DNA of 64,000 bases from NCBI GenBank assembly GCA_003252455.1, contig QKED01000033.1, positions 1-64,000 of the forward strand, given 5' to 3'. Positions 1 to 64,000 of this stretch are shown here, one piece after another. Within the stretch, counting starts at the first letter, position 1. Each line of letters begins with the position of its first letter. Source of the stretch: Gammaproteobacteria bacterium. Lineage in GTDB: Bacteria > Pseudomonadota > Gammaproteobacteria > Thiohalomonadales > Thiohalomonadaceae. Under the pieces are notes generated by a model. It saw nothing but the letters and a program-made list of their open reading frames with translations, was not told the DNA's origin and did no database searches. The translations under genes and the position numbers were made by a program.

Positions 1-499
1 CCTGTCCCAGGCGATAGGCGTCGAGTAGCGCCTCCACTAGGCGCGCGCTCTTGGCGTCCAACGCCGCCGTGGGTTCGTCGAGTAGCAGCAGTGCCGGTGC
101 CCCCTGCAGCAGGCGCAGCAGGGCCAGACGCTGCCGCTCGCCGCTGGAGCAGCGCGCCACCTCCCAGGTGAGCGCCTCGGCGGGCAGGCCCAGGGCCTGC
201 AGTTGGGCGCCCGTCGGGGGGACCGGGAAGTGTGCACCGATGGTGTCGTACCACCAGTGGCTCTCCGCCGCCAGGTAACCGACACGGCGGCGCCACAGGT
301 GGCCGGGCATCCCCTCGCGCACCGTGCCATCGAGCCACACCTCGCCATGGTTGGGGTCGAGATCGGCGATGGCGCGCAGCAGCTGCGACTTGCCGGCCCC
401 GGAGGCGCCGGCGAGCCCCAGGCACTCCCCCGCCTCAAGGGTCAGGTCGACGGGGCCCAGGTGGTCGTGGCCGAGGCCGACGAGTTGCAGGCGAGACAT
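1..499 (-). CDS. ABC transporter ATP-binding protein (3' end outside window)
   Basis: This is a cytoplasmic ATPase subunit of an ABC transporter, cut by the left edge of the window. Reading from MSRLQL, the Walker A motif GASGAGKS lies at about residues 31-38. The signature CSSGERQR is near 120 and Walker B LLLLDEPTA near 140. The ATPase core is short and starts almost at residue 1, which resembles the FetA/YbbL type of stand-alone ATPase; that assignment is an inference, because the permease gene would lie outside the window. Two ATGs occur in a row (499 and 502). AGGAG lies 6 nt before the ATG at 499 and only 3 nt before the one at 502, so the inner start is preferred. It is transcribed away from the sensor kinase gene to its right. 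Confidence 0.85.
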   Translation of the reverse strand, partial: MSRLQLVGLGHDHLGPVDLTLEAGECLGLAGASGAGKSQLLRAIADLDPNHGEVWLDGTVREGMPGHLWRRRVGYLAAESHWWYDTIGAHFPVPPTGAQLQALGLPAEALTWEVARCSSGERQRLALLRLLQGAPALLLLDEPTAALDAKSARLVEALLDAYRLGQ

Positions 500-626
500 C
501 ATCCACTCCTGGCTGGTGAAAGGGCGGATCATGGCCTTCGAGCAACGCGGGGACAAGGGCGGACCACCGCCCGCGAGCGCCGAGCCCCCCGCGCGACGTG
601 CGGTGTCTGCACGCCCCCGAGCCGCT

Positions 627-656
627 TTGCGTCAGTGGGAAGATTCGCGGTTTAAT
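627..656 (+). promoter_or_regulatory. Candidate sigma70 promoter of the hybrid kinase gene
   Basis: A TTGCGT -35-like hexamer (627-632) and a TTTAAT -10-like hexamer (651-656) are separated by 18 bp. Transcription would start near 663, about 55 nt before the GTG at 718. This supports 718 over the ATG at 655, which lies inside the promoter. The call rests on sequence match only. Confidence 0.35.
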
Positions 657-717
657 GCCGTGTTTTTCGCGTCCACGCCACGGCGCGCGCAACCACCCCA
701 GCAGAAGGCGCCCAGTT

Positions 718-3174
718 GTGCTCTCCGACTCCCCCCCCGCGACGGACCCATTCGAGCAGCTACGCGAGCGGCTCCTCGACCGGCTGCTGCGCGTCTCGGT
801 CTTCCTGCTCGTCCCCTCTCTGGCACTCATCGCCCTGCGCGCGCATGCACTGGGCTGGCAGCCGCTGCACCTGACACGCCTCGTCTCCTACAGCCTCTTG
901 CTACTCCTGGTGCTGCTGCGTCAGCGGCTCAACTATCAGTGGCGGGCCGGGCTCTTCATCACCCTCTGGTGGCTCACCACCGCCGTGGGGCTGCTCTACA
1001 TGGGGCCACAGACCTTGGCCCGTGCGACCCTGGTGGTGGTGGCCATCAGCGCCATGTTCCTGCTGCCGACGCTGTTCGGCTGGCTCACGATCATCCTCAC
1101 CGCCCTCACCATCGCCACGGTCACCCACATCCAAAGTAGCGGCCTGTGGCACTACGCCGCCGAACTCGACGCCTATCAGAGCCACCCCCTGGGCTGGGTG
1201 CTGAGCGTCTACCACCTGGTGATCGTCTCCAGCATCGCCGCCTATATCGCCCTGCAGCTGATCCAGGCGCTACGTCAGGCCCTGGCCGAGACCCAGGAGC
1301 ACGCCCGTCAACTGGATGCGGCCCTGAGCCGCCAACAGGCCATCTTCGCCACCACCAACGTGGCCATCGGCGTGGTCGAGCAGCACACCCTCGTCGAGGT
1401 CAACGAGCACCTGGCCCAGGTCTTGGGCTACCGACGCGACGAACTCTTGGGCACCCACTCGCGTATCCTGCATGTGGACGAGGCCCACTTCACCCGCTTC
1501 ATCGACCTCATCGAACGCGACCTGGCGCAGGGGGGCAGCTGTGCCATCGAGTTCCCTTTTCGCCACCGCGACGGCCACTGGTTGTGGGCCTATGTGAACC
1601 TCAGCCAGCTGCGCGACGAGCGGGTCTTCGTCGCCATCGACATCACCGAACTGCGCCAGGCACGCGAGGCGGCCGAGGGGGCGAGCAAGGCCAAGAGCCT
1701 GTTCCTGGCCAACCTCAGCCACGAGCTGCGCACCCCGCTCAACGCCGTGCTCGGCTTCGCCCAACTGCTGGCCAAGGCACCCAATCTGGAACCGGGCCAG
1801 CAGCGCCAGGTGCAGGCGATCCTCTCCAGCGGCGAGCACCAGCTACGACTGATCAACGACCTACTCGACCTGGTGCGGGTCGAGAGCGGCAAGCTGGAGC
1901 CCCGCCCCGAGGCGTGGCATCCGCATGCGCTCTTCCCCGAACTACTGCGCCTCGTGCAACTGCGCGCCCAGGCCAAGGGGCTGGCCCTGCGCCTGGAGCT
2001 CGGCGAACGACTACCCGAGGCGCTGCACAGCGACCTGCACCTGCTGCGCCAGGTGCTCCTCAATCTGCTCGGTAACGCGGTGAAGTTCACCGAGCGCGGC
2101 GCCGTGACCCTGGTCGCCGACTACGCCGACGGGACCCTGGAGGTGAGCGTGCGTGACACCGGCCCCGGCATCCCCCCCGCCGAACAGGAGCGCATCTTCG
2201 AACGCTTCCAGCAGGCCAACACGCAGACCACCGGCCACGATGGGGTCGGCCTCGGCCTCTCCATCAGCCGCCGCCTGGTGGGCGCCATGGGTGGCACCCT
2301 CGACCTCACCAGCCACCCCGGCATCGGCAGCAACTTCCGCCTACGCCTCCCCGTCCCCCGTGCCGACGGCCCGCCACACCCGCCCAACCCCACCGAGCAC
2401 CCCACCAAGGGCCTACATGGGCGTGTGCTGGTGGTCGACGACATGGCCCTCAACCGCGAGCTGCTGGTGCAACTGCTCCGCCCCCTCGGCCTGGAGGTGG
2501 AGGAGGCCGAGAGTGGCGAGGCGTGCCTGGCCCTGGTGGCACGTCGACCGCCTACGCTCATCATCATGGACATGCGCATGCCGGACCTCGGCGGCCTAGA
2601 GACGGTGGCTCGCCTGCGCGCCGCCGGCGCGCAGATGCCGGTGGTGATGGTCAGCGCCTCGGCCTTCGATAGCGACCGTCGCGCCAGCGAAGAGGCAGGG
2701 TGCGCCGCCTTCCTCAGCAAACCCATCGACTTGACGCAACTGCTCGCCCTGTTACCACCGCTACTCGACCCCGCGCAGGCCGTCGCCACGGCCCCACCCG
2801 AGGTCGGGGAGGCGGGCACGGAAGTGCCGCTGCTCGACCCCAAGCTCCTCGCCAGCCACCTCGACGGCCTGGGTGCGGGCGCCTTCGACGCCATCTTCTG
2901 CGATCTCGACCGCCGCCTGCGCCCCAACCTGGGCGCCCTACTGGCGGCCCTCGACGCAGGTGAGGCGCAGCGCCTCGTCGAGGCCGCCCACCACCTCGCC
3001 GGGGGCGCCAGCGTGGCCGGCCTGCACCGCCTGCAACACTTCTGTAGCGCGCTGGAGCGACGTGCCGAAGGGCTCACCCCGGCGCAGGCACAGGCCGCCG
3101 CCGCCACCCTCGACGGGCTCTACACGCAGAGCCTCGCCGAGCTGGCACGGGTGGTGGCGCAACTGCGCACTTAG
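718..3174 (+). CDS. Membrane hybrid histidine kinase (TM-PAS-HisKA-HATPase-REC-Hpt)
   Basis: This is an inner-membrane hybrid sensor kinase of about 818 residues carrying a full internal phosphorelay. The N-terminal ~20-185 holds about five or six hydrophobic helices with little periplasmic loop, so it probably senses within the membrane. A PAS domain covers about 205-311. The kinase core follows, with the phospho-accepting His335 in SHELRTPLNAV, the N-box [10 protein letters not shown] near 455 and the G-boxes DTGPGIP and GLGLSISRR. A receiver domain (about 571-680) has Asp618 in IIMDMRMP, and a C-terminal Hpt domain has AHHLAGG with His758. The GTG at 718 has AGAAGG 9 nt upstream, while the in-frame ATG at 655 and the GTG at 598 have poorer sites. 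No response regulator gene adjoins it, so the final output partner is encoded elsewhere. Confidence 0.9.
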   Translation: MLSDSPPATDPFEQLRERLLDRLLRVSVFLLVPSLALIALRAHALGWQPLHLTRLVSYSLLLLLVLLRQRLNYQWRAGLFITLWWLTTAVGLLYMGPQTLARATLVVVAISAMFLLPTLFGWLTIILTALTIATVTHIQSSGLWHYAAELDAYQSHPLGWVLSVYHLVIVSSIAAYIALQLIQALRQALAETQEHARQLDAALSRQQAIFATTNVAIGVVEQHTLVEVNEHLAQVLGYRRDELLGTHSRILHVDEAHFTRFIDLIERDLAQGGSCAIEFPFRHRDGHWLWAYVNLSQLRDERVFVAIDITELRQAREAAEGASKAKSLFLANLSHELRTPLNAVLGFAQLLAKAPNLEPGQQRQVQAILSSGEHQLRLINDLLDLVRVESGKLEPRPEAWHPHALFPELLRLVQLRAQAKGLALRLELGERLPEALHSDLHLLRQVLLNLLGNAVKFTERGAVTLVADYADGTLEVSVRDTGPGIPPAEQERIFERFQQANTQTTGHDGVGLGLSISRRLVGAMGGTLDLTSHPGIGSNFRLRLPVPRADGPPHPPNPTEHPTKGLHGRVLVVDDMALNRELLVQLLRPLGLEVEEAESGEACLALVARRPPTLIIMDMRMPDLGGLETVARLRAAGAQMPVVMVSASAFDSDRRASEEAGCAAFLSKPIDLTQLLALLPPLLDPAQAVATAPPEVGEAGTEVPLLDPKLLASHLDGLGAGAFDAIFCDLDRRLRPNLGALLAALDAGEAQRLVEAAHHLAGGASVAGLHRLQHFCSALERRAEGLTPAQAQAAAATLDGLYTQSLAELARVVAQLRT

Positions 3175-3281
3175 GGCGATCGTGATTGGGCTTGGGGGGT
3201 GGCGCTTCGCACCCCATGGTCCATGCTGTAGCGCAGGGCCTCGGCCCACGCCTCGAACAGACCTCAACCAAGGAGAACGAG

Positions 3282-3533
3282 ATGAGTGACGAGCAACCGA
3301 TCATGACCCAACGCGGCCCCTATCTGGTGGAGCTGGAGCCGGGGAAATACTGGTGGTGTGCCTGCGGGCGCAGCCAGAGCCAACCCTTCTGCGACGGCTC
3401 GCACGGCGCCACCGGCTTCGCACCGGTGCAGTTCGAGGTGACGGAGAAGAAAAAGGTGGCCCTGTGTGGCTGTCGACGCACCGGCAACGCCCCCTTCTGC
3501 GACGGCACCCACCGCACGTTAGCAGAGGGGTAA
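3282..3533 (+). CDS. Small CDGSH-type iron-sulfur protein
   Basis: An 83-residue protein with two complete CDGSH-type 2Fe-2S motifs, CACGRSQSQPFCDGSH and CGCRRTGNAPFCDGTH. Each offers the three-Cys/one-His ligand set of the family (C-x-C-x(n)-C-D-G-x-H). Two motifs in one chain match the bacterial and mitochondrial CISD3-like type rather than the dimeric single-motif mitoNEET. The family holds labile redox-active clusters, but a specific partner cannot be read here. The start is well defined: AAGGAG lies 6 nt before the ATG. It is the only protein between two large kinase genes and has no obvious operon partner. Confidence 0.9.
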   Translation: MSDEQPIMTQRGPYLVELEPGKYWWCACGRSQSQPFCDGSHGATGFAPVQFEVTEKKKVALCGCRRTGNAPFCDGTHRTLAEG

Positions 3534-3544
3534 CGCCCTCACCG

Positions 3545-8980
<5,436 letters not shown>

Positions 8981-9212
8981 CGGTTGCCCCCCTGACGTTA
9001 CACTCGACCCAATCTCAGTAGCGACATTGCAGTGCATCGCTCTCAGTGTATCGCATCCCCCTCGGCAGGGCAGCAACACAGACCGCCCGCTGGGTGTAGT
9101 GCGACTCATTTTCGTCTAGCATCGGCTTTCAATTCGGGAAAAACGGGTTAGGATAGTGTCGTAGTACCACACCACCACGCCACTCCCGACAGGACGGGCC
9201 GGAGTAAGCCTC

Positions 9213-10232
9213 ATGCATGTAGAAGAGCGGGTCCCCTTTACCGCTGGGGATGGAATGGCCTGCAATCTGGTCCACATCACCTCCCCCACCCCTCCGAGCC
9301 TGGGCCCTGTGCTGCTGGTACATGGTGCGGGGGTCCGCGCCAACCTCTATCAGCCCCCCACCGGGCACACCCTGGTCGACGAGTTGGTCGCCGCTGGCTA
9401 CGACGTCTGGCTGGAAAACTGGCGCGCCAGCATCGACCTGCCGGCCAACCGCTGGAGCCTCGACCAGGCCGCCCGTTACGACCATCCGGAGGCGGTGCGC
9501 AAGGTGCTGGAGCTGACCGGGGCCGAGTCGCTGAAGGCGATCATCCACTGTCAGGGCTCCACCAGCTTCATGATGGCGGCGGTGGCCGGGCTGCTGCCCG
9601 GCGTGAGCACCATCATCACCAACGCCGTCTCCCTACACCCTGTCGTCCCGGCCTTTTCTGCCTTCAAGCTCAATGTACTGGTGCCCCTTGTCGGCCTGAT
9701 GACCGACTACCTCAACCCCCAGTGGGGCCTCGGCCCCAAGGGCTTCGTACCACGCATGATCACCACACTGGTCAACCTCACGCACCACGAGTGCGACAAC
9801 CCGGTGTGCAAGCAGGTGAGCTTCACCTACGGTACCGGCTGGCCCACCCTGTGGAGCCACGAGAACCTCAACGACGCCACCCACGACTGGATCAAGCACG
9901 AATTCGCCGCCGTCCCCATGCGCTTCTTCAAGCAGATGGCGCGCTGCGTGCGCAAGGGCAACCTCGTCGCCGCCGAGCGCCTGCCGGACCTGCCGCAAGA
10001 CTTCACCGCCCAGCCGCCCAAGAGCACGGCGCGCATCGTCTTTCTCGCCGGCGAAGAGAATCGCTGCTTCCTACCCGAGTCTCAGGCCAAGAGCCACGCC
10101 TGGTACGAACGGCACCAACCGGGACGGCACACCCTGCACCGCCTTCCGGGCTACGGACACCTCGACCCCTTCCTGGGCAAACACGCACACCGCGACATCT
10201 TCCCCCTGATCCTCGAAGAGCTGGCCAAGTAA
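9213..10232 (+). CDS. Alpha/beta hydrolase with cysteine nucleophile, GMC-oxidoreductase-associated
   Basis: A 339-residue alpha/beta-fold hydrolase, first gene of a four-gene operon ending in a GMC flavoprotein. The oxyanion segment VLLVHGAG lies near 35-42. The nucleophile elbow reads HCQGS, so the usual serine is replaced by Cys113, as in dienelactone hydrolase-like enzymes. A late histidine in GYGHLDPF completes the expected triad. Hydrolase domains of this type are known fused behind cholesterol-oxidase-like GMC domains; here it is a separate protein encoded first. It has no signal peptide and is probably cytoplasmic. GGAG lies 8 nt before the ATG. The substrate is unknown, but an ester or lactone produced or used together with the flavoprotein is the natural guess. 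Confidence 0.85.
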   Translation: MHVEERVPFTAGDGMACNLVHITSPTPPSLGPVLLVHGAGVRANLYQPPTGHTLVDELVAAGYDVWLENWRASIDLPANRWSLDQAARYDHPEAVRKVLELTGAESLKAIIHCQGSTSFMMAAVAGLLPGVSTIITNAVSLHPVVPAFSAFKLNVLVPLVGLMTDYLNPQWGLGPKGFVPRMITTLVNLTHHECDNPVCKQVSFTYGTGWPTLWSHENLNDATHDWIKHEFAAVPMRFFKQMARCVRKGNLVAAERLPDLPQDFTAQPPKSTARIVFLAGEENRCFLPESQAKSHAWYERHQPGRHTLHRLPGYGHLDPFLGKHAHRDIFPLILEELAK

Positions 10233-10555
10233 CTCAAGTAACCAAGGAAGCCCCAGCGCAACACCACAAGGATTGTCACCATGCCCCGCACGACACACCC
10301 TCGCCGTCGCCCCCTCCCCGACCCGCGACCCTGGCGGGGCATGGGGGCGAGGAAGCTCAGGCACCGCGACCACCGTCCACGCCAGACCAGGGCAACGCTC
10401 CACCGCCGTGGCCGCTCACTTACCCGACCCGACCCCCAGCGCGTCGCCGCAAGCGGCCCTCACCCGGGCTCGCGCACGCACACATCAGCCCTTTGCCTAC
10501 GCATTCGCACGACCAGCCCCCAACGGGGCCACCCTTCACCCCAGAGGTTACCCAA
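10233..10555 (+). other. 323-bp spacer inside the GMC operon, no convincing gene
   Basis: A C-rich stretch between the hydrolase and the 201-residue gene, in which all three plus-strand frames stay largely open. One frame (ATG 10281 to stop 10559) has AAGGA 8 nt upstream and ends in an ATGA overlap with the next start. However, its product is almost all Arg, Pro, Thr and His and does not look like a folded protein. No strong terminator or promoter was seen, so the operon may be read through. Confidence 0.4.
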
Positions 10556-11161
10556 ATGAGCGACTCATCCCCCGGCATCCGTTTTCGCGAGACCATGGCA
10601 GGCGACTTCGCCCTCGACGCCACCGACCCCAAGCAGGGTGCGGCCCAGGGCAAGCGGGGTGACACCCGGCTGGCGATGCACGCCACCGTCACCATCCGTG
10701 ACATGCAGGCCTTTATCGACGACCCCGATCACCTCGGCGAGCTGACCGGCACCATCGACTTCACCCCCTTCGGCACGGCCATCCCCGCCAGCAACGGCGT
10801 ATTCAACCTCTTCTCCCCCACCGGCGACCCGGAGATGAAGTACATGGTCTACGAGCTGGCCTTCGAGCACGCCGGACAGGCCTACTATCTGGCCGGCCAC
10901 AAAGAGGTCAAGGACGACCCCGGTTTCGACCTCTGGAGCGACACCACCACCCTCTACACCACCCTGCACAAGGGCACCGGCAAGGCCGACCCCATCGTCG
11001 GCGCCGGGGTGCTCAGCCTGGGCGTCACTGACCTGCTCGCGCTGATGCGCAGCATGGAGGTGATCGACTCCGACGGCCTCGGCGACAACGCCGCCACCCT
11101 GGCCAAGTTCGGGCGCTTCTTCATCGGCGAGCTGTGGGACAGCTACTTCAGCAAGCTCTAA
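10556..11161 (+). CDS. Conserved 201-residue protein of the GMC-oxidoreductase cluster
   Basis: A soluble protein without signal peptide or membrane segment. The N-terminal RFRETMAGDFAL segment and the later DTTTLYTTLH resemble, as far as I recall, the middle region of long GMC/cholesterol-oxidase-like proteins that end in an alpha/beta hydrolase. It would then be the separated middle domain of that fusion; this is family knowledge plus inference, not shown by alignment. The composition is beta-rich with many aromatic and acidic residues, perhaps a lipid- or steroid-binding barrel. AGAGG lies 8 nt before the ATG. It is followed after 35 bp by the metallophosphoesterase gene. The frame is open far upstream, but no other start has a good ribosome site. 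Confidence 0.75.
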   Translation: MSDSSPGIRFRETMAGDFALDATDPKQGAAQGKRGDTRLAMHATVTIRDMQAFIDDPDHLGELTGTIDFTPFGTAIPASNGVFNLFSPTGDPEMKYMVYELAFEHAGQAYYLAGHKEVKDDPGFDLWSDTTTLYTTLHKGTGKADPIVGAGVLSLGVTDLLALMRSMEVIDSDGLGDNAATLAKFGRFFIGELWDSYFSKL

Positions 11162-11196
11162 GGCCCATCCCACCCGTAGCACACGAGGAATCGCGC

Positions 11197-12975
11197 ATGA
11201 GCGACACCCCCAAAGCGCGCCGCCCGCGCGACCTGAGCCAGGCCGAGGCGGGCTTCGAGACCCGCCCTATGGTCGACTGGTTCAACCCCCTGCAGCTGGC
11301 CCATACCGGGCTGCAGGTGGCCGTCTCCAGCCTCTTCGGCAGCTACGCCGACAAGCGCGAGCTGATGGCCTACGCCGAGCCCCCGTTCTACGACTACAGC
11401 CACCAGGAGGCGCTCTGGTTCGACTACACCGCCGACCTCGGCGACGGCTTCGACAGCACCTACGCCGTCGCCTCGCTGCTGGCCGCGCCGAGCCTGAGCG
11501 TGAACGGCGTCGACCAGCCGCTACCGCGCGGCGAGCTGCTACTACTCGGCGGCGACGAGGTCTACCCCACCGCCAGCCGCGACGAGTACAGCAACCGCAT
11601 GACCGGCCCCTACGCCGCCGCCCTGCCCTGGGTGGAGGACGAAGAGGCCCGCCCGCACCTCTACGCCCTGCCCGGCAACCACGACTGGTACGACGGCCTC
11701 ACCACCTTCTCGCGCCTCTTCTGCCAGCAGCGCGGCATCGGCGGCTGGGTGACGCGCCAGTCGCGCAGCTACTTCGCCCTCAAGCTACCCCACGGTTGGT
11801 GGCTGTGGGGCGTCGACGTACAGCTCGCCTCCGACGTGGACCACCCACAGATCAAGTTCTTCGACGAGCTGGCCCGCGAGGCGATGGCCGAGGGCGACCG
11901 GGTGATCCTCTGCGGCGCCGAGCCGAGCTGGGTCTACCGCGCCCTCGGCGACGCCGAGGCGATGCGCAACCTGAGCTTCTTCCGCGACCACATCATCGGC
12001 GCCCACCAGGGGCGCGTGGCGCTGATGCTCGCCGGCGACCTGCACCACTACTGCCACTTCAGCCATGCCGACGGCGAGAGCCACCGCATCACCTGCGGCG
12101 GCGGTGGCGCCTTCCTGCACGGCACCCACAACCTGCCCGAGACACTGCCCGAGGAGCGCCCCGGCGAGGGCGAGTTCCAGCGTCAGGCGGTCTACCCGGA
12201 GGAGGAGACCTCGCGTGCGCTCACCTGGGAGAACTGGAAGTTCCCCCTCACCAATCGCGCCTTTTCGCTCTTCATGGGCGCCTTCTATCTGCTCTACGCC
12301 TGGATGCTGGAGAGCACCAGCATGGGGCTCTCCAGCACCTACTTCCCTGGCTCCCTATCGAGCCACTTCGCCACCCTGCCGCTCACCTTCGGCGGCATCG
12401 GCGAGGTGGTCGCCAGCTACCTGAAGATCCTCGTGGTCAGCCCCTCCAACTTGGTGCTCGGGCTGGTGCTGATCCTCGGTATGTACACCTTCGTCGAGGC
12501 GCCGCCGCAGTACAGTCCCAAGGTGAAGTGGCTCATCGGCCTGGGGCACGGCACCGGCCACCTGCTGCTCAACCTGCTGCTCTTCTGGGCCCTGGTGCAG
12601 CTCAACGACGAGCTCTTCGGCCTCGCCCTCAAGGGCTGGGGCAGCCTGCTGTTCGCGGGCGAGATGCTCGCACTCGGCTCGCTCTGCGCGGGTCTCGCCA
12701 TGGGCATCCACCTGCTCTGGAGCAACCTCGGCTTCGGCTACAACCGCACCCCGTCGTTCTCCTCACTGCGCGTGGCCGACTACAAATCCCTGCTGCGCCT
12801 GCACATCGACCGCGACGGCCTGACCCTCTACCCACTGGCCCTCGACAAGGTGCCGACCCAGTGGCGCGCCGACCCCGAGGGTGGCACCGAGAGCCCCTGG
12901 TTCGTGCCCACCGACCACCCACTCACGGTGCGTCTCATCGAACAACCCATCCGTATCCCCGCCAAGGAGTCCTGA
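11197..12975 (+). CDS. Membrane-anchored calcineurin-like metallophosphoesterase
   Basis: A 592-residue protein combining a cytoplasmic-type metallophosphoesterase with a membrane domain. Metal-binding motifs are GGDEVYP (about 118), the classic GNHDWYDG (about 161) and AGDLHHY (about 280), the last equivalent to the family's GHxH block. A His in CGGGGAFLHG follows. Four hydrophobic helices lie at about 355-378, 411-432, 445-468 and 484-508, before a soluble tail. Phospholipid or other phosphoester hydrolysis at the membrane is plausible, but the substrate is not evident. GAGGA lies 7 nt before the ATG, and the stop codon lies 2 bp before the GMC start codon, so the two genes are surely co-translated. 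Its presence inside a GMC/hydrolase operon is the unusual feature. Confidence 0.88.
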   Translation: MSDTPKARRPRDLSQAEAGFETRPMVDWFNPLQLAHTGLQVAVSSLFGSYADKRELMAYAEPPFYDYSHQEALWFDYTADLGDGFDSTYAVASLLAAPSLSVNGVDQPLPRGELLLLGGDEVYPTASRDEYSNRMTGPYAAALPWVEDEEARPHLYALPGNHDWYDGLTTFSRLFCQQRGIGGWVTRQSRSYFALKLPHGWWLWGVDVQLASDVDHPQIKFFDELAREAMAEGDRVILCGAEPSWVYRALGDAEAMRNLSFFRDHIIGAHQGRVALMLAGDLHHYCHFSHADGESHRITCGGGGAFLHGTHNLPETLPEERPGEGEFQRQAVYPEEETSRALTWENWKFPLTNRAFSLFMGAFYLLYAWMLESTSMGLSSTYFPGSLSSHFATLPLTFGGIGEVVASYLKILVVSPSNLVLGLVLILGMYTFVEAPPQYSPKVKWLIGLGHGTGHLLLNLLLFWALVQLNDELFGLALKGWGSLLFAGEMLALGSLCAGLAMGIHLLWSNLGFGYNRTPSFSSLRVADYKSLLRLHIDRDGLTLYPLALDKVPTQWRADPEGGTESPWFVPTDHPLTVRLIEQPIRIPAKES

Positions 12976-12977
12976 GC

Positions 12978-14609
12978 ATGAGTGAACAATTCGACGTCGT
13001 CGTCATCGGCAGTGGCTTCGGTGGCTCCGTCAGCGCCGCCCGCCTGGCCGAGAAGGGGCACAAGGTGCTGGTGCTGGAGCGTGGCCGACGCTGGAAACCG
13101 GAGGATTACCCACGCGAGCCGGGCGACGCCTGGGTCTACGAAAACAGCCTGGCACAGCACTTCAACGGCTGGGTGGATATCGACTTCTTCCGCAACATGG
13201 CGGTGGCGCGTGGCGCCGGGGTGGGCGGCGGCTCGCTGATCTACGCCAGCGTCTCCATCGTGCCGCCCGCCGAGATCTTCGCCCAGGGCTGGCCGAGTGC
13301 CATCAAATACGACGAGCTACAGCCGCACTACGCCACCGTGGGGCGCATGCTCAACGTGCAGCCGATCCCGCAAAACCAGGTGAGCGAGCGCTACCGGGTG
13401 ATGCGCGACGGCGCCGAGGCGCTCGGCTTCGGTGACCGCTTCCACGGCGTGGATCTGGCGGTCAACTTCGACCCCGAGTGGTCCTACGCGCAGGACGACT
13501 GCTTCAACGACAACAAGTCCAAGACCTTCACCAACCCCCAGGGGGTCGAGCAGGGCACCTGCGTGCACTGCGCCAACTGCGACGCCGGGTGCCAGGTAAA
13601 GGCGAAGAACACCCTGGACATGAACTACATCCCGCTGGCCGAGCAGCATGGCGCGCAGGTGCGCCCGCTGCACATCGTCACGCGCATCGAGCCCGCCGAA
13701 GGGGGGGGCTACAAGGTGAGCTTCGACCGCCTCGCCGATGGCTCTCGCCACCCCGGCAGCGTGGTGGCCAAGCGCGTGGTGCTCGCCGCCGGCTCCCTCG
13801 GCTCCACCGAGCTGCTACTGCACGCCCGCGACGACCACAAGACCCTGCCCAAACTCAGCGCGCGCCTCGGCCACGGCTGGAGCTGCAACGGCGACTTCGT
13901 CACCCCTTCGGTGCACATGGAGCGCGAGATCTCCGCCACCCAGGGGCCGACCATCAGCTCCGCCATCGACCTGCTCGACGGCAAGTACAAGGGCGCCAAG
14001 CTGTTCATCGAGGATGGCGGCTTCCCCGACCTGGTGGGCAACTACCTGGAGGAGCTGCTCAAGCGCTGGAGCCGCCCCAGCGACAACTGGCTACAACGCC
14101 TGGTGAAGGGGCTGTTGGGCAAACTGCGTATCCCCTACGCCGACCAGCTCCAGGTGCTGGCCGAGGAGGTGCGCCAGCGCAACACCCTCAACCGGGTGAT
14201 GTTCTGGTTCGGGCAGGCGGTGGATGCCGGTGACGGGCGCTTCTACCTCGGGCGCCCCTGGTACGCGCCGTGGCGCAAGGAGATGAAGCTCGACTGGAAC
14301 ATCGCCAAGTCGGAGCAGACCATGCAGGCGATGGCCGACCTGCACATCGAACTCTCCAAGGCGACCGCAGGCACCCCCTTCGTGCCCCCCACCTGGACCG
14401 TGAGCAAGGACCTCATCACCCCCCACCCGCTGGGCGGCTGCGCCATGGGCGAAGACATCCACAGCGGCGTGGTCGACCACAAGGGCGAGGTGTTCGGCTA
14501 CCCCGGCCTCTTCGTGCTCGACGGCTCGATCATCCCCACCCCGCTCGGCCTCAACCCCTCGCGCACCATCGCCGCCCTGGCCGAGCGCGCCTGCACCTAC
14601 ATCGACTAG
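12978..14609 (+). CDS. GMC-family FAD oxidoreductase, cholesterol-oxidase-like
   Basis: A 543-residue flavoenzyme of the glucose-methanol-choline family. The FAD-binding GSGFGGS motif is at about 11-17. Active-site His483 lies in HPLGGCAMG and Asn526 in GLNPSRT, the His/Asn pair used for alcohol oxidation in cholesterol oxidase and relatives. Cysteines 195, 198, 201 and 205 form CxxCxxCxxxC, a spacing typical of a 4Fe-4S site and seen in some bacterial GMC dehydrogenases that pass electrons to a chain rather than to O2. No secretion signal is visible. AAGGAG lies 8 nt before the ATG. It is the last gene of the operon and is followed by a hairpin. The substrate is probably a sterol-like or other hydrophobic alcohol, by family analogy only. 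Confidence 0.9.
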   Translation: MSEQFDVVVIGSGFGGSVSAARLAEKGHKVLVLERGRRWKPEDYPREPGDAWVYENSLAQHFNGWVDIDFFRNMAVARGAGVGGGSLIYASVSIVPPAEIFAQGWPSAIKYDELQPHYATVGRMLNVQPIPQNQVSERYRVMRDGAEALGFGDRFHGVDLAVNFDPEWSYAQDDCFNDNKSKTFTNPQGVEQGTCVHCANCDAGCQVKAKNTLDMNYIPLAEQHGAQVRPLHIVTRIEPAEGGGYKVSFDRLADGSRHPGSVVAKRVVLAAGSLGSTELLLHARDDHKTLPKLSARLGHGWSCNGDFVTPSVHMEREISATQGPTISSAIDLLDGKYKGAKLFIEDGGFPDLVGNYLEELLKRWSRPSDNWLQRLVKGLLGKLRIPYADQLQVLAEEVRQRNTLNRVMFWFGQAVDAGDGRFYLGRPWYAPWRKEMKLDWNIAKSEQTMQAMADLHIELSKATAGTPFVPPTWTVSKDLITPHPLGGCAMGEDIHSGVVDHKGEVFGYPGLFVLDGSIIPTPLGLNPSRTIAALAERACTYID

Positions 14610-14621
14610 CGCACACCCTGC

Positions 14622-14643
14622 GCCGCCCCTCGTCCGGGGCGGC
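14622..14643 (+). terminator. Hairpin after the GMC operon
   Basis: A perfect 8-bp stem (GCCGCCCC/GGGGCGGC) with a 6-nt loop starts 13 nt after the GMC stop codon. No T-run follows, so it may be a weak or Rho-assisted terminator, or an mRNA-stabilising structure. Confidence 0.4.
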
Positions 14644-14726
14644 CCCCTCTCGGCGTCTGTGCCATTTACAGCCGGGGTGTTCCCGGGCAAGGTAGGCGGT
14701 CACCTCTGCGAGTAAGGACCCTCGGG

Positions 14727-17675
14727 ATGCCCGCCACCCCCCTACGCTTCACCCTCTTTGCCCTGTTTACCCTCTCCGGCCTGAGCGGCCTGCTCTACGA
14801 GTCGCTCTGGGCCCACTACCTCCACCTGCTGCTCGGGGTCGGCGCCCTGGCCCAGTCGCTGGTACTGGCGCTGTTCATGGGCGGACTGGCGCTGGGGGCC
14901 TGGGGGGTGAGCCGCGTCGCCCCCCGCGTGCGGCGCCCGCTGCTCTGGTACGCCCTCATCGAGGGGGGCATCGGCCTCTATGCGCTGCTCTTCCACCCAC
15001 TCTTCCTCGGCCTGGAGGGGCTGCTGTTCGACAGCCTGCTGCCCGCACTACAGGCACCTTGGCTACAGGCGCTGCTCAAGTGGGGGCTGGGTGGCGTGCT
15101 GTTGCTCCCGGCGGCGATCCTGCTCGGCACCACCTTCCCGCTGATGAGTGGTGCGCTGGTGCGCAACGCCCCGGCGCAGAGTGGCGGCAGCCTCGCCCTA
15201 CTCTACTTCACCAACTCCATCGGCGCGGCCATCGGCGCCCTGCTCAGCGCCTTCTGGCTGGTGCCGAGCTACGGCCTGCCGGGCACCCTGGGGCTGGCGG
15301 GCGGGCTCAACCTACTGGTGGCCCTGCTCGCCCTGCTGCTCGCCCTCGGCCTGCGCACCCCGCCGCTGGCCGCACCGGAGGGGCCGCAGCGACGCCCTCC
15401 CTATCAGCACCTGCTGCTGTCGGCGGCGCTGGCCACCGGTTTCGCCTCGTTCGGCTACGAGATCGCCTGGATCCGCGAGATCAGTCTGGTGCTCGGTGCC
15501 AGTACCCAGGCCTTCGAGATCATGCTCAGCGCCTTCATCACCGGCCTCGCCTTCGGTGCCCTCTGGCTGCGCCAACGCATCGCGCGCATCACCGACCCGC
15601 TGCGCTTCGCCGCCCACGTGCAGTGGCTCAAGGGGGCCCTGGCGCTGGCCACCCTGCCGCTCTACCTCGCCAGCTACGAGCTGATGGCCTTCATCCTGGA
15701 GAGCGTGCAGCGCAACGACGGCGGCTATCTGCTGTTCAACCTCACCAGCCACTCCATCGCCCTACTGGTGATGCTGCCGGCCACCTTCATGGCCGGCATG
15801 ACCCTGCCGCTGTTCACCGAGACGCTGCTGCGCAGTGGCGGCGGCGAGGCGAGCATCGGTCGGGTCTACGCCGCCAACACCCTGGGTTCGATCCTCGGCG
15901 TACTGGCCGCCGTGCACCTGTTCATGCCGTTACTCGGCGTCGCCGGGCTATTGAGCCTGATGGCGGCCATCGATATCGGCGTGGCGCTGGCGCTGTTCGC
16001 CCCACGCATCGGCGCGCTGCCGCGCCTGGAGGTACCGTTGGCACTGGGCACGGCCATGGCCACCCTACTGCTGGTGGCGCTGCTCTCGCCCATGCAGCCC
16101 GAGCGACTCATCTCCGGGGTCTATCGCTACGGTCGCAGCCAACTGGAGGGGCAGTCGATCCTCTTCTACCAAGACGGCAAGAGCGCCACGGTGAGCGTCA
16201 GCGAGTCGGACGGTGGCCACCGCACGATCCGCACCAACGGCAAGCCGGACGCCTCGATCCAGATGAGCGGCCTCACCTACACCAGTGACGAGGTGACCAT
16301 GGCCAGCGCCGCCCTGCTGCCGCTACTGCTGCGCCCGGAGAGCCAGCGGGTGGCCAACATCGGTTTCGGCTGCGGCCAGACCACCCACCTGCTGCTCGGC
16401 GACCCCGAGCTGACGCAGGTAGACACCATCGAGATCGAGCCGCAGATGGTGGCCGGGGCGCGCCACTTCAGCCCCTGGAACGACCGCGCCTACCAAGACC
16501 CGCGCAGCCACATCCACATCGACGACGCCAAGGCCTTCTTCAGCCGCCGCGAGACGCCCTACGAGATCATCGTCTCCGAACCCTCCAACCCCTGGGTGAG
16601 TGGGGTCGGCAACCTCTTCAGCCGTGAGTTCTACCAGCGCATCAACCACTACCTGGTGGCCGACGGCCTCTTCGTGCAGTGGCTGCACCTCTACGAGAGC
16701 GACCTCTCGCTACTCGCCTCGGTGTTCAAGGCGCTGGACGAGGGCTTTGTCGACTACCAGGTGTTCAGCACCGATGTGAGCAACCTGCTCATCGTCGCCT
16801 CGCCGAGCCCGCTCACCCGCCCGCTGGACGACCGCCTCCTCAGCGGGACCCTGCGCGATGAGCTGGCGCGCATCGAACTGCGCAAGGTCGACGACATGGC
16901 GATCCGCTATCTGGGCGACAAGCAGCTCCTCGCGCCGCTGTTCGCGCGCCTCGACGGGCCGATCAACTCCGACTTCTACCCCTACCTGGCCTACCGCGCG
17001 CCGAAGACCCGCTTCCTGCAACAGCACGACACGCTACAGCTCGCCGGTCTACAGATGCAGCCACTGCCCATCGTCGAGATGCTCTCCAAGCACTATCACC
17101 CGATCACGCAGAGCCCCACCGACGACCACTACGCCGCCTGGTCGCAACGTCACCCCCAGGCACTGGAGACCCTCACCCACCTGCACGACGCGACGCCAGA
17201 GCGCGAGCACCTGCAGGCCTGGCGACTGGGGCAAAGCCTGGCTCGCTTAGAGGGGAGCTGCCCCCCGCCGCAGGAGGCACAAGCACTGCTCAAGGCGCTG
17301 ATGTTCCTCACCACGTCGGTCTCCCCCTACCTCACCACGACCCAGCGCCAGCAGCTCTGGGACGGGCTCGCCCAGAGCCCCTGCCGCAACGAGGAGGGCG
17401 ATCTCGCGCATTGGCTCGGCCTGCACCTGGCCCTAGCCCAGCGCGATGCGGCAGGGATGGCGGACCACGCCGAGGCGCTGCTCTCGACGCCGCGCCAACG
17501 CCTGGTCGAGGGCGAGGCGAAGCTGGTGGTCGGGGCGGCCATGCTCGGGCACCTGGCCCTGGGGCAGCGCGAGGCGGCGCGCCGTGTGTGGGACCGCTAC
17601 CTGTTGCCGAGCCTACCCGAGGGGCGCGACCCGCCCCTCGACCTGCTCCTGCTGCTCAGCCACACCGGCGATTGA
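14727..17675 (+). CDS. Spermidine synthase-like protein with fused membrane domains
   Basis: A 982-residue fusion. The first ~450 residues form two blocks of hydrophobic helices (about 5-205 and 230-445), the transporter-like membrane part found in long spermine/spermidine synthase family proteins. A Rossmann methyltransferase-type domain follows (about 480-700), with the nucleotide loop NIGFGCGQT near 543, IEIEP near 570, DDAKAFF near 595 and SEPSNPW near 617. A helical C-terminal region of ~280 residues is less conserved. The family is annotated by the SpeE-like fold; true aminopropyl transfer is unproven and the membrane domain suggests another aminopropyl- or SAM-dependent role. TAAGGA lies 8 nt before the ATG. 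It is convergent with the acyltransferase gene, with only 7 bp between stops. Confidence 0.85.
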   Translation: MPATPLRFTLFALFTLSGLSGLLYESLWAHYLHLLLGVGALAQSLVLALFMGGLALGAWGVSRVAPRVRRPLLWYALIEGGIGLYALLFHPLFLGLEGLLFDSLLPALQAPWLQALLKWGLGGVLLLPAAILLGTTFPLMSGALVRNAPAQSGGSLALLYFTNSIGAAIGALLSAFWLVPSYGLPGTLGLAGGLNLLVALLALLLALGLRTPPLAAPEGPQRRPPYQHLLLSAALATGFASFGYEIAWIREISLVLGASTQAFEIMLSAFITGLAFGALWLRQRIARITDPLRFAAHVQWLKGALALATLPLYLASYELMAFILESVQRNDGGYLLFNLTSHSIALLVMLPATFMAGMTLPLFTETLLRSGGGEASIGRVYAANTLGSILGVLAAVHLFMPLLGVAGLLSLMAAIDIGVALALFAPRIGALPRLEVPLALGTAMATLLLVALLSPMQPERLISGVYRYGRSQLEGQSILFYQDGKSATVSVSESDGGHRTIRTNGKPDASIQMSGLTYTSDEVTMASAALLPLLLRPESQRVANIGFGCGQTTHLLLGDPELTQVDTIEIEPQMVAGARHFSPWNDRAYQDPRSHIHIDDAKAFFSRRETPYEIIVSEPSNPWVSGVGNLFSREFYQRINHYLVADGLFVQWLHLYESDLSLLASVFKALDEGFVDYQVFSTDVSNLLIVASPSPLTRPLDDRLLSGTLRDELARIELRKVDDMAIRYLGDKQLLAPLFARLDGPINSDFYPYLAYRAPKTRFLQQHDTLQLAGLQMQPLPIVEMLSKHYHPITQSPTDDHYAAWSQRHPQALETLTHLHDATPEREHLQAWRLGQSLARLEGSCPPPQEAQALLKALMFLTTSVSPYLTTTQRQQLWDGLAQSPCRNEEGDLAHWLGLHLALAQRDAAGMADHAEALLSTPRQRLVEGEAKLVVGAAMLGHLALGQREAARRVWDRYLLPSLPEGRDPPLDLLLLLSHTGD

Positions 17676-17682
17676 GCCCTCC

Positions 17683-19659
17683 TCACAGCCCCTCGAACAG
17701 CTCGCGGAACAGCGGCGCGACACGCCGCGCGCCGTAGGTACTCAGATGGTCGTCGTCACGATAGAGCAGGTGACCCGCATGACTCACCGGACAGCGCTCG
17801 GCATCGCACAGGTAGGGGATGGGGTCGATAAGGCGGAACCCCTCGCTCTCGGCCAACCGCTCCAATAGCGCGCGTACCCCGCCGGCACGCGCGGCGTACT
17901 CCGCACGGGTCGGGGCGATGAGGGCATCGGCATCACGCCCGCTCAACTGGGCGCTGTAGTAGACCGCAGGCACCTCGTAGCCGACCTCCGGCAGGGGGGC
18001 GACCACCACCACCTGTCGGCCCAGGCTGTGCAGGAGGGCCAGGGTACGCTTGAACCCCAGCTCAACCATCTCGATGTTGGGCTGCACCCCCTGTTCCGGA
18101 TGCTCCAGGTCCATCAGCTCGACCCCACGACCCGATTCGTACTTATAGCGCTCGCCCGTGGCCGAGAGGGACCAACGCACGCCGAAGACGATGGTCTTCA
18201 GCTCGGGGTGCGCGGTGAGATAGGTGATCACACGCTGATTGAAGCGCTCACAGAACATCTGCTTGGGACGCTCGATGCCGAGCAGTGGCGGGCAGGCGTT
18301 GTGCGTGGCCACACGTCCACGTACCCCGGCCTCCTTCGCCCCCAGGTCCACCGCCGAGGCGAGGGCCCTGGCGTGGGAGTCACCCCAATAGAAGAAGCTG
18401 TCACTCACCCCTTGAACGCCCATGGTGCAGAGGTCGACCCCCTGGCTCATCAGATAGATGCGCCGTTCACACTTGCCCCACTGCTCCCACTCCGGGTCGA
18501 TGCCACTGTAGTTGTCGCCCACCTTATCGGCGTAACGCTGGGTGAACCCCTGCTCCACGACCAGGGTCAGACCCACCCCACACATCACCAGGATCACCAC
18601 ACCGGAGGCGTTGAGCACCTGGGCGCGGGTGGCCAGCAGTTGACGCCGACGGAACGGGCGCTCGACGAAGCGCCAGGAGAGGGTCGCCAGGAGCAGGGCG
18701 GCGGCGATGATGGCCGCCATCTGCCCACCGCTCAGGGGGTGGATGCTGTAGTACTTGGTGTAAACGATGAGCGGCCAGTGCCAGAGGTAGAGCGAGTAAG
18801 AGATGAGGCCGATGAAGACCACCGGCGAGAGGCTGAGCAGACGCCCGACCATGCCTACCCCACCGACCCCGGCGTGGATGATCAGCGCCGAGCCGAGTAC
18901 CGGGAGCAGGGCGGTATATCCGGGGAAGGGGGTCTTCGGCGTGTAGAGAAAGATCGCCACCAGCAGCAGGGCGAGACCGGCCAACCCACCCAGCTCTCGC
19001 AGCCCCTGGGTGCGCCAGGGCGGGATCAGGTGGATGGCCAACAGACTGCCGACGAACAACTCCCAGGCACGGGTGGGGATGAGGTAGAAGGCCGCATCGG
19101 GCTTCGCCTCGGTCACCACCACACTGGCGATAAACGAGAGCAGGGTGATGGCGACCAGCGAGCGGCGATAGTGCTTGTGCTCCAGCTTGGCGATGAAGAT
19201 GAGCAGCAACGGGAAGAAGATGTAGTACTGCTCCTCTACCGCCAGTGACCAGGTGTGCAGCAGGGGCTTCATCTCCGCCGGGCCATCGAAGTAGCCGGAC
19301 TGGAAAAAGAACAGGATATTGGAGGAGAAGAGCGCGGTGGCGATACTGCTCTTACCCAGGTCAGCGAAGTTGGCCGGGTCGAGCAGCAGGGCGCCCGTCC
19401 CCAAGGTGAAGAGCATCACCACCACCAGGGCCGGCAGGATGCGCCGGAAACGGCGCTCGTAGAAGGTGCGGATGGAGAAGTTGTCCTCGGCGATCTCACG
19501 CACGATGATGGTGGTGATGAGATAGCCGGAGATGACGAAGAAGATATCCACCCCCACATAGCCGCCGCTGAACTGGGGCAGGCCCACGTGGAAGAGCAGC
19601 ACGGAGAGCACTGCGATGGCACGTAGGCCGTCGATATCCGCACGGTATTTCGGTGTCAT
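17683..19659 (-). CDS. Acyltransferase 3 membrane protein with C-terminal SGNH domain
   Basis: A 658-residue OafA/YrhL-type O-acyltransferase that probably transfers acetyl groups across the inner membrane to a surface polysaccharide. The start YRADIDGLRAIAVLSVLLFH carries the family's R/H signature, and about ten membrane helices extend to about residue 360. The second part is a periplasmic SGNH hydrolase-like domain, with block I FYWGDSHA and the late DDDHLS holding the Ser, Asp and His. This two-module form is common for acetylation of LPS O-antigen or exopolysaccharide. The start at 19659 has AAGGA about 11 nt upstream. It follows another SGNH hydrolase gene on the same strand after 49 bp, which suggests they act on the same glycan. 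Confidence 0.92.
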   Translation of the reverse strand: MTPKYRADIDGLRAIAVLSVLLFHVGLPQFSGGYVGVDIFFVISGYLITTIIVREIAEDNFSIRTFYERRFRRILPALVVVMLFTLGTGALLLDPANFADLGKSSIATALFSSNILFFFQSGYFDGPAEMKPLLHTWSLAVEEQYYIFFPLLLIFIAKLEHKHYRRSLVAITLLSFIASVVVTEAKPDAAFYLIPTRAWELFVGSLLAIHLIPPWRTQGLRELGGLAGLALLLVAIFLYTPKTPFPGYTALLPVLGSALIIHAGVGGVGMVGRLLSLSPVVFIGLISYSLYLWHWPLIVYTKYYSIHPLSGGQMAAIIAAALLLATLSWRFVERPFRRRQLLATRAQVLNASGVVILVMCGVGLTLVVEQGFTQRYADKVGDNYSGIDPEWEQWGKCERRIYLMSQGVDLCTMGVQGVSDSFFYWGDSHARALASAVDLGAKEAGVRGRVATHNACPPLLGIERPKQMFCERFNQRVITYLTAHPELKTIVFGVRWSLSATGERYKYESGRGVELMDLEHPEQGVQPNIEMVELGFKRTLALLHSLGRQVVVVAPLPEVGYEVPAVYYSAQLSGRDADALIAPTRAEYAARAGGVRALLERLAESEGFRLIDPIPYLCDAERCPVSHAGHLLYRDDDHLSTYGARRVAPLFRELFEGL

Positions 19660-19708
19660 GAGGGGGTCGGTCCTTGGTTGCGCGGTCTGATGACCGCCTG
19701 AGGCGGGC

Positions 19709-20461
19709 CTATTGTGCCATCTTTGGGCCTAAACCTGGGCCACACAGCAAGGGGCGCAGCCCCTCGATCAGCGCCGGTAGGGCCACGGCGCGCATCCCCG
19801 CCGGGGTCGGATGCAGCCCATCGGGAAGCCACTGTGCCCGCTGGGCGGGGGTGAGCCGGCGCCACAACACACTTGTGTCGATGAGCCCCAGCCCGTACAC
19901 CTGCGCCAGCTCGCGATAGAGGGCTTGATAGCGCGCGAGGCCGGGGCGCTCGCGGGCGTTGCGCCCCCAGGCGGGATTCATGGTGGAGAGGACCACCTGG
20001 GTGCGCTGGCGATTCACCAGGCCGAGGATCGCCTCGTGGTTGCGTCGACTGAGGTAGAGCGGCGTGCCACGGTAGAGTGAGGCGTCGTTGATGGAGAACT
20101 CGACGAACAGCAGGTCGATGGGCGGCCCCTCGGCCAGATAGTCGCGCAGCATGGCCAGCCCTCGACGACTGACGTTCCCCGGAACCGCCAGCTTGACCAC
20201 CTGGACGGCCTCCCCGGCACACCCCTGCAGCGCCTGGCGCAGCTCATCGACCCAACTGCCCGCATGGGTCAGGCTGGTGCCGAGAAAGAGTATGCGCTTA
20301 GGTGACTCGGTGCTGGCCTGGGCGGGGGGCTGGAGGTGGCTGTAGAGCTGTCGATAGGGGGTGAGCGGGGCACCGATGACGCCGTAAAGATAGGCCCCCA
20401 CCAGGCTCGCCAGCAGCGCCACCCCCATACCCGCGAGCATGCACTTATAGAGCAGGCCCAT
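19709..20461 (-). CDS. SGNH/GDSL hydrolase, membrane-anchored
   Basis: A 250-residue protein with an N-terminal hydrophobic anchor (about 8-32) and a periplasmic SGNH hydrolase domain. Block I is FLGTSLTHAG (serine in GTS), the asparagine block is VEFSINDAS and the catalytic Asp-x-x-His pair is in LPDGLHPT. All catalytic positions are kept, so it is probably an active esterase or acyl-transfer partner. It sits just upstream of the acyltransferase-SGNH gene, and a joint role in O-acetylating or deacetylating a surface glycan is inferred. The ribosome site before the ATG at 20461 is weak (G-rich); an inner ATG at 20440 would still keep the anchor. Confidence 0.82.
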   Translation of the reverse strand: MGLLYKCMLAGMGVALLASLVGAYLYGVIGAPLTPYRQLYSHLQPPAQASTESPKRILFLGTSLTHAGSWVDELRQALQGCAGEAVQVVKLAVPGNVSRRGLAMLRDYLAEGPPIDLLFVEFSINDASLYRGTPLYLSRRNHEAILGLVNRQRTQVVLSTMNPAWGRNARERPGLARYQALYRELAQVYGLGLIDTSVLWRRLTPAQRAQWLPDGLHPTPAGMRAVALPALIEGLRPLLCGPGLGPKMAQ

Positions 20462-20480
20462 ACCCGCCGCCCCGGAGAAC

Positions 20481-21095
20481 TCAGCCCCCGTGGCGCTCGG
20501 CCAGCACCCGCTCCACCGTGTCGACGATGGCCTGGGTCTGCGGGTCGATCTCGATGTTGACGCGCTCGCCCACCCGGCGCTGGCGGATCACCGTGCGCTG
20601 CAGCGTCTCGGGGATCAGGTTGACGGCAAAGCGGTTGCCCTGCACCTCGGCGATGGTCAGGCTGATGCCGTCGATGCCCATGTAGCCCTTGGTGAAGCAG
20701 TAACGCACCAGCGCCTGCGGCAGCTCGAACCAGATGCGGTAGTTGTCGACGCTCTCCTCGATGGCGGTGACCGGCGCGGTGCCCATGATGTGGCCGGACA
20801 TGGCGTGGCCGCCGATCTCGTCACCAAAGCGCGCGGCGCGCTCGACGTTGACCCGGTCGCCCAATACCAACGCACCGAGGTTGGTCAACGCCAGGGTCGC
20901 CTGCATCAGGTCGAAGGCGACCCGATCACCGTCGATGCGGGTCACCGTGAGGCAGCAGCCGTTGTGTGCCACCGAGGCACCCGGGCGCAGGCCGTCGAGC
21001 AGCTCGGCGGGCAGACGCAGGGTGTGGGTGCGGAAATCCTCGCGTGACTCCAGCGCCACCAGCTCGGCGGTGCCTTGGATGATTCCAGTGAACAT
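20481..21095 (-). CDS. ribE: Riboflavin synthase, alpha subunit
   Basis: This cytoplasmic enzyme converts two 6,7-dimethyl-8-ribityllumazines into riboflavin plus a pyrimidinedione. The 204-residue chain has the family's duplicated barrel. It opens with the diagnostic MFTGIIQG and the second half begins near MSGHIMGTA. Conserved NGCCLTV, KGYMGIDGISLT and NLIPETL segments are present. Length is normal. AGGAG lies about 6 nt before the ATG, and the start is 9 bp after the histidine-phosphatase stop. There is no FMN riboswitch or ribD/ribBA/ribH next to it, so it is separated from the usual rib operon. The gene is ribE in many bacteria and ribC in E. coli naming. Confidence 0.95.
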   Translation of the reverse strand: MFTGIIQGTAELVALESREDFRTHTLRLPAELLDGLRPGASVAHNGCCLTVTRIDGDRVAFDLMQATLALTNLGALVLGDRVNVERAARFGDEIGGHAMSGHIMGTAPVTAIEESVDNYRIWFELPQALVRYCFTKGYMGIDGISLTIAEVQGNRFAVNLIPETLQRTVIRQRRVGERVNIEIDPQTQAIVDTVERVLAERHGG

Positions 21096-21104
21096 AGGCT
21101 TCTC

Positions 21105-21680
21105 CTAAGGGTGTTCGGGTGGGCTGTCGACGCGGTAGTGGGTACAACCCCAGTAGCGATAGCCGGGGTGGTGCGGGCCACGCCAGCCCAAGCGATAGAG
21201 CTCCTCGCCGATGAGACGGTTCATGAAACCGTGGCCACACAGGGCGACGCTGCCGTGCTCGCGTGCCGCGCAGATGAGGCGCGCAGCGGCGAGACGCGCC
21301 CGCGCCCGCGCCGCACCGATCGACTCGCCGTCGTGGGCATAGCCCGCGAGCCAGAGAAAACGGAACAGGATCGCCCAAAACAGCGCCGGTAGACGTGGCC
21401 AGCCCCACTCGGCATGGGGCAGGTGCACCTCGGCAAAGACCGGGTCGACGAGACGCCGCTCGGGCCCGAAACCGAGCGCCTCGGCGGTGGCGATGGCGCG
21501 CGGCAGGTCGCTGCACAGGGCGAGGGCGCAGTGCCGGGCGTGGTCGAGGGCGGTGGCGTCGGGCGCGCCGGTGATGGGCGCCTGGTCGTAGCGGGCGATG
21601 AATTCGGGGATCTGACGGGGGGCGATGGAGAGGCGGATCGAGAGATCCGGACGGGCGTGGCGAAAGAGGCGGATCTCCAT
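21105..21680 (-). CDS. Histidine phosphatase superfamily protein (phosphoglycerate mutase-like)
   Basis: A 191-residue branch-1 histidine phosphatase. The catalytic block near residues 5-9 reads LFRHARPD, that is RHA in place of the usual RHG; the phospho-accepting His is kept. The second His lies in VALCGHGFMNR, and the acid/base region is AEVHLPHAEWGWP. This branch covers alpha-ribazole phosphatases, sugar-phosphate and nucleotide phosphatases, and the substrate cannot be fixed from sequence. The hydrophobic FWAILFRFLWLAG stretch around 125 is unusual. The ATG at 21680 is chosen because homology-like sequence begins exactly there; the frame is open upstream into the ferredoxin gene. The ribosome site is weak, so it may be translated from a shared transcript. 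Confidence 0.8.
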   Translation of the reverse strand: MEIRLFRHARPDLSIRLSIAPRQIPEFIARYDQAPITGAPDATALDHARHCALALCSDLPRAIATAEALGFGPERRLVDPVFAEVHLPHAEWGWPRLPALFWAILFRFLWLAGYAHDGESIGAARARARLAAARLICAAREHGSVALCGHGFMNRLIGEELYRLGWRGPHHPGYRYWGCTHYRVDSPPEHP

Positions 21681-21689
21681 CGGAAGAGC

Positions 21690-21712
21690 GGCCCCGCAGC
21701 GAGCGCGGGGCC
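21690..21712 (-). terminator. Hairpin after the ferredoxin gene
   Basis: A perfect 8-bp stem (GGCCCCGC/GCGGGGCC) with a 7-nt loop starts 8 nt beyond the ferredoxin stop and ends 10 bp before the next start. Only a mildly T-rich stretch (GCTCTTCC) follows on the minus strand. It may attenuate rather than end transcription. Confidence 0.4.
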
Positions 21713-21720
21713 GGGACGCC

Positions 21721-23385
<1,665 letters not shown>

Positions 23386-23400
23386 CCCCCAGGAGAGCCC

Positions 23401-23823
23401 ATGTCCCTCGACGCCCAACTCCCCCGCCCCCTGGTCAACCAACTGCTGGCCCACGCCCAGAGCCGCCCCGAAGAGGAGGTGTGCGGTCTCATCGGCGCGC
23501 ACGCCGACCAACCCGAGCGTCTCTACCCGGTGGCCAATGTGGCCCGCACGCCGGGGCGGCTGTTCCAACTCGACCCGCAGGGGCAGATCGACGCCATGCG
23601 CGCCATGCGCGAGGCGGGTCAGACGCTGTTCGCCATCTACCACTCCCACCCCCACGCCCCGGCGCGCCCCTCGCCCACCGACCTGACCGAGGCGGCCTAC
23701 CCCGAGGCGCTCTATCTGATCATCTCGCTCAACACCAAGGGGGTACTGGAGATGCGCGGGTGGCGGCTGATGGACGGCACTGCACGCGAGGTGGCCCTGG
23801 AGACGGTGGAGGCACTGGCGTGA
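23401..23823 (+). CDS. JAMM/MPN+ metallopeptidase (M67 family)
   Basis: A 140-residue single-domain JAMM zinc peptidase. The catalytic Glu is at about 26 (EEVCGL), and the zinc motif HSHPHAPARPSPTD supplies His81, His83, Ser91 and Asp94. Small bacterial JAMM proteins encoded next to ThiF/MoeB enzymes trim the C-terminus of ubiquitin-like sulfur carriers (Mec/QbsD-type) to expose a diglycine. The moeB neighbour 15 bp upstream supports that role here, although no ubiquitin-fold gene is visible in the window. AGGAG lies 6 nt before the ATG. The stop codon overlaps the next start (GTGA), so it is translationally coupled to a small membrane protein. Confidence 0.9.
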   Translation: MSLDAQLPRPLVNQLLAHAQSRPEEEVCGLIGAHADQPERLYPVANVARTPGRLFQLDPQGQIDAMRAMREAGQTLFAIYHSHPHAPARPSPTDLTEAAYPEALYLIISLNTKGVLEMRGWRLMDGTAREVALETVEALA

Positions 23824-24047
23824 ACGAGACGACCCACAAGGGGATCCCCGCCTGGGGCTGCGCGCTGCTCCTCATCCCCGCCGCCTACGGCACCTGGCGC
23901 TTCCTCGGCCACAGCGGCAGCGACCTGGGCAGCCCGTTGGAGTGGCTGGCGGTGGCGCTGCTGCCCATCTGCCTCGGGCGCCTGCTACGCGGGGTGTTCG
24001 CCGGGGTGAAGCGCGGTACTGGCCCGGGTGCGGGGCCGCGTGATTAG
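23820..24047 (+). CDS. Small two-helix membrane protein coupled to the JAMM gene
   Basis: A 75-residue protein that I do not recognise. Two hydrophobic segments (about 11-28 and 44-62) with a short loop and a basic, glycine-rich tail suggest an inner-membrane hairpin. The GTG start overlaps the JAMM stop as GTGA, and a GGAGG-like site lies about 8 nt upstream inside the JAMM gene, which supports real translation. Its stop codon overlaps by 4 bp the stop of the convergent 24044 gene. Co-occurrence with moeB and JAMM could mean membrane tethering of that system, but this is only a guess. Confidence 0.65.
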   Translation: MNETTHKGIPAWGCALLLIPAAYGTWRFLGHSGSDLGSPLEWLAVALLPICLGRLLRGVFAGVKRGTGPGAGPRD

Positions 24048-24598
24048 CCCTCGGCGGCCTTGCGCTGGCCGAGAAAGTCGCGGTGCGGTTTGCCGTCGCA
24101 GTAGCCCCAGTTGCCCTCGAAGCGCTGCCCATCGGCGCTGAAGGTGAGGTAGACGCGACCCCAGTGGTAGCTCCCCTCCAGGGGACGCTCGCAGCGCAGA
24201 TCGGACATATCCTCCACCCAGTAGGCGCTGAGCCGGGGCCCCTCCAGCCGCCCACGCACGATGCGCCCGTTCTGCTTATCGTTGTAGAAACCGCTCACCA
24301 CCGCCCCCTGCTGCTGCAGGTAGATGTGCTTATCGGCCACCGCAGTAAAGGCCGGTGAGAGCCAGGCACCGGTCACGTCGAGGCGGGCGGAGTGGTCGGC
24401 CCCGGTGGCGGTTGGGGCGGCCCCCTGCACGGCACCGGCCTGCTCAACCGGGCCGCCGGGGCCCGGCGAGAGAGCGGTCAGCAGCCCGGTGATGGCCACC
24501 ACCAGAGTGGCCAACGCGGTGATGATCGCCGGCAGCCCCTGCCACCACGGCTTGGACGCCTTCGCCGACTCCGCCCCCTCCTGCTGCTCCTGCACCAT
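24044..24598 (-). CDS. Uncharacterised single-pass membrane protein with beta-rich exterior domain
   Basis: A 184-residue protein of unknown function. A short cytoplasmic head is followed by one membrane helix (IITALATLVVAITGLLTAL, about 24-42), a Gly/Pro/Ala linker and a periplasmic domain of about 110 residues. That domain alternates aromatic and polar residues in a pattern suggesting a small beta-barrel. It contains a CERPLEGSYHWG segment and one further Cys in WGYCDG, a possible disulfide. The ATG at 24598 has GAGGG about 8 nt upstream and is preferred over a TTG at 24625. It is divergent from the 24741 gene and convergent, with overlap, with the JAMM-coupled gene. Confidence 0.65.
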   Translation of the reverse strand: MVQEQQEGAESAKASKPWWQGLPAIITALATLVVAITGLLTALSPGPGGPVEQAGAVQGAAPTATGADHSARLDVTGAWLSPAFTAVADKHIYLQQQGAVVSGFYNDKQNGRIVRGRLEGPRLSAYWVEDMSDLRCERPLEGSYHWGRVYLTFSADGQRFEGNWGYCDGKPHRDFLGQRKAAEG

Positions 24599-24740
24599 AC
24601 GCTTACCCTCTCGCCAGGGGCCCAACGGCCCAAATTTTGCTCGCTTTATCTGGATCTATCGGCACACGGCGCCTCTCAATGTGCGCGCCCACCTTTCGTA
24701 TGGCCCATTGTAAGGCCATTTTCACTGCAGGAGCGTGTGA

Positions 24741-25100
24741 ATGATTCGATCTCAAGAGCAACCCAGCACCCCGACATTGGACGATTATCTACAACTCTTC
24801 GCCCCCTACAGCGGACAATTGCGCGACTTCCAACGCCACGAGACCATCGGTGGTAGCCGCTTCGCCCTGCTCTTTCGTCAGGTCCTACGGCTGTTGGCCC
24901 AAGACTCCCCATTCAACGACCGCCTACCGCGCCTCTTCACCAAGGTGGCCACGGAGTTCCTCGGGCGTGACCACGCCACGGTGCGCCACTTCAGCCACGA
25001 GGAGAACCGCTACATCTTCTTGAGCGACCTGCTGGAGTGGATCCAGGTGCACGAGCGGGGTCGACGCATACACGGCATGCGCGAGGGGCCGCACGCCTGA
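24741..25100 (+). CDS. Uncharacterised 119-residue protein
   Basis: A soluble, helix-rich protein that I cannot assign. There is no signal peptide or membrane segment. Blocks such as FALLFRQVLRLLAQ and FLSDLLEWIQVHERG look amphipathic. CAGGAG lies 7 nt before the ATG, and codon use matches neighbouring genes, so it is very likely expressed. Downstream lies a small open frame and then a strong intrinsic terminator at 25336, so the transcript probably covers all of these. Confidence 0.6.
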   Translation: MIRSQEQPSTPTLDDYLQLFAPYSGQLRDFQRHETIGGSRFALLFRQVLRLLAQDSPFNDRLPRLFTKVATEFLGRDHATVRHFSHEENRYIFLSDLLEWIQVHERGRRIHGMREGPHA

Positions 25101-25203
25101 CGGCGGGATGCACGATGGGCACGCCCCCTCGCTCGTCGGGACCTCGGCACCGACCGGGCACGCGGCCTTGACAGGTCAGGGGCGAGGGGCCAGAGTAGAG
25201 CGC

Positions 25204-25305
25204 ATGATCACCTCGTACGTAGAGACCCAACGACGCCTTATGTGCCAGCCCCGAGTCTGGCGCATGCTGCGCGCGTGCGGTCTCTACCCGCTGAATCGAC
25301 GTTGA
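25204..25305 (+). CDS. Possible 33-residue small protein
   Basis: A short frame starting MITSYVETQRRLMC and rich in Arg, with two Cys and two Trp/Tyr-containing blocks. A TTGACA hexamer lies 30 bp before the ATG (25168-25173), but the -10 at the right distance is poor. The ribosome site is weak. The stop lies 30 nt before a strong terminator, so the region is almost certainly transcribed. It may be a true small protein, a regulatory leader, or just a 3' untranslated region of the 24741 gene. Confidence 0.25.
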   Translation: MITSYVETQRRLMCQPRVWRMLRACGLYPLNRR

Positions 25306-25335
25306 TCCCCTAAGCCCATCACCGTCTTTCACGCC

Positions 25336-25370
25336 AAAGGCCGCAGCTCACCCTGCGGCCTTTTTCGTTT
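25336..25370 (+). terminator. Strong Rho-independent terminator
   Basis: An 11-bp perfect stem (AAAGGCCGCAG/CTGCGGCCTTT) with a 6-nt loop is followed by a T-rich tail (TTTTTCGTTTTT). It closes the 24741 transcript, 45 bp before the EamA gene. Confidence 0.9.
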
Positions 25371-25414
25371 TTCTCCCGCCTCCCTCAAGAGATGACCACC
25401 ATGAGATCACCACC

Positions 25415-26332
25415 ATGCTGACTGGCGCCTACCTGGGCATCATCCTCATCTGGGCCACCACCCCCCTCGCCATCCAGTGGAGCAGCGAGGGGGTCGGGTT
25501 TCTCTTCGGCGTCAGCGCACGCATGCTCATCGGCCTACTGCTGGCGCTCGGCGTGCTCGGGCTGATGCGCAGACCACTGCGCTGGGATCGCGATGCCCTG
25601 ATCGCCTATCTCTCCGGCGGCGTGGGGGTGTTCGGGGCCATGTTCTGCGTCTACTGGGGGGCGCAGTACATCCCCTCCGGGCTCATCTCCGTACTCTTCG
25701 GCCTCACCCCACTGGTCACCGGCCTGCTCGCCGCGCTCCTGCTCGGCGAGCGCGACCTGACCCCGCTGCGCCTCGTGGGCATCGCCCTCGGGCTCATCGG
25801 CCTGGGGGTGATCTTCGAGGCGGCGGCACACCTGGAGGCGGTGGCCTGGCAGGGGGTAGTCGCGGTGCTCGGCGGCATGTCGCTGCACTCCCTGAGCACG
25901 GTGGGGGTGAAGCGCTACGGCGGCGACCTGCACCCGATGGTGATGAACGTGGGTACGCTGCTGGTGGCCACCAGCGTCTACCTACTGGTGTGGCTCGCCC
26001 AGGGGGCGGTACTACCGGAGACGGTGGGGCTGCGCGCCGGCGGCTCCATCCTCTACCTCGGGGTGGTGGCCACGGTGCTCGGCTTCAGTCTCTACTTCTA
26101 CGCCCTCAAGCACCTCTCGGCCGGCAGCATCGCCCTGGTGCCGCTGATCACCCCGGTGCTGGCGCTGCTGCTCGGCCACTGGCTCAACCACGAGCCGAAC
26201 GACGCGCACATCTGGCTCGGCAGCCTCACCATCCTCGGTGGCCTACTGCTCTACCACCACCGCGCCATCGGCGGCCTCTGCCTGCCAAGGCTGCGCCCCT
26301 CACCCGCCGCGCTGGGGGAGAAGGCGCAGTGA
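25415..26332 (+). CDS. EamA/DMT-family transporter
   Basis: A 305-residue inner-membrane protein with ten hydrophobic helices arranged as two EamA repeats (about 1-140 and 150-285), the plan of the drug/metabolite transporter superfamily. The N-terminal helix carries IWATTPLAIQWSS, and a conserved FGLTPLVTGLLAALLLGE segment ends the first repeat. VPLITPVLALLLGHWLNHE is the matching block of the second. Substrates in this family range from amino acids to nucleotides and are not predictable here. The start follows a short GATGACCACCATG/GATCACCACCATG near-duplicate; the second ATG begins the well-formed first helix. It is convergent with the glycosyltransferase gene. Confidence 0.9.
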   Translation: MLTGAYLGIILIWATTPLAIQWSSEGVGFLFGVSARMLIGLLLALGVLGLMRRPLRWDRDALIAYLSGGVGVFGAMFCVYWGAQYIPSGLISVLFGLTPLVTGLLAALLLGERDLTPLRLVGIALGLIGLGVIFEAAAHLEAVAWQGVVAVLGGMSLHSLSTVGVKRYGGDLHPMVMNVGTLLVATSVYLLVWLAQGAVLPETVGLRAGGSILYLGVVATVLGFSLYFYALKHLSAGSIALVPLITPVLALLLGHWLNHEPNDAHIWLGSLTILGGLLLYHHRAIGGLCLPRLRPSPAALGEKAQ

Positions 26333-26405
26333 CCCGTGCACCGTCGGGGCCAGCGCGCGGCAGCGCGCCTGCCGTGCCGGGCGGCGGTTGGGGGAGGAGA
26401 CGCGC

Positions 26406-26437
26406 GTCTGGGGTCGAGTGACCCGTCCACCCCAGAC
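26406..26437. terminator. Inverted repeat between convergent genes
   Basis: An 8-bp inverted repeat (GTCTGGGG ... CCCCAGAC) encloses a smaller alternative hairpin (GGGTC-GAGT-GACCC). It lies in the 143-bp spacer between the EamA and glycosyltransferase stops and could act in both directions. No clear T-run is seen. Confidence 0.35.
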
Positions 26438-26475
26438 ACCCGCCAGCGGCGGGGCACCTCGTTATCGTCCCACGC

Positions 26476-27561
26476 TCACCAGAGCCCTTCGAGCAGGTCG
26501 AGCGCCTGCTCCGCCCCCTCCAGTACCACCCCCGGCTTTGGCGGCAGGGCCACGGCCTGGGCCAGCGCCCCACCCAACGCCCCCGCCGCCAGCGCCTCCG
26601 GGGTGATGGCCACGCCCCGCCCATGGCGCGCGAACCACTCGATCAGTGCCGGCTGCTCCGGCCAGTCACCGCGCTGCACATAGACCAGCGGCAACCCCAG
26701 CGCCGCCGCCTCGACAAAGGCGCCGTAGCCTGGCTTGGAGAGCGCCAGGTCGCAGGAGGCGAAGAGTTCGGCAAAGGGCATGCCGGTGGCGCTGAAGGGG
26801 TGGCAGGCGGGGCGGGCGATGCGCCATGCATCGGGCACCAGCCAACACCACTCCCCCGAGAACAGGGCGTCGGGCCACTGCTCCATGGCCGGGCGGTGGG
26901 CCACACCCCCGAAACCGACCAGCACCACGCGCGCCCCGGGGCGCAGCGCCAAACGCTCGCGCAGGGCCGCGCGCCGCCCCTGCCCTGGCGCCGCCAGCGG
27001 GGCGATGGGGCGGGCGTTCTGCAGGTGCGGCATGGGCATGCTCGGCGCGGGCATGAGGAAGTGGCGGGCGCTGGCGTAGGCGGCGTCGATCTGACCGAGG
27101 ATCCTCGCCCACTCGGGCGTGGTCGCGTCCACATAGGCACGCAGCACCTCGCCCCAGTGGAGCGAGCAGAGGGCCACCGCCGGGACCCCGGCACGCGCCG
27201 CCGCGGCCAGGGTCAGGTAGGGCACATCGGCCAGCAGCAGGTCGGGACGATCGGCGGCCAGCTCGGCGGCGAGACGGGCCACGCGCCCCTCCCAATCGGC
27301 GTGAAAGGCGCGATAGCGGGCCAGACTAGAGGGCAGGTCGACGGCGAAGGGCGAGTGCATGGCCATGCCGAAGTCATCCTCGGCCGGTTCGACGCGCAGT
27401 GGCTCGCCGAGCCGCTCGCGCAGCAGTGCCGCCGGGAGATTGGAGCGCACGCGCAGACACACCTCGGGGTGGCGTGCGCGCAGGGCGTGCACCAGTGGCG
27501 CCACCTGGGCCAGGTGACCGAAGCCGTGGGCCGTGATGGCGATGAGCAGCTGCGGCGCCAC
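26476..27561 (-). CDS. GT-B-type glycosyltransferase-like protein
   Basis: A 361-residue protein with the two-Rossmann-fold plan of MurG/UGT-like glycosyltransferases. The N-terminal ITAHGFGHLAQV resembles the GHGFGH loop of this group (also present in the N-terminal part of arabinokinase-type proteins). The C-terminal donor-site region has LALSKPGYGAFVEAAALGLP followed by YVQRGDWPEQP. No membrane segment is visible. The acceptor is unknown. The start is GTG at 27561, only 3 bp after the stop of the upstream hybrid kinase, with a G-rich ribosome site inside that gene. It is therefore the last member of the binding protein-kinase-kinase operon, which is unexpected for a glycosyltransferase. 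Confidence 0.75.
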   Translation of the reverse strand: MAPQLLIAITAHGFGHLAQVAPLVHALRARHPEVCLRVRSNLPAALLRERLGEPLRVEPAEDDFGMAMHSPFAVDLPSSLARYRAFHADWEGRVARLAAELAADRPDLLLADVPYLTLAAAARAGVPAVALCSLHWGEVLRAYVDATTPEWARILGQIDAAYASARHFLMPAPSMPMPHLQNARPIAPLAAPGQGRRAALRERLALRPGARVVLVGFGGVAHRPAMEQWPDALFSGEWCWLVPDAWRIARPACHPFSATGMPFAELFASCDLALSKPGYGAFVEAAALGLPLVYVQRGDWPEQPALIEWFARHGRGVAITPEALAAGALGGALAQAVALPPKPGVVLEGAEQALDLLEGLW

Positions 27562-27564
27562 GCC

Positions 27565-29406
27565 CTACCCCTCGCCCCCCTCCCCACCCACCACCGACAC
27601 GGCGAGCGGGGCCGCGACGGCGCTGGCCGCCTGCCCCTGCAGCCAGGCATAGATGTTGGGATAGGCGTACTCGCGGTACCAGGCGAGCAGGGGCTCGCGC
27701 ATCCCCTCAAGCTCCCCTTCGAGGTCACCCACCGCCTGCTCGAAGGCGCTGTCACTGCCGCTGGCGAGGGCGTCACTGATGGCCTGGATCCGCTGACGGT
27801 TGTGCTGCACCAACTGGCCGTTCCAGCTCAGCGGTAGGTGCTGTTGCAACACCTCCAGCAGCGCCGGCAACGTAACCGGCTTGGTCAGGTGCGCCACACA
27901 CCCCACCGCCTTGCTCTCCAACCGGTCCTCCGGGAAGACCCGCGCCGAACAGGCGATCAGCGGGATCTGCGCGGTGGTGCTACCGGAGTGCAGCCGCCGC
28001 GCCGCCTCCAGGCCACCCATGCCGGGCATCACCAGGTCGAGCAGGATCAGATCGGGGGGGTGATTGGCGACCCGCTCCAGGCACTCCTCGCCACTCTGCG
28101 CCTCGTCGATGACGAAACCGAGCACATTGAGCATCTGCACCAATACGGCACGGTTGTCCTCCTTGTCGTCCACCACCAGTAGTCGCAAGGGTTCGGCGTG
28201 CCCGTCGCGGCGGCGATAGCCGCTCACCTCGGCGGCGGGCAGCGGCAGTGACGCCTGAAAGGGTTCGGGCATGCGTACCCGGGCCAGGGGCAGCACCAGC
28301 TCGAAGCGGCTGCCGCGCCCCAGCTCGCTCGCCACCTCGACCTCTCCGCCCATCAGTCGCGCCAGACGACGGGTGATGGCGAGCCCAAGGCCGGTGCCCT
28401 CGGTCAGCTCACTGCTCGGCACCTGCACGAAGGGGGCGAAGATGCGCTCCAACTCGGCGGCGGGGATGCCGGGGCCACTATCTTGCACCCACAGGTGCAG
28501 TTGTCCGTCGCGATAGGCGACACCGAATTCGATGCCCCCCGCATGGGTGAACTTCACCGCGTTGCCGAGCAGGTTGATAGCCATCTGGCGCAGACGGCGG
28601 TGGTCGCCCAACAGGCCCTCCGGCAGCCCCTCGGGGAAGTGGCACTGGTAGCTGAGCCCCTTCTCGTCGCAGCGCGGGCGGAACATGGCGCAGAGGTCTT
28701 CGAGCAGTGGCAACAACCGCATGGGACCCGGCTCCAGGGAGAGGTGGCCCGACTCGATCTTGGAGAGGTCGAGCAGCTCGCTGATCATCTCCAACAGGTG
28801 GTCGGAGGCACGGCGGATCACCTGCAGCTGGCTGATGGAGGTGGGGTCGAGGCGACGCGAGCGCAGCAGGATCTGGGTGTAGCCGGTGATGGCGTTGAGC
28901 GGTGTGCGCAGCTCGTGGCTCATGTTGGCGAGAAAGGCACTTTTGGCGCGATTGGCGGCCTGGGCCGCCTCCTCGGCGCGGCGATACTCGGCGTTGAGTT
29001 CGAGGATGCGCCGACGGCTGTTGTAGAGATCGAGGAAGACGCGCACCTTGGAGCGCAGGATCTCCTCGGGGATCGGCTTTTCGATGTAGTCGACCGCACC
29101 GGAGCGGTAACCGCGTACCCGATGCTGCATGTCGTCATAGGCGGCGGTGACGAAGATGATCGGCACCTCGCGGGTCGCCTCCACCGAGCGCGCCATCTCC
29201 GCCACCTCGTAGCCGTCCATACCCGGCATATCCACGTCGAGCAGCATCAGCGCGAAGTCGTGTTCGAGCATCAGGGCGAGTGCCTGATCACCGGAGCCTG
29301 CGGTGACCACGCGGGCATCCAGGTCGGCGAGCAGGCTACGCAGGGCCGTCAGGTTGGCCGGTTTGTCATCCACCACCAGAATCGCGGGCGCATCTGGAGT
29401 GCTCAT
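27565..29406 (-). CDS. Soluble hybrid histidine kinase (REC-HisKA-HATPase-REC)
   Basis: A 613-residue cytoplasmic protein without membrane segments. An N-terminal receiver has Asp57 in LLDVDMPGMDG. A short coiled linker leads to HisKA with His164 in MSHELRTPLNA, an HATPase with [17 protein letters not shown] and GTGLGLAITRR, and a second receiver with Asp457 in LLDLVMPGMGG. The last ~120 residues are helical without a clear Hpt histidine. It probably receives phosphate from the membrane hybrid kinase encoded 53 bp upstream and relays it onward. AAAGGA lies about 6 nt before the ATG. No DNA-binding or other output domain is present. Confidence 0.92.
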   Translation of the reverse strand: MSTPDAPAILVVDDKPANLTALRSLLADLDARVVTAGSGDQALALMLEHDFALMLLDVDMPGMDGYEVAEMARSVEATREVPIIFVTAAYDDMQHRVRGYRSGAVDYIEKPIPEEILRSKVRVFLDLYNSRRRILELNAEYRRAEEAAQAANRAKSAFLANMSHELRTPLNAITGYTQILLRSRRLDPTSISQLQVIRRASDHLLEMISELLDLSKIESGHLSLEPGPMRLLPLLEDLCAMFRPRCDEKGLSYQCHFPEGLPEGLLGDHRRLRQMAINLLGNAVKFTHAGGIEFGVAYRDGQLHLWVQDSGPGIPAAELERIFAPFVQVPSSELTEGTGLGLAITRRLARLMGGEVEVASELGRGSRFELVLPLARVRMPEPFQASLPLPAAEVSGYRRRDGHAEPLRLLVVDDKEDNRAVLVQMLNVLGFVIDEAQSGEECLERVANHPPDLILLDLVMPGMGGLEAARRLHSGSTTAQIPLIACSARVFPEDRLESKAVGCVAHLTKPVTLPALLEVLQQHLPLSWNGQLVQHNRQRIQAISDALASGSDSAFEQAVGDLEGELEGMREPLLAWYREYAYPNIYAWLQGQAASAVAAPLAVSVVGGEGGEG

Positions 29407-29459
29407 GTGGATCCTTTCAGGGTGTCAGGTTCGTGGATTATAGGCCGTACGGCCCGCCC

Positions 29460-32195
<2,736 letters not shown>

Positions 32196-32205
32196 GGGGG
32201 CGTCC

Positions 32206-33456
32206 TTAGGCGAGCAGAAACTCATTCCAGCGCGGCAGGGTGTACTCGTAGGTGTCCATCACCGTGTTCCACACCGCCACGTTACTGAAACGCCGCCAGT
32301 AGGAGCCGCCATTGCGCTGACCGCCCTTGTGTACCGCCACCGCACCATCGGGGCCACGCAGGTCGCTGGCGGCGGGCAACCCCTCGTACCAGTAGTCCCA
32401 CTCGTCTTGGCTCAGGTAGGGGCGCGAGGCCTCCGGGTTGGCGATGTAATAGCCCTGGCGCGCGACGAATGCGCCGGGCCAGCCGGAGAGCCACCAGTTC
32501 ATGAATTCATAGGCGGCATCCTTGGCCCAGCCCTGGGTCTGCGACGAGAGGCACATCACCCCGTGCCAGGCACGATACCCCTCCTTGGGCGCGGCGTAGA
32601 CCGCCGGGATGCCACGCTCGTTGAGGTCGGCCACGCCGGGGGAGAACATGCTGGCGATGGCCGCACGGCCGTTGGCGATGAACTCGGCGGACTCGGGCAC
32701 CGAGTTCCAGAAGCCGCTGAAGTGTCCCTCCTGCTTCTTCTTGATCAGGATGGCGAAGAGCTGGTCCACCTCGGCCTTACTCATGTTGCCGATGTCGTCG
32801 AAGGCCATCAGCCCCTGCGCCTGCGCCGCCAGGGCCATGTCGAAGAGGCCGATGGTGGGCTCGTTCACCAGCGCCACCTTGCCGTGGTAGCGCTCGTCGA
32901 GGAGCCAACCCCAGCTCTCGGTCTCATAGGCGACGCCGCGCTCGACAACGCGCGTGTCATAGCCGAAGGAGTCGCAGTTGTGCACATAGGGGAGAAAGCT
33001 GATCTGCTCGCTCGGACGAAGGCCGAGTGTGCGGCCGGGCTGCACGTAGAGCAGCTTGTGCGGCGCGTCGCCGGCACCGAGCTTGGCCCCGGGGGTGAGG
33101 CGCCCGGTCTTGGTCAGGTCGTTGATCTGCGCCCAGGCGCGGATCCGCTCACGCTGGATCGGCTGGATGGCGTCGGCATACCAGAGGATGTTGATGCTGT
33201 TCGACCACTGCTCGTAGATGTCGAACGACTGGGGGCGGGAGGCGGCCTTCTGCAGCACGCGTGCGCTGCCGCCGGGCTCGAAACTGATGCGGATACCGAG
33301 GTCCCGCTCCGCCTGACGGCGGATGGGCTCACGCAGGGTGACGTGGGTACCGAGTACGCGCAGCACCCGCTCCTCGTGTCGGGCCCAGACCCACGGGGCC
33401 TGGGTCGCGGCCAGGGCGGCGGCACCGGTACGCAGAAAGGCGCGACGACTGAGCAT
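32206..33456 (-). CDS. Tat-exported extracellular solute-binding protein (PotD-like)
   Basis: A 416-residue periplasmic binding protein. The N-terminus LSRRAFLRTGAAALAATQAP is a twin-arginine signal (SRRAFL). The mature part has the two-lobe bacterial solute-binding fold of the spermidine/putrescine PotD-PotF group, with Trp-rich C-terminal blocks (EFMNWWLSGWPG, DYWYEGLPAA). It has no ABC permease or ATPase gene beside it. Instead, the next gene 10 bp downstream encodes a hybrid sensor kinase with a helical periplasmic domain. It is therefore more likely a ligand receptor presented to that kinase than a transport subunit; this is an inference from context. GGAG lies about 6 nt before the ATG. 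Confidence 0.88.
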   Translation of the reverse strand: MLSRRAFLRTGAAALAATQAPWVWARHEERVLRVLGTHVTLREPIRRQAERDLGIRISFEPGGSARVLQKAASRPQSFDIYEQWSNSINILWYADAIQPIQRERIRAWAQINDLTKTGRLTPGAKLGAGDAPHKLLYVQPGRTLGLRPSEQISFLPYVHNCDSFGYDTRVVERGVAYETESWGWLLDERYHGKVALVNEPTIGLFDMALAAQAQGLMAFDDIGNMSKAEVDQLFAILIKKKQEGHFSGFWNSVPESAEFIANGRAAIASMFSPGVADLNERGIPAVYAAPKEGYRAWHGVMCLSSQTQGWAKDAAYEFMNWWLSGWPGAFVARQGYYIANPEASRPYLSQDEWDYWYEGLPAASDLRGPDGAVAVHKGGQRNGGSYWRRFSNVAVWNTVMDTYEYTLPRWNEFLLA

Positions 33457-33514
33457 GACCGCTCCCCCTGTGGCGATCCGTGATACATGGGGGGCAGTCT
33501 AGCAAACCGTCGGG

Positions 33515-35284
33515 TCAGGATCTCTTCGCCGGCTTGACGCTGGCACACTCGTGGAAGATGCGCTTGTCGCAGCTGCGACAGATATCACGGTCCAGCTTGA
33601 GGAAGACCCCCTGGATCGCCTCCGGCTTGGAGTCGAAGATCTGCACGTGACGATCGAGCCCCTTCTTCTTCACCTCATCGAGCACCGCCGTCTTGAGGTT
33701 ACTCATATAGAGGCCACCACCGGCGAGCTTGTAGCGGTTGTGCTCCTGGATGAACATGTCCACCCCCGCCAGGTCGATGAAGTTGATGGTGTTGCCGACG
33801 ATGAGGACGTGCTTCTGCTCCGGGTTCTGCTCGTGCAGGCGCGCCATGTTCACACCGACGTTGTTCACCGCGCCGAAGAAGACCGAGCCGTCGATACGCA
33901 GGATGCGCATCTGCGGGCACTGGCTCAGCTCCGGGTGGCAGGCGATGTTCACCAGCGGGTGGCGGATCTCGTTGGTGTCCGGCGCCATGGTGGCGATGGA
34001 GGGGCGCGAGGTGCGGTTGAGGTAGAGCATCAGCGAGAGCAGCACACCGGCGTAGATGGCGAACTCCAGCTCCAGGAACAGGGTGGCGAAGAAGGTGGTC
34101 AGCAGTACCGCCGTCTCCGAACGGCTCGACTTGAGGATCTCACCGATGTGGTGAAAGTCGATCAGGTTGTAGGCCACCAGCAGCAGGATGCCGGCCATGG
34201 CCGGGATCGGCAGATAGGCGGTGAGCGGGGCGATGAGCAGGATCACCGCGGCCAGCAGCACCGCGGCGAAGACCGCCGACATCGGGGTGCGCGCCCCGGC
34301 GGTGAAGTTCACCCCGGTACGGGTGAAGGAGCCGGAGGAGGCGTAGCTGGAGAAGAAGGAGCCGACGATGTTGGCCATGCCCTGACCGATGAACTCCTGG
34401 TTGCCGTCGATGCGCTGCTGCGACTTGGCCGCCACCGAACGCGAGATGGAGACCGCCTCCACCAGACCGAGCAGGGCGATGGCGGCGGCACCGGAGGCGA
34501 GCACCTTCCAGGTATCCAGGTCGATATTGGGGTGCGAGAAGGGCGGCAGGCTGGAGGGCAGCTCACCGACCAGCTTCACCCCGTGCGCCTCACCGTCGAG
34601 CAGCAGCGAGATCAGGCCGCCGACGACCATGGCGATGAGCATGCCGGGCCACTTGCGGCGGTAGATACGCAGCCCCACGGCCACCAACAGGGTGACCAGG
34701 GCGATGGTCACCACGCGCGGATTGCTGTCGGGCAGCTCGGGGATGATCTGCATCCAGGTGTGAAGGAAGGAGGCACCGCGCTCCACCGGCACGCCGAAGA
34801 AGTGTTTCATCTGACTGGTGGCGATGAGGATCGCCGCGCCGGCGGTAAAGCCGATCACCACGGTGTGCGAGACGAAGTTGATCAGCGTACCGAGGCGCGC
34901 GAGGCCGAAGCCAAGCTGGAACAGTCCCGCCATGAAGGTGAGCGTGAAGGCCAACTGGATAAACTCGGCGCTACCGGGCTCGGCCATCGGTGCGAGGGTA
35001 CTCATCACCACGATGGAGATGGCCGTAGTCGGCCCGGAGATGAGGTGGTGCGAGGAGCCGAACAGCGCGGCGATGATGGCCGGGATGATGGCGGTATAGA
35101 GACCGTACTCCGGCGGCATGCCGGCGATCATGGCAAAGGCGACGCCCTGGGGCAGGACGATAATGGCACCGGTGAGACCGGCGATGAGGTCGGCGCGCAG
35201 GGTCTCGCGCGTGACCATCTTCTTCCAACGCAGGAAGGGGAAGAGCTTGTGCAGGATCAGACTGCACTGAGGACAGGCTGTCAT
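33515..35284 (-). CDS. SulP-family anion permease with STAS domain
   Basis: A 589-residue inner-membrane transporter of the SulP family (sulfate, bicarbonate or other anions). The first ~430 residues have 10-12 hydrophobic helices, with family blocks LTGAIIVLPQGVAFAMIAGM and GMANIVGSFFSSYASSGSFTRTG. A cytoplasmic STAS domain (about 440-560) contains IDGSVFFGAVNNV and INFIDLAGVDMF. The C-terminal tail has an extra cysteine group, CRSCDKRIFHEC, which could bind a metal. The N-terminus also begins MTACPQCS. The ATG at 35284 has GGAGG about 10 nt upstream; an ATG at 35326 has no ribosome site. In a sulfur oxidiser, sulfate export or uptake is plausible, but the substrate is unproven. Confidence 0.93.
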   Translation of the reverse strand: MTACPQCSLILHKLFPFLRWKKMVTRETLRADLIAGLTGAIIVLPQGVAFAMIAGMPPEYGLYTAIIPAIIAALFGSSHHLISGPTTAISIVVMSTLAPMAEPGSAEFIQLAFTLTFMAGLFQLGFGLARLGTLINFVSHTVVIGFTAGAAILIATSQMKHFFGVPVERGASFLHTWMQIIPELPDSNPRVVTIALVTLLVAVGLRIYRRKWPGMLIAMVVGGLISLLLDGEAHGVKLVGELPSSLPPFSHPNIDLDTWKVLASGAAAIALLGLVEAVSISRSVAAKSQQRIDGNQEFIGQGMANIVGSFFSSYASSGSFTRTGVNFTAGARTPMSAVFAAVLLAAVILLIAPLTAYLPIPAMAGILLLVAYNLIDFHHIGEILKSSRSETAVLLTTFFATLFLELEFAIYAGVLLSLMLYLNRTSRPSIATMAPDTNEIRHPLVNIACHPELSQCPQMRILRIDGSVFFGAVNNVGVNMARLHEQNPEQKHVLIVGNTINFIDLAGVDMFIQEHNRYKLAGGGLYMSNLKTAVLDEVKKKGLDRHVQIFDSKPEAIQGVFLKLDRDICRSCDKRIFHECASVKPAKRS

Positions 35285-35357
35285 AGGCGGATAGACCTCC
35301 AGGGGAGAACTCGACGTGGACCGCATCGAACGACGCGGCGCGAACTACCAAGGACAA

Positions 35358-35373
35358 GTGCCCGCAAGGGCAC
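35358..35373 (-). terminator. Short hairpin downstream of the 35377 frame
   Basis: GTGCCC/GGGCAC pair around a GCAA (TTGC on the minus strand) tetraloop, followed on the minus strand by TTGTCCTT. It is a small hairpin and a weak candidate terminator located 4 bp after the 35377 stop. Confidence 0.3.
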
Positions 35374-35376
35374 GAC

Positions 35377-35709
35377 TCAAGCCGGTAACGTCGGGGGGGC
35401 GCGTGGCCTGGCGAGGGGGTGTAAGGGCACCCAGTGGGGCAGCCGCCCACCCACCAACGGCTCGCTCCAGAGCCAACGCCACTGCGGCGCGGGCGGCACG
35501 ACCAGGGCCAGGGCGGGCACGGGCGGTGGCCCGTCCATGCCTCCCACCCCACACTCGAACACCGCGCTCGCCCCGCTCGGCTGCGGGGCGTCGACCTCAC
35601 AGCGCCCCCACACCTCCCCCAGCAGGGGTAGGCAGAGGAGCAGGGCCAGCAACACGCGAGGCCGCCGGGCGACGCGCGACGCGCCCAAGGCCGATGCGGT
35701 GGCGAGCAT
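35377..35709 (-). CDS. Possible small secreted protein
   Basis: A 110-residue frame whose N-terminus looks like a signal peptide: an Arg-rich head, then VLLALLLCLPLLGEVWG. It is followed by a Pro- and Trp-rich exterior part with two Cys. There is no good ribosome site before the ATG at 35709, and no homologue is recognised. A TATAAT on the minus strand at 35789-35794 lies 80 bp upstream and could drive it. High GC content makes chance frames common here, so the call is tentative. Confidence 0.35.
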   Translation of the reverse strand: MLATASALGASRVARRPRVLLALLLCLPLLGEVWGRCEVDAPQPSGASAVFECGVGGMDGPPPVPALALVVPPAPQWRWLWSEPLVGGRLPHWVPLHPLARPRAPPTLPA

Positions 35710-35788
35710 GACGGTACCAGGGGAGCAAGCGAGTGAGAGGCGCCACGACCGCGCGAATGGTTCGGCGCAACGGGACGTTTAGCGCGTC

Positions 35789-35794
35789 ATTATA
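35789..35794 (-). promoter_or_regulatory. -10-like TATAAT on the minus strand
   Basis: A perfect TATAAT in an AT-rich island (about 35785-35940) that contrasts sharply with the GC-rich surroundings. It could serve the 35377 frame or the SulP gene further downstream. No matching -35 was found. Confidence 0.3.
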
Positions 35795-35930
35795 TACTAA
35801 AGTTTTATCCAAATCTTCACTTGCATAAGAGTCTTCAAGGTACGCCCCGGACCCAGTGCACATTGTGAAAATTTTTAACCCGTTTCGAATTGTGATTGGT
35901 TGTCACATCCCCGAGATAGGCCGATGGCTT

Positions 35931-35939
35931 TGCTATAAT
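35931..35939 (+). promoter_or_regulatory. Extended -10 promoter of the arsenate reductase gene
   Basis: TGCTATAAT is a perfect extended -10 element (TGN plus TATAAT), which can work without a -35. Transcription would begin near 35946, about 44 nt before the ATG at 35990. Confidence 0.55.
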
Positions 35940-35989
35940 CGCGCACCCTCTTCCTGCCCCCTGGGCTACTCCACCACAGGTAGAACAAC

Positions 35990-36427
35990 ATGCTGATCAA
36001 CAAGGCTAAAGTACTTTTCGTCTGCAGCGGCAACCCGGCTCGTTCGGTGATGGCCCTCGGCTGGGCTGGACGCCTCGGCACCGATTGCATGGAGAGTCGC
36101 GCCGCCAGCACCGACCGCGAGGCGGTCCACCCCCTGACCCAGCAGGTGATGTCCGAGGAGGGGATCGACACCAGCGGCCTGAGCACCGAGCCGCTCACCC
36201 CCGAGCTGTTGGAGTGGGCCGACCTGGTGGTCACTGTCTGCGGCAAGGCCGATGTGAACTGTCCGGTGCTGCCCCCGGGTGTGCGCAAGATCCACTGGCC
36301 GCTGGAGAACCCGGCGACGGTGAAGGGCGATGGCGAGCAGCAGCTCACCGCCTTCCGCCGCGCACGCAAGGAGGCCCGCCACCACGTGGAGGGGATGATC
36401 AACGGGATTAAGATGATGGCCAGCTAA
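35990..36427 (+). CDS. arsC: Thioredoxin-type arsenate reductase (low-MW phosphatase fold)
   Basis: A 145-residue cytoplasmic protein with the low-molecular-weight tyrosine phosphatase fold. The phosphate loop VCSGNPARS holds Cys12 and the C-x5-R motif. Cys84 and Cys91 in VVTVCGKADVNCPVLPP have the same 7-residue spacing as the Cys82/Cys89 shuttle of the plasmid pI258 arsenate reductase. The following IHWPLENPA also matches that family. All three redox cysteines are present, so arsenate reduction by a thioredoxin-coupled relay is likely. The loop has Pro-Ala where the classic enzyme has Ser-Cys. No ars operon genes (arsB, arsR) adjoin it. AGGTAG lies about 7 nt before the ATG. Confidence 0.82.
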   Translation: MLINKAKVLFVCSGNPARSVMALGWAGRLGTDCMESRAASTDREAVHPLTQQVMSEEGIDTSGLSTEPLTPELLEWADLVVTVCGKADVNCPVLPPGVRKIHWPLENPATVKGDGEQQLTAFRRARKEARHHVEGMINGIKMMAS

Positions 36428-36444
36428 GCCGCTCGGCCTCTGAC

Positions 36445-36471
36445 GGGGGTACAGCCCTCGGTCTGTCCCCC
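36445..36471. terminator. Imperfect hairpin between convergent genes
   Basis: GGGGG-T-ACAG pairs with CTGT-CCCCC across an 8-nt loop, with one bulged T. It sits in the 58-bp spacer between the arsC and TlpA-fusion stops and could end both transcripts. Confidence 0.4.
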
Positions 36472-36485
36472 TCCTCCCCTACCCC

Positions 36486-37739
36486 TCAGAGCAGGGACTC
36501 CACCTGCGCCAGCACCTCCGGCGAGTCCCACTCCAGAGCGCCGAAGAAGGCGAGACGGATACGCCCCTCGCGGTCGATGATGAAGTTGGTAGGGAAGGCG
36601 CGTACCTGCCACGCCTCCACCAGTTCACCCTGCGGGTCGAGCAGCACCGGGAAGTGCGCCGGCACCTGCTCCAAAAATGCCTCCACCTGGGCCCGACTGT
36701 CGCCCACATCTACCGCCAAGATGGTGAAGCCGCGCGCCTTGAGGCGCTGCTGCAGGCGTCCCATCGAAGGGATCTCCTTCACGCAGGGGGGGCACCAGGT
36801 GGCCCAGAAGTTCACCAACACCACCTGCCCGCGATACGCCTCCAGGTTATGCGTCTGCCCACTCAGGTCCTGCCGCACCAGTGTCGGCGGGGTCGGTTCC
36901 CCCTGATAGGGGGCGAGCCCCGCCGCGCCACCGGCACGCCACTCCACCGCCACCTCCGCCGCCACTGCGGGCGCACGTGCCTGACGGTTGTAGCCGCCGA
37001 GCAGGCGTGCCCCCTGGGCCAGGGTCCGCGGCAGGCTCTTGCGCGCCTCACGCTCGAAGGGGGTGGCGTCGTTACGCACCTGATAGCCATCGGTGACCCC
37101 TGGCAACGGCTGGACGAAGACCGAGCTGCCGCCCGCCTCCAGCTTGGCCACCAAGTCCTGTAGATACCAAAACTTGGCCGAGTTACGCGGCTGCAGCAGA
37201 TAGATAGGCAGATTGCTCTGGCTGGCGATGGGCAGGTAACTCGCCTCCGCCCCCGCCTCGGGGGTGGCGGCAAGCAGGTTGGGGTGGATCAGCAGCGCCC
37301 CGCCCAGCGGCCCCGCCTGCGGGTGCTCCTCACGCCAACGGCGCGCCGCCATCAGCGCCAACGCCGCACCGCGCCCGTAGCTGAAGAGATAGAGCCGCCC
37401 CCGATCGGGCTGGGCCACATCGATGAGCCCCACCACCGCCTCCAGTGGTACCTCCATCAGGCTGCTGCGCCCGGGCGCCAGGAAAAAGCTGCTGTGTAGG
37501 TCGACCAACCACACCTCGAAGCCCTGCCCCGCCAGCCCTTCGGCCAGCTCACGTTCGGCACCGGCCCCCAGCCCGTACTCCGAGGGGATCCAGAGCAGCC
37601 GACCGCGCGCGGCATCCCCCTGGGCGGGCAGGCGCTCGATGAACAGCTCACTGCCGTCGGCGACCTGCAGCGACTCCTGCGCCGCCTGTAGGGGAGAGAA
37701 GATAAGCAGAGAGAGCAGGAGGGGCAGCAGACGCGACAC
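36486..37739 (-). CDS. Periplasmic fusion: alpha/beta-hydrolase-like domain plus TlpA thioredoxin
   Basis: A 417-residue exported protein. A Sec signal (LLPLLLSLLIFSPLQA) leads to a DUF3530-like alpha/beta-hydrolase domain (about 20-260), then a linker and a TlpA/ResA-type thioredoxin domain (about 285-415). The thioredoxin motif is NFWATWCPPCVKE with a cis-Pro block AFPTNFIID. In the hydrolase part, the nucleophile elbow reads FSYGRGA: the position normally held by Ser is Gly, so that half is probably not an active esterase. The thioredoxin half should reduce or isomerise periplasmic disulfides, perhaps on substrates bound by the dead hydrolase. The GTG start at 37739 has GAGGTGA immediately upstream. 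It follows the SPOR protein gene after 59 bp. Confidence 0.85.
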   Translation of the reverse strand: MSRLLPLLLSLLIFSPLQAAQESLQVADGSELFIERLPAQGDAARGRLLWIPSEYGLGAGAERELAEGLAGQGFEVWLVDLHSSFFLAPGRSSLMEVPLEAVVGLIDVAQPDRGRLYLFSYGRGAALALMAARRWREEHPQAGPLGGALLIHPNLLAATPEAGAEASYLPIASQSNLPIYLLQPRNSAKFWYLQDLVAKLEAGGSSVFVQPLPGVTDGYQVRNDATPFEREARKSLPRTLAQGARLLGGYNRQARAPAVAAEVAVEWRAGGAAGLAPYQGEPTPPTLVRQDLSGQTHNLEAYRGQVVLVNFWATWCPPCVKEIPSMGRLQQRLKARGFTILAVDVGDSRAQVEAFLEQVPAHFPVLLDPQGELVEAWQVRAFPTNFIIDREGRIRLAFFGALEWDSPEVLAQVESLL

Positions 37740-37798
37740 CGGTCACCTCGACGGGCATGAGGGGGAGAGGGCCCGCCCGTGGGCGGGCACGCGGGGCA

Positions 37799-38401
37799 CT
37801 ACTCGCTGTAGACCCAAGGGTGGGTGGCCAGATCGGCCATCTGTTTGACGTTACCGGCATAGCCCTCGGCGGTGTCGCGCGAATCGAAACCGGCCACGAC
37901 CAGGCGGTAGGAGACCTGACCGTCCTTCATCACCTCGCGCTTCTCGGCCTGGATGTTGAGGCCACGCAGGCGCGTCAGCTCGCGGTCCACCGCCTCGGAG
38001 TTGGTCGAGGAGAGCAGCACCACGGCGAACGCACCACCGCCAGGGGCGGGCAACGCCGCGCCTGCCGCGGTCTCGGCGCGTCGATCGGCAGGCGAGGTGA
38101 TGCGCACGGCAGGGGCCTCGCTACCGGGCACCGGGGCCGCGACCGGGGCCGTCCCGGCACGCAGCGCCTGTACCTGCGCCTCCAGCTCGGCGATACGCGC
38201 CTCCAGCTGACCGTGCTGCTGGCGGTTCTCGCCGATGAGGTGGGCCATGGGACCGCCGAGCAGCCCCTCCAACTGCTGCACTCGCGCCTCCATCTGCACC
38301 AGGCGCTCGGCCAGATCGGCACTCTCGGCCTGTGCCGACAGAGGGCCGCAGCAGAACAGCAGCAGCAGGCCCAAACGACTCGGACTCCAGGTGGCTCTCA
38401 T
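37799..38401 (-). CDS. Exported SPOR-domain-like protein with coiled coil
   Basis: A 200-residue protein with a signal sequence (LGLLLLFCCGPLSAQA). A coiled-coil stretch follows (about 25-85, rich in Leu, Glu and Gln), then a Pro/Ala linker and a C-terminal SPOR-like domain (about 120-198). That domain has FAVVLLSSTNSEAVDREL and YRLVVAGFDSRDTAEGYAGN. SPOR domains bind denuded septal peptidoglycan, and the second half fits that family in length and pattern. Cysteines in the signal (CC) do not make a good lipobox. GGGGGAG lies close before the ATG at 38401. It precedes the TlpA-fusion gene on the same strand. Confidence 0.7.
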   Translation of the reverse strand: MRATWSPSRLGLLLLFCCGPLSAQAESADLAERLVQMEARVQQLEGLLGGPMAHLIGENRQQHGQLEARIAELEAQVQALRAGTAPVAAPVPGSEAPAVRITSPADRRAETAAGAALPAPGGGAFAVVLLSSTNSEAVDRELTRLRGLNIQAEKREVMKDGQVSYRLVVAGFDSRDTAEGYAGNVKQMADLATHPWVYSE

Positions 38402-38582
38402 GACTCTCCCCCTTGCGATTGCGACGGCGTGGAGGGCCATTATCGGCCCTGTGCAAAGAAACGAAAAGCAAGGAAATGAAAACACAAACGCCCCAAACAG
38501 GCTGCAACTTGTCGCACACTTGGTACTCTTAGTGCGTACCGGCGCACACCATACGGAGCGCGCCACCACATGGAGAGCCCGC

Positions 38583-39536
38583 ATGTTCACACACCGCCCC
38601 TACGCCCTCGCCGTCGCCCTCCTCTGCGGCCTGCTACCCCTCGCCACGGCCCAGGCCGACGCCCGCTTCGGCGTCGGCAGCGTCCTGCAGGACGATGGCC
38701 AGACCCGCCCCGCCCCGCCGCCGCGTCCGGCACGCAGCGAGGTCTCTCCGCCGCGCTACACGCCCCCGAGCAGCCGCCCCCAGTCGCGCGAGGAGCGGCG
38801 TGACGAGCGCCAAGACCGTCAGGACGAGCGCCGCGACTACCGGCAGGGGCGTCGCGACGAGCAGACCCCGATCAACACCCCATACCGCGATGAGCGCCGC
38901 GACTACCGCCAAGGGCGTGTGGACGAGCGTCGGGATTACCGCTACGACGTACGCCAGAGCTATGCGCCACCGCGCGACTACCGCCCCTCGCCGCAGCAAC
39001 ACCACCCACGCTACACCCACTTCTACCCGGGTCGGCGCTTCCACTCACTGCCGCGTAGCTACCACCATGTGACCTACAACCACCACCACTACTACTACCA
39101 CGACGGTATCTTCTTCCGCCTACTCGACGGACTCTACGTGGTGGTGGACGCCCCCATCGGCGCGGTGGTCGCCAGCCTGCCGAGCGGACTGATCCAGCTC
39201 TCCATCGGCGGTCGTCTCTACTACACCGACTACGACACCTACTACCGCTGGGACGACCACCAGGCCGGCTACGTGGTCTCCGCCCCGCCTCACGTAGTGG
39301 TGCAGACCGCACCGCAGACCATCATCGTGCAGCCGCCCGCCCAGACCCTGGTGGTCGAGCAGCCCTCCCCGGTGAACGGGACCCACTACACCCCGGGTCA
39401 GCTGCTCGAACAGCTCCCCCCCGGCAGCCGGAGTGTCACCATCGACACCATCCAGTACTTCCTATACGGCGACACCTACTTCCGCCCCATCACCATCAAC
39501 GGCGGCGTACGCTACCTGGTGGCCGTGCCCAACTGA
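38583..39536 (+). CDS. Exported DUF6515-like protein with Arg/Tyr repeats
   Basis: A 317-residue secreted or periplasmic protein. After a signal peptide (ALAVALLCGLLPLATAQA), residues about 30-125 are low-complexity and highly charged. They contain imperfect repeats of the type DERRDYRQGR, followed by a His/Tyr-rich stretch (HHVTYNHHHYYYHDGIFF). The C-terminal ~170 residues are an ordered beta-rich region with VVVDAPIGAVVASLPSG and YYTDYDTYYRW, matching the DUF6515 type. The function is unknown, and a cell-envelope role is likely. GGAG lies 7 nt before the ATG. Two strong hairpins follow the stop. Confidence 0.8.
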   Translation: MFTHRPYALAVALLCGLLPLATAQADARFGVGSVLQDDGQTRPAPPPRPARSEVSPPRYTPPSSRPQSREERRDERQDRQDERRDYRQGRRDEQTPINTPYRDERRDYRQGRVDERRDYRYDVRQSYAPPRDYRPSPQQHHPRYTHFYPGRRFHSLPRSYHHVTYNHHHYYYHDGIFFRLLDGLYVVVDAPIGAVVASLPSGLIQLSIGGRLYYTDYDTYYRWDDHQAGYVVSAPPHVVVQTAPQTIIVQPPAQTLVVEQPSPVNGTHYTPGQLLEQLPPGSRSVTIDTIQYFLYGDTYFRPITINGGVRYLVAVPN

Positions 39537-39584
39537 GGGGCCCCGTCTCCCTCTGCGCCTCGCAGGGCCCCTGCACGCAGTGCC

Positions 39585-39606
39585 GCGGCCCCCGCGCGGG
39601 GGCCGC
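39585..39606. terminator. 22-bp perfect palindrome
   Basis: GCGGCCCCCGC and its exact complement abut without a loop, 48 bp after the DUF6515-like stop. It is GC-only and could form a stem or act as an extra barrier before the main terminator. Confidence 0.45.
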
Positions 39607-39628
39607 GAACAGCACCCCTGCACCCAAA

Positions 39629-39662
39629 CGCAAAGACGGGGCCCTCAGGCCCCGTCTTTGCG
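39629..39662. terminator. Bidirectional Rho-independent terminator
   Basis: A 15-bp perfect stem (CGCAAAGACGGGGCC/GGCCCCGTCTTTGCG) closes a 4-nt loop. The arms have A and T tracts placed to serve both directions: the DUF6515-like gene from the left and xerC, whose stop is 8 bp away, from the right. Confidence 0.85.
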
Positions 39663-39669
39663 TCCACCC

Positions 39670-40578
39670 CTAGCGCGCCCGTCGTCGTGCCCGAGGATGC
39701 GCCTGGTCGTACACCTGCGCCAGGTGCTGATAGTCGAGATGGGTGTAGATCTGCGTGGTGCTGATGTCCGCATGGCCGAGCATCTCCTGCACCGCACGCA
39801 GGTCGCCGCTCGACTGCAGCAGATGGCTGGCGCAGGAGTGGCGGAGCAGGTGAGGGTGGAGGTCGGCGGGCAGCCCCTGCGCCTCGGCCCACTGCACCAA
39901 ACGCTTCTGGATCCCACGCGGCCCGAGCCGCCCGCCGTGGCGCGCGACAAACAGCGCCGACTCACCGAGCCGCGCCAACCCGCCACGCACCCTGAGCCAG
40001 GCACGAAGCGCCTCGCGCGCCACACGCCCTACCGGCACGATGCGCTCCTTGCTCCCCTTGCCGAGGACACGCACCAGCCCCTCGTCGAGGTCGAGGTGGT
40101 GAAGGTCGAGGGCCACGGCCTCGGCCAGGCGCAGGGCGGAGGAGTAGAGCAGCTCCAAGAGGGCGCGATCGCGCAGCAGCAACGGGTCATCCTCGGGCGC
40201 GCGGGCGAGGAGCTGCTGCATGCGGTCGACATCGTAGTGGTGCGGCAGGCGCTTGGGACCGCGCGGCACACCGACCCCCTTGGCCGGTCCCTCGTTGGCC
40301 AACCCCTCGCGCTTGAGCCAGGTGTAGAAGGTGCGCAGGGCGGAGAGCTCGCGCGCCTGCGTGCGCGCACCGATGCCCTGGCGGTGGCGCTGGGCGAGAT
40401 AACGGCGCAGCAGCGCCTCGTCGAGTTCGGGCCAATCGGTCAGCCCCTGCTCAGTGCCCCAGGCGGCGATGCGCATGAGGTCACGCCGATAACTCTCCAC
40501 CGTATGCGGTGAGAGGCGGCGCTCGCCGTGCAGGTGGGCGAGAAAGCGCGCGAGGGCCGGACCGCCGTCGGCGTTCAC
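39670..40578 (-). CDS. xerC: Site-specific tyrosine recombinase XerC
   Basis: A 302-residue recombinase which with XerD resolves chromosome dimers at dif. The N-terminal SAM-like arm-binding domain is ARFLAHLHGERRLSPHTVESY in its core. The catalytic residues are all present: Arg150 (ALRLAEA), His243 and Arg246 (HLLRH), His269 (MLGHAD) and Tyr278 (TTQIYTHL). The GTG start overlaps the DUF484 stop as GTGA, so it is translationally coupled. The chromosomal order dapF-DUF484-xerC is the standard gammaproteobacterial one, which argues against a mobile integrase. The frame is open to 40704, but that extension is Arg/Pro-rich and lies inside DUF484. Confidence 0.95.
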   Translation of the reverse strand: MNADGGPALARFLAHLHGERRLSPHTVESYRRDLMRIAAWGTEQGLTDWPELDEALLRRYLAQRHRQGIGARTQARELSALRTFYTWLKREGLANEGPAKGVGVPRGPKRLPHHYDVDRMQQLLARAPEDDPLLLRDRALLELLYSSALRLAEAVALDLHHLDLDEGLVRVLGKGSKERIVPVGRVAREALRAWLRVRGGLARLGESALFVARHGGRLGPRGIQKRLVQWAEAQGLPADLHPHLLRHSCASHLLQSSGDLRAVQEMLGHADISTTQIYTHLDYQHLAQVYDQAHPRARRRAR

Positions 40579-41285
40579 AGGCGGGCGAGACGACGCGCCA
40601 GTTCGGCGCCGATGATGGCCCCCATATGGCCAAGGAACAGGGTGCCCATGTGGGAATGGAAGCGAGAGGGGTCGTGGCTGCCGATGGCCAGCAGGCCGGC
40701 GCACTCGTCGGAGGCGGCACCGGGGGCACAGAGCGGAATGACCACCGCCGAACCGATGCGCACGGCACTCTCCTCCCCGAAGAGAAACCCGAGTTGGTCG
40801 CGATCGAAGCGACCACAGAGGGGGGTCTGGCCATCGAGCAGGGCGCGGAAGCGACCCCAGGCCGGGTCACTGCGCGCCACCAGGGTGGGAGAGTCGTGCT
40901 CGCCATCGGCCATCAGTCGCACCGCCACCGCCTCGGCACGGAAGTCGTCGAGCAGCCAGTCGCACAGGCGGGTGGCGGCCTCCTCGACCCCCTCGCTGGC
41001 GAGAAAGTCGAGCATCAGACCCTGCACCCGCTCCAACATCTCCTCGCTGCGCTGGGCGTTGCGTGTCAGTTGGGTGAGGCGGCTGCGCAGGGTAGTGAGC
41101 TGCTCGCGCTGCAGGTCGACCTTGCGCTCCAGCAGGGAGATCGCCTTACCGCGCTGAGGATGGGGGATAGAGAGCCCCTCCAGCAGCGCCTCGTTACGCG
41201 TGAAGAACTCCGGGTGACGCTCCAAATAGTCGGCCACCTGCCCCTCGTCCAGGTCGGTAACGGGCTCGTGCATAGGCTTGCTCAC
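40575..41285 (-). CDS. DUF484 family protein
   Basis: A 236-residue conserved protein of unknown role. It has an N-terminal helix-turn block ([20 protein letters not shown]), a coiled coil (about 45-95) and a GAF-like domain, the usual DUF484 (YigA-like) plan. It sits between dapF and xerC in very many gammaproteobacteria. The GTG start at 41285 overlaps the dapF stop (GTGA) and has GGGAG 9 nt upstream; an ATG at 41273 lacks a ribosome site. Its own stop overlaps the xerC start, so three genes are translationally chained. No catalytic motif is visible. Confidence 0.9.
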
Positions 41286-42130
41286 AGGGTGATACTCCCT
41301 TCAAAAACAGTCACGGCTGGGCCGACCATCCACACGGGTTGATCGCCACCGGCCCAACGGATGGTCAGGTCGCCACCGGGCAGGCTCACCACCACCTCCT
41401 CGTCGAGCAGCTCGTTGAGCCGCCCGACGACCATAGCGGCGCAGGCCCCGGTGCCACAGGCGAGGGTCTCGCCGCTGCCGCGCTCGAACACCCGAAGGCG
41501 GATATGGCCGCGATCGAGCACCTGCATAAATCCCACATTGACCCGCTCGGGGAAGAGCGGATGGCGCTCCAACCAAGGGCCGACCCCCTCCACCGGCGCC
41601 AGCGCGGTGGACTCCACCTGGATCACCGCGTGCGGGTTGCCCATGGAGACCGCGCCGAAGGTGAGCTCACCGCCGGCGAGCTGCGGCGCCTCGATGGTGT
41701 AGAGCGGCTGCGCCTCGGGGGCCGCGAAGGGGATCTCGGCGGGCGTGAAGCGCGCCCGCCCCATATTCACCCGCACCTGCCCATCCGCCTCTAGATAGAG
41801 GATGATGAGACCGGAGGCGGTCTCCACCAGGATCTCGTCCTTCTCGGTCAGCCCCTTGTCACGCACGAAGCGGGCGAAACAGCGCGCCCCGTTGCCGCAC
41901 TGGGCCACCTCGCTGCCATCCGCGTTGAAGATGCGGTAGCGAAAATCGACCCCATCCTCGCGCGAGGGCTCCACCAGCAAGAGCTGGTCGAAACCGATAC
42001 CGAAGTGGGGCCTGGCCATGGCACGCACCTGCGCTTCGCTGGGGCAAAAGGGCTGGTTTATCGCGTCGATGACCACGAAATCGTTGCCCAAACCGTGCAT
42101 CTTGGTGAAGTGTATGGGTGAGCTAGACAT
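41282..42130 (-). CDS. dapF: Diaminopimelate epimerase
   Basis: This cytoplasmic enzyme of lysine and peptidoglycan synthesis converts LL- to meso-diaminopimelate by a two-cysteine mechanism. Cys78 in AQCGNGAR and Cys225 in LACGTGAC are the acid/base pair, and the N-terminal [15 protein letters not shown] is diagnostic. The 282-residue length is normal. The ATG at 42130 has no Shine-Dalgarno sequence; it is preceded by an AT-rich segment (ATAAATTTTT). The gene is first in the dapF-DUF484-xerC chain and is divergent from an unknown gene at 42182. lysA, normally just upstream, lies 1.4 kb away. Confidence 0.96.
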
Positions 42131-42151
42131 AAAAATTTATGTTTTATTACG

Positions 42152-42179
42152 ATAGGTTAGGAAACAAATCTAAACCTAT
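42152..42179. promoter_or_regulatory. AT-rich dyad between dapF and the 42182 gene
   Basis: ATAGGTT and AACCTAT form a 7-bp inverted repeat around a 14-nt centre, in the short AT-rich spacer between two divergent genes. It could be an operator or part of overlapping promoters; nothing in the sequence shows which. Confidence 0.35.
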
Positions 42180-42181
42180 TT

Positions 42182-42619
42182 ATGAGCATTGGCAAGGTTT
42201 GCGGTCGGCCCACGTACGACGACCGACAGACCCGGATACAGGGGGCATCACAGGAGATGGAGAGCTTGGACCAGAACGCGGGCCTGATGTTGCTGCGCCT
42301 CTTCGCCAGCAGCGCCGACACCGCGCAGGCCCACGCACTGCAGGCCGAACTGGTGCGCACCCTGGTCGACTTCGAGGCCACCGCGCACGAGCCCCCGCAG
42401 CGCTATTGGAAATACCCCGACCTCTACGAGTTCACCCTGCGCCTACGACCGGCGAACGAGACCCGCTTCGACGCGCTGCAGGCGCGCTGGCCGGGGGGAT
42501 GGACGGGGTTCGACGATAGCGGGGAGCCACAGCGTTCGGCGGTGTGGAAGCGTGCTCCGGGGGCCCTCTTGCTACTGCCCCAGGTGGAGTGGGCCGAGCT
42601 GATCCTGGCTTTGGATTAG
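42182..42619 (+). CDS. Uncharacterised protein inserted between lysA and dapF
   Basis: A frame of up to 145 residues on the strand opposite to the dap/lys genes. The product is soluble, with DLYEFTLRLRPANETRF and a Trp-rich block WPGGWTGFDD, and I do not recognise a family. The start is uncertain: the ATG at 42182 has no ribosome site, an ATG at 42257 directly abuts AGGAG, and a TTG at 42266 has AGGAG 9 nt upstream. The C-terminal half has normal GC-rich codon use. It may be a small acquired gene that split the usual lysA-dapF arrangement. Confidence 0.55.
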   Translation: MSIGKVCGRPTYDDRQTRIQGASQEMESLDQNAGLMLLRLFASSADTAQAHALQAELVRTLVDFEATAHEPPQRYWKYPDLYEFTLRLRPANETRFDALQARWPGGWTGFDDSGEPQRSAVWKRAPGALLLLPQVEWAELILALD

Positions 42620-42744
42620 CGGGTCTTCGCCGCAACCCCACTCGCCCCGAACCGTCGACAGGCGACCTGCTGCTGGGCCGCCCCTGGCGGCACTACGCCG
42701 TCGGCACACCGCGTGGCGCAGGTCGAACGACGTCTGAACGGTGC

Positions 42745-43404
42745 CTAACGACGACCGTACGCGATGAGGTGCCGGTCGCTCACCACCTCGACCACCAACG
42801 CCAAGCCCGCCTCGGCGAGCTGACCACGCACCTCCTCCGGGGTGTAGGCGGCGTGCAATGACATGTGGAAGTCGTGGCGCAGCACCTCGGGCTCGCCCGC
42901 CGCGTACTGTTCGACCAAGCCGAGGGCCTGCTCCGGGGTCTCCGGGCGCATCAGATCCATGACGAAGATGCGCGCACCGGGCTCGGCGTGGTCACGGAGG
43001 GCGTGCCATAGGAGCATGGGGTCGTTGAGGTGGTGCAGCAGGCTGTTGCTGATGAGGGTGGCGTAGTGCGCACGCGGCAGCACGGCGCCGGGCAGGTAGC
43101 CGTGGTGGAGCTGGACGCGCTCGGCCAGGCCCGCCTCCCCCAACAGGCGTCGCCCCTCGGCGAGCATCGCCTCGGCACCGTCGATGCCGTGGATCACCAC
43201 CTCGGGAAAACGCCGGGCGAAGCGCATGCAGACATCGCCGGGGCCGCAGCCGAGGTCGAGCACCTCGCCCGTTGCAGGAAAGTCGGGGAAACGGGCGAGA
43301 AAGAGGTCGACGAAGCCCTCGTGGGGCACGGCGAAGTCCGCCTCGGCATAGGCGCGCGCCTGGGCGGGGTCATTCATCAGGTCGGGTTCGGGGGTGCGCT
43401 GCAT
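42745..43404 (-). CDS. Class I SAM-dependent methyltransferase
   Basis: A 219-residue soluble methyltransferase. Motif I is VLDLGCGPGDV (about 48-58), motif II is IHGIDGAEAM, and post-motifs SNSLLHHLNDP and IFVMDLMRPE follow the Rossmann order. The type is close to small-molecule methyltransferases of the UbiE/Methyltransf_25 group; the substrate is unknown. GGAG lies about 6 nt before the ATG. It lies between lysA and the 42182 gene on the lysA strand, with a CACGAAG repeat array between it and lysA. It is not usually part of this cluster. Confidence 0.85.
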   Translation of the reverse strand: MQRTPEPDLMNDPAQARAYAEADFAVPHEGFVDLFLARFPDFPATGEVLDLGCGPGDVCMRFARRFPEVVIHGIDGAEAMLAEGRRLLGEAGLAERVQLHHGYLPGAVLPRAHYATLISNSLLHHLNDPMLLWHALRDHAEPGARIFVMDLMRPETPEQALGLVEQYAAGEPEVLRHDFHMSLHAAYTPEEVRGQLAEAGLALVVEVVSDRHLIAYGRR

Positions 43405-43438
43405 GGGGGCTCCGCTTGGGGGAGTGACGGGGATTAAC

Positions 43439-43465
43439 CACGAAGGGCACGAAGAGCACGAAGGT
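43439..43465. repeat. Three tandem 9-bp CACGAAG repeats
   Basis: CACGAAGGG, CACGAAGAG and CACGAAGGT follow each other without gaps between the methyltransferase and lysA genes. A related array in the opposite orientation lies at 45094-45118, so the lysA-lptM block is flanked by both. Confidence 0.8.
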
Positions 43466-43521
43466 GGTTGAGGTGACTCAGGTCGGGGAGTACAGGGTGA
43501 ACCCTGTACTCCAAGGCTCGC

Positions 43522-44769
43522 CTACAGCTCGAAGAGCTTCTCGTCCGCGAACAGTTCGCTGGGTGTCTGGCGCGCGGTGATGAGCTGGGCGCGCGCGCCG
43601 TCGACCAGCACCTCCGCTGGGCGCGGGCGGGAGTTGTAGGTGGAGGCCATGCTGGCGCCGTAGGCCCCGGCGCTACGCACGGCGAGCAGGTCGCCCTCTT
43701 CCAGCACCAGTTCGCGCCCCTTGCCGATGAAGTCGCCGGTCTCGCAGATGGGGCCAACCAGGTCGTAGGCGCGCGGCGTGCCCTCGCGCGGCTGCACCGG
43801 CACGATGGCCTGCCAGGCGCCGTAGAGGGTGGGGCGGATGAGGTCGTTCATCGCCGCATCGACGATGGCGAAGTCTTTGTGCGCGGTGTGCTTGAGGTAC
43901 TCGACGCGGGTCAGCAGCACCCCGGCGTTGCCGACGATGGCGCGGCCCGGTTCGATCATCAGCTTGAGGCCGCGCTCGCCCATGCGCTCGATGAGCGGGG
44001 CGGCGTAGTCGCCGGGCAGCGGCGGGGTCTCGTCGCGGTACTGGATGCCGAGGCCGCCACCGAGGTCGAGGTGCTGCAGGGCGATGCCGCGCACCACCAG
44101 CTCGTCGACCAGCTTGAGCACACGTTCCATGGCGTCGACGAAGGGGGTCACCTGGGTGATCTGCGAGCCGATGTGGCAGTCGACGCCGACCAGCTCCAGA
44201 TGGGCCATCTCCGCCGCGCGGGCGTAGACCTCGGGGGCGATGGCGATGTCGATGCCGAACTTGTTCTCTTTCAGGCCGGTGGAGATGTAGGGGTGGGTCT
44301 TGGCGTCCACGTCGGGGTTGACGCGCAGGGAGATGGGCGCGCGCACGCCGTGCGCCCCGGCCACCTCGTTGAGGCGCACAAGCTCGCTCTCGGACTCGAC
44401 GTTGAAGCAGTGGATGCCCAGCTCCAGGGCGCGGGCCATCTCGTCGCGACGCTTGCCGACACCGGAGAAGAGCACCTTGGCCGGGTCGCCCCCGGCGGCC
44501 ACCACGCGCTCCAGCTCACCCACCGAGACGATGTCGAAGCCGGCGCCGAGGCGCGCCAACAGATTGAGGATGGCGAGGTGCGAGTTGGCCTTCACCGCGT
44601 AGCAGACCAGATGCTCGACCCCGGCCAGGGCGGCATCGAAGGCGCGGTAGTGGCGCTCGATGGTGGCGCGGGAGTAGACGTAGGTCGGCGTGCCGTACTG
44701 CGCGGCGATGGCGGCGAGGTCGACCTCTTCGGCGCCAAGGCGCCCCTCGGTGTAGGTGAAGTAGTCCAT
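43522..44769 (-). CDS. lysA: Diaminopimelate decarboxylase
   Basis: A PLP-dependent enzyme making lysine from meso-diaminopimelate, last step of the pathway, cytoplasmic. The 415-residue length is normal. PLP-binding Lys60 lies in CYAVKANSHLAIL. The phosphate-binding glycine loop is GGGLGIQYRDE, and the active-site Cys/Glu region is GPICETGDFIG. The C-terminal block has GAYGASMASTYNSR. AAGG lies 8 nt before the ATG, which overlaps the lptM stop (TGATG). In relatives dapF follows directly; here two other genes intervene. Confidence 0.96.
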   Translation of the reverse strand: MDYFTYTEGRLGAEEVDLAAIAAQYGTPTYVYSRATIERHYRAFDAALAGVEHLVCYAVKANSHLAILNLLARLGAGFDIVSVGELERVVAAGGDPAKVLFSGVGKRRDEMARALELGIHCFNVESESELVRLNEVAGAHGVRAPISLRVNPDVDAKTHPYISTGLKENKFGIDIAIAPEVYARAAEMAHLELVGVDCHIGSQITQVTPFVDAMERVLKLVDELVVRGIALQHLDLGGGLGIQYRDETPPLPGDYAAPLIERMGERGLKLMIEPGRAIVGNAGVLLTRVEYLKHTAHKDFAIVDAAMNDLIRPTLYGAWQAIVPVQPREGTPRAYDLVGPICETGDFIGKGRELVLEEGDLLAVRSAGAYGASMASTYNSRPRPAEVLVDGARAQLITARQTPSELFADEKLFEL

Positions 44770-44912
44770 CAGTTGGCCTTCTGTTGCGCGGTGGTGGGTT
44801 CGTCTTGCGGCAGGTAGAGGTCGCCCTTGGCGCCGCAGCCGGAGAGCATGCTCATGATGCCGAGGGCGGCGATGACCGCCCAGAGGAGGTATTGGGCCCA
44901 GCAGGGTCGCAT
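44769..44912 (-). CDS. lptM: LptM (YifL-type) small lipoprotein
   Basis: A 47-residue lipoprotein. A hydrophobic signal ends in the lipobox LSGC, and the first mature residues CGAKGDLYLP match the hallmark CGxKGxLYLP of LptM/YifL. The family assists assembly of the LptD-LptE lipopolysaccharide translocon in the outer membrane. Position directly before lysA, with stop and start sharing a base (TGATG), is the conserved gammaproteobacterial arrangement. The ribosome site (GAGAG) is weak. The gene is short and easily missed. Confidence 0.88.
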   Translation of the reverse strand: MRPCWAQYLLWAVIAALGIMSMLSGCGAKGDLYLPQDEPTTAQQKAN

Positions 44913-45093
44913 GGTGACTCTCGTATTAGGTGGGTTAAACGCTCAAGTATAGCGGGCCGCTCGGTGGCCTAGAAGCGGGTGAGCACGGAGCAAGCGGTTG
45001 TCGGCCACATGAGGCACGTAGGAGACGGAGATTGCTGAGGCGGGACGGGTCTTGCACACCCGCCCGTTCGAGGGCCTCATTCCGCTCTTCATC

Positions 45094-45118
45094 TCTCCGT
45101 GTTCTCCGTGTCTCCGTG
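45094..45118. repeat. Tandem TCTCCGTG repeats
   Basis: TCTCCGTG, TTCTCCGTG and TCTCCGTG (CACGGAGA on the minus strand) lie in the 220-bp spacer between the MscS and lptM genes. They resemble the CACGAAG array at 43439 in unit length and core but point the other way. Confidence 0.75.
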
Positions 45119-45132
45119 GCCAATCCCAGCGT

Positions 45133-47427
45133 TTAAAACCCACCCGGCATCGAGCGCACATGCACATCGCGCTGCGGGAAGGGGATCTCGATGCCCTCGG
45201 CGCGGAAAGCGTCGTCGATGGCGAAGTTGAGGTCGGAGATGATGGTCAGGCGGTTGTCGACGTTGCTGATATAGCAGCGCAGCTCGAAGTCGAGGGCGCT
45301 GTCGCCGAAGCCACGAAAGAGCACCCAGGGCGGGCTCATGGAGCCGTCGATGACCACGCCGGGGTGGCTCATGGCCACCTTGAGCAGGATCTGCTTCACC
45401 TTCTGCGTATCGGAGCCGTAGGCCACGCCGATGGGCACCTTGGCGCGTCCGAACTGGTCGCGCAACATCCAGTTGGTTACCTGGCCGGAGATGAGTTCGG
45501 AGTTGGGCACGATGACATCGGCGCGGTCGAAGGTCTGGATGATGGTCGAGCGGATGCTGATCTGCCTCACGTAGCCCTCCGTCCCGCCGACGACGATCCA
45601 GTCGCCGGTACGCACCGGGCGCTCGAAGAGCAGGATGAGGCCGGAGACGAAGTTGTTGACCACGTTCTGCAGGCCGAAACCGATCCCCACCGAGAGGGCG
45701 CCAGCGATGATCGCCAGGTGCGAGAACTCGACACCGGCCACCGTGAGCGCCACCAGTACGGCGATGCCGTTGCCCAGGTAACCGCTCAGGGTGACGGTGG
45801 CCTCGCGCGCGCCCCGGTCGAGGTTGGTGTAGCGCAGCCAGCGGCGCTCCAGTTGGCGCTTAAAGCTGCGCGTGGCGGCACTGATGAGCAGCATCACCAC
45901 CACCGCCAACAGCAGTTTGGTCGGCACCACGGTGAGGCTGCCGAGGGCGAAGCCGTCGAACAGATAGCTGAACAGCAGCTCACTGCCGCGCCCGCTCAAC
46001 CCCCAGAAGCGCGAGATGAGCAACACGGCACCGCCCCAGAGCAGGATGGTCACCACCAGGCGGATCATCAGCCGCCCATGGAAGCCCTTGCCGGGCGCGA
46101 TGGCGAGGATGCTGCGCAGCCGCTGGTGCCACTTCAGACGCCCCTCGTCGAGGCCGTCGAGGGTCTCGTCGAGCTGATTGCTGAGAAACAGGGTGGCACC
46201 GAGCACCAGCAGGCTGCCGCTGAAGGCGACGAAGAGGAACTGGGCCAGATTCAGGTAACCGAGCCACTCGGTGAAGAGGATACCGACCAGCAGCAGCGCA
46301 AAGACGACCCGCAACCGAGCGGTGGCCATCAACGGCAGCAGCGCCCCGAGCTGCACGAAGAGCAGCAGCAGGTTGAGCAGCAGCAGCGGGGTGTAGATGG
46401 CCCGCACCAACTGCTCGCTGGCCGGTGCGAGGGCCCCGGCGAGGCCACTGTAGAAGAGCAGATATCCCCCCATCAGCAGCCACAACAGGGGCAGGGTGAG
46501 CCGCCGCAGGCGCAACGCCACCCGTTCATCCAGATAGGGGTTGATGCGCAGCTCGCCGCAGGGGCCGAGCAGGGCGCGCAGTAGGCAGCCCGTGGCGAGG
46601 GCGCCGGCGAGCGCCACCGCCACCTCGGCGACCATCGGCAGGGTCAGGGTCGGACCGTTGCCGAAGGCGAGATAGAGACCGGGCAGGCCGAGCAGGAGCA
46701 GCGCGGGGAGGCGGCGCGCGAGACACAGGCGCAGCCCGTAGCTGAGCCAGGGGCCGCTGGCGGGGTCATCCGGCAGGCCGTGGTGCGGCGCCACCAGGGG
46801 GCGCAGCAGCCAGCCGAAGAGCAGGCCGAAAAGGGCGAGAAAGAGCAGCGTGGCGCGTTGGTGCTGACCCAGCTCACCGAGCCCGCCCTCGTCCAGCAGG
46901 TACTGGGGCAGATTGACCGTGTCTCTGGGCAACATCCACAACCCATCGCCGAGTACCACCCAGATCGGTGAGCGCCGCTCGGAGAGGTGGCGGGTGAGGC
47001 TGCTGTCGCGCAGCGCGGCGGCGCGCTCGGCCAGCTCACTGCTGCGCAGGACGATGAGGCGACAGCGGTCGAGGCGGGCGCTGATCTCCCCCTTGCGCGC
47101 CTTCAGCTCGGTACGCTTGGCCAGCACCTGCAGCGACTCGTGCCCACTCGGTTCACCGAGCACCTGCAGGTCCGCCTCGCTCTCCGCCAGTGCCTGTTGC
47201 CCCCCCTGCACACACCCCTGCGCCTGTTCGCGGTAGCGCATCCCCTCGCGCCACAACCCCCCCAGGGAGGCGCTACCGCCCAGGGCCGCCTCCTCCAGCG
47301 CCCGGTCCATCGCCTGCAGACGCTGCTCCAGTTGCATCAGCGTCGCCTCGTCGACCTCGGCGCACAGCGGCGCGGCGCCCCAGACAAAGAGCAGAGAGAC
47401 AAGCAACAGAACAGGTAGGCGGGGCAT
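45133..47427 (-). CDS. Large MscS-family mechanosensitive channel
   Basis: A 764-residue inner-membrane channel of the MscS family with a long N-terminal extension (MscK/YbiO-like size class). A signal peptide (LPVLLLVSLLFVWGAAPLCA) and a coiled-coil periplasmic region (about 25-180) precede about ten hydrophobic helices (about 210-560). The pore helix and beta domain follow: GIGFGLQNVVNNFVSGLILL, ERPVRTGDWIVVGG and VPNSELISGQVTNW. The C-terminus ends in the usual alpha/beta vestibule (EIPFPQRDVHV). It protects the cell against osmotic downshock. The start at 47427 is chosen by the signal peptide and the GGGGAGAGG upstream. Confidence 0.92.
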   Translation of the reverse strand: MPRLPVLLLVSLLFVWGAAPLCAEVDEATLMQLEQRLQAMDRALEEAALGGSASLGGLWREGMRYREQAQGCVQGGQQALAESEADLQVLGEPSGHESLQVLAKRTELKARKGEISARLDRCRLIVLRSSELAERAAALRDSSLTRHLSERRSPIWVVLGDGLWMLPRDTVNLPQYLLDEGGLGELGQHQRATLLFLALFGLLFGWLLRPLVAPHHGLPDDPASGPWLSYGLRLCLARRLPALLLLGLPGLYLAFGNGPTLTLPMVAEVAVALAGALATGCLLRALLGPCGELRINPYLDERVALRLRRLTLPLLWLLMGGYLLFYSGLAGALAPASEQLVRAIYTPLLLLNLLLLFVQLGALLPLMATARLRVVFALLLVGILFTEWLGYLNLAQFLFVAFSGSLLVLGATLFLSNQLDETLDGLDEGRLKWHQRLRSILAIAPGKGFHGRLMIRLVVTILLWGGAVLLISRFWGLSGRGSELLFSYLFDGFALGSLTVVPTKLLLAVVVMLLISAATRSFKRQLERRWLRYTNLDRGAREATVTLSGYLGNGIAVLVALTVAGVEFSHLAIIAGALSVGIGFGLQNVVNNFVSGLILLFERPVRTGDWIVVGGTEGYVRQISIRSTIIQTFDRADVIVPNSELISGQVTNWMLRDQFGRAKVPIGVAYGSDTQKVKQILLKVAMSHPGVVIDGSMSPPWVLFRGFGDSALDFELRCYISNVDNRLTIISDLNFAIDDAFRAEGIEIPFPQRDVHVRSMPGGF

Positions 47428-47509
47428 ACGCCTCTCCCCGGGCGTGGCGGACAATGGGGCTAAATTACCACCGCCGATGGGCGCAGTTGAAGGAAGTCGC
47501 CCAGCAGAA

Positions 47510-47674
47510 TCAGGAGAGCAGGGAGGAGAAGAGGGTGGGCTGCAGGAACCAAGCGAGGCCCAGGCCACAGGCGACGAGCAGCGTCAGCCAAAAGGTCCAA
47601 CGCCGATAGAGGGGTTTACGAGTGGCAAACAGACGCCGCTTGTTGAGCTGGCGTCGGGCCTTGTATAGGTCATC
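47510..47674 (-). CDS. Small membrane protein, N-terminus probably frameshifted
   Basis: From the ATG at 47674 the frame gives 54 residues with a basic middle (RRLFATRKPLYRRW), one membrane helix (TFWLTLLVACGLGLAWFL) and a natural end. The only ribosome site (AGGA, 8 nt spacing) belongs to a different ATG at 47681, whose frame reads MSDDLYKARRQLNK and then stops after 21 codons. Dropping one A from the AAA at 47639-47641 joins both into a convincing 56-residue protein. Either the gene carries a one-base insertion, the base is a sequencing error, or ribosomes shift +1. It precedes the MscS gene on the same strand and is divergent from rep. Confidence 0.45.
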   Translation of the reverse strand, partial: DDLYKARRQLNKRRLFATRKPLYRRWTFWLTLLVACGLGLAWFLQPTLFSSLLS

Positions 47675-47825
47675 GCTCATAGGATTTATCCTACGGCAAG
47701 TAGGGGCGTCCTAGCCATGGAAAAATTGTTACAAAACAAGCCCCCACACACGCCCCGCGGGGCGCTATCCATGGCTGGCGTGGCTGCCTAAAATAGAGCC
47801 CCCTCGCCCCCTTCAGGTACCCCCC

Positions 47826-49835
47826 GTGTCCGGACTCAATCCCAGGCAACAGGCCGCCCTCCTGGCCATCGACGGCCCCGTGCTGGTGCTCGCCGGTGCC
47901 GGTAGCGGCAAGACCCGCGTCATCACGCAGAAGATCGCCTACCTGATCCAGCAGTGCGGCTACAACCCACGCCACATCGCCGCCGTCACCTTCACCAACA
48001 AGGCGGCGCGCGAGATGAAGGCGCGCGTGGGCAAGTTATTGAAGGGCAAGGAGTCCCACGGGCTGCGCGTATCCACCTTCCACACCTTGGGGCTCGAAAT
48101 CATCCGCCGCGAGATCCAGACCCTCGGCTACAAGCCTGGCTTCTCCATCTTCGACGCCGCCGACGCCATGGGGCTGATCAAGGAGCTGGGGCGCCGCGAG
48201 GGCACGGGTGATGGCGAGGAGGAGAAGCAACTGCAGTGGCAGATCTCCCACTGGAAGAACGCCTTCGTCGACCCCGAACAGGCGCTGCGCGAGGCGGTGA
48301 GCGATCAGGCCACCCGCGCCGCCCTGCTCTACGCCCAGTACAACCGCCACCTCAAGGCCTACAACGCGGTCGACTTCGACGACCTGATTATGCTCCCGGT
48401 GCAGCTCTTCGAGCGCGAGCCGGAGATATTGCAGCAGTGGCAGAACCGCATCCGCTATCTGCTGGTGGACGAGTACCAGGACACCAACGCCACCCAGTAT
48501 CGCCTGGTGCAGCTGCTGGTCGGGCTCAGCGCGCGCTTCACCGTGGTGGGCGACGACGACCAATCCATCTACGCCTGGCGCGGCGCGCAGCCGGAGAACC
48601 TCGCCCTACTCCAGCGCGACTTCCCCGGCCTCAAGGTGATCAAGCTGGAGCAGAACTACCGCTCCATGGGGCGCATCCTCAAGGCCGCCAACCAGCTCAT
48701 CGCCAACAACGAGCACGTCTTCGAGAAGCGCCTGTGGAGCGAGCTGGGCCACGGCGAGCCGCTGCGCATCATCCAGGCGGCGGACGACGAGGACGAGGCG
48801 CAGCGCGTGGTCAGCGAGATCATCCACCACAAGTTCCAGCACAAGGCCGACTTCGGCGACTTCGCCATCCTCTACCGTGGCAACCACCAGTCGCGCATCT
48901 TCGAAAAGGCCCTGCGCGAACAGCGCATCCCCTACACCATCAGCGGCTCCACCTCCTTCTTCTCGCACACCGAGGTGAAGGACATCATGGCCTACCTGCG
49001 GCTGGTGACGAACCCCGACGACGACGCCGCCTTCCTGCGCGTGATCAACACCCCCAGGCGCGAGATCGGCCCCACCACCCTGGAGAAGCTCGGCGGCTAC
49101 GCCATGAACCGGGGCATCAGCCTCTTCACCGCCTGCTTCGAGTTAGGTCTCGCCCAGCACCTGCCCGAGCGTGCCGTCGAGCGCCTGCGCGGCTTCGCCG
49201 AGTGGCTGGTGGACATCGCCCATCGCGCCGACAAGGGCGATCGCATGGCCGCCGTGCGCGACCTGGTGCACGAGATCGACTACCGCAACTGGCTGCAAGA
49301 CTCCAGCCGCGACCTCAAGCAGGCCGAGCGGCGCGTGCAGAACATCGAGGAGCTGATCGAGTGGATCGGCCGCATGCACGAGCAGGAGGGCAACGACCCG
49401 CCGCTCACCGACCTGGTGGCCAAGCTCACCCTGTTCGACATCATGGACCGCAACGACAGCGACGAGGGCGAGGGCACCGTGCGCCTGATGACCCTGCACG
49501 CCGCCAAGGGGCTGGAGTTCCCCCACGTCTTCCTCGTCGGCATGGAGGAGGAGCTGCTACCGCACCGGGTCAGCATCGAAGAGGAGAACATCGCTGAAGA
49601 GCGCCGCCTAGCATATGTGGGCATCACCCGCGCCCAACGCACCCTGACCATGACCCTGGCGGCCAAGCGCAGAAGAGGCGGCGAGATGGTGCGCTGCGAA
49701 CCGAGTCGCTTCCTCGACGAACTACCGCCGGAGGATATCCAGTGGGAGGGCAAGGGGGTGGAGCTGGACCCGGATACGCGCCAGGCGCGGGGCAAGGCGC
49801 ATCTGGCCAATCTGCGCGGGTTGTTGGGGCAGTAG
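47826..49835 (+). CDS. rep: ATP-dependent DNA helicase Rep
   Basis: A 669-residue UvrD/Rep-family 3'-5' helicase that helps replication forks past protein blocks. Motif I is AGAGSGKT (about 23-30), Ia AVTFTNKAAREMK, II VDEYQDTN, III GDDDQSIYAWRGA, IV QNYRS, V LMTLHAAKGLEFP and VI RRLAYVGITRAQ. Sequence and length match Rep more closely than UvrD, including a C-terminal KAHLANLRGLL. The start is GTG at 47826 with AGGT about 7 nt upstream. A TAAAAT -10-like element lies at 47789. It is divergent from the small membrane gene and convergent with the RES toxin gene. Confidence 0.95.
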   Translation: MSGLNPRQQAALLAIDGPVLVLAGAGSGKTRVITQKIAYLIQQCGYNPRHIAAVTFTNKAAREMKARVGKLLKGKESHGLRVSTFHTLGLEIIRREIQTLGYKPGFSIFDAADAMGLIKELGRREGTGDGEEEKQLQWQISHWKNAFVDPEQALREAVSDQATRAALLYAQYNRHLKAYNAVDFDDLIMLPVQLFEREPEILQQWQNRIRYLLVDEYQDTNATQYRLVQLLVGLSARFTVVGDDDQSIYAWRGAQPENLALLQRDFPGLKVIKLEQNYRSMGRILKAANQLIANNEHVFEKRLWSELGHGEPLRIIQAADDEDEAQRVVSEIIHHKFQHKADFGDFAILYRGNHQSRIFEKALREQRIPYTISGSTSFFSHTEVKDIMAYLRLVTNPDDDAAFLRVINTPRREIGPTTLEKLGGYAMNRGISLFTACFELGLAQHLPERAVERLRGFAEWLVDIAHRADKGDRMAAVRDLVHEIDYRNWLQDSSRDLKQAERRVQNIEELIEWIGRMHEQEGNDPPLTDLVAKLTLFDIMDRNDSDEGEGTVRLMTLHAAKGLEFPHVFLVGMEEELLPHRVSIEEENIAEERRLAYVGITRAQRTLTMTLAAKRRRGGEMVRCEPSRFLDELPPEDIQWEGKGVELDPDTRQARGKAHLANLRGLLGQ

Positions 49836-49854
49836 GCGAGTTCACCCCACCGTT

Positions 49855-50611
49855 TCACGTCGCAGCTTGCGGAAGGCTCCCATCCACGCTGAACTGCTCC
49901 AGCCCAAAACACAGCGCACGCCCCAGCCCGCGTGCAGTAAAGGCCACCTGCCGCCCATCGGTGCGACAGAGCCACGCCTGCTCGGCCAGCGGGCGCTGAT
50001 CGGCGAGTGCCGTCGGGTGAAAGAGACCCACATTGGTGCCGAGCGCAGGGCAGCGCGCCGAAGGGTATTCGAACGCCTCGACACCCGCATCGCGCATCTG
50101 TCTGCCCAATGCTTGAGTGGCACGATAATCCACGGGATTCATCAGCGCAGGGCGATGGTCGAGACACGCCTGGTCTTGCAGACGCAGGCCGCGCTCGCTC
50201 GCGTAGGCGGCCTCGAAGAGGGTGTGTTGGCTGGTATAGGGTGCGCTGGGCGCCTCGGCCATGCCGTATGCCGTACCAGAAGAGCAGCCGGTAGTAGGCC
50301 GACTCCGCCAGGGCGGTCTCGGCACTGAGTGCGCCGTAGAAGATGCTCGGCTCGTAGCGCCCGCCAAAACGCGAGCCGTGGCGCAGGGGCGGGTAGCGAA
50401 ACGGGGTACGCAGAAGATAGTGGAGACCCTCACTCCCCGCTCGATACGCGGGCTTGGAATTGTCGAGCAGGGTCTCTAGCAGACTCTGCTCGTCGAGGTC
50501 GTCGACCAGACCCTGAGTGGCCACCTGCTCTTGGCTCTCGACCAAGCGAAAGAGGATACCGTCGAGGGGCACGAAGGGACGCCCAGCCCCGCACACCTGC
50601 CACAAGGGCAC
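49855..50611 (-). pseudogene. RES-domain toxin gene disrupted by a 7-bp tandem duplication
   Basis: The first frame (GTG at 50611) reads a typical RES domain: LLRTPFRYPPLRHGSRFGG, then FYGALSAETALAESAYYR and LLFWYG. It then leaves register. The second frame continues exactly where family members do, with MAEAPSAPYTSQHTLFEAAY, MNPVDYRATQALGR and ARCPALGTNVGLFHP to the stop at 49855. The break coincides with two adjacent copies of TACGGCA (plus strand TGCCGTA at 50262-50275). Removing one copy restores a 249-codon gene. RES toxins of Res-Xre systems degrade NAD+. The antitoxin gene lies 2 bp upstream. As written the toxin is truncated, though slippage could revert it. Confidence 0.85.
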
Positions 50612-50613
50612 GG

Positions 50614-50967
50614 CTAGACCTTGCCGCGCATGGCGTCGAGGTAGCCGACCAGCTCGACCAGGCTAGCGATGGTATGGACCTGCTCGGCGGGTATGCCGCC
50701 GGTGTGGTGGTTGGCGGTGCGCATCCAGTGACGCATCGCCTCACCTTCGCCCCCGACCAGTACAAACAGGCTGCGATAGAGGCGGATCAGCAGCAGCGCC
50801 AACTCGCCCGCCTTGTCGTGCGGGTCGATACCGCGCTGGAAGATGGAGCGATCTCGCCCGAGGATGCGGGCGGTTTCACTCTGGGTGAAACCGAGCGCCT
50901 TACCTGCGCGGTCGGTGGCCTTGGCTAAGACGGCGCGCTCGTCGGCCTGGGGTTTGGGAGCTAGCAT
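50614..50967 (-). CDS. Xre/MbcA/ParS-type antitoxin (DUF2384) of a Res-Xre pair
   Basis: A 117-residue antitoxin. An Xre-like helix-turn-helix is visible at about 24-48 (KALGFTQSETARILGRDRS). The C-terminal toxin-binding domain (about 60-115) is of the DUF2384 type, with MRHWMRTANHHTGGIPAEQ and LVELVGYLDAMRG. It should neutralise the RES protein encoded 2 bp downstream and repress the shared promoter. The frame is intact although the toxin gene is not. The ATG at 50967 has only a weak site (GGATC). Upstream, at 51021, a hairpin-rich tandem repeat array begins, so the operon's promoter lies next to or in it. Confidence 0.88.
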   Translation of the reverse strand: MLAPKPQADERAVLAKATDRAGKALGFTQSETARILGRDRSIFQRGIDPHDKAGELALLLIRLYRSLFVLVGGEGEAMRHWMRTANHHTGGIPAEQVHTIASLVELVGYLDAMRGKV

Positions 50968-51020
50968 GCGGGATCCAACCGGAGATTTTGTTGCTTATGC
51001 AGCAATATAGCAGCCTGTGA

Positions 51021-51520
51021 TGATAAATCCACGAACTCCTGTCCCGGAGGAGCACCCACCTAGCCACTCTGATCTTCGCCTTGCTGCGCGAGGCGCACGG
51101 GCCGGTAGATCCATGCTCCCAGCGAAGCCCCCTCTCACAAGCCCACGGCTTGTGAGGGAGGCTTCGGTCGAAGGGTGATAAATCAAGCCGTTGGCTTGAT
51201 GCTCCAATGCGCAGCTCCCCCTGGAAGGAGCGCTCTCCTGGCCGCTTCGCCGCCGCAGGCGGCTCTTCGCCTCGCTCGGCAAGGCCGCACAGGCCGGGAG
51301 ATCCATGCTCACAGCGAAGCCCGCTGGAGCCACAAGCCCACGGCTTGTGAGAGGGGGCTTCGCTCGAAGGGTGATAAATCAAGCCGTTGGCTTGATGCTC
51401 CAATGCGCAGCTCCCCCTGGGAGGAGCACTCCCCCGACCGCTCCGCCGCCGCAGGCGGCTCTTCGCCTCGCTACGCGACGCCGCATAGGCAGGGAGACCC
51501 GTGCTCCCAGCCTCCGCAGA
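51021..51520. repeat. Tandem array of ~196-bp hairpin-rich repeats (about 2.4 copies)
   Basis: Marker words recur at fixed steps. TGATAAATC is at 51176 and 51372 (196 bp), GCAGGCGGCTCTTCGCC at 51255 and 51451 (196 bp), and AGATCCATGCTC at 51107 and 51299 (192 bp). A degenerate left copy starts near 51021 and a right remnant ends near 51520. Each full unit holds a long hairpin (51123-51166: CGAAGCC outer arm, CTCACAAGCC-CAC-GGCTTGTGAG core), a second hairpin (51182-51200: ATCAAGCC-GTT-GGCTTGAT) and a small GCCGC/GCGGC stem. The frames across it are chance products. With its flanks it forms the 704-bp gene-free region between the antitoxin and the 51672 gene; nothing else was seen in 51521-51671. 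Confidence 0.85.
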
Positions 51521-51671
51521 GAACCCATTTTCAAACAGGTCTACGGGAAAGAGCGCTAACGACAACCCAGCCCATTCAGCAGCACGCCTCTGACCTGACT
51601 ACTTCAGGCACGTCTGCGCGCAGCAGGGGCAAACGGCTCGCCCGCGCAGGGTCTGCCAAGCAAACAGCGGT

Positions 51672-51944
51672 TCACGCCAACCGCGAGTAAGGGCACTGTC
51701 TTCCTGCTCCTGGACCAACAGCCGCGAGTAGACCCGACAACCGCAGTGTCTGCATTTGGCGAAATACTAACGTGGCGATGCGCCCTATACCGAGGGGTAC
51801 AAAAAAATAGATTACGTCCGGCTCCAGCAGACACGGGGCCAAGAGTACAAAGCCAAGTAACGCTAGGGCACCGAGGCTACCGGTAAGGATGATCCAGGCG
51901 GCGAGATAGAGTACCGCCTTGTTATAGCACTGAGGTCTCTGCAT
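51672..51944 (-). CDS. Small uncharacterised membrane protein
   Basis: A 90-residue frame with two hydrophobic helices (about 10-38 and 43-60) and a short basic C-terminus. Three Cys are present. AAGG lies about 4-5 nt before the ATG at 51944, and the gene follows the 51971 gene on the same strand after 26 bp. Composition supports a true inner-membrane protein, but no family is recognised. Confidence 0.5.
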   Translation of the reverse strand: MQRPQCYNKAVLYLAAWIILTGSLGALALLGFVLLAPCLLEPDVIYFFVPLGIGRIATLVFRQMQTLRLSGLLAAVGPGAGRQCPYSRLA

Positions 51945-51970
51945 ATGCCTTCCCTGGCTCGCCCCAACCA

Positions 51971-52258
51971 CTAGTCCTTTTGCTCGGTACCCTTCTTCAT
52001 CCCTTTGAGCAGGGTGATGCCCTTCTCGCGCTGCAGTTTGACGATGGCCAAATCCTGCTCCAGGGTGGTGCGCCGCTCGGGGCTGATCACCTTGCGGTCG
52101 AGTTCGCGGCGCAGGCTACGGCTGTGCTTTTTGAGCTTACGCAGTGCCTTTTCGGTCTCACTGCGCCGTTCGTGTTGCGCACGCAGGTCGCTGTCGACCA
52201 GGTGGGTCAGCCTTTGCAGCCACTTGTTGAGCTTCATCACGGTGCGCTCTAAGTCCAT
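51971..52258 (-). CDS. Small coiled-coil protein
   Basis: A 95-residue, highly charged protein that is almost entirely helical, with Lys, Arg, Glu and Leu in heptad-like order (for example MKLNKWLQRLTHLVDSDLRA, then KALRKLKKHSRSLRREL). It has no cysteine, signal or membrane part. The start at 52258 is supported by GAGGAGAGAG just upstream; a longer frame to 52315 lacks such a site. It lies 86 bp after the Na/Pi cotransporter gene on the same strand. The function is unknown. Confidence 0.65.
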   Translation of the reverse strand: MDLERTVMKLNKWLQRLTHLVDSDLRAQHERRSETEKALRKLKKHSRSLRRELDRKVISPERRTTLEQDLAIVKLQREKGITLLKGMKKGTEQKD

Positions 52259-52344
52259 CTCTCTCTCCTCACGAGACCGGCGCCGTGGGGATCCGCCCCC
52301 ATGGTCAGGACTCAATGTTGCAATAGGATGTCAGTCTGCCGACT

Positions 52345-54150
52345 TCAACCGCCGCTGGCGATGTCGGTGATGGCGGCGGCGTCGAGGGCCAGCGGACGCT
52401 CCTCTTCGGTCTCGTAGAGGACCTCGGCCATCTCGATCAGTTTAGCCACGATATTGTAGGCGTAGGCGCCATCGTTCATCAGTGAGGTGGCCATCTGGCT
52501 GTTGATCAGACGGTTGCGGATCAGCTTGTCGAGGGTGCCGTTGACCAGGATGTCGTTGCGCTCCAATTCGATCTTCATGCGGTCGAGGGGCAGGAGGTTG
52601 GGCTCCTCCTCGTCGCTCGCCTCGATGCGGCCAATCTCACGCAGGGTCTGCGCCAGCTGCAGGCGGATGTTGTTGTACTCGGCGCGGATGTGCGGGTTCT
52701 CGGCGTGGGCGTAGCGCTCGATGTTGGCCTGCAGGTCTTTCATATCCTTGATCGCATCGACGATGTCGCGATTGGCCAGTTTGAGTTGGTAGAGCTTGCG
52801 CGCCTGCTTCTGCGTCATACCGCTCTCGGCACGGCTGGCGAACTCGATGATGGCGCTGTAGATCCCCTTGATGCGGAACTGATAGAGCTGGTCGATCTCG
52901 GCGTGTGGCACCTTGTGGATCTCGTTCACCAGCTCGCCGAGGTCACGTTCGGAGAGGATGTGGTGGCGATGTAGGCCCAGGGCGTGGGCGATGATCTCGA
53001 AGGCGTTGTCGTAGAGGTGGCGGGTCTCCTGGTTGATCGCCATCAGTGCCGCGTCGGGGTAGATGAGCACCGCCTCGTTGATGTACTGGGGCACGCTCTC
53101 TACCGGGCGGGTGATACGCGGCTCGGCCTGCTGGGTCTCGGGTATGAGGCGCCCGAGCAGCCGCACCAGGCGATCGATGAGCGGCAGCATCACCGCCACG
53201 CCGACCAGGTTGAACAGGGTGTGGAAGACCGCCAGCTTGAGGGTGTAGTTATCTTCGGCGATACCCGCGTGCAGGCTGGTCCACTCCACCGCCTGGACGA
53301 ACTGGGCCATGAAGACGATGGCGATGAGGCCGGTGGTGAGGTTGAAGATGAGGTGCGCCCCGGCCAGGCGCCGCCCGGCGGCGTTGGCCCCCATGGCGCC
53401 GATGATGGCGGTGATGGTGGTGCCGATGTTGGCGCCGATGGCCAGGGCGAGGGCGTTCTCGTAGCTGATCTGCCCGGCGCCGAGGGCGGTGATGATGAGC
53501 ACCAGGGTGGCGTGGGACGACTGCATCACCACGGTGGCGAGGGTGCCTATGAGGGTGAAGAGGAGCAGGCCGAGCAGCCCCTCGACGGCATAGGCGCTGA
53601 GGTCGAAGCTACCCCTGAAGGCCTCGAACCCCTCCTTCATGTAGTGGATGCCAAGAAACAGGAACCCCATACCGGTGAGGATGTAGCCGAGCCCCTTGAG
53701 CGAGCGCGAGGATTGGAACTGCAGCACCACGCCGAACACCAGCATCGGCATGGCGTAGGCGGCGATGTTCACCTTGAGGCCGAAGCCGGCCACCAACCAG
53801 GCGCCGGTGGTGGTGCCGATGTTGGCACCGAAGATGATGCCGATGCCCTCGGCCAGGCCGAGCAGGCCGGCGCTCAGGAAGGAGATGGTGAGCACCGAGA
53901 CCAGTGAGCTGGACTGCATCAGGGTGGTGGAGACGATGCCGAATGAGAGGCTCTTCCACAGGCGGTCGGTGGAGCGGCGCAGCACCTTCTCCAGTACCCC
54001 GCCGGTGAACGCCTTGAACCCCTCCTCCAGCGCCAGCATGCCGATGAGAAAGATGGCCACGCCGGCGGCGATCGCCTTGATGTCGGCACTGACCCAGAAG
54101 GCGTAGGCGAGGCCGATGAGCAGGGCCGGGAGGAGGAGTTTTCTCAGCAT
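52345..54150 (-). CDS. Na+/phosphate cotransporter family protein with PhoU-like tail
   Basis: A 601-residue inner-membrane protein with two NptA/PF02690 repeats. Each repeat has a QSS motif: TLMQSSSLVSVL in the first and VVMQSSHATLVL in the second. Each also has the paired IIFGANIGTTTGA and LAIGANIGTTITA blocks. The membrane part ends near residue 325; the remaining ~275 residues are a helical cytoplasmic PhoU-like domain. This is the YjbB-like long form, which in some bacteria exports phosphate rather than importing it. AAGGA lies 7 nt before the ATG at 54150, and a TATAAT lies about 31 bp upstream. Confidence 0.93.
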   Translation of the reverse strand: MLRKLLLPALLIGLAYAFWVSADIKAIAAGVAIFLIGMLALEEGFKAFTGGVLEKVLRRSTDRLWKSLSFGIVSTTLMQSSSLVSVLTISFLSAGLLGLAEGIGIIFGANIGTTTGAWLVAGFGLKVNIAAYAMPMLVFGVVLQFQSSRSLKGLGYILTGMGFLFLGIHYMKEGFEAFRGSFDLSAYAVEGLLGLLLFTLIGTLATVVMQSSHATLVLIITALGAGQISYENALALAIGANIGTTITAIIGAMGANAAGRRLAGAHLIFNLTTGLIAIVFMAQFVQAVEWTSLHAGIAEDNYTLKLAVFHTLFNLVGVAVMLPLIDRLVRLLGRLIPETQQAEPRITRPVESVPQYINEAVLIYPDAALMAINQETRHLYDNAFEIIAHALGLHRHHILSERDLGELVNEIHKVPHAEIDQLYQFRIKGIYSAIIEFASRAESGMTQKQARKLYQLKLANRDIVDAIKDMKDLQANIERYAHAENPHIRAEYNNIRLQLAQTLREIGRIEASDEEEPNLLPLDRMKIELERNDILVNGTLDKLIRNRLINSQMATSLMNDGAYAYNIVAKLIEMAEVLYETEEERPLALDAAAITDIASGG

Positions 54151-54180
54151 AGGGCGGTCCTTGCGGGGGAACGGATGACA

Positions 54181-54186
54181 ATTATA
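54181..54186 (-). promoter_or_regulatory. -10 element for the Na/Pi cotransporter gene
   Basis: A perfect TATAAT on the minus strand lies 31 bp before the ATG at 54150, implying a leader of about 24 nt. No good -35 is seen at the usual distance. Confidence 0.35.
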
Positions 54187-54247
54187 TGACAACCACGCAC
54201 AAACGCAGGGTGACGGGGTCGACCTTCCACCGCCGGGTGGGCGCTGC

Positions 54248-56413
54248 TCACCCCTCCGGGGCCTCGCCGCTATTCCCCTCCAGGGGCAGGTCGAGTCCCA
54301 CGTAGGTGGCCTGGTTGGCATCTACCCCACGCTCGATACGCCCACCGAGCTCGGCACAGCGGGTGCGCAACCCGGCCCAGCCACGCCCCTCGTGCCACCC
54401 CTCGGGGGCGCTGGCCCTCCCCTGCTGGGTGACCCGCAGGTGCAACCCCTCGGGGTCGAGCCAGAGGCGCACAGAGAGCACCTCGGGGGCGGCGTGTTTG
54501 AGGGCGTTGGTGACCAGCTCGCGGGCCACGCGCATCAGGTTGGTGGCACTGCGGGCACTGAGCACGGGGCCACTCTCGATGCCGGCATCGTGCCACTCCA
54601 ATACCACCTCGGCCGCTTCCAGCCGCTCGCCGATCTCGCGACGCAGCTTGCCCACCAGCAGCAGGATCGGCATCGGCCGCCCCTCCAAGTTGTCCAACGC
54701 CTCGCGCAACACCACCATCGCCTCACGGGCGCGCGCCTCGGCGGCATCGTCGGCGGCATTGTGGATCAGGGCCAACAGGCGCGCCCCTAGGTCGTCGTGC
54801 AGGTCGCGGGAGAGGCGTCGACGCTCCAGTTCGGCCCCCGCCTCGCGCGCCTCGATGCGCGTGGCGGCGAAGCGAAACAGGCTCAAGAGGGCGTCGACGC
54901 CCTGCTGATCGGCCCGGGTAAAGAGGCGTCCCCCTTGACTGCGGTGGCGCAGCAGCAGGTGCTGCTCCCCCTCTAATCGGGGCACACGCAGCCCCTCGCC
55001 ATCGCCCTCGATGGCCACAGTCTCCAACTCTCCCGGCTCACGGCTCAGCTGCAGCGGGCGCAGGTGCGCGGCGAGTTGCTGCTCCCAGTAATCACTGAGC
55101 GCCTCACGCTTGGTCATGCGCAGCATCTGGTCGATGAAGGCCGGGTCGCGGTAGATGCGATCGAGCTGCAACTCGCTGGAGAAGCGCCCGAGCAACCATT
55201 GGCGCAGGGGAAAGTAGAGCCACCCCACCAGCAGCAGGGCCAGGGTGAGGGAGGCGGTCTCACCGAGTCCGGCCATGGTCAGCAGCAGCAGATCGGTCGC
55301 CACGAGCGCCACGCCGCCGAAGAACCAGACCCACACCTGCAACCACCAGCGGTCGAGATCGAAGAGGCGATAGCGCACGACACCGAGCACCATGCCCACG
55401 TACATCAGCAGGAAGGTACCGAGCAGTAGACTCTGCTCGGCGATGGGGGCGGTGCCAAAGAGGATCGGCAGGGTGGCGGCGAGGACGAAGATGCCGCACC
55501 CCAGGTAGATAGAGAAGAGAAACCACTTGAGTGCTGCGCGCTCCACCGGGCGACCCCGGCTACGTCGCCACTGCACCACGCTGAAGGCGATGCCGGTGAC
55601 GAAGGCGAGCAGCACGGCGCTGTAGCGCCCAGTGCTCGGTGCACCGGTGAGATAGGTGATGTTGGCCAGGAAGAAGAGCAGGAACAGCGGCAGGGTGACG
55701 CGCTCCAAGGGGAAGCGTCCGAGGGCGCGTGGGTAGTGCCAGAGCAGCCCCATGAAGCCGACGGCAAAGAGCATCACCCCGGCGTGATTGAGGTTGGAGA
55801 GCCAGAGGAACAGCCCCGCGTCGAGCGCCAACTCACGACTACTGTAGTGTGCCGCACTGATGCAGGCGAGGTAGAAGCCGATCCCGTTGAGCAGCAGTAG
55901 ACGGGTGGTGGTCGAGCGCGGGTTGAAGGCCCACACCCCGACACCGATCAGCAGCCCGGCGATGCCGAACAGCTGCTGGGCCCAGAAGATACCGGGCACC
56001 TGGGCCCAGGGGCGTGACCCTGTGTGTAGGGTATACGCCTGTGCGGCGGCATCGCGCAGCGCCAACGTGCCCGCCAGCAGTTGCCGATGGAGGCGCCCCT
56101 GGTCACGCATGAAGGCGCGAAAACCCTCTAGGGTCGGCAGCACATCGGGCTCCTCCAGCAGCAACTCGGGGCGCAGTGCCAACCACACCCCCTCCAGGCG
56201 CACCTCGTCGAGCCGCGTACCCGGCGTGATCTCTCTGACGTTGGGCCCCGACGTCGCTACCCGGGCCACCACCACCTGTTCGCCCTGCGCCTTGAGTGTG
56301 ACCCCGAGCCACGGCTCGGCGAACAGGTGCCACAACTGCAGCGCCAGGATGGCGGCGGCACACAGGGCCGCCAGTGCGAGGCTGGTCAGCGGCGAGAGGC
56401 GCAGTGAAGGCAT
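54248..56413 (-). CDS. NarX/DesK-type sensor histidine kinase with large membrane domain
   Basis: A 721-residue inner-membrane kinase. The first helix (about 8-27) is followed by a ~110-residue periplasmic part. About eight more helices (about 145-405) and a short cytoplasmic linker precede a HisKA_3 kinase core. The phospho-accepting His is in RRLSRDLHDDLGARLLALIH, the N-box is ELVTNALKHA and a compact G-box is GRGWAGLRTR. HisKA_3 kinases pair with NarL/LuxR-type response regulators, but none is encoded nearby, so it is an orphan in this window. The ATG at 56413 has a poor ribosome site (GAGACC). It is divergent from the giant lipoprotein gene, with a TACCCCC dyad between them. Confidence 0.9.
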   Translation of the reverse strand: MPSLRLSPLTSLALAALCAAAILALQLWHLFAEPWLGVTLKAQGEQVVVARVATSGPNVREITPGTRLDEVRLEGVWLALRPELLLEEPDVLPTLEGFRAFMRDQGRLHRQLLAGTLALRDAAAQAYTLHTGSRPWAQVPGIFWAQQLFGIAGLLIGVGVWAFNPRSTTTRLLLLNGIGFYLACISAAHYSSRELALDAGLFLWLSNLNHAGVMLFAVGFMGLLWHYPRALGRFPLERVTLPLFLLFFLANITYLTGAPSTGRYSAVLLAFVTGIAFSVVQWRRSRGRPVERAALKWFLFSIYLGCGIFVLAATLPILFGTAPIAEQSLLLGTFLLMYVGMVLGVVRYRLFDLDRWWLQVWVWFFGGVALVATDLLLLTMAGLGETASLTLALLLVGWLYFPLRQWLLGRFSSELQLDRIYRDPAFIDQMLRMTKREALSDYWEQQLAAHLRPLQLSREPGELETVAIEGDGEGLRVPRLEGEQHLLLRHRSQGGRLFTRADQQGVDALLSLFRFAATRIEAREAGAELERRRLSRDLHDDLGARLLALIHNAADDAAEARAREAMVVLREALDNLEGRPMPILLLVGKLRREIGERLEAAEVVLEWHDAGIESGPVLSARSATNLMRVARELVTNALKHAAPEVLSVRLWLDPEGLHLRVTQQGRASAPEGWHEGRGWAGLRTRCAELGGRIERGVDANQATYVGLDLPLEGNSGEAPEG

Positions 56414-56528
56414 CGGCAGGTCTCTATGTAATGGTCTCAGGTACGTGGCACATCGCCCTGGCGGCGCACGCGGCCAGTACCCTTAATGAACGTGGCGTTT
56501 TGAGATAATGCCATAGTTATCATTATGT

Positions 56529-56549
56529 TACCCCCCAGTTTAGGGGGTA
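56529..56549. promoter_or_regulatory. TACCCCC-N7-GGGGGTA dyad in the divergent spacer
   Basis: A perfect 7-bp inverted repeat around 7 nt, in the 204-bp spacer between the NarX-like kinase and the large lipoprotein gene. TACCCCC resembles NarL-type heptamers (TACYNMT) in six of seven positions. The spacing differs from the classic 7-2-7 site, so this is only suggestive. Confidence 0.4.
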
Positions 56550-56617
56550 GTCGCGGGTCGATCCCTCATCTATGGTGCCAATAGAGCACGAAAAAGATCT
56601 GAAATAAGGCCCCCCCC

Positions 56618-59600
56618 ATGCGCACCCATCTCCCCCGCACCCTCCTCCTCCTCGCCCTCGGTGGCCTGCTGCACGCCTGCGGCGGCGGCGGAGGGGGCGG
56701 CACCACCACCACCCCGAGCAACGCCATCACCGCCGTCCCCTCGCTCGGCCTCATCCAGCAGGCCGAGGTGGTCTTCTATCAGGCGGACGGCACCACGGTG
56801 CTCGGTCGGCGCTTTACCGGGGCCGACGGCACGATCCGCCTCAACTACAGCTCCACCTACGAGGGGCCGGTGGTGATCAAGGTGCTGGGCGGGGTCAACG
56901 CGCGCTACTTCGACGAATCCCTCGGGCACTTCCAGCCCTTTGGGCCGGGCCAAGAGATGCACGCCATCGTGCCGAGCGCCAAGGGCACCTTCGCCGTCAC
57001 CCCGCTCACCGAGGTGGCCTATCAGGCGGCGGCACAGAACGGCCTCCTCGGCGGCGGGCAGCGCATCAGCGTGGAGGCGACCAACGAGCTCAACCACCGC
57101 GTGCGTAGCGCCCTCGCCCCCGAGATCGACGACATCACCACCCCCCCGACCCTGGTCACCACCGGCACCACCGGCCTCGGTGACACGCCCGCCGACCGCT
57201 ACGCCATGCGCCTGGCCGCCTATGCCGAACTGGCGCAGAAGAACGGCACCGACCTCATCACCCTGAGCCAGAAGATGGCGGCCGACCTGGCCGACGACGA
57301 GGAGCTGAACCGCAGCGGCAGCGCCGCCGATGCCCCCTACGGCGCCGATTTCGCCGACGAACTCTATGGCCACCTGCAGACCATGGCCACCACCTACGCA
57401 GGCAGCGAGCTGCGCGCACGCATCCAGGACCCCAACGAGCTGTTCGACGACGTCACCAACCACATCAAGACCGGCGACGTCACCAACAGCGGCGGCACCG
57501 CCCTGGTGCCCGACGGCAACGGCATGGCGCTCGACGGCGGCAACGGCATCACCGCCACCCTCGACGGTACCGCCATCACCTACCGCAACGCCAGCTACCT
57601 CGCCTTCCCCACCCAGATCGCCGTGTTCGACGCCTTCGAGGGGGAGAGCGCCCTCACCAAGTGGGCCATCGAGGGGTTCGAGCCGCGTCTTGGCAGCCAG
57701 GCGTGCGGCAGCGGCACCGAGCTGCCCAACATCCGCCTGTTCATCAACGGAATCGCCGCCGCCTACCAGAGCGAGGCGTGCGAGATCCTGGTGACCAAGA
57801 TCGGCTTCGACACCATCGAGGGGCGCTTCGCCGCACGCATGCAGGCGCTGAGCGGCGACGCAGCGGGCAGCGTGTTCGTGGTGACCGACGGCTACTTCCG
57901 CTACCGCGCGGTGCAGAACCCTACCTACGACTTCGGCGCGGTGGACGACGGTCTACCCCTGCTACAGGCGGCCCAGGGCAGCTACAGCGCCTATGTCTGG
58001 CGCTCCACCCACCCCGACCAAGGGGTCGGCGCCTTCACCTTCAGCATGCAACCGAGCGGCGCCCAGGGCCGCGTGACCGGCACACCCCAGAGCATCACCA
58101 CCGCCGAGCCCTACGCCGACTCGGCACTGGCCATCGCCGGTGACCTCACGGACATCTTCGCCGCCGGCTTCCTCTCCCCGAGCGGCTTCACCGGTGGTGC
58201 CTACCGCTTCACCTTCATCGACCTGCTGCAGGAGGGGCGCCCGACCATGACGGTCTTCCTGCACCCTAACGGTCTCATCACCGGCACCTACAGCGACCCC
58301 GACGGCAGCTTCGACTTCACCAACAACCCCAACGACCGCTATGGCCTCACCGCCCCCGCCGAACTGACCGAACTGGCCGGCACCTACCGCGCGGAGGGTT
58401 ATTTCTTCGTCAGCGGGCCGCTGGAGTTCCAGGTGGGCGCGGACGGCGCCGTGAGCTACACCGACCCGGCCAGCTGCGCCATCGTCACCCTCCCCTGGGA
58501 CGGCAACGGCGACTACCTCACGCGTCAGGGCGACGGTGGGATGCAGCTGCGCATCCACGACATGGCCCACGAGCGGCTGGCACACTTCTCCTACGATCAG
58601 CGCGGCATCTGGGAGTTTCGCATCGGCGAGGCGGCGGGGACCAACATCTACCGCACCACCGGCGCATCGAGCGGCACCTTCGGCGACTACGGCCTCTCCC
58701 TCTGCCGGGCGCAGCAGAACGACACCACCCCGCCGAGCATCAGCGTCCCGGCGGACATCACGGTCAACGCCCTCGACGCCAACGGCACACCGTACAACCA
58801 CTACAGCCTCAACGGCTTCATGAATGGGGCGAGCGGCAGCGATACCCTGCTCGACTGGAGCTTCCCCGCCACCATCACCCACGACGCCCCGGCCATCCTC
58901 CCGCTCGGCACCACCGAGGTCACCTTCACCGCCACCGACGCCGCGGGTAACAGCGCCAGCGCCAGCGCCCGCGTCACCGTGGCCGACACCCAGGGGCCGG
59001 TGATCACCCTGCCGGGGAGCGCCGTCATCCCCCTCGCCGGGCCGAGCGGCACCCCCTTGAGCGACAGCGAGGTGCAGGCCCTGCTCGCCGCGGTGAGCGC
59101 CAGCGACAACCTCGACGGCGGCGTGGCCGTCCAGCACAACATGCCCGACCCGCTCCCCTTCGGTAACACCCAGGTCACCTTCAGCGCGCAAGACAGCGCG
59201 GGCAACCACAGCAACGCGACCCTGGTGGTCTCGGTGCAAGACCTCACCGGCCCGCTGGTCACACCGCCCGCCGACACCACCGTCGCGGCCCTCGACGCCA
59301 GCGGCACCCGCCTCGTGGCGAGCGACGTGCAGGCCTTCCTCGCCGGGGTCGACGCCAGCGACAACCGCGACGGCTACGCGCAACTGCACATCAGCCACGA
59401 CCTGAGCGACCCCATCGCCCTGGGCGGCCACACGGTCACCTTCACCGTCACCGACCGCATGGGCAACGAGACCCAGGCCAGCGCCCAACTCACCGTGGCC
59501 GACCTCACCGGGCCGGTGGTGAGCCTCCACGGCGCCAACCCCATCACCCTGCTGCAAGGCAGCGCCTTCAGCGACCCCGGTGCCAGCGCGCAGGACCTGA

Positions 59601-61477
59601 TCGAGGGCGACGTGAGCGCCTCCATTACCGTGAGCGGCGATGTCGTCGACATCCACACCCTGGGTAGCTACACCCTGGTCTACAGTGCACAGGACAGCCA
59701 CGGCAATGTCGGCAACACCACACGCACCGTGGTGGTCACCGACACCCTGCCACCACCGCCCTGGACGCGCATCGCCCCACCGCTGCCGACCAACGACTTC
59801 ACCCGAGTGATCCATACCGGCAGCCAGTTCATCGCCGTCGGCAAGGGCGGGCTCATCGCCACCAGTGCGAATGGGCGTGACTGGATCCAGCGCACCAGTC
59901 CGGTGAGCAGCGACATCAACGACGTCATCTGGGACGGCAACCGGGCGATCCTGGTGGCCGGCACGCCCAGCGCCGCCGACGAGGCGGGGGTGCTCTCCAC
60001 CAGCAGCGACGGCGCCCAGTGGAGCAGCCCAGTGACGGTGAGCCGCTACGCCCTCTACGCCATCGTGCAGCAGGGCGACAGCTACCTGGTCAGCGACCGC
60101 GCCGCCACCGCCTACAGCAGCAGTGACCTGAACCAGTGGAACACCGGCGGCAGCAGCGGCTCGGCCCTGAAGGCGCTGGCGGTGGACGCCAACGGCATTG
60201 CGATCGGCGTCGCCTACAACCTCCTCATCGGCAGCCCTGATGCCGGCACCAGCTGGAGCTACAAGATGACCCTGGCCGGCGGCCTCAACGATGTCGCCAC
60301 CGGCAACGGCACCACCCTCGCCGTGGGCGACGCCAACCTGGTACGCGACTACAGCAGCTACTACAACACCACCCAATACACCGGTGCCAACCAACCCTAC
60401 GCCAACTACACCGGCGTCAGCTGGACCGGCAGCCAGTTCCTCATCGCCAGCGACAAGGGCAGTGTCTACGCCAACGGCACGGGTAGCTGGGTACGCCACG
60501 ACACCGGCACCAGTGGCTACGGCCAATTCACCGCCCTTGCCCAAGGTGGCGGCACCACGGTGGTGGTGGGACGCTACGGCGAGGTGCTGAGTTCACCCGA
60601 CCTCACCCTCTGGAGCGAGGCGAATCCCCTGCCGTTCAAGGGCTCGCCACAGTGGTTCCTCTACGGTAACGGTCGCTACCTGGTGATCGACACCTCCGGC
60701 AACAGCTGGAGCAGCACCGACCTGCAGAGCTGGGCCCCCCTCGCCCCCACGGTAAAGGCCGACTACTACATCGCCGATCCCAGCGGCTTCGTCGGCCTGC
60801 GTTATATGAGCAGCAGCACCATGAACCGCTACACCAGCAACGATGGCGAGAGTTGGAGCTTCACCGGCACCACCAGCCCCAACGCCGTCGCCACCGGTCA
60901 CACCCTGGTGGACGGCGACCTTTGGCTGATGCCGAGCTACCAAGGCAAGATCGCCTACTCCACCGATCGTGGCGTGAGTTGGGCCACCGCCAGCACCGGA
61001 CTCAGCAGCAGCTACTACGCCATCGAGAAGATCGACGGCCAGTACATCGCCGTCGGCCAGTACGGCGCCATCGCCGTGAGCGGCAACGGCTACAGTTGGA
61101 GCAGCCGCAGCTCGGGCACCGGCCAACACCTCTCCGGCGTGGCCAGCGACGGCACCACCCTCATCGCCACGGCCTACAGCCCGAGCTGGAGCAGCGCCAC
61201 CGGCTACCAGAGCCAGTTCCTCACCAGCCAGGACGGCGGTGCCACCTGGAGCGTCAGCCCCCATGTCGGCAGTCGTTTGTGGGGGATTACCTATGTAGGT
61301 AACCACTGGGTCGCTTTCAGCAGCGAAGGGAGCTACGCTTATGCGAGCACCGACGGCACCTCTTGGTCCCCCATCGGTGGCTTCCCTCGCTCCGGCACCT
61401 ACCCGACCCCGAGCTATCGCGTTGGGGAGCGGGTCTACCGGGTCGGAGTCTCCTCTACAGCGGTATTCAACCCCTGA
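56618..61477 (+). CDS. Giant surface lipoprotein with HYR/Ig-like domains and BNR-type propeller
   Basis: A 1619-residue exported lipoprotein. The signal ends in the lipobox LLHAC (Cys21), followed by a seven-glycine run and a Thr-rich linker. A large N-terminal region (about 36-700) has no recognised family. Three HYR-type repeats follow (about 704-790, 791-876 and 877-964), each ending with a GNTQVTFSAQDSAGN-like motif. A DUF5011-like Ig domain (about 966-1042) contains FSDPGASAQDLIEGDVS. The last ~570 residues are Ser/Thr/Tyr-rich repeats with WSS, S-x-D-G-x-x-W and G-x-Y elements, as in BNR/Ycf48-type beta-propellers. A role in adhesion or carbohydrate binding at the cell surface is likely. 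AAGG lies about 10 nt before the ATG. Confidence 0.88.
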   Translation: MRTHLPRTLLLLALGGLLHACGGGGGGGTTTTPSNAITAVPSLGLIQQAEVVFYQADGTTVLGRRFTGADGTIRLNYSSTYEGPVVIKVLGGVNARYFDESLGHFQPFGPGQEMHAIVPSAKGTFAVTPLTEVAYQAAAQNGLLGGGQRISVEATNELNHRVRSALAPEIDDITTPPTLVTTGTTGLGDTPADRYAMRLAAYAELAQKNGTDLITLSQKMAADLADDEELNRSGSAADAPYGADFADELYGHLQTMATTYAGSELRARIQDPNELFDDVTNHIKTGDVTNSGGTALVPDGNGMALDGGNGITATLDGTAITYRNASYLAFPTQIAVFDAFEGESALTKWAIEGFEPRLGSQACGSGTELPNIRLFINGIAAAYQSEACEILVTKIGFDTIEGRFAARMQALSGDAAGSVFVVTDGYFRYRAVQNPTYDFGAVDDGLPLLQAAQGSYSAYVWRSTHPDQGVGAFTFSMQPSGAQGRVTGTPQSITTAEPYADSALAIAGDLTDIFAAGFLSPSGFTGGAYRFTFIDLLQEGRPTMTVFLHPNGLITGTYSDPDGSFDFTNNPNDRYGLTAPAELTELAGTYRAEGYFFVSGPLEFQVGADGAVSYTDPASCAIVTLPWDGNGDYLTRQGDGGMQLRIHDMAHERLAHFSYDQRGIWEFRIGEAAGTNIYRTTGASSGTFGDYGLSLCRAQQNDTTPPSISVPADITVNALDANGTPYNHYSLNGFMNGASGSDTLLDWSFPATITHDAPAILPLGTTEVTFTATDAAGNSASASARVTVADTQGPVITLPGSAVIPLAGPSGTPLSDSEVQALLAAVSASDNLDGGVAVQHNMPDPLPFGNTQVTFSAQDSAGNHSNATLVVSVQDLTGPLVTPPADTTVAALDASGTRLVASDVQAFLAGVDASDNRDGYAQLHISHDLSDPIALGGHTVTFTVTDRMGNETQASAQLTVADLTGPVVSLHGANPITLLQGSAFSDPGASAQDLIEGDVSASITVSGDVVDIHTLGSYTLVYSAQDSHGNVGNTTRTVVVTDTLPPPPWTRIAPPLPTNDFTRVIHTGSQFIAVGKGGLIATSANGRDWIQRTSPVSSDINDVIWDGNRAILVAGTPSAADEAGVLSTSSDGAQWSSPVTVSRYALYAIVQQGDSYLVSDRAATAYSSSDLNQWNTGGSSGSALKALAVDANGIAIGVAYNLLIGSPDAGTSWSYKMTLAGGLNDVATGNGTTLAVGDANLVRDYSSYYNTTQYTGANQPYANYTGVSWTGSQFLIASDKGSVYANGTGSWVRHDTGTSGYGQFTALAQGGGTTVVVGRYGEVLSSPDLTLWSEANPLPFKGSPQWFLYGNGRYLVIDTSGNSWSSTDLQSWAPLAPTVKADYYIADPSGFVGLRYMSSSTMNRYTSNDGESWSFTGTTSPNAVATGHTLVDGDLWLMPSYQGKIAYSTDRGVSWATASTGLSSSYYAIEKIDGQYIAVGQYGAIAVSGNGYSWSSRSSGTGQHLSGVASDGTTLIATAYSPSWSSATGYQSQFLTSQDGGATWSVSPHVGSRLWGITYVGNHWVAFSSEGSYAYASTDGTSWSPIGGFPRSGTYPTPSYRVGERVYRVGVSSTAVFNP

Positions 61478-61482
61478 GGAGG

Positions 61483-61512
61483 TAGCGCCTCGCCGCCCGC
61501 GGAGGGGCGCTA
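61483..61512 (+). terminator. Hairpin after the giant lipoprotein gene
   Basis: TAGCGCCTC pairs with GGGGCGCTA (one T-G wobble) around a 12-nt loop, 5 bp after the stop. An A-run rather than a T-run follows, so on the plus strand it is a weak terminator candidate. Confidence 0.3.
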
Positions 61513-61680
61513 TACCCGAGGAAAAAAATCGGACTTGTACCGAAATTTGTAGATACTTTATTAGCGTTTTCTGTTACGCTTCTACTTAGTGGCTGTGCAG
61601 ACTGGTGCACCGATAGGCTCATCCTCTGCGCTGTTGCTAAGAGAATTCAACACCTCCGACAACAAACAAGGAACTATCCA

Positions 61681-62079
61681 ATGAAGATGCGCACTCTCCT
61701 TGCTGCCTCCGCTCTGTTCGCAGTCGCCACCACCGCCAACGCCTGGTGGGGTCCCTTCGACAACGATGGTTGGGGCAACGGCAACGGCTACAACGACGGT
61801 AACGGCTGGGGCGACGGCTACGGCGACGGTGACGGCTCCTTCGACTTCAGCATGAGCGGTCGTGGTCGTGGTAACGGTCGTGGCTACGGCTACAACAACT
61901 ACCGTGGTTACAACGGCTACAACGGCTACAACGGTTATGGCCCCTACGGCTACGCCCCCTACGGTTACGCCCCCTACGGCGCTCCCTACGGTGCTCCGGC
62001 CCCCTACGGCTACCCCGCCCCTGTCGCCCCCGCTGCCCCGGCTGCACCTGCCGCCCCGGCTGCCCCCGCTGCCAAGTAA
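61681..62079 (+). CDS. Sulfur globule protein
   Basis: A 132-residue exported structural protein of the sulfur-globule envelope, which encloses periplasmic sulfur deposits in sulfur-oxidising bacteria. The signal peptide [20 protein letters not shown] ends at A-NA before WWGPFDND. The mature part is Gly/Tyr/Asn-rich ([14 protein letters not shown], then GYNGYNGYN and [11 protein letters not shown]) and ends in PAAPAAP repeats. This is the composition and order of the Allochromatium SgpA/B/C (CV1-CV3) family. AAGGA lies about 9 nt before the ATG and a strong terminator follows, so it is an independent, probably highly expressed unit. The upstream spacer (61513-61680) is AT-richer; a TTGTAC at 61535 may be a -35, but no clear -10 was found. 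Confidence 0.9.
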
Positions 62080-62118
62080 GGTGTCCGGCGACCACAAGGT
62101 CGCCCGCATCTGAAGCGG

Positions 62119-62152
62119 AAAAGGCCCGCCCGGTTACCCGGACGGGCCTTTT
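62119..62152 (+). terminator. Rho-independent terminator of the sulfur globule gene
   Basis: A 10-bp stem (AAAAGGCCCG/CGGGCCTTTT) encloses a smaller CCGG/CCGG hairpin, and the stem's own T-tract ends the transcript. It starts 39 bp after the stop. The symmetric A/T tracts also allow function from the other side. Confidence 0.9.
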
Positions 62153-62272
62153 GCATCTCTGCCTCCCCTATCGGCGCCACCCCGATCGCGACGGCCTACG
62201 CTTCAGAAGAAGCCAGCGCGCCCCAAGCTGCTAGAATGGTGCCCCGCACGCCAGACGCGCCGCACCCGCACC

Positions 62273-62647
62273 ATGATCGGCAAGACCCTCTTCACCCTCC
62301 TCGTCATCCTCGCCGCACTGAGCTGGTTACGCTATCAGGGCGCCGTGCGCCCCGGGCCGAATGCCACACAACGTCCCTCCCCCCCTGCACGCACACCCTA
62401 CTACCTCGCCTTCGGCGTGGCCGCACTGTTCGTCATCAGCGGCGGGCTCTACTGGTATGGGCAGTGGCAACACGCGCGGGCGGTGCTGGAGATCCATGTC
62501 AGCCACCCGGGAAGCGGTCAGGTCACCACCTATCAGGCGCGCCGAGAGGCGATCAATGGGCGCCGCTTCACCACCCTGGATGGGCGCGATATCAGCCTCT
62601 CGGCGGATGAGCGCATGGAGCTGCGCGAGACCCCGGAACGCCCCTGA
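62273..62647 (+). CDS. Uncharacterised two-helix membrane protein
   Basis: A 124-residue protein with two hydrophobic helices (about 4-19 and 42-63) joined by a Pro-rich loop, and a ~60-residue hydrophilic tail (EIHVSHPGSGQVTTYQARRE). It is probably an inner-membrane protein with its tail on one side. No Shine-Dalgarno sequence precedes the ATG at 62273, and no family is recognised. It is convergent with the truncated haemoglobin gene, whose stop lies 3 bp beyond. Confidence 0.55.
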   Translation: MIGKTLFTLLVILAALSWLRYQGAVRPGPNATQRPSPPARTPYYLAFGVAALFVISGGLYWYGQWQHARAVLEIHVSHPGSGQVTTYQARREAINGRRFTTLDGRDISLSADERMELRETPERP

Positions 62648-62650
62648 GAC

Positions 62651-63079
62651 TCAGTGTGGATGGGGGTGATGATGGGCGTGTTGTGCCGCCTCACCCTGAT
62701 TGCGCATGGAGTTGGCCACACGCAGGAAGGCGGCGTGCAACTGCTCGCGCAGCCCCGAATCGAGCCCCTCCTCCTGCATCGCACGGTCCATGCAGTACAT
62801 CCACTGGTCGCGCGCGCGCTCATCGATGGGGAAGGGCATGTGACGTGCGCGCAGGCGCGGTGGGCCGAACTTCTGCGCATAGAGCGGCGGGCCACCCATC
62901 CAGCCGGAGAGGAAGGCGACGAGTTTCTCCTCCGCCACGCCCAGATCGGCGTGCATGGCGCGGATCTCACGGGTCTCTGGTAGAGAATCCATCAAGCGGT
63001 AGAAGCGCTGCACCAAGGCACGGATGCCCTGCTCACCACCGATGGCCTGATAATGGGGGTTCTGTTGGATCGGGATCAT
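62651..63079 (-). CDS. Group II truncated haemoglobin
   Basis: A 142-residue haem protein of the truncated (2-on-2) globin family. The group II pattern is clear: IGGEQGIRALVQRFY at the start, LSGWMGGPPLYAQKFGPPRL before the F helix, proximal His in RARHMPFPI, and RDQWMYCMDRAM with the group II Trp. Such globins bind O2 or NO and serve in detoxification or sensing. The C-terminus ends in a His-rich tail (HAHHHPHPH) that could bind metal and is not part of the fold. Its ATG overlaps the stop of the GGDEF regulator gene (ATGA), so the two are translationally coupled. Confidence 0.92.
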   Translation of the reverse strand: MIPIQQNPHYQAIGGEQGIRALVQRFYRLMDSLPETREIRAMHADLGVAEEKLVAFLSGWMGGPPLYAQKFGPPRLRARHMPFPIDERARDQWMYCMDRAMQEEGLDSGLREQLHAAFLRVANSMRNQGEAAQHAHHHPHPH

Positions 63080-64000
63080 GGCGCCTCGGCCTGAGTTATG
63101 TCGGTTTCTGGGGCATCGGGGTGGGCGAGCATGACACGGTTGCGCCCGGCGTGCTTGGCCGCATAGAGCGCCTTATCGGCGGCCACCCCGAGGGCTTGCG
63201 CATCGGCAAACAGGGGAAACATGGCGACTCCGGCACTGAAGGTGACATGAAATGCGCCGCAATCACTCTGCTGCTCGATGGCCGCGAAGTCCTCGCGTAG
63301 CTCGTTGACCACCTCGGCAGCCCCCTCTGCATCGATATCCGGCAGTACCACGGCAAACTCCTCGCCACCGTAGCGGCCGATCAGGTCGGAACCACGCAGT
63401 CGCTGACGCAACAGGCGGGCGATGGTGCGCAGCACCTGGTCGCCCACCGCATGACCGTGCAGGTCGTTGACCCGTTTGAAGTGGTCCAGGTCCAGCATTA
63501 CATAGGCCAACTGGGTCTGGTTGCGCCGGGCCCGCTTCAGCTCGGCGAGCAGCGCTTCACTGGCGGCGCTGTGGTTGAGCAGGCCGGTGAGGCCATCGTG
63601 CAGTAGCTGGCCACGCACCAGCCGCGCCCGCTCCACTCGATGGCGCACCGCACGCACCAGCAGCTCGGGGGGGACCGGCTTGGAGAGGAGCTTGTCGCCA
63701 CTGTGGTAGTCGCGGTGCGGTGGGCTGCTGGCCTCCTCGGGGCGGATGAGGAAGATGAGCGGCACGCCGACAAACTGCGGGTGCTGGCGGATCACCTCGC
63801 CGAGCAGGCTACCATCGGCGTCTGGTAGCTGGGTATCGAGCAGGATCAGCTCGGGCAGAAACTCGCCGAGCCGCTCCAACACCCCCGCCGCACGCTGCAG
63901 CAGGCACACCTCCAGCCCCTCGCTGCGCAGCAGTTGACGGTAGTAGGCCCCGAGCGGCGCGCTATAGGTGAGGATCGCCACCTTGTACGGGCGGCGATCG
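63076..64000 (-). CDS. Response regulator diguanylate cyclase (REC-GGDEF), 5' end outside window
   Basis: A protein of at least 308 residues; the frame stays open to the window edge, and the GTG at 63981 falls within the receiver's first strand (KVAILTYSAP), so the true start lies outside. The receiver has the acceptor Asp in LILLDTQLPDADG and a Lys in LLSKPVPPELL. The GGDEF domain has DGLTGLLNHSA, MLDLDHFKRVNDLHGHAVGD and the active-site GRYGGEEFAVVLP, so it should make cyclic di-GMP. An RxxD inhibitory site is not obvious. It is coupled by ATGA overlap to a truncated haemoglobin, suggesting a link between O2 or NO and c-di-GMP. Further receiver domains may precede it. Confidence 0.9.
   Translation of the reverse strand, partial: DRRPYKVAILTYSAPLGAYYRQLLRSEGLEVCLLQRAAGVLERLGEFLPELILLDTQLPDADGSLLGEVIRQHPQFVGVPLIFLIRPEEASSPPHRDYHSGDKLLSKPVPPELLVRAVRHRVERARLVRGQLLHDGLTGLLNHSAASEALLAELKRARRNQTQLAYVMLDLDHFKRVNDLHGHAVGDQVLRTIARLLRQRLRGSDLIGRYGGEEFAVVLPDIDAEGAAEVVNELREDFAAIEQQSDCGAFHVTFSAGVAMFPLFADAQALGVAADKALYAAKHAGRNRVMLAHPDAPETDITQAEAP

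Follow-up and report, generated by a model that had tools for sequence, protein, structure and literature searches.

A tandem array of inverted palindromic doublets upstream of a Res-Xre gene pair and its probable RAYT transposase

The rayt genes described in PMC2817692 are flanked by inverted REPs, and the REPINs described in PMC3116915 are inverted doublets that also occur in tandem clusters including flanking sequence, with one REPIN group beside each RAYT. The feet of REPs are reported to vary at their second and third places (GYAG, GYRG, GTRG, GTMG, GTGG; PMC3733652). According to PMC8266576, no change of the foot is tolerated in E. coli, and cutting is barely detected when the second foot base of the Group 3 REPtron of Stenotrophomonas maltophilia is changed (GCAG); in Marinomonas REPtron Mb, the last two foot bases alone are strongly selected for CT cutting.

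The DNA analysed here, referred to as the window, is a stretch of 64,000 nucleotides from a gammaproteobacterium of the Thiohalomonadaceae. Upstream of its Res-Xre genes lies an array that is very probably a small group of REP doublets (REPIN/BIME type) in tandem, which would be non-autonomous and depend on a RAYT (TnpA-REP, a Y1 HUH transposase) whose gene lies on contig C69 of the same genome. Like the REPs and BIMEs at rayt genes (PMC2817692), the repeats are short palindromes that alternate in orientation, form clusters, and lie on both sides of a rayt gene, and two forms alternate as they do in the Y and Z2 units of E. coli described in the same source. In contrast to those elements, the foot is GGAG rather than GT(A/G)G, and searches of 38 relatives did not find the family. 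The likeness to the REPINs of PMC3116915 lies in inverted doublets that fold into one hairpin, in tandem clusters that take in flanking sequence, and in one family per RAYT, with three RAYT-linked families in one genome; however, the copies here are mostly clustered. The Group 3 REPtron of S. maltophilia (PMC8266576) shares the perfect 8-bp stem, the 3-nt loop, and a four-base foot, but its foot is GTAG, whereas here GGAG is followed by one base, mostly C, before the stem. In Marinomonas Mb (PMC8266576), the foot is likewise slightly apart from the stem, and GGAG keeps the AG that is selected there, but the Mb stem has 5 bp and its foot is GTAG. Finally, TnpA-Y1 subclasses 2.6 and class 3 (PMC6006769) include RAYT-like genes whose flanking structures lack GT[AG]G, although the motifs there are NH[LIV]H and NHVH, whereas the proteins of contigs C69 and C82 have EHYH and DHYH, respectively.

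Layout of the array

Tandem Repeats Finder places the array at 51073-51511, with a period of 196, 2.3 copies, and 87% matches, and a repeat search of the window gives a direct repeat of 159 nt, 89% identical, at the same spacing of 196. The parts of the array and its nearest neighbours are the following.

50614-50967, minus strand: Xre/MbcA/ParS-type antitoxin gene (Pfam PF09722, PF20432), a neighbour outside the element
50991-51005, no strand: palindrome TTGCT-TATGC-AGCAA, a neighbour just upstream of the antitoxin (read from the sequence)
51010-51072, no strand: decayed, partly deleted copy of the unit (repeat match at 51046-51069, alignment)
51073-51511, no strand: tandem array, period 196, 2.3 copies, each unit a REP doublet plus ~120 bp of other sequence (repeat finders)
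51136-51154, plus strand: REP hairpin of doublet 1, CACAAGCC-CAC-GGCTTGTG, GGAGC foot lost (core count, hairpin scan, alignment)
51182-51205, minus strand: inverted REP hairpin of doublet 1 with foot, GGAGC-ATCAAGCC-AAC-GGCTTGAT (pattern count, hairpin scan)
51206-51325, no strand: sequence between the doublets (copies on C37 and in the C66 array)
51326-51349, plus strand: REP hairpin of doublet 2 with GGAGC foot (pattern count, hairpin scan)
51378-51401, minus strand: inverted REP hairpin of doublet 2 with GGAGC foot (pattern count, hairpin scan)
51326-51401, no strand: complete REPIN-like doublet, predicted to form one long ssDNA hairpin closed by GGAGC/GCTCC (ssDNA fold)

Every full unit contains two facing stem-loops of the form GGAGC + NNCAAGCC-nnn-GGCTTGNN. 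These point inward: the plus-strand hairpin reads GGAGC + CACAAGCC-CAC-GGCTTGTG and the minus-strand hairpin GGAGC + ATCAAGCC-AAC-GGCTTGAT, and the two hairpin cores of a unit are 46-47 bp apart. Both stem-loops share the core AAGCCnnnGGCTT, all four window copies of which lie within the array, and the sequence AAGCCNNNGGCTT, present in both stem-loops of each of the two full units, is likewise found four times in the 64-kb window, always in the array, where 0.01 occurrences are expected. Each array hairpin has the GGAGC foot on one side, except for the first hairpin of copy 1, which has lost it. When 51326-51405 is folded as single-stranded DNA, a single long hairpin is predicted (z -4.80, with 0 of 200 shuffles as stable). 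The period of 196 thus comprises one 76-bp doublet and ~120 bp of other sequence; the latter (51206-51325) has a hairpin-less copy on C37 (77%) and a diverged copy in an array on C66 (70%).

An earlier note on this DNA, made from the sequence, had described about 2.4 copies from 51021 onward, each with two stem-loops. The two stem-loops are indeed present in both full units, and the copy number is a fair account of a 2.3-copy array preceded by a partial copy. The segment 51046-51069 resembles the two later copies at 71% and 75%, and the local alignment of 51010-51072 with the unit scores 39, the maximum of 200 shuffles being 32.5; 51010-51072 is thus a decayed, partly deleted unit. As for the arm lengths, the 10-bp arm CTCACAAGCC holds for copy 1, while the same stem is 8 bp long in copy 2. 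The note did not mention the GGAGC feet or the inward orientation of the paired hairpins.

The dispersed family and its probable RAYT

The pattern GGAGCNNCAAGCCNNNGGCTTG has 85 exact copies in the 4.58-Mb genome, and the reversed pattern has none; with the unit as query, BLAST finds 64 matches there. A scan of 19 genome stretches plus the window found 115 hairpins with no more than one core mismatch, six of which were dropped, leaving 109 in 23 clusters; one exact copy, at C102:23175, lies outside the stretches scanned. Three of the clusters are single hairpins and two are single pairs. Because the assembly breaks at repeat clusters, seven of the 23 being within ~100 bp of a contig end, the true number of repeats is probably higher than counted. 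Neighbouring hairpins are opposite in orientation in 81 of 86 cases, and hairpins of the CA/TG type as a rule alternate with those of the TT/AA, AT/AT, or GT/AC type. The position is extragenic, as is that of REP and REPIN sequences: judged by open reading frames rather than by gene annotation, 16 clusters are unspanned by any ORF of at least 150 aa, and of the seven spanning ORFs, six have no Pfam match and the match of the seventh begins at residue 116, beyond the hairpins.

The family includes five different, fully complementary stem types. Watson-Crick pairing at the two outermost stem positions is present in 102 and 103 of the 109 hairpins, against shuffle maxima of 56 and 70, with the qualification that tandem copies are not independent in these counts. 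Only these outer pairs provide a fair test of covariation, since the scan accepted no more than one mismatch in the AAGCC/GGCTT core, while the third stem pair was set by the family filter, which also required four or more of the five letters of GGAGC (two hairpins being admitted by hand).

Neither the exact pattern nor a BLAST match to the unit is found in any of 38 relatives, 19 of which belong to the same family. Several other affiliations were considered and rejected. A scan across species, which may leave out the source genome itself, listed at least 60 matching stretches from unrelated phyla; a single match was present in 59 of them and two in the other, when ~30 would be expected by chance (17 fixed bases, 257 billion bases, two strands, the palindrome ignored), and this gives no evidence of a family shared with other species. 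Phage or plasmid origin was dismissed, as blastn with 51073-51511 gave no match in either collection, and a known RNA family was dismissed as well, since Rfam yielded nothing in 50000-53000 up to E 1.

Four Y1 transposase genes, on C69, C82, C102, and C66, all score above the NCBIfam REP_Tyr_transpos cut-off. The one that bears on the array is the following.

3405-3947 of C69, minus strand: RAYT gene (REP_Tyr_transpos NF047646, 98.1 bits against a cut-off of 80)

Judged from its sequence, the C69 protein qualifies as a RAYT (TnpA-REP) by its HUH motif, its Y1 tyrosine, and its profile: H68, H70, and Y127 are invariant among the four Y1 proteins, and it matches the solved TnpA-REP structure 4er8 (E 1.1e-13). 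Within 400 bp of the gene lie eight hairpins of the window's family on one side and six on the other. The C82 and C102 RAYTs are each flanked by a different hairpin family of their own, with 29 and 32 exact genome copies, respectively (controls 0); these two patterns included the foot by choice, so that they count copies and provide no test of the foot. Thus, three RAYTs of the genome are each surrounded by a separate repeat family, in keeping with published accounts of RAYTs and REPINs (PMC2817692, PMC3116915). The C66 gene has no repeated hairpins beside it, though it is above the NCBIfam cut-off. Three copies of the C102-family repeats also lie on the window's contig, beyond the window and close to the contig end (C63:88363-88534).

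The earlier note had named dispersed elements of a REP/MITE-like kind as one option, and this was the right one: the 85 exact copies and 23 clusters constitute a dispersed, high-copy palindrome in inverted doublets that flanks a RAYT gene on both sides, with covarying stems and a fixed foot. It has to be asked whether a MITE or other palindromic family, moved by something other than the C69 RAYT, happens to have copies beside that gene by chance. The GGAG foot does depart from published RAYT-linked REPs, and the tie between family and RAYT has been drawn by sequence comparison. However, 14 hairpins lie close to the gene on its two sides, two further RAYTs of the genome are flanked in the same way by families of their own, and the doublet anatomy matches that of REPINs; another mover is therefore very unlikely. 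Points that count against the C69 RAYT as the source are the noncanonical foot, the footless first hairpin of the window, the absence of the family from 38 relatives, which leaves no empty sites for comparison, and the C66 Y1 gene without repeats.

If the array does consist of elements of the C69 RAYT, a plausible history can be drawn up. By analogy with published work on TnpA-REP (PMC8266576), the RAYT would bind the folded single strand and cut beside it, with the foot as a guide. Such binding and cutting would spread doublets through the genome, the doublet being the likely moving unit. One doublet, together with adjoining sequence, would then have been repeated in tandem by duplication or recombination, giving the 196-bp period; published tandem clusters also take in flanking sequence (PMC3116915), which would account for this period.

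For the RAYT protein, there are matches at E 0.001 in 38 of 56 genomes, its own included, the best outside match having 38% identity; at E 1e-18 only its own genome is found among 369 of the class, and the C82 protein at the same threshold finds one other genome among 398 of the phylum. Among 22 plasmid records with RAYT matches, none exceeds 60% identity or 80% coverage. Among 29 RAYT-like loci of relatives, repeated hairpins are present near the gene in 10 and on both sides in seven, a count in which misses are expected, as the scan took the matched stretch as the gene boundary and required perfect stems; GTAG stands beside a hairpin in nine of the 10, the tenth being ambiguous (read by eye).

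Beside the C69 RAYT, at 4346-6585 of locus L026, there is a probable diversity-generating retroelement, with a reverse transcriptase gene at 5581-6585 (minus strand) and a sulfatase-modifying-factor-like gene at 4346-5170. A 117-bp repeat pair (5439-5555 and 4387-4503) differs at 20 positions, 15 of which are a plus-strand T, that is, an A on the coding strand, in the copy nearer the reverse transcriptase. Similar copies lie at 12687-12811 (14 of 21) and 6817-6936 (12 of 24) of L033 on C96. Clusters of the repeat family adjoin sulfatase-modifying-factor-like genes at four places (L031 on C14, L026 on C69, and L033 on C96). Another short repeat, 85 bp long with inverted ends of the GTAGCCCGGAT type, is present at 5183-5267 and 6606-6690 of L026, with 89% identity between the two C69 copies and related pieces on C113 (L039, ~6169-6426).

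The Res-Xre neighbourhood and RNA roles

The earlier note had also raised, from the position, the possibility that the array regulates the Res-Xre operon or acts there like an RNA antitoxin. In such a case the array would serve the operon as a dedicated element, its hairpins controlling the antitoxin at the DNA or transcript level or giving rise to an RNA antitoxin. The array lies 106 bp upstream of the antitoxin start, the stems are strong also as RNA (z -3.65, with 2 of 200 shuffles as stable), and they covary. Covariation, which had been suggested as a check, was thus found in the outer stem pairs, but a single-stranded DNA hairpin recognised by a transposase predicts it equally, and consequently it is no argument for an RNA role.

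Other evidence speaks against this role. At the 22 other clusters, 38 ORFs were taken (the longest within 900 bp on each side, 36 in all with none for sides at contig ends, plus two that span clusters); 27 have a Pfam family, and no toxin-antitoxin family is among them. The name of one profile, AAA_21, mentions a toxin; the protein concerned is an ABC transporter. The note had held that many dispersed copies unrelated to toxin-antitoxin loci would make the unit an ordinary repeat family, and the 23 clusters show just this distribution. Furthermore, the genome has three Xre/MbcA-ParS (PF09722) antitoxin loci, in the window, on C58, and on C86, and no hairpin core is found in 3.1 kb around each of the latter two; the element is thus present at one of the three rather than specific to Res-Xre loci. 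A weak match to the spacer on C86 (E 8.3e-4), 540 bp from the Xre-type antitoxin gene, was rejected as a GC-rich stretch that has no hairpin and appears by eye to be a coding 3' end. The palindrome at 50991-51005, which may be operator-like by its position, lies between the array and the antitoxin gene, so that the control region of the antitoxin probably excludes the array; a promoter scan near the antitoxin gave no consensus site. In addition, the RES toxin gene (window 49280-50611, minus strand) is split, with profile positions 2-75 in one frame and 65-151 in another, and the pair may be inactive, or there may be a sequence error at the split. Given also the lack of an Rfam match in 50000-53000, a role dedicated to this operon is unsupported and highly improbable, and the array most likely occupies an ordinary intergenic site here.

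A more general possibility is that REPs, once landed between the minus-strand genes at 51672-51971 and 50614-50967, act as RNA hairpins, as transcript ends or mRNA stabilisers. The RNA stems are strong, and roles of this sort have been hypothesised for REPs elsewhere (PMC3733652). However, the hairpins carry no T-run terminator, and three terminator-like sites (1.2 expected) are found instead at 51665-51834; moreover, the upstream ORF, of 99 aa, has no Pfam match, which leaves a transcript through the array hypothetical. Such activity is unlikely here, if clearly less so than an operon-specific role. Recognising the array as REP doublets removes a tempting, unsupported link of structured repeats to a toxin-antitoxin operon.

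The GGAG foot

GGAG forms the foot of 101 of the 109 hairpins assigned to the family. A recount of the 103 hairpins with an exact core, made with no foot filter but with the better foot deciding the orientation, gives 96; in the canonical register, five of the 109 have GTAG or GTGG, all in one cluster. The family is therefore not filed in the GTAG superfamily of REPs (PMC3733652), which has an unpaired GTAG or a near variant. GGAG does not appear in the main text of PMC3733652, and a literature search limited to article text found nothing joining GGAG to RAYT or REPIN; such a foot may already be in print in a figure or supplement.

Beside the C82 RAYT, five of six hairpins have GGAGT and the sixth has AGAGT, with a foot that is partly able to pair in some copies, while the hairpins beside the C102 RAYT are of the ordinary GTAGGAGC or GTGGGAGC kind. 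Between the C69 and C82 RAYTs the identity is 43%, and their motifs, EHYH and DHYH, are absent from the consensus-motif table of PMC6006769. These observations have led to the tentative suggestion that in a [DE]HYH lineage of RAYTs the guide foot has shifted from GT[AG]G to GGAG, two families with unrelated stems sharing the new foot. This is possible but rather doubtful, because the copy counts of the C82 family provide no test of its foot and because in one published system the last two bases alone matter. A changed protein or cut rule is likewise possible but would not be required, as GGAG retains the AG that is strongly selected in Marinomonas Mb.

Taken together, these results assign the array to an established class of elements, its foot being mildly atypical, in a genome in which three RAYT-repeat systems coexist, two of them with GGAG. 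If the foot has indeed shifted, cutting may follow a different rule as well, or may still take place at CT since the last two bases are kept. As the foot presumably guides cutting, the GGAG-footed pair could be used to test how guide and transposase change together.
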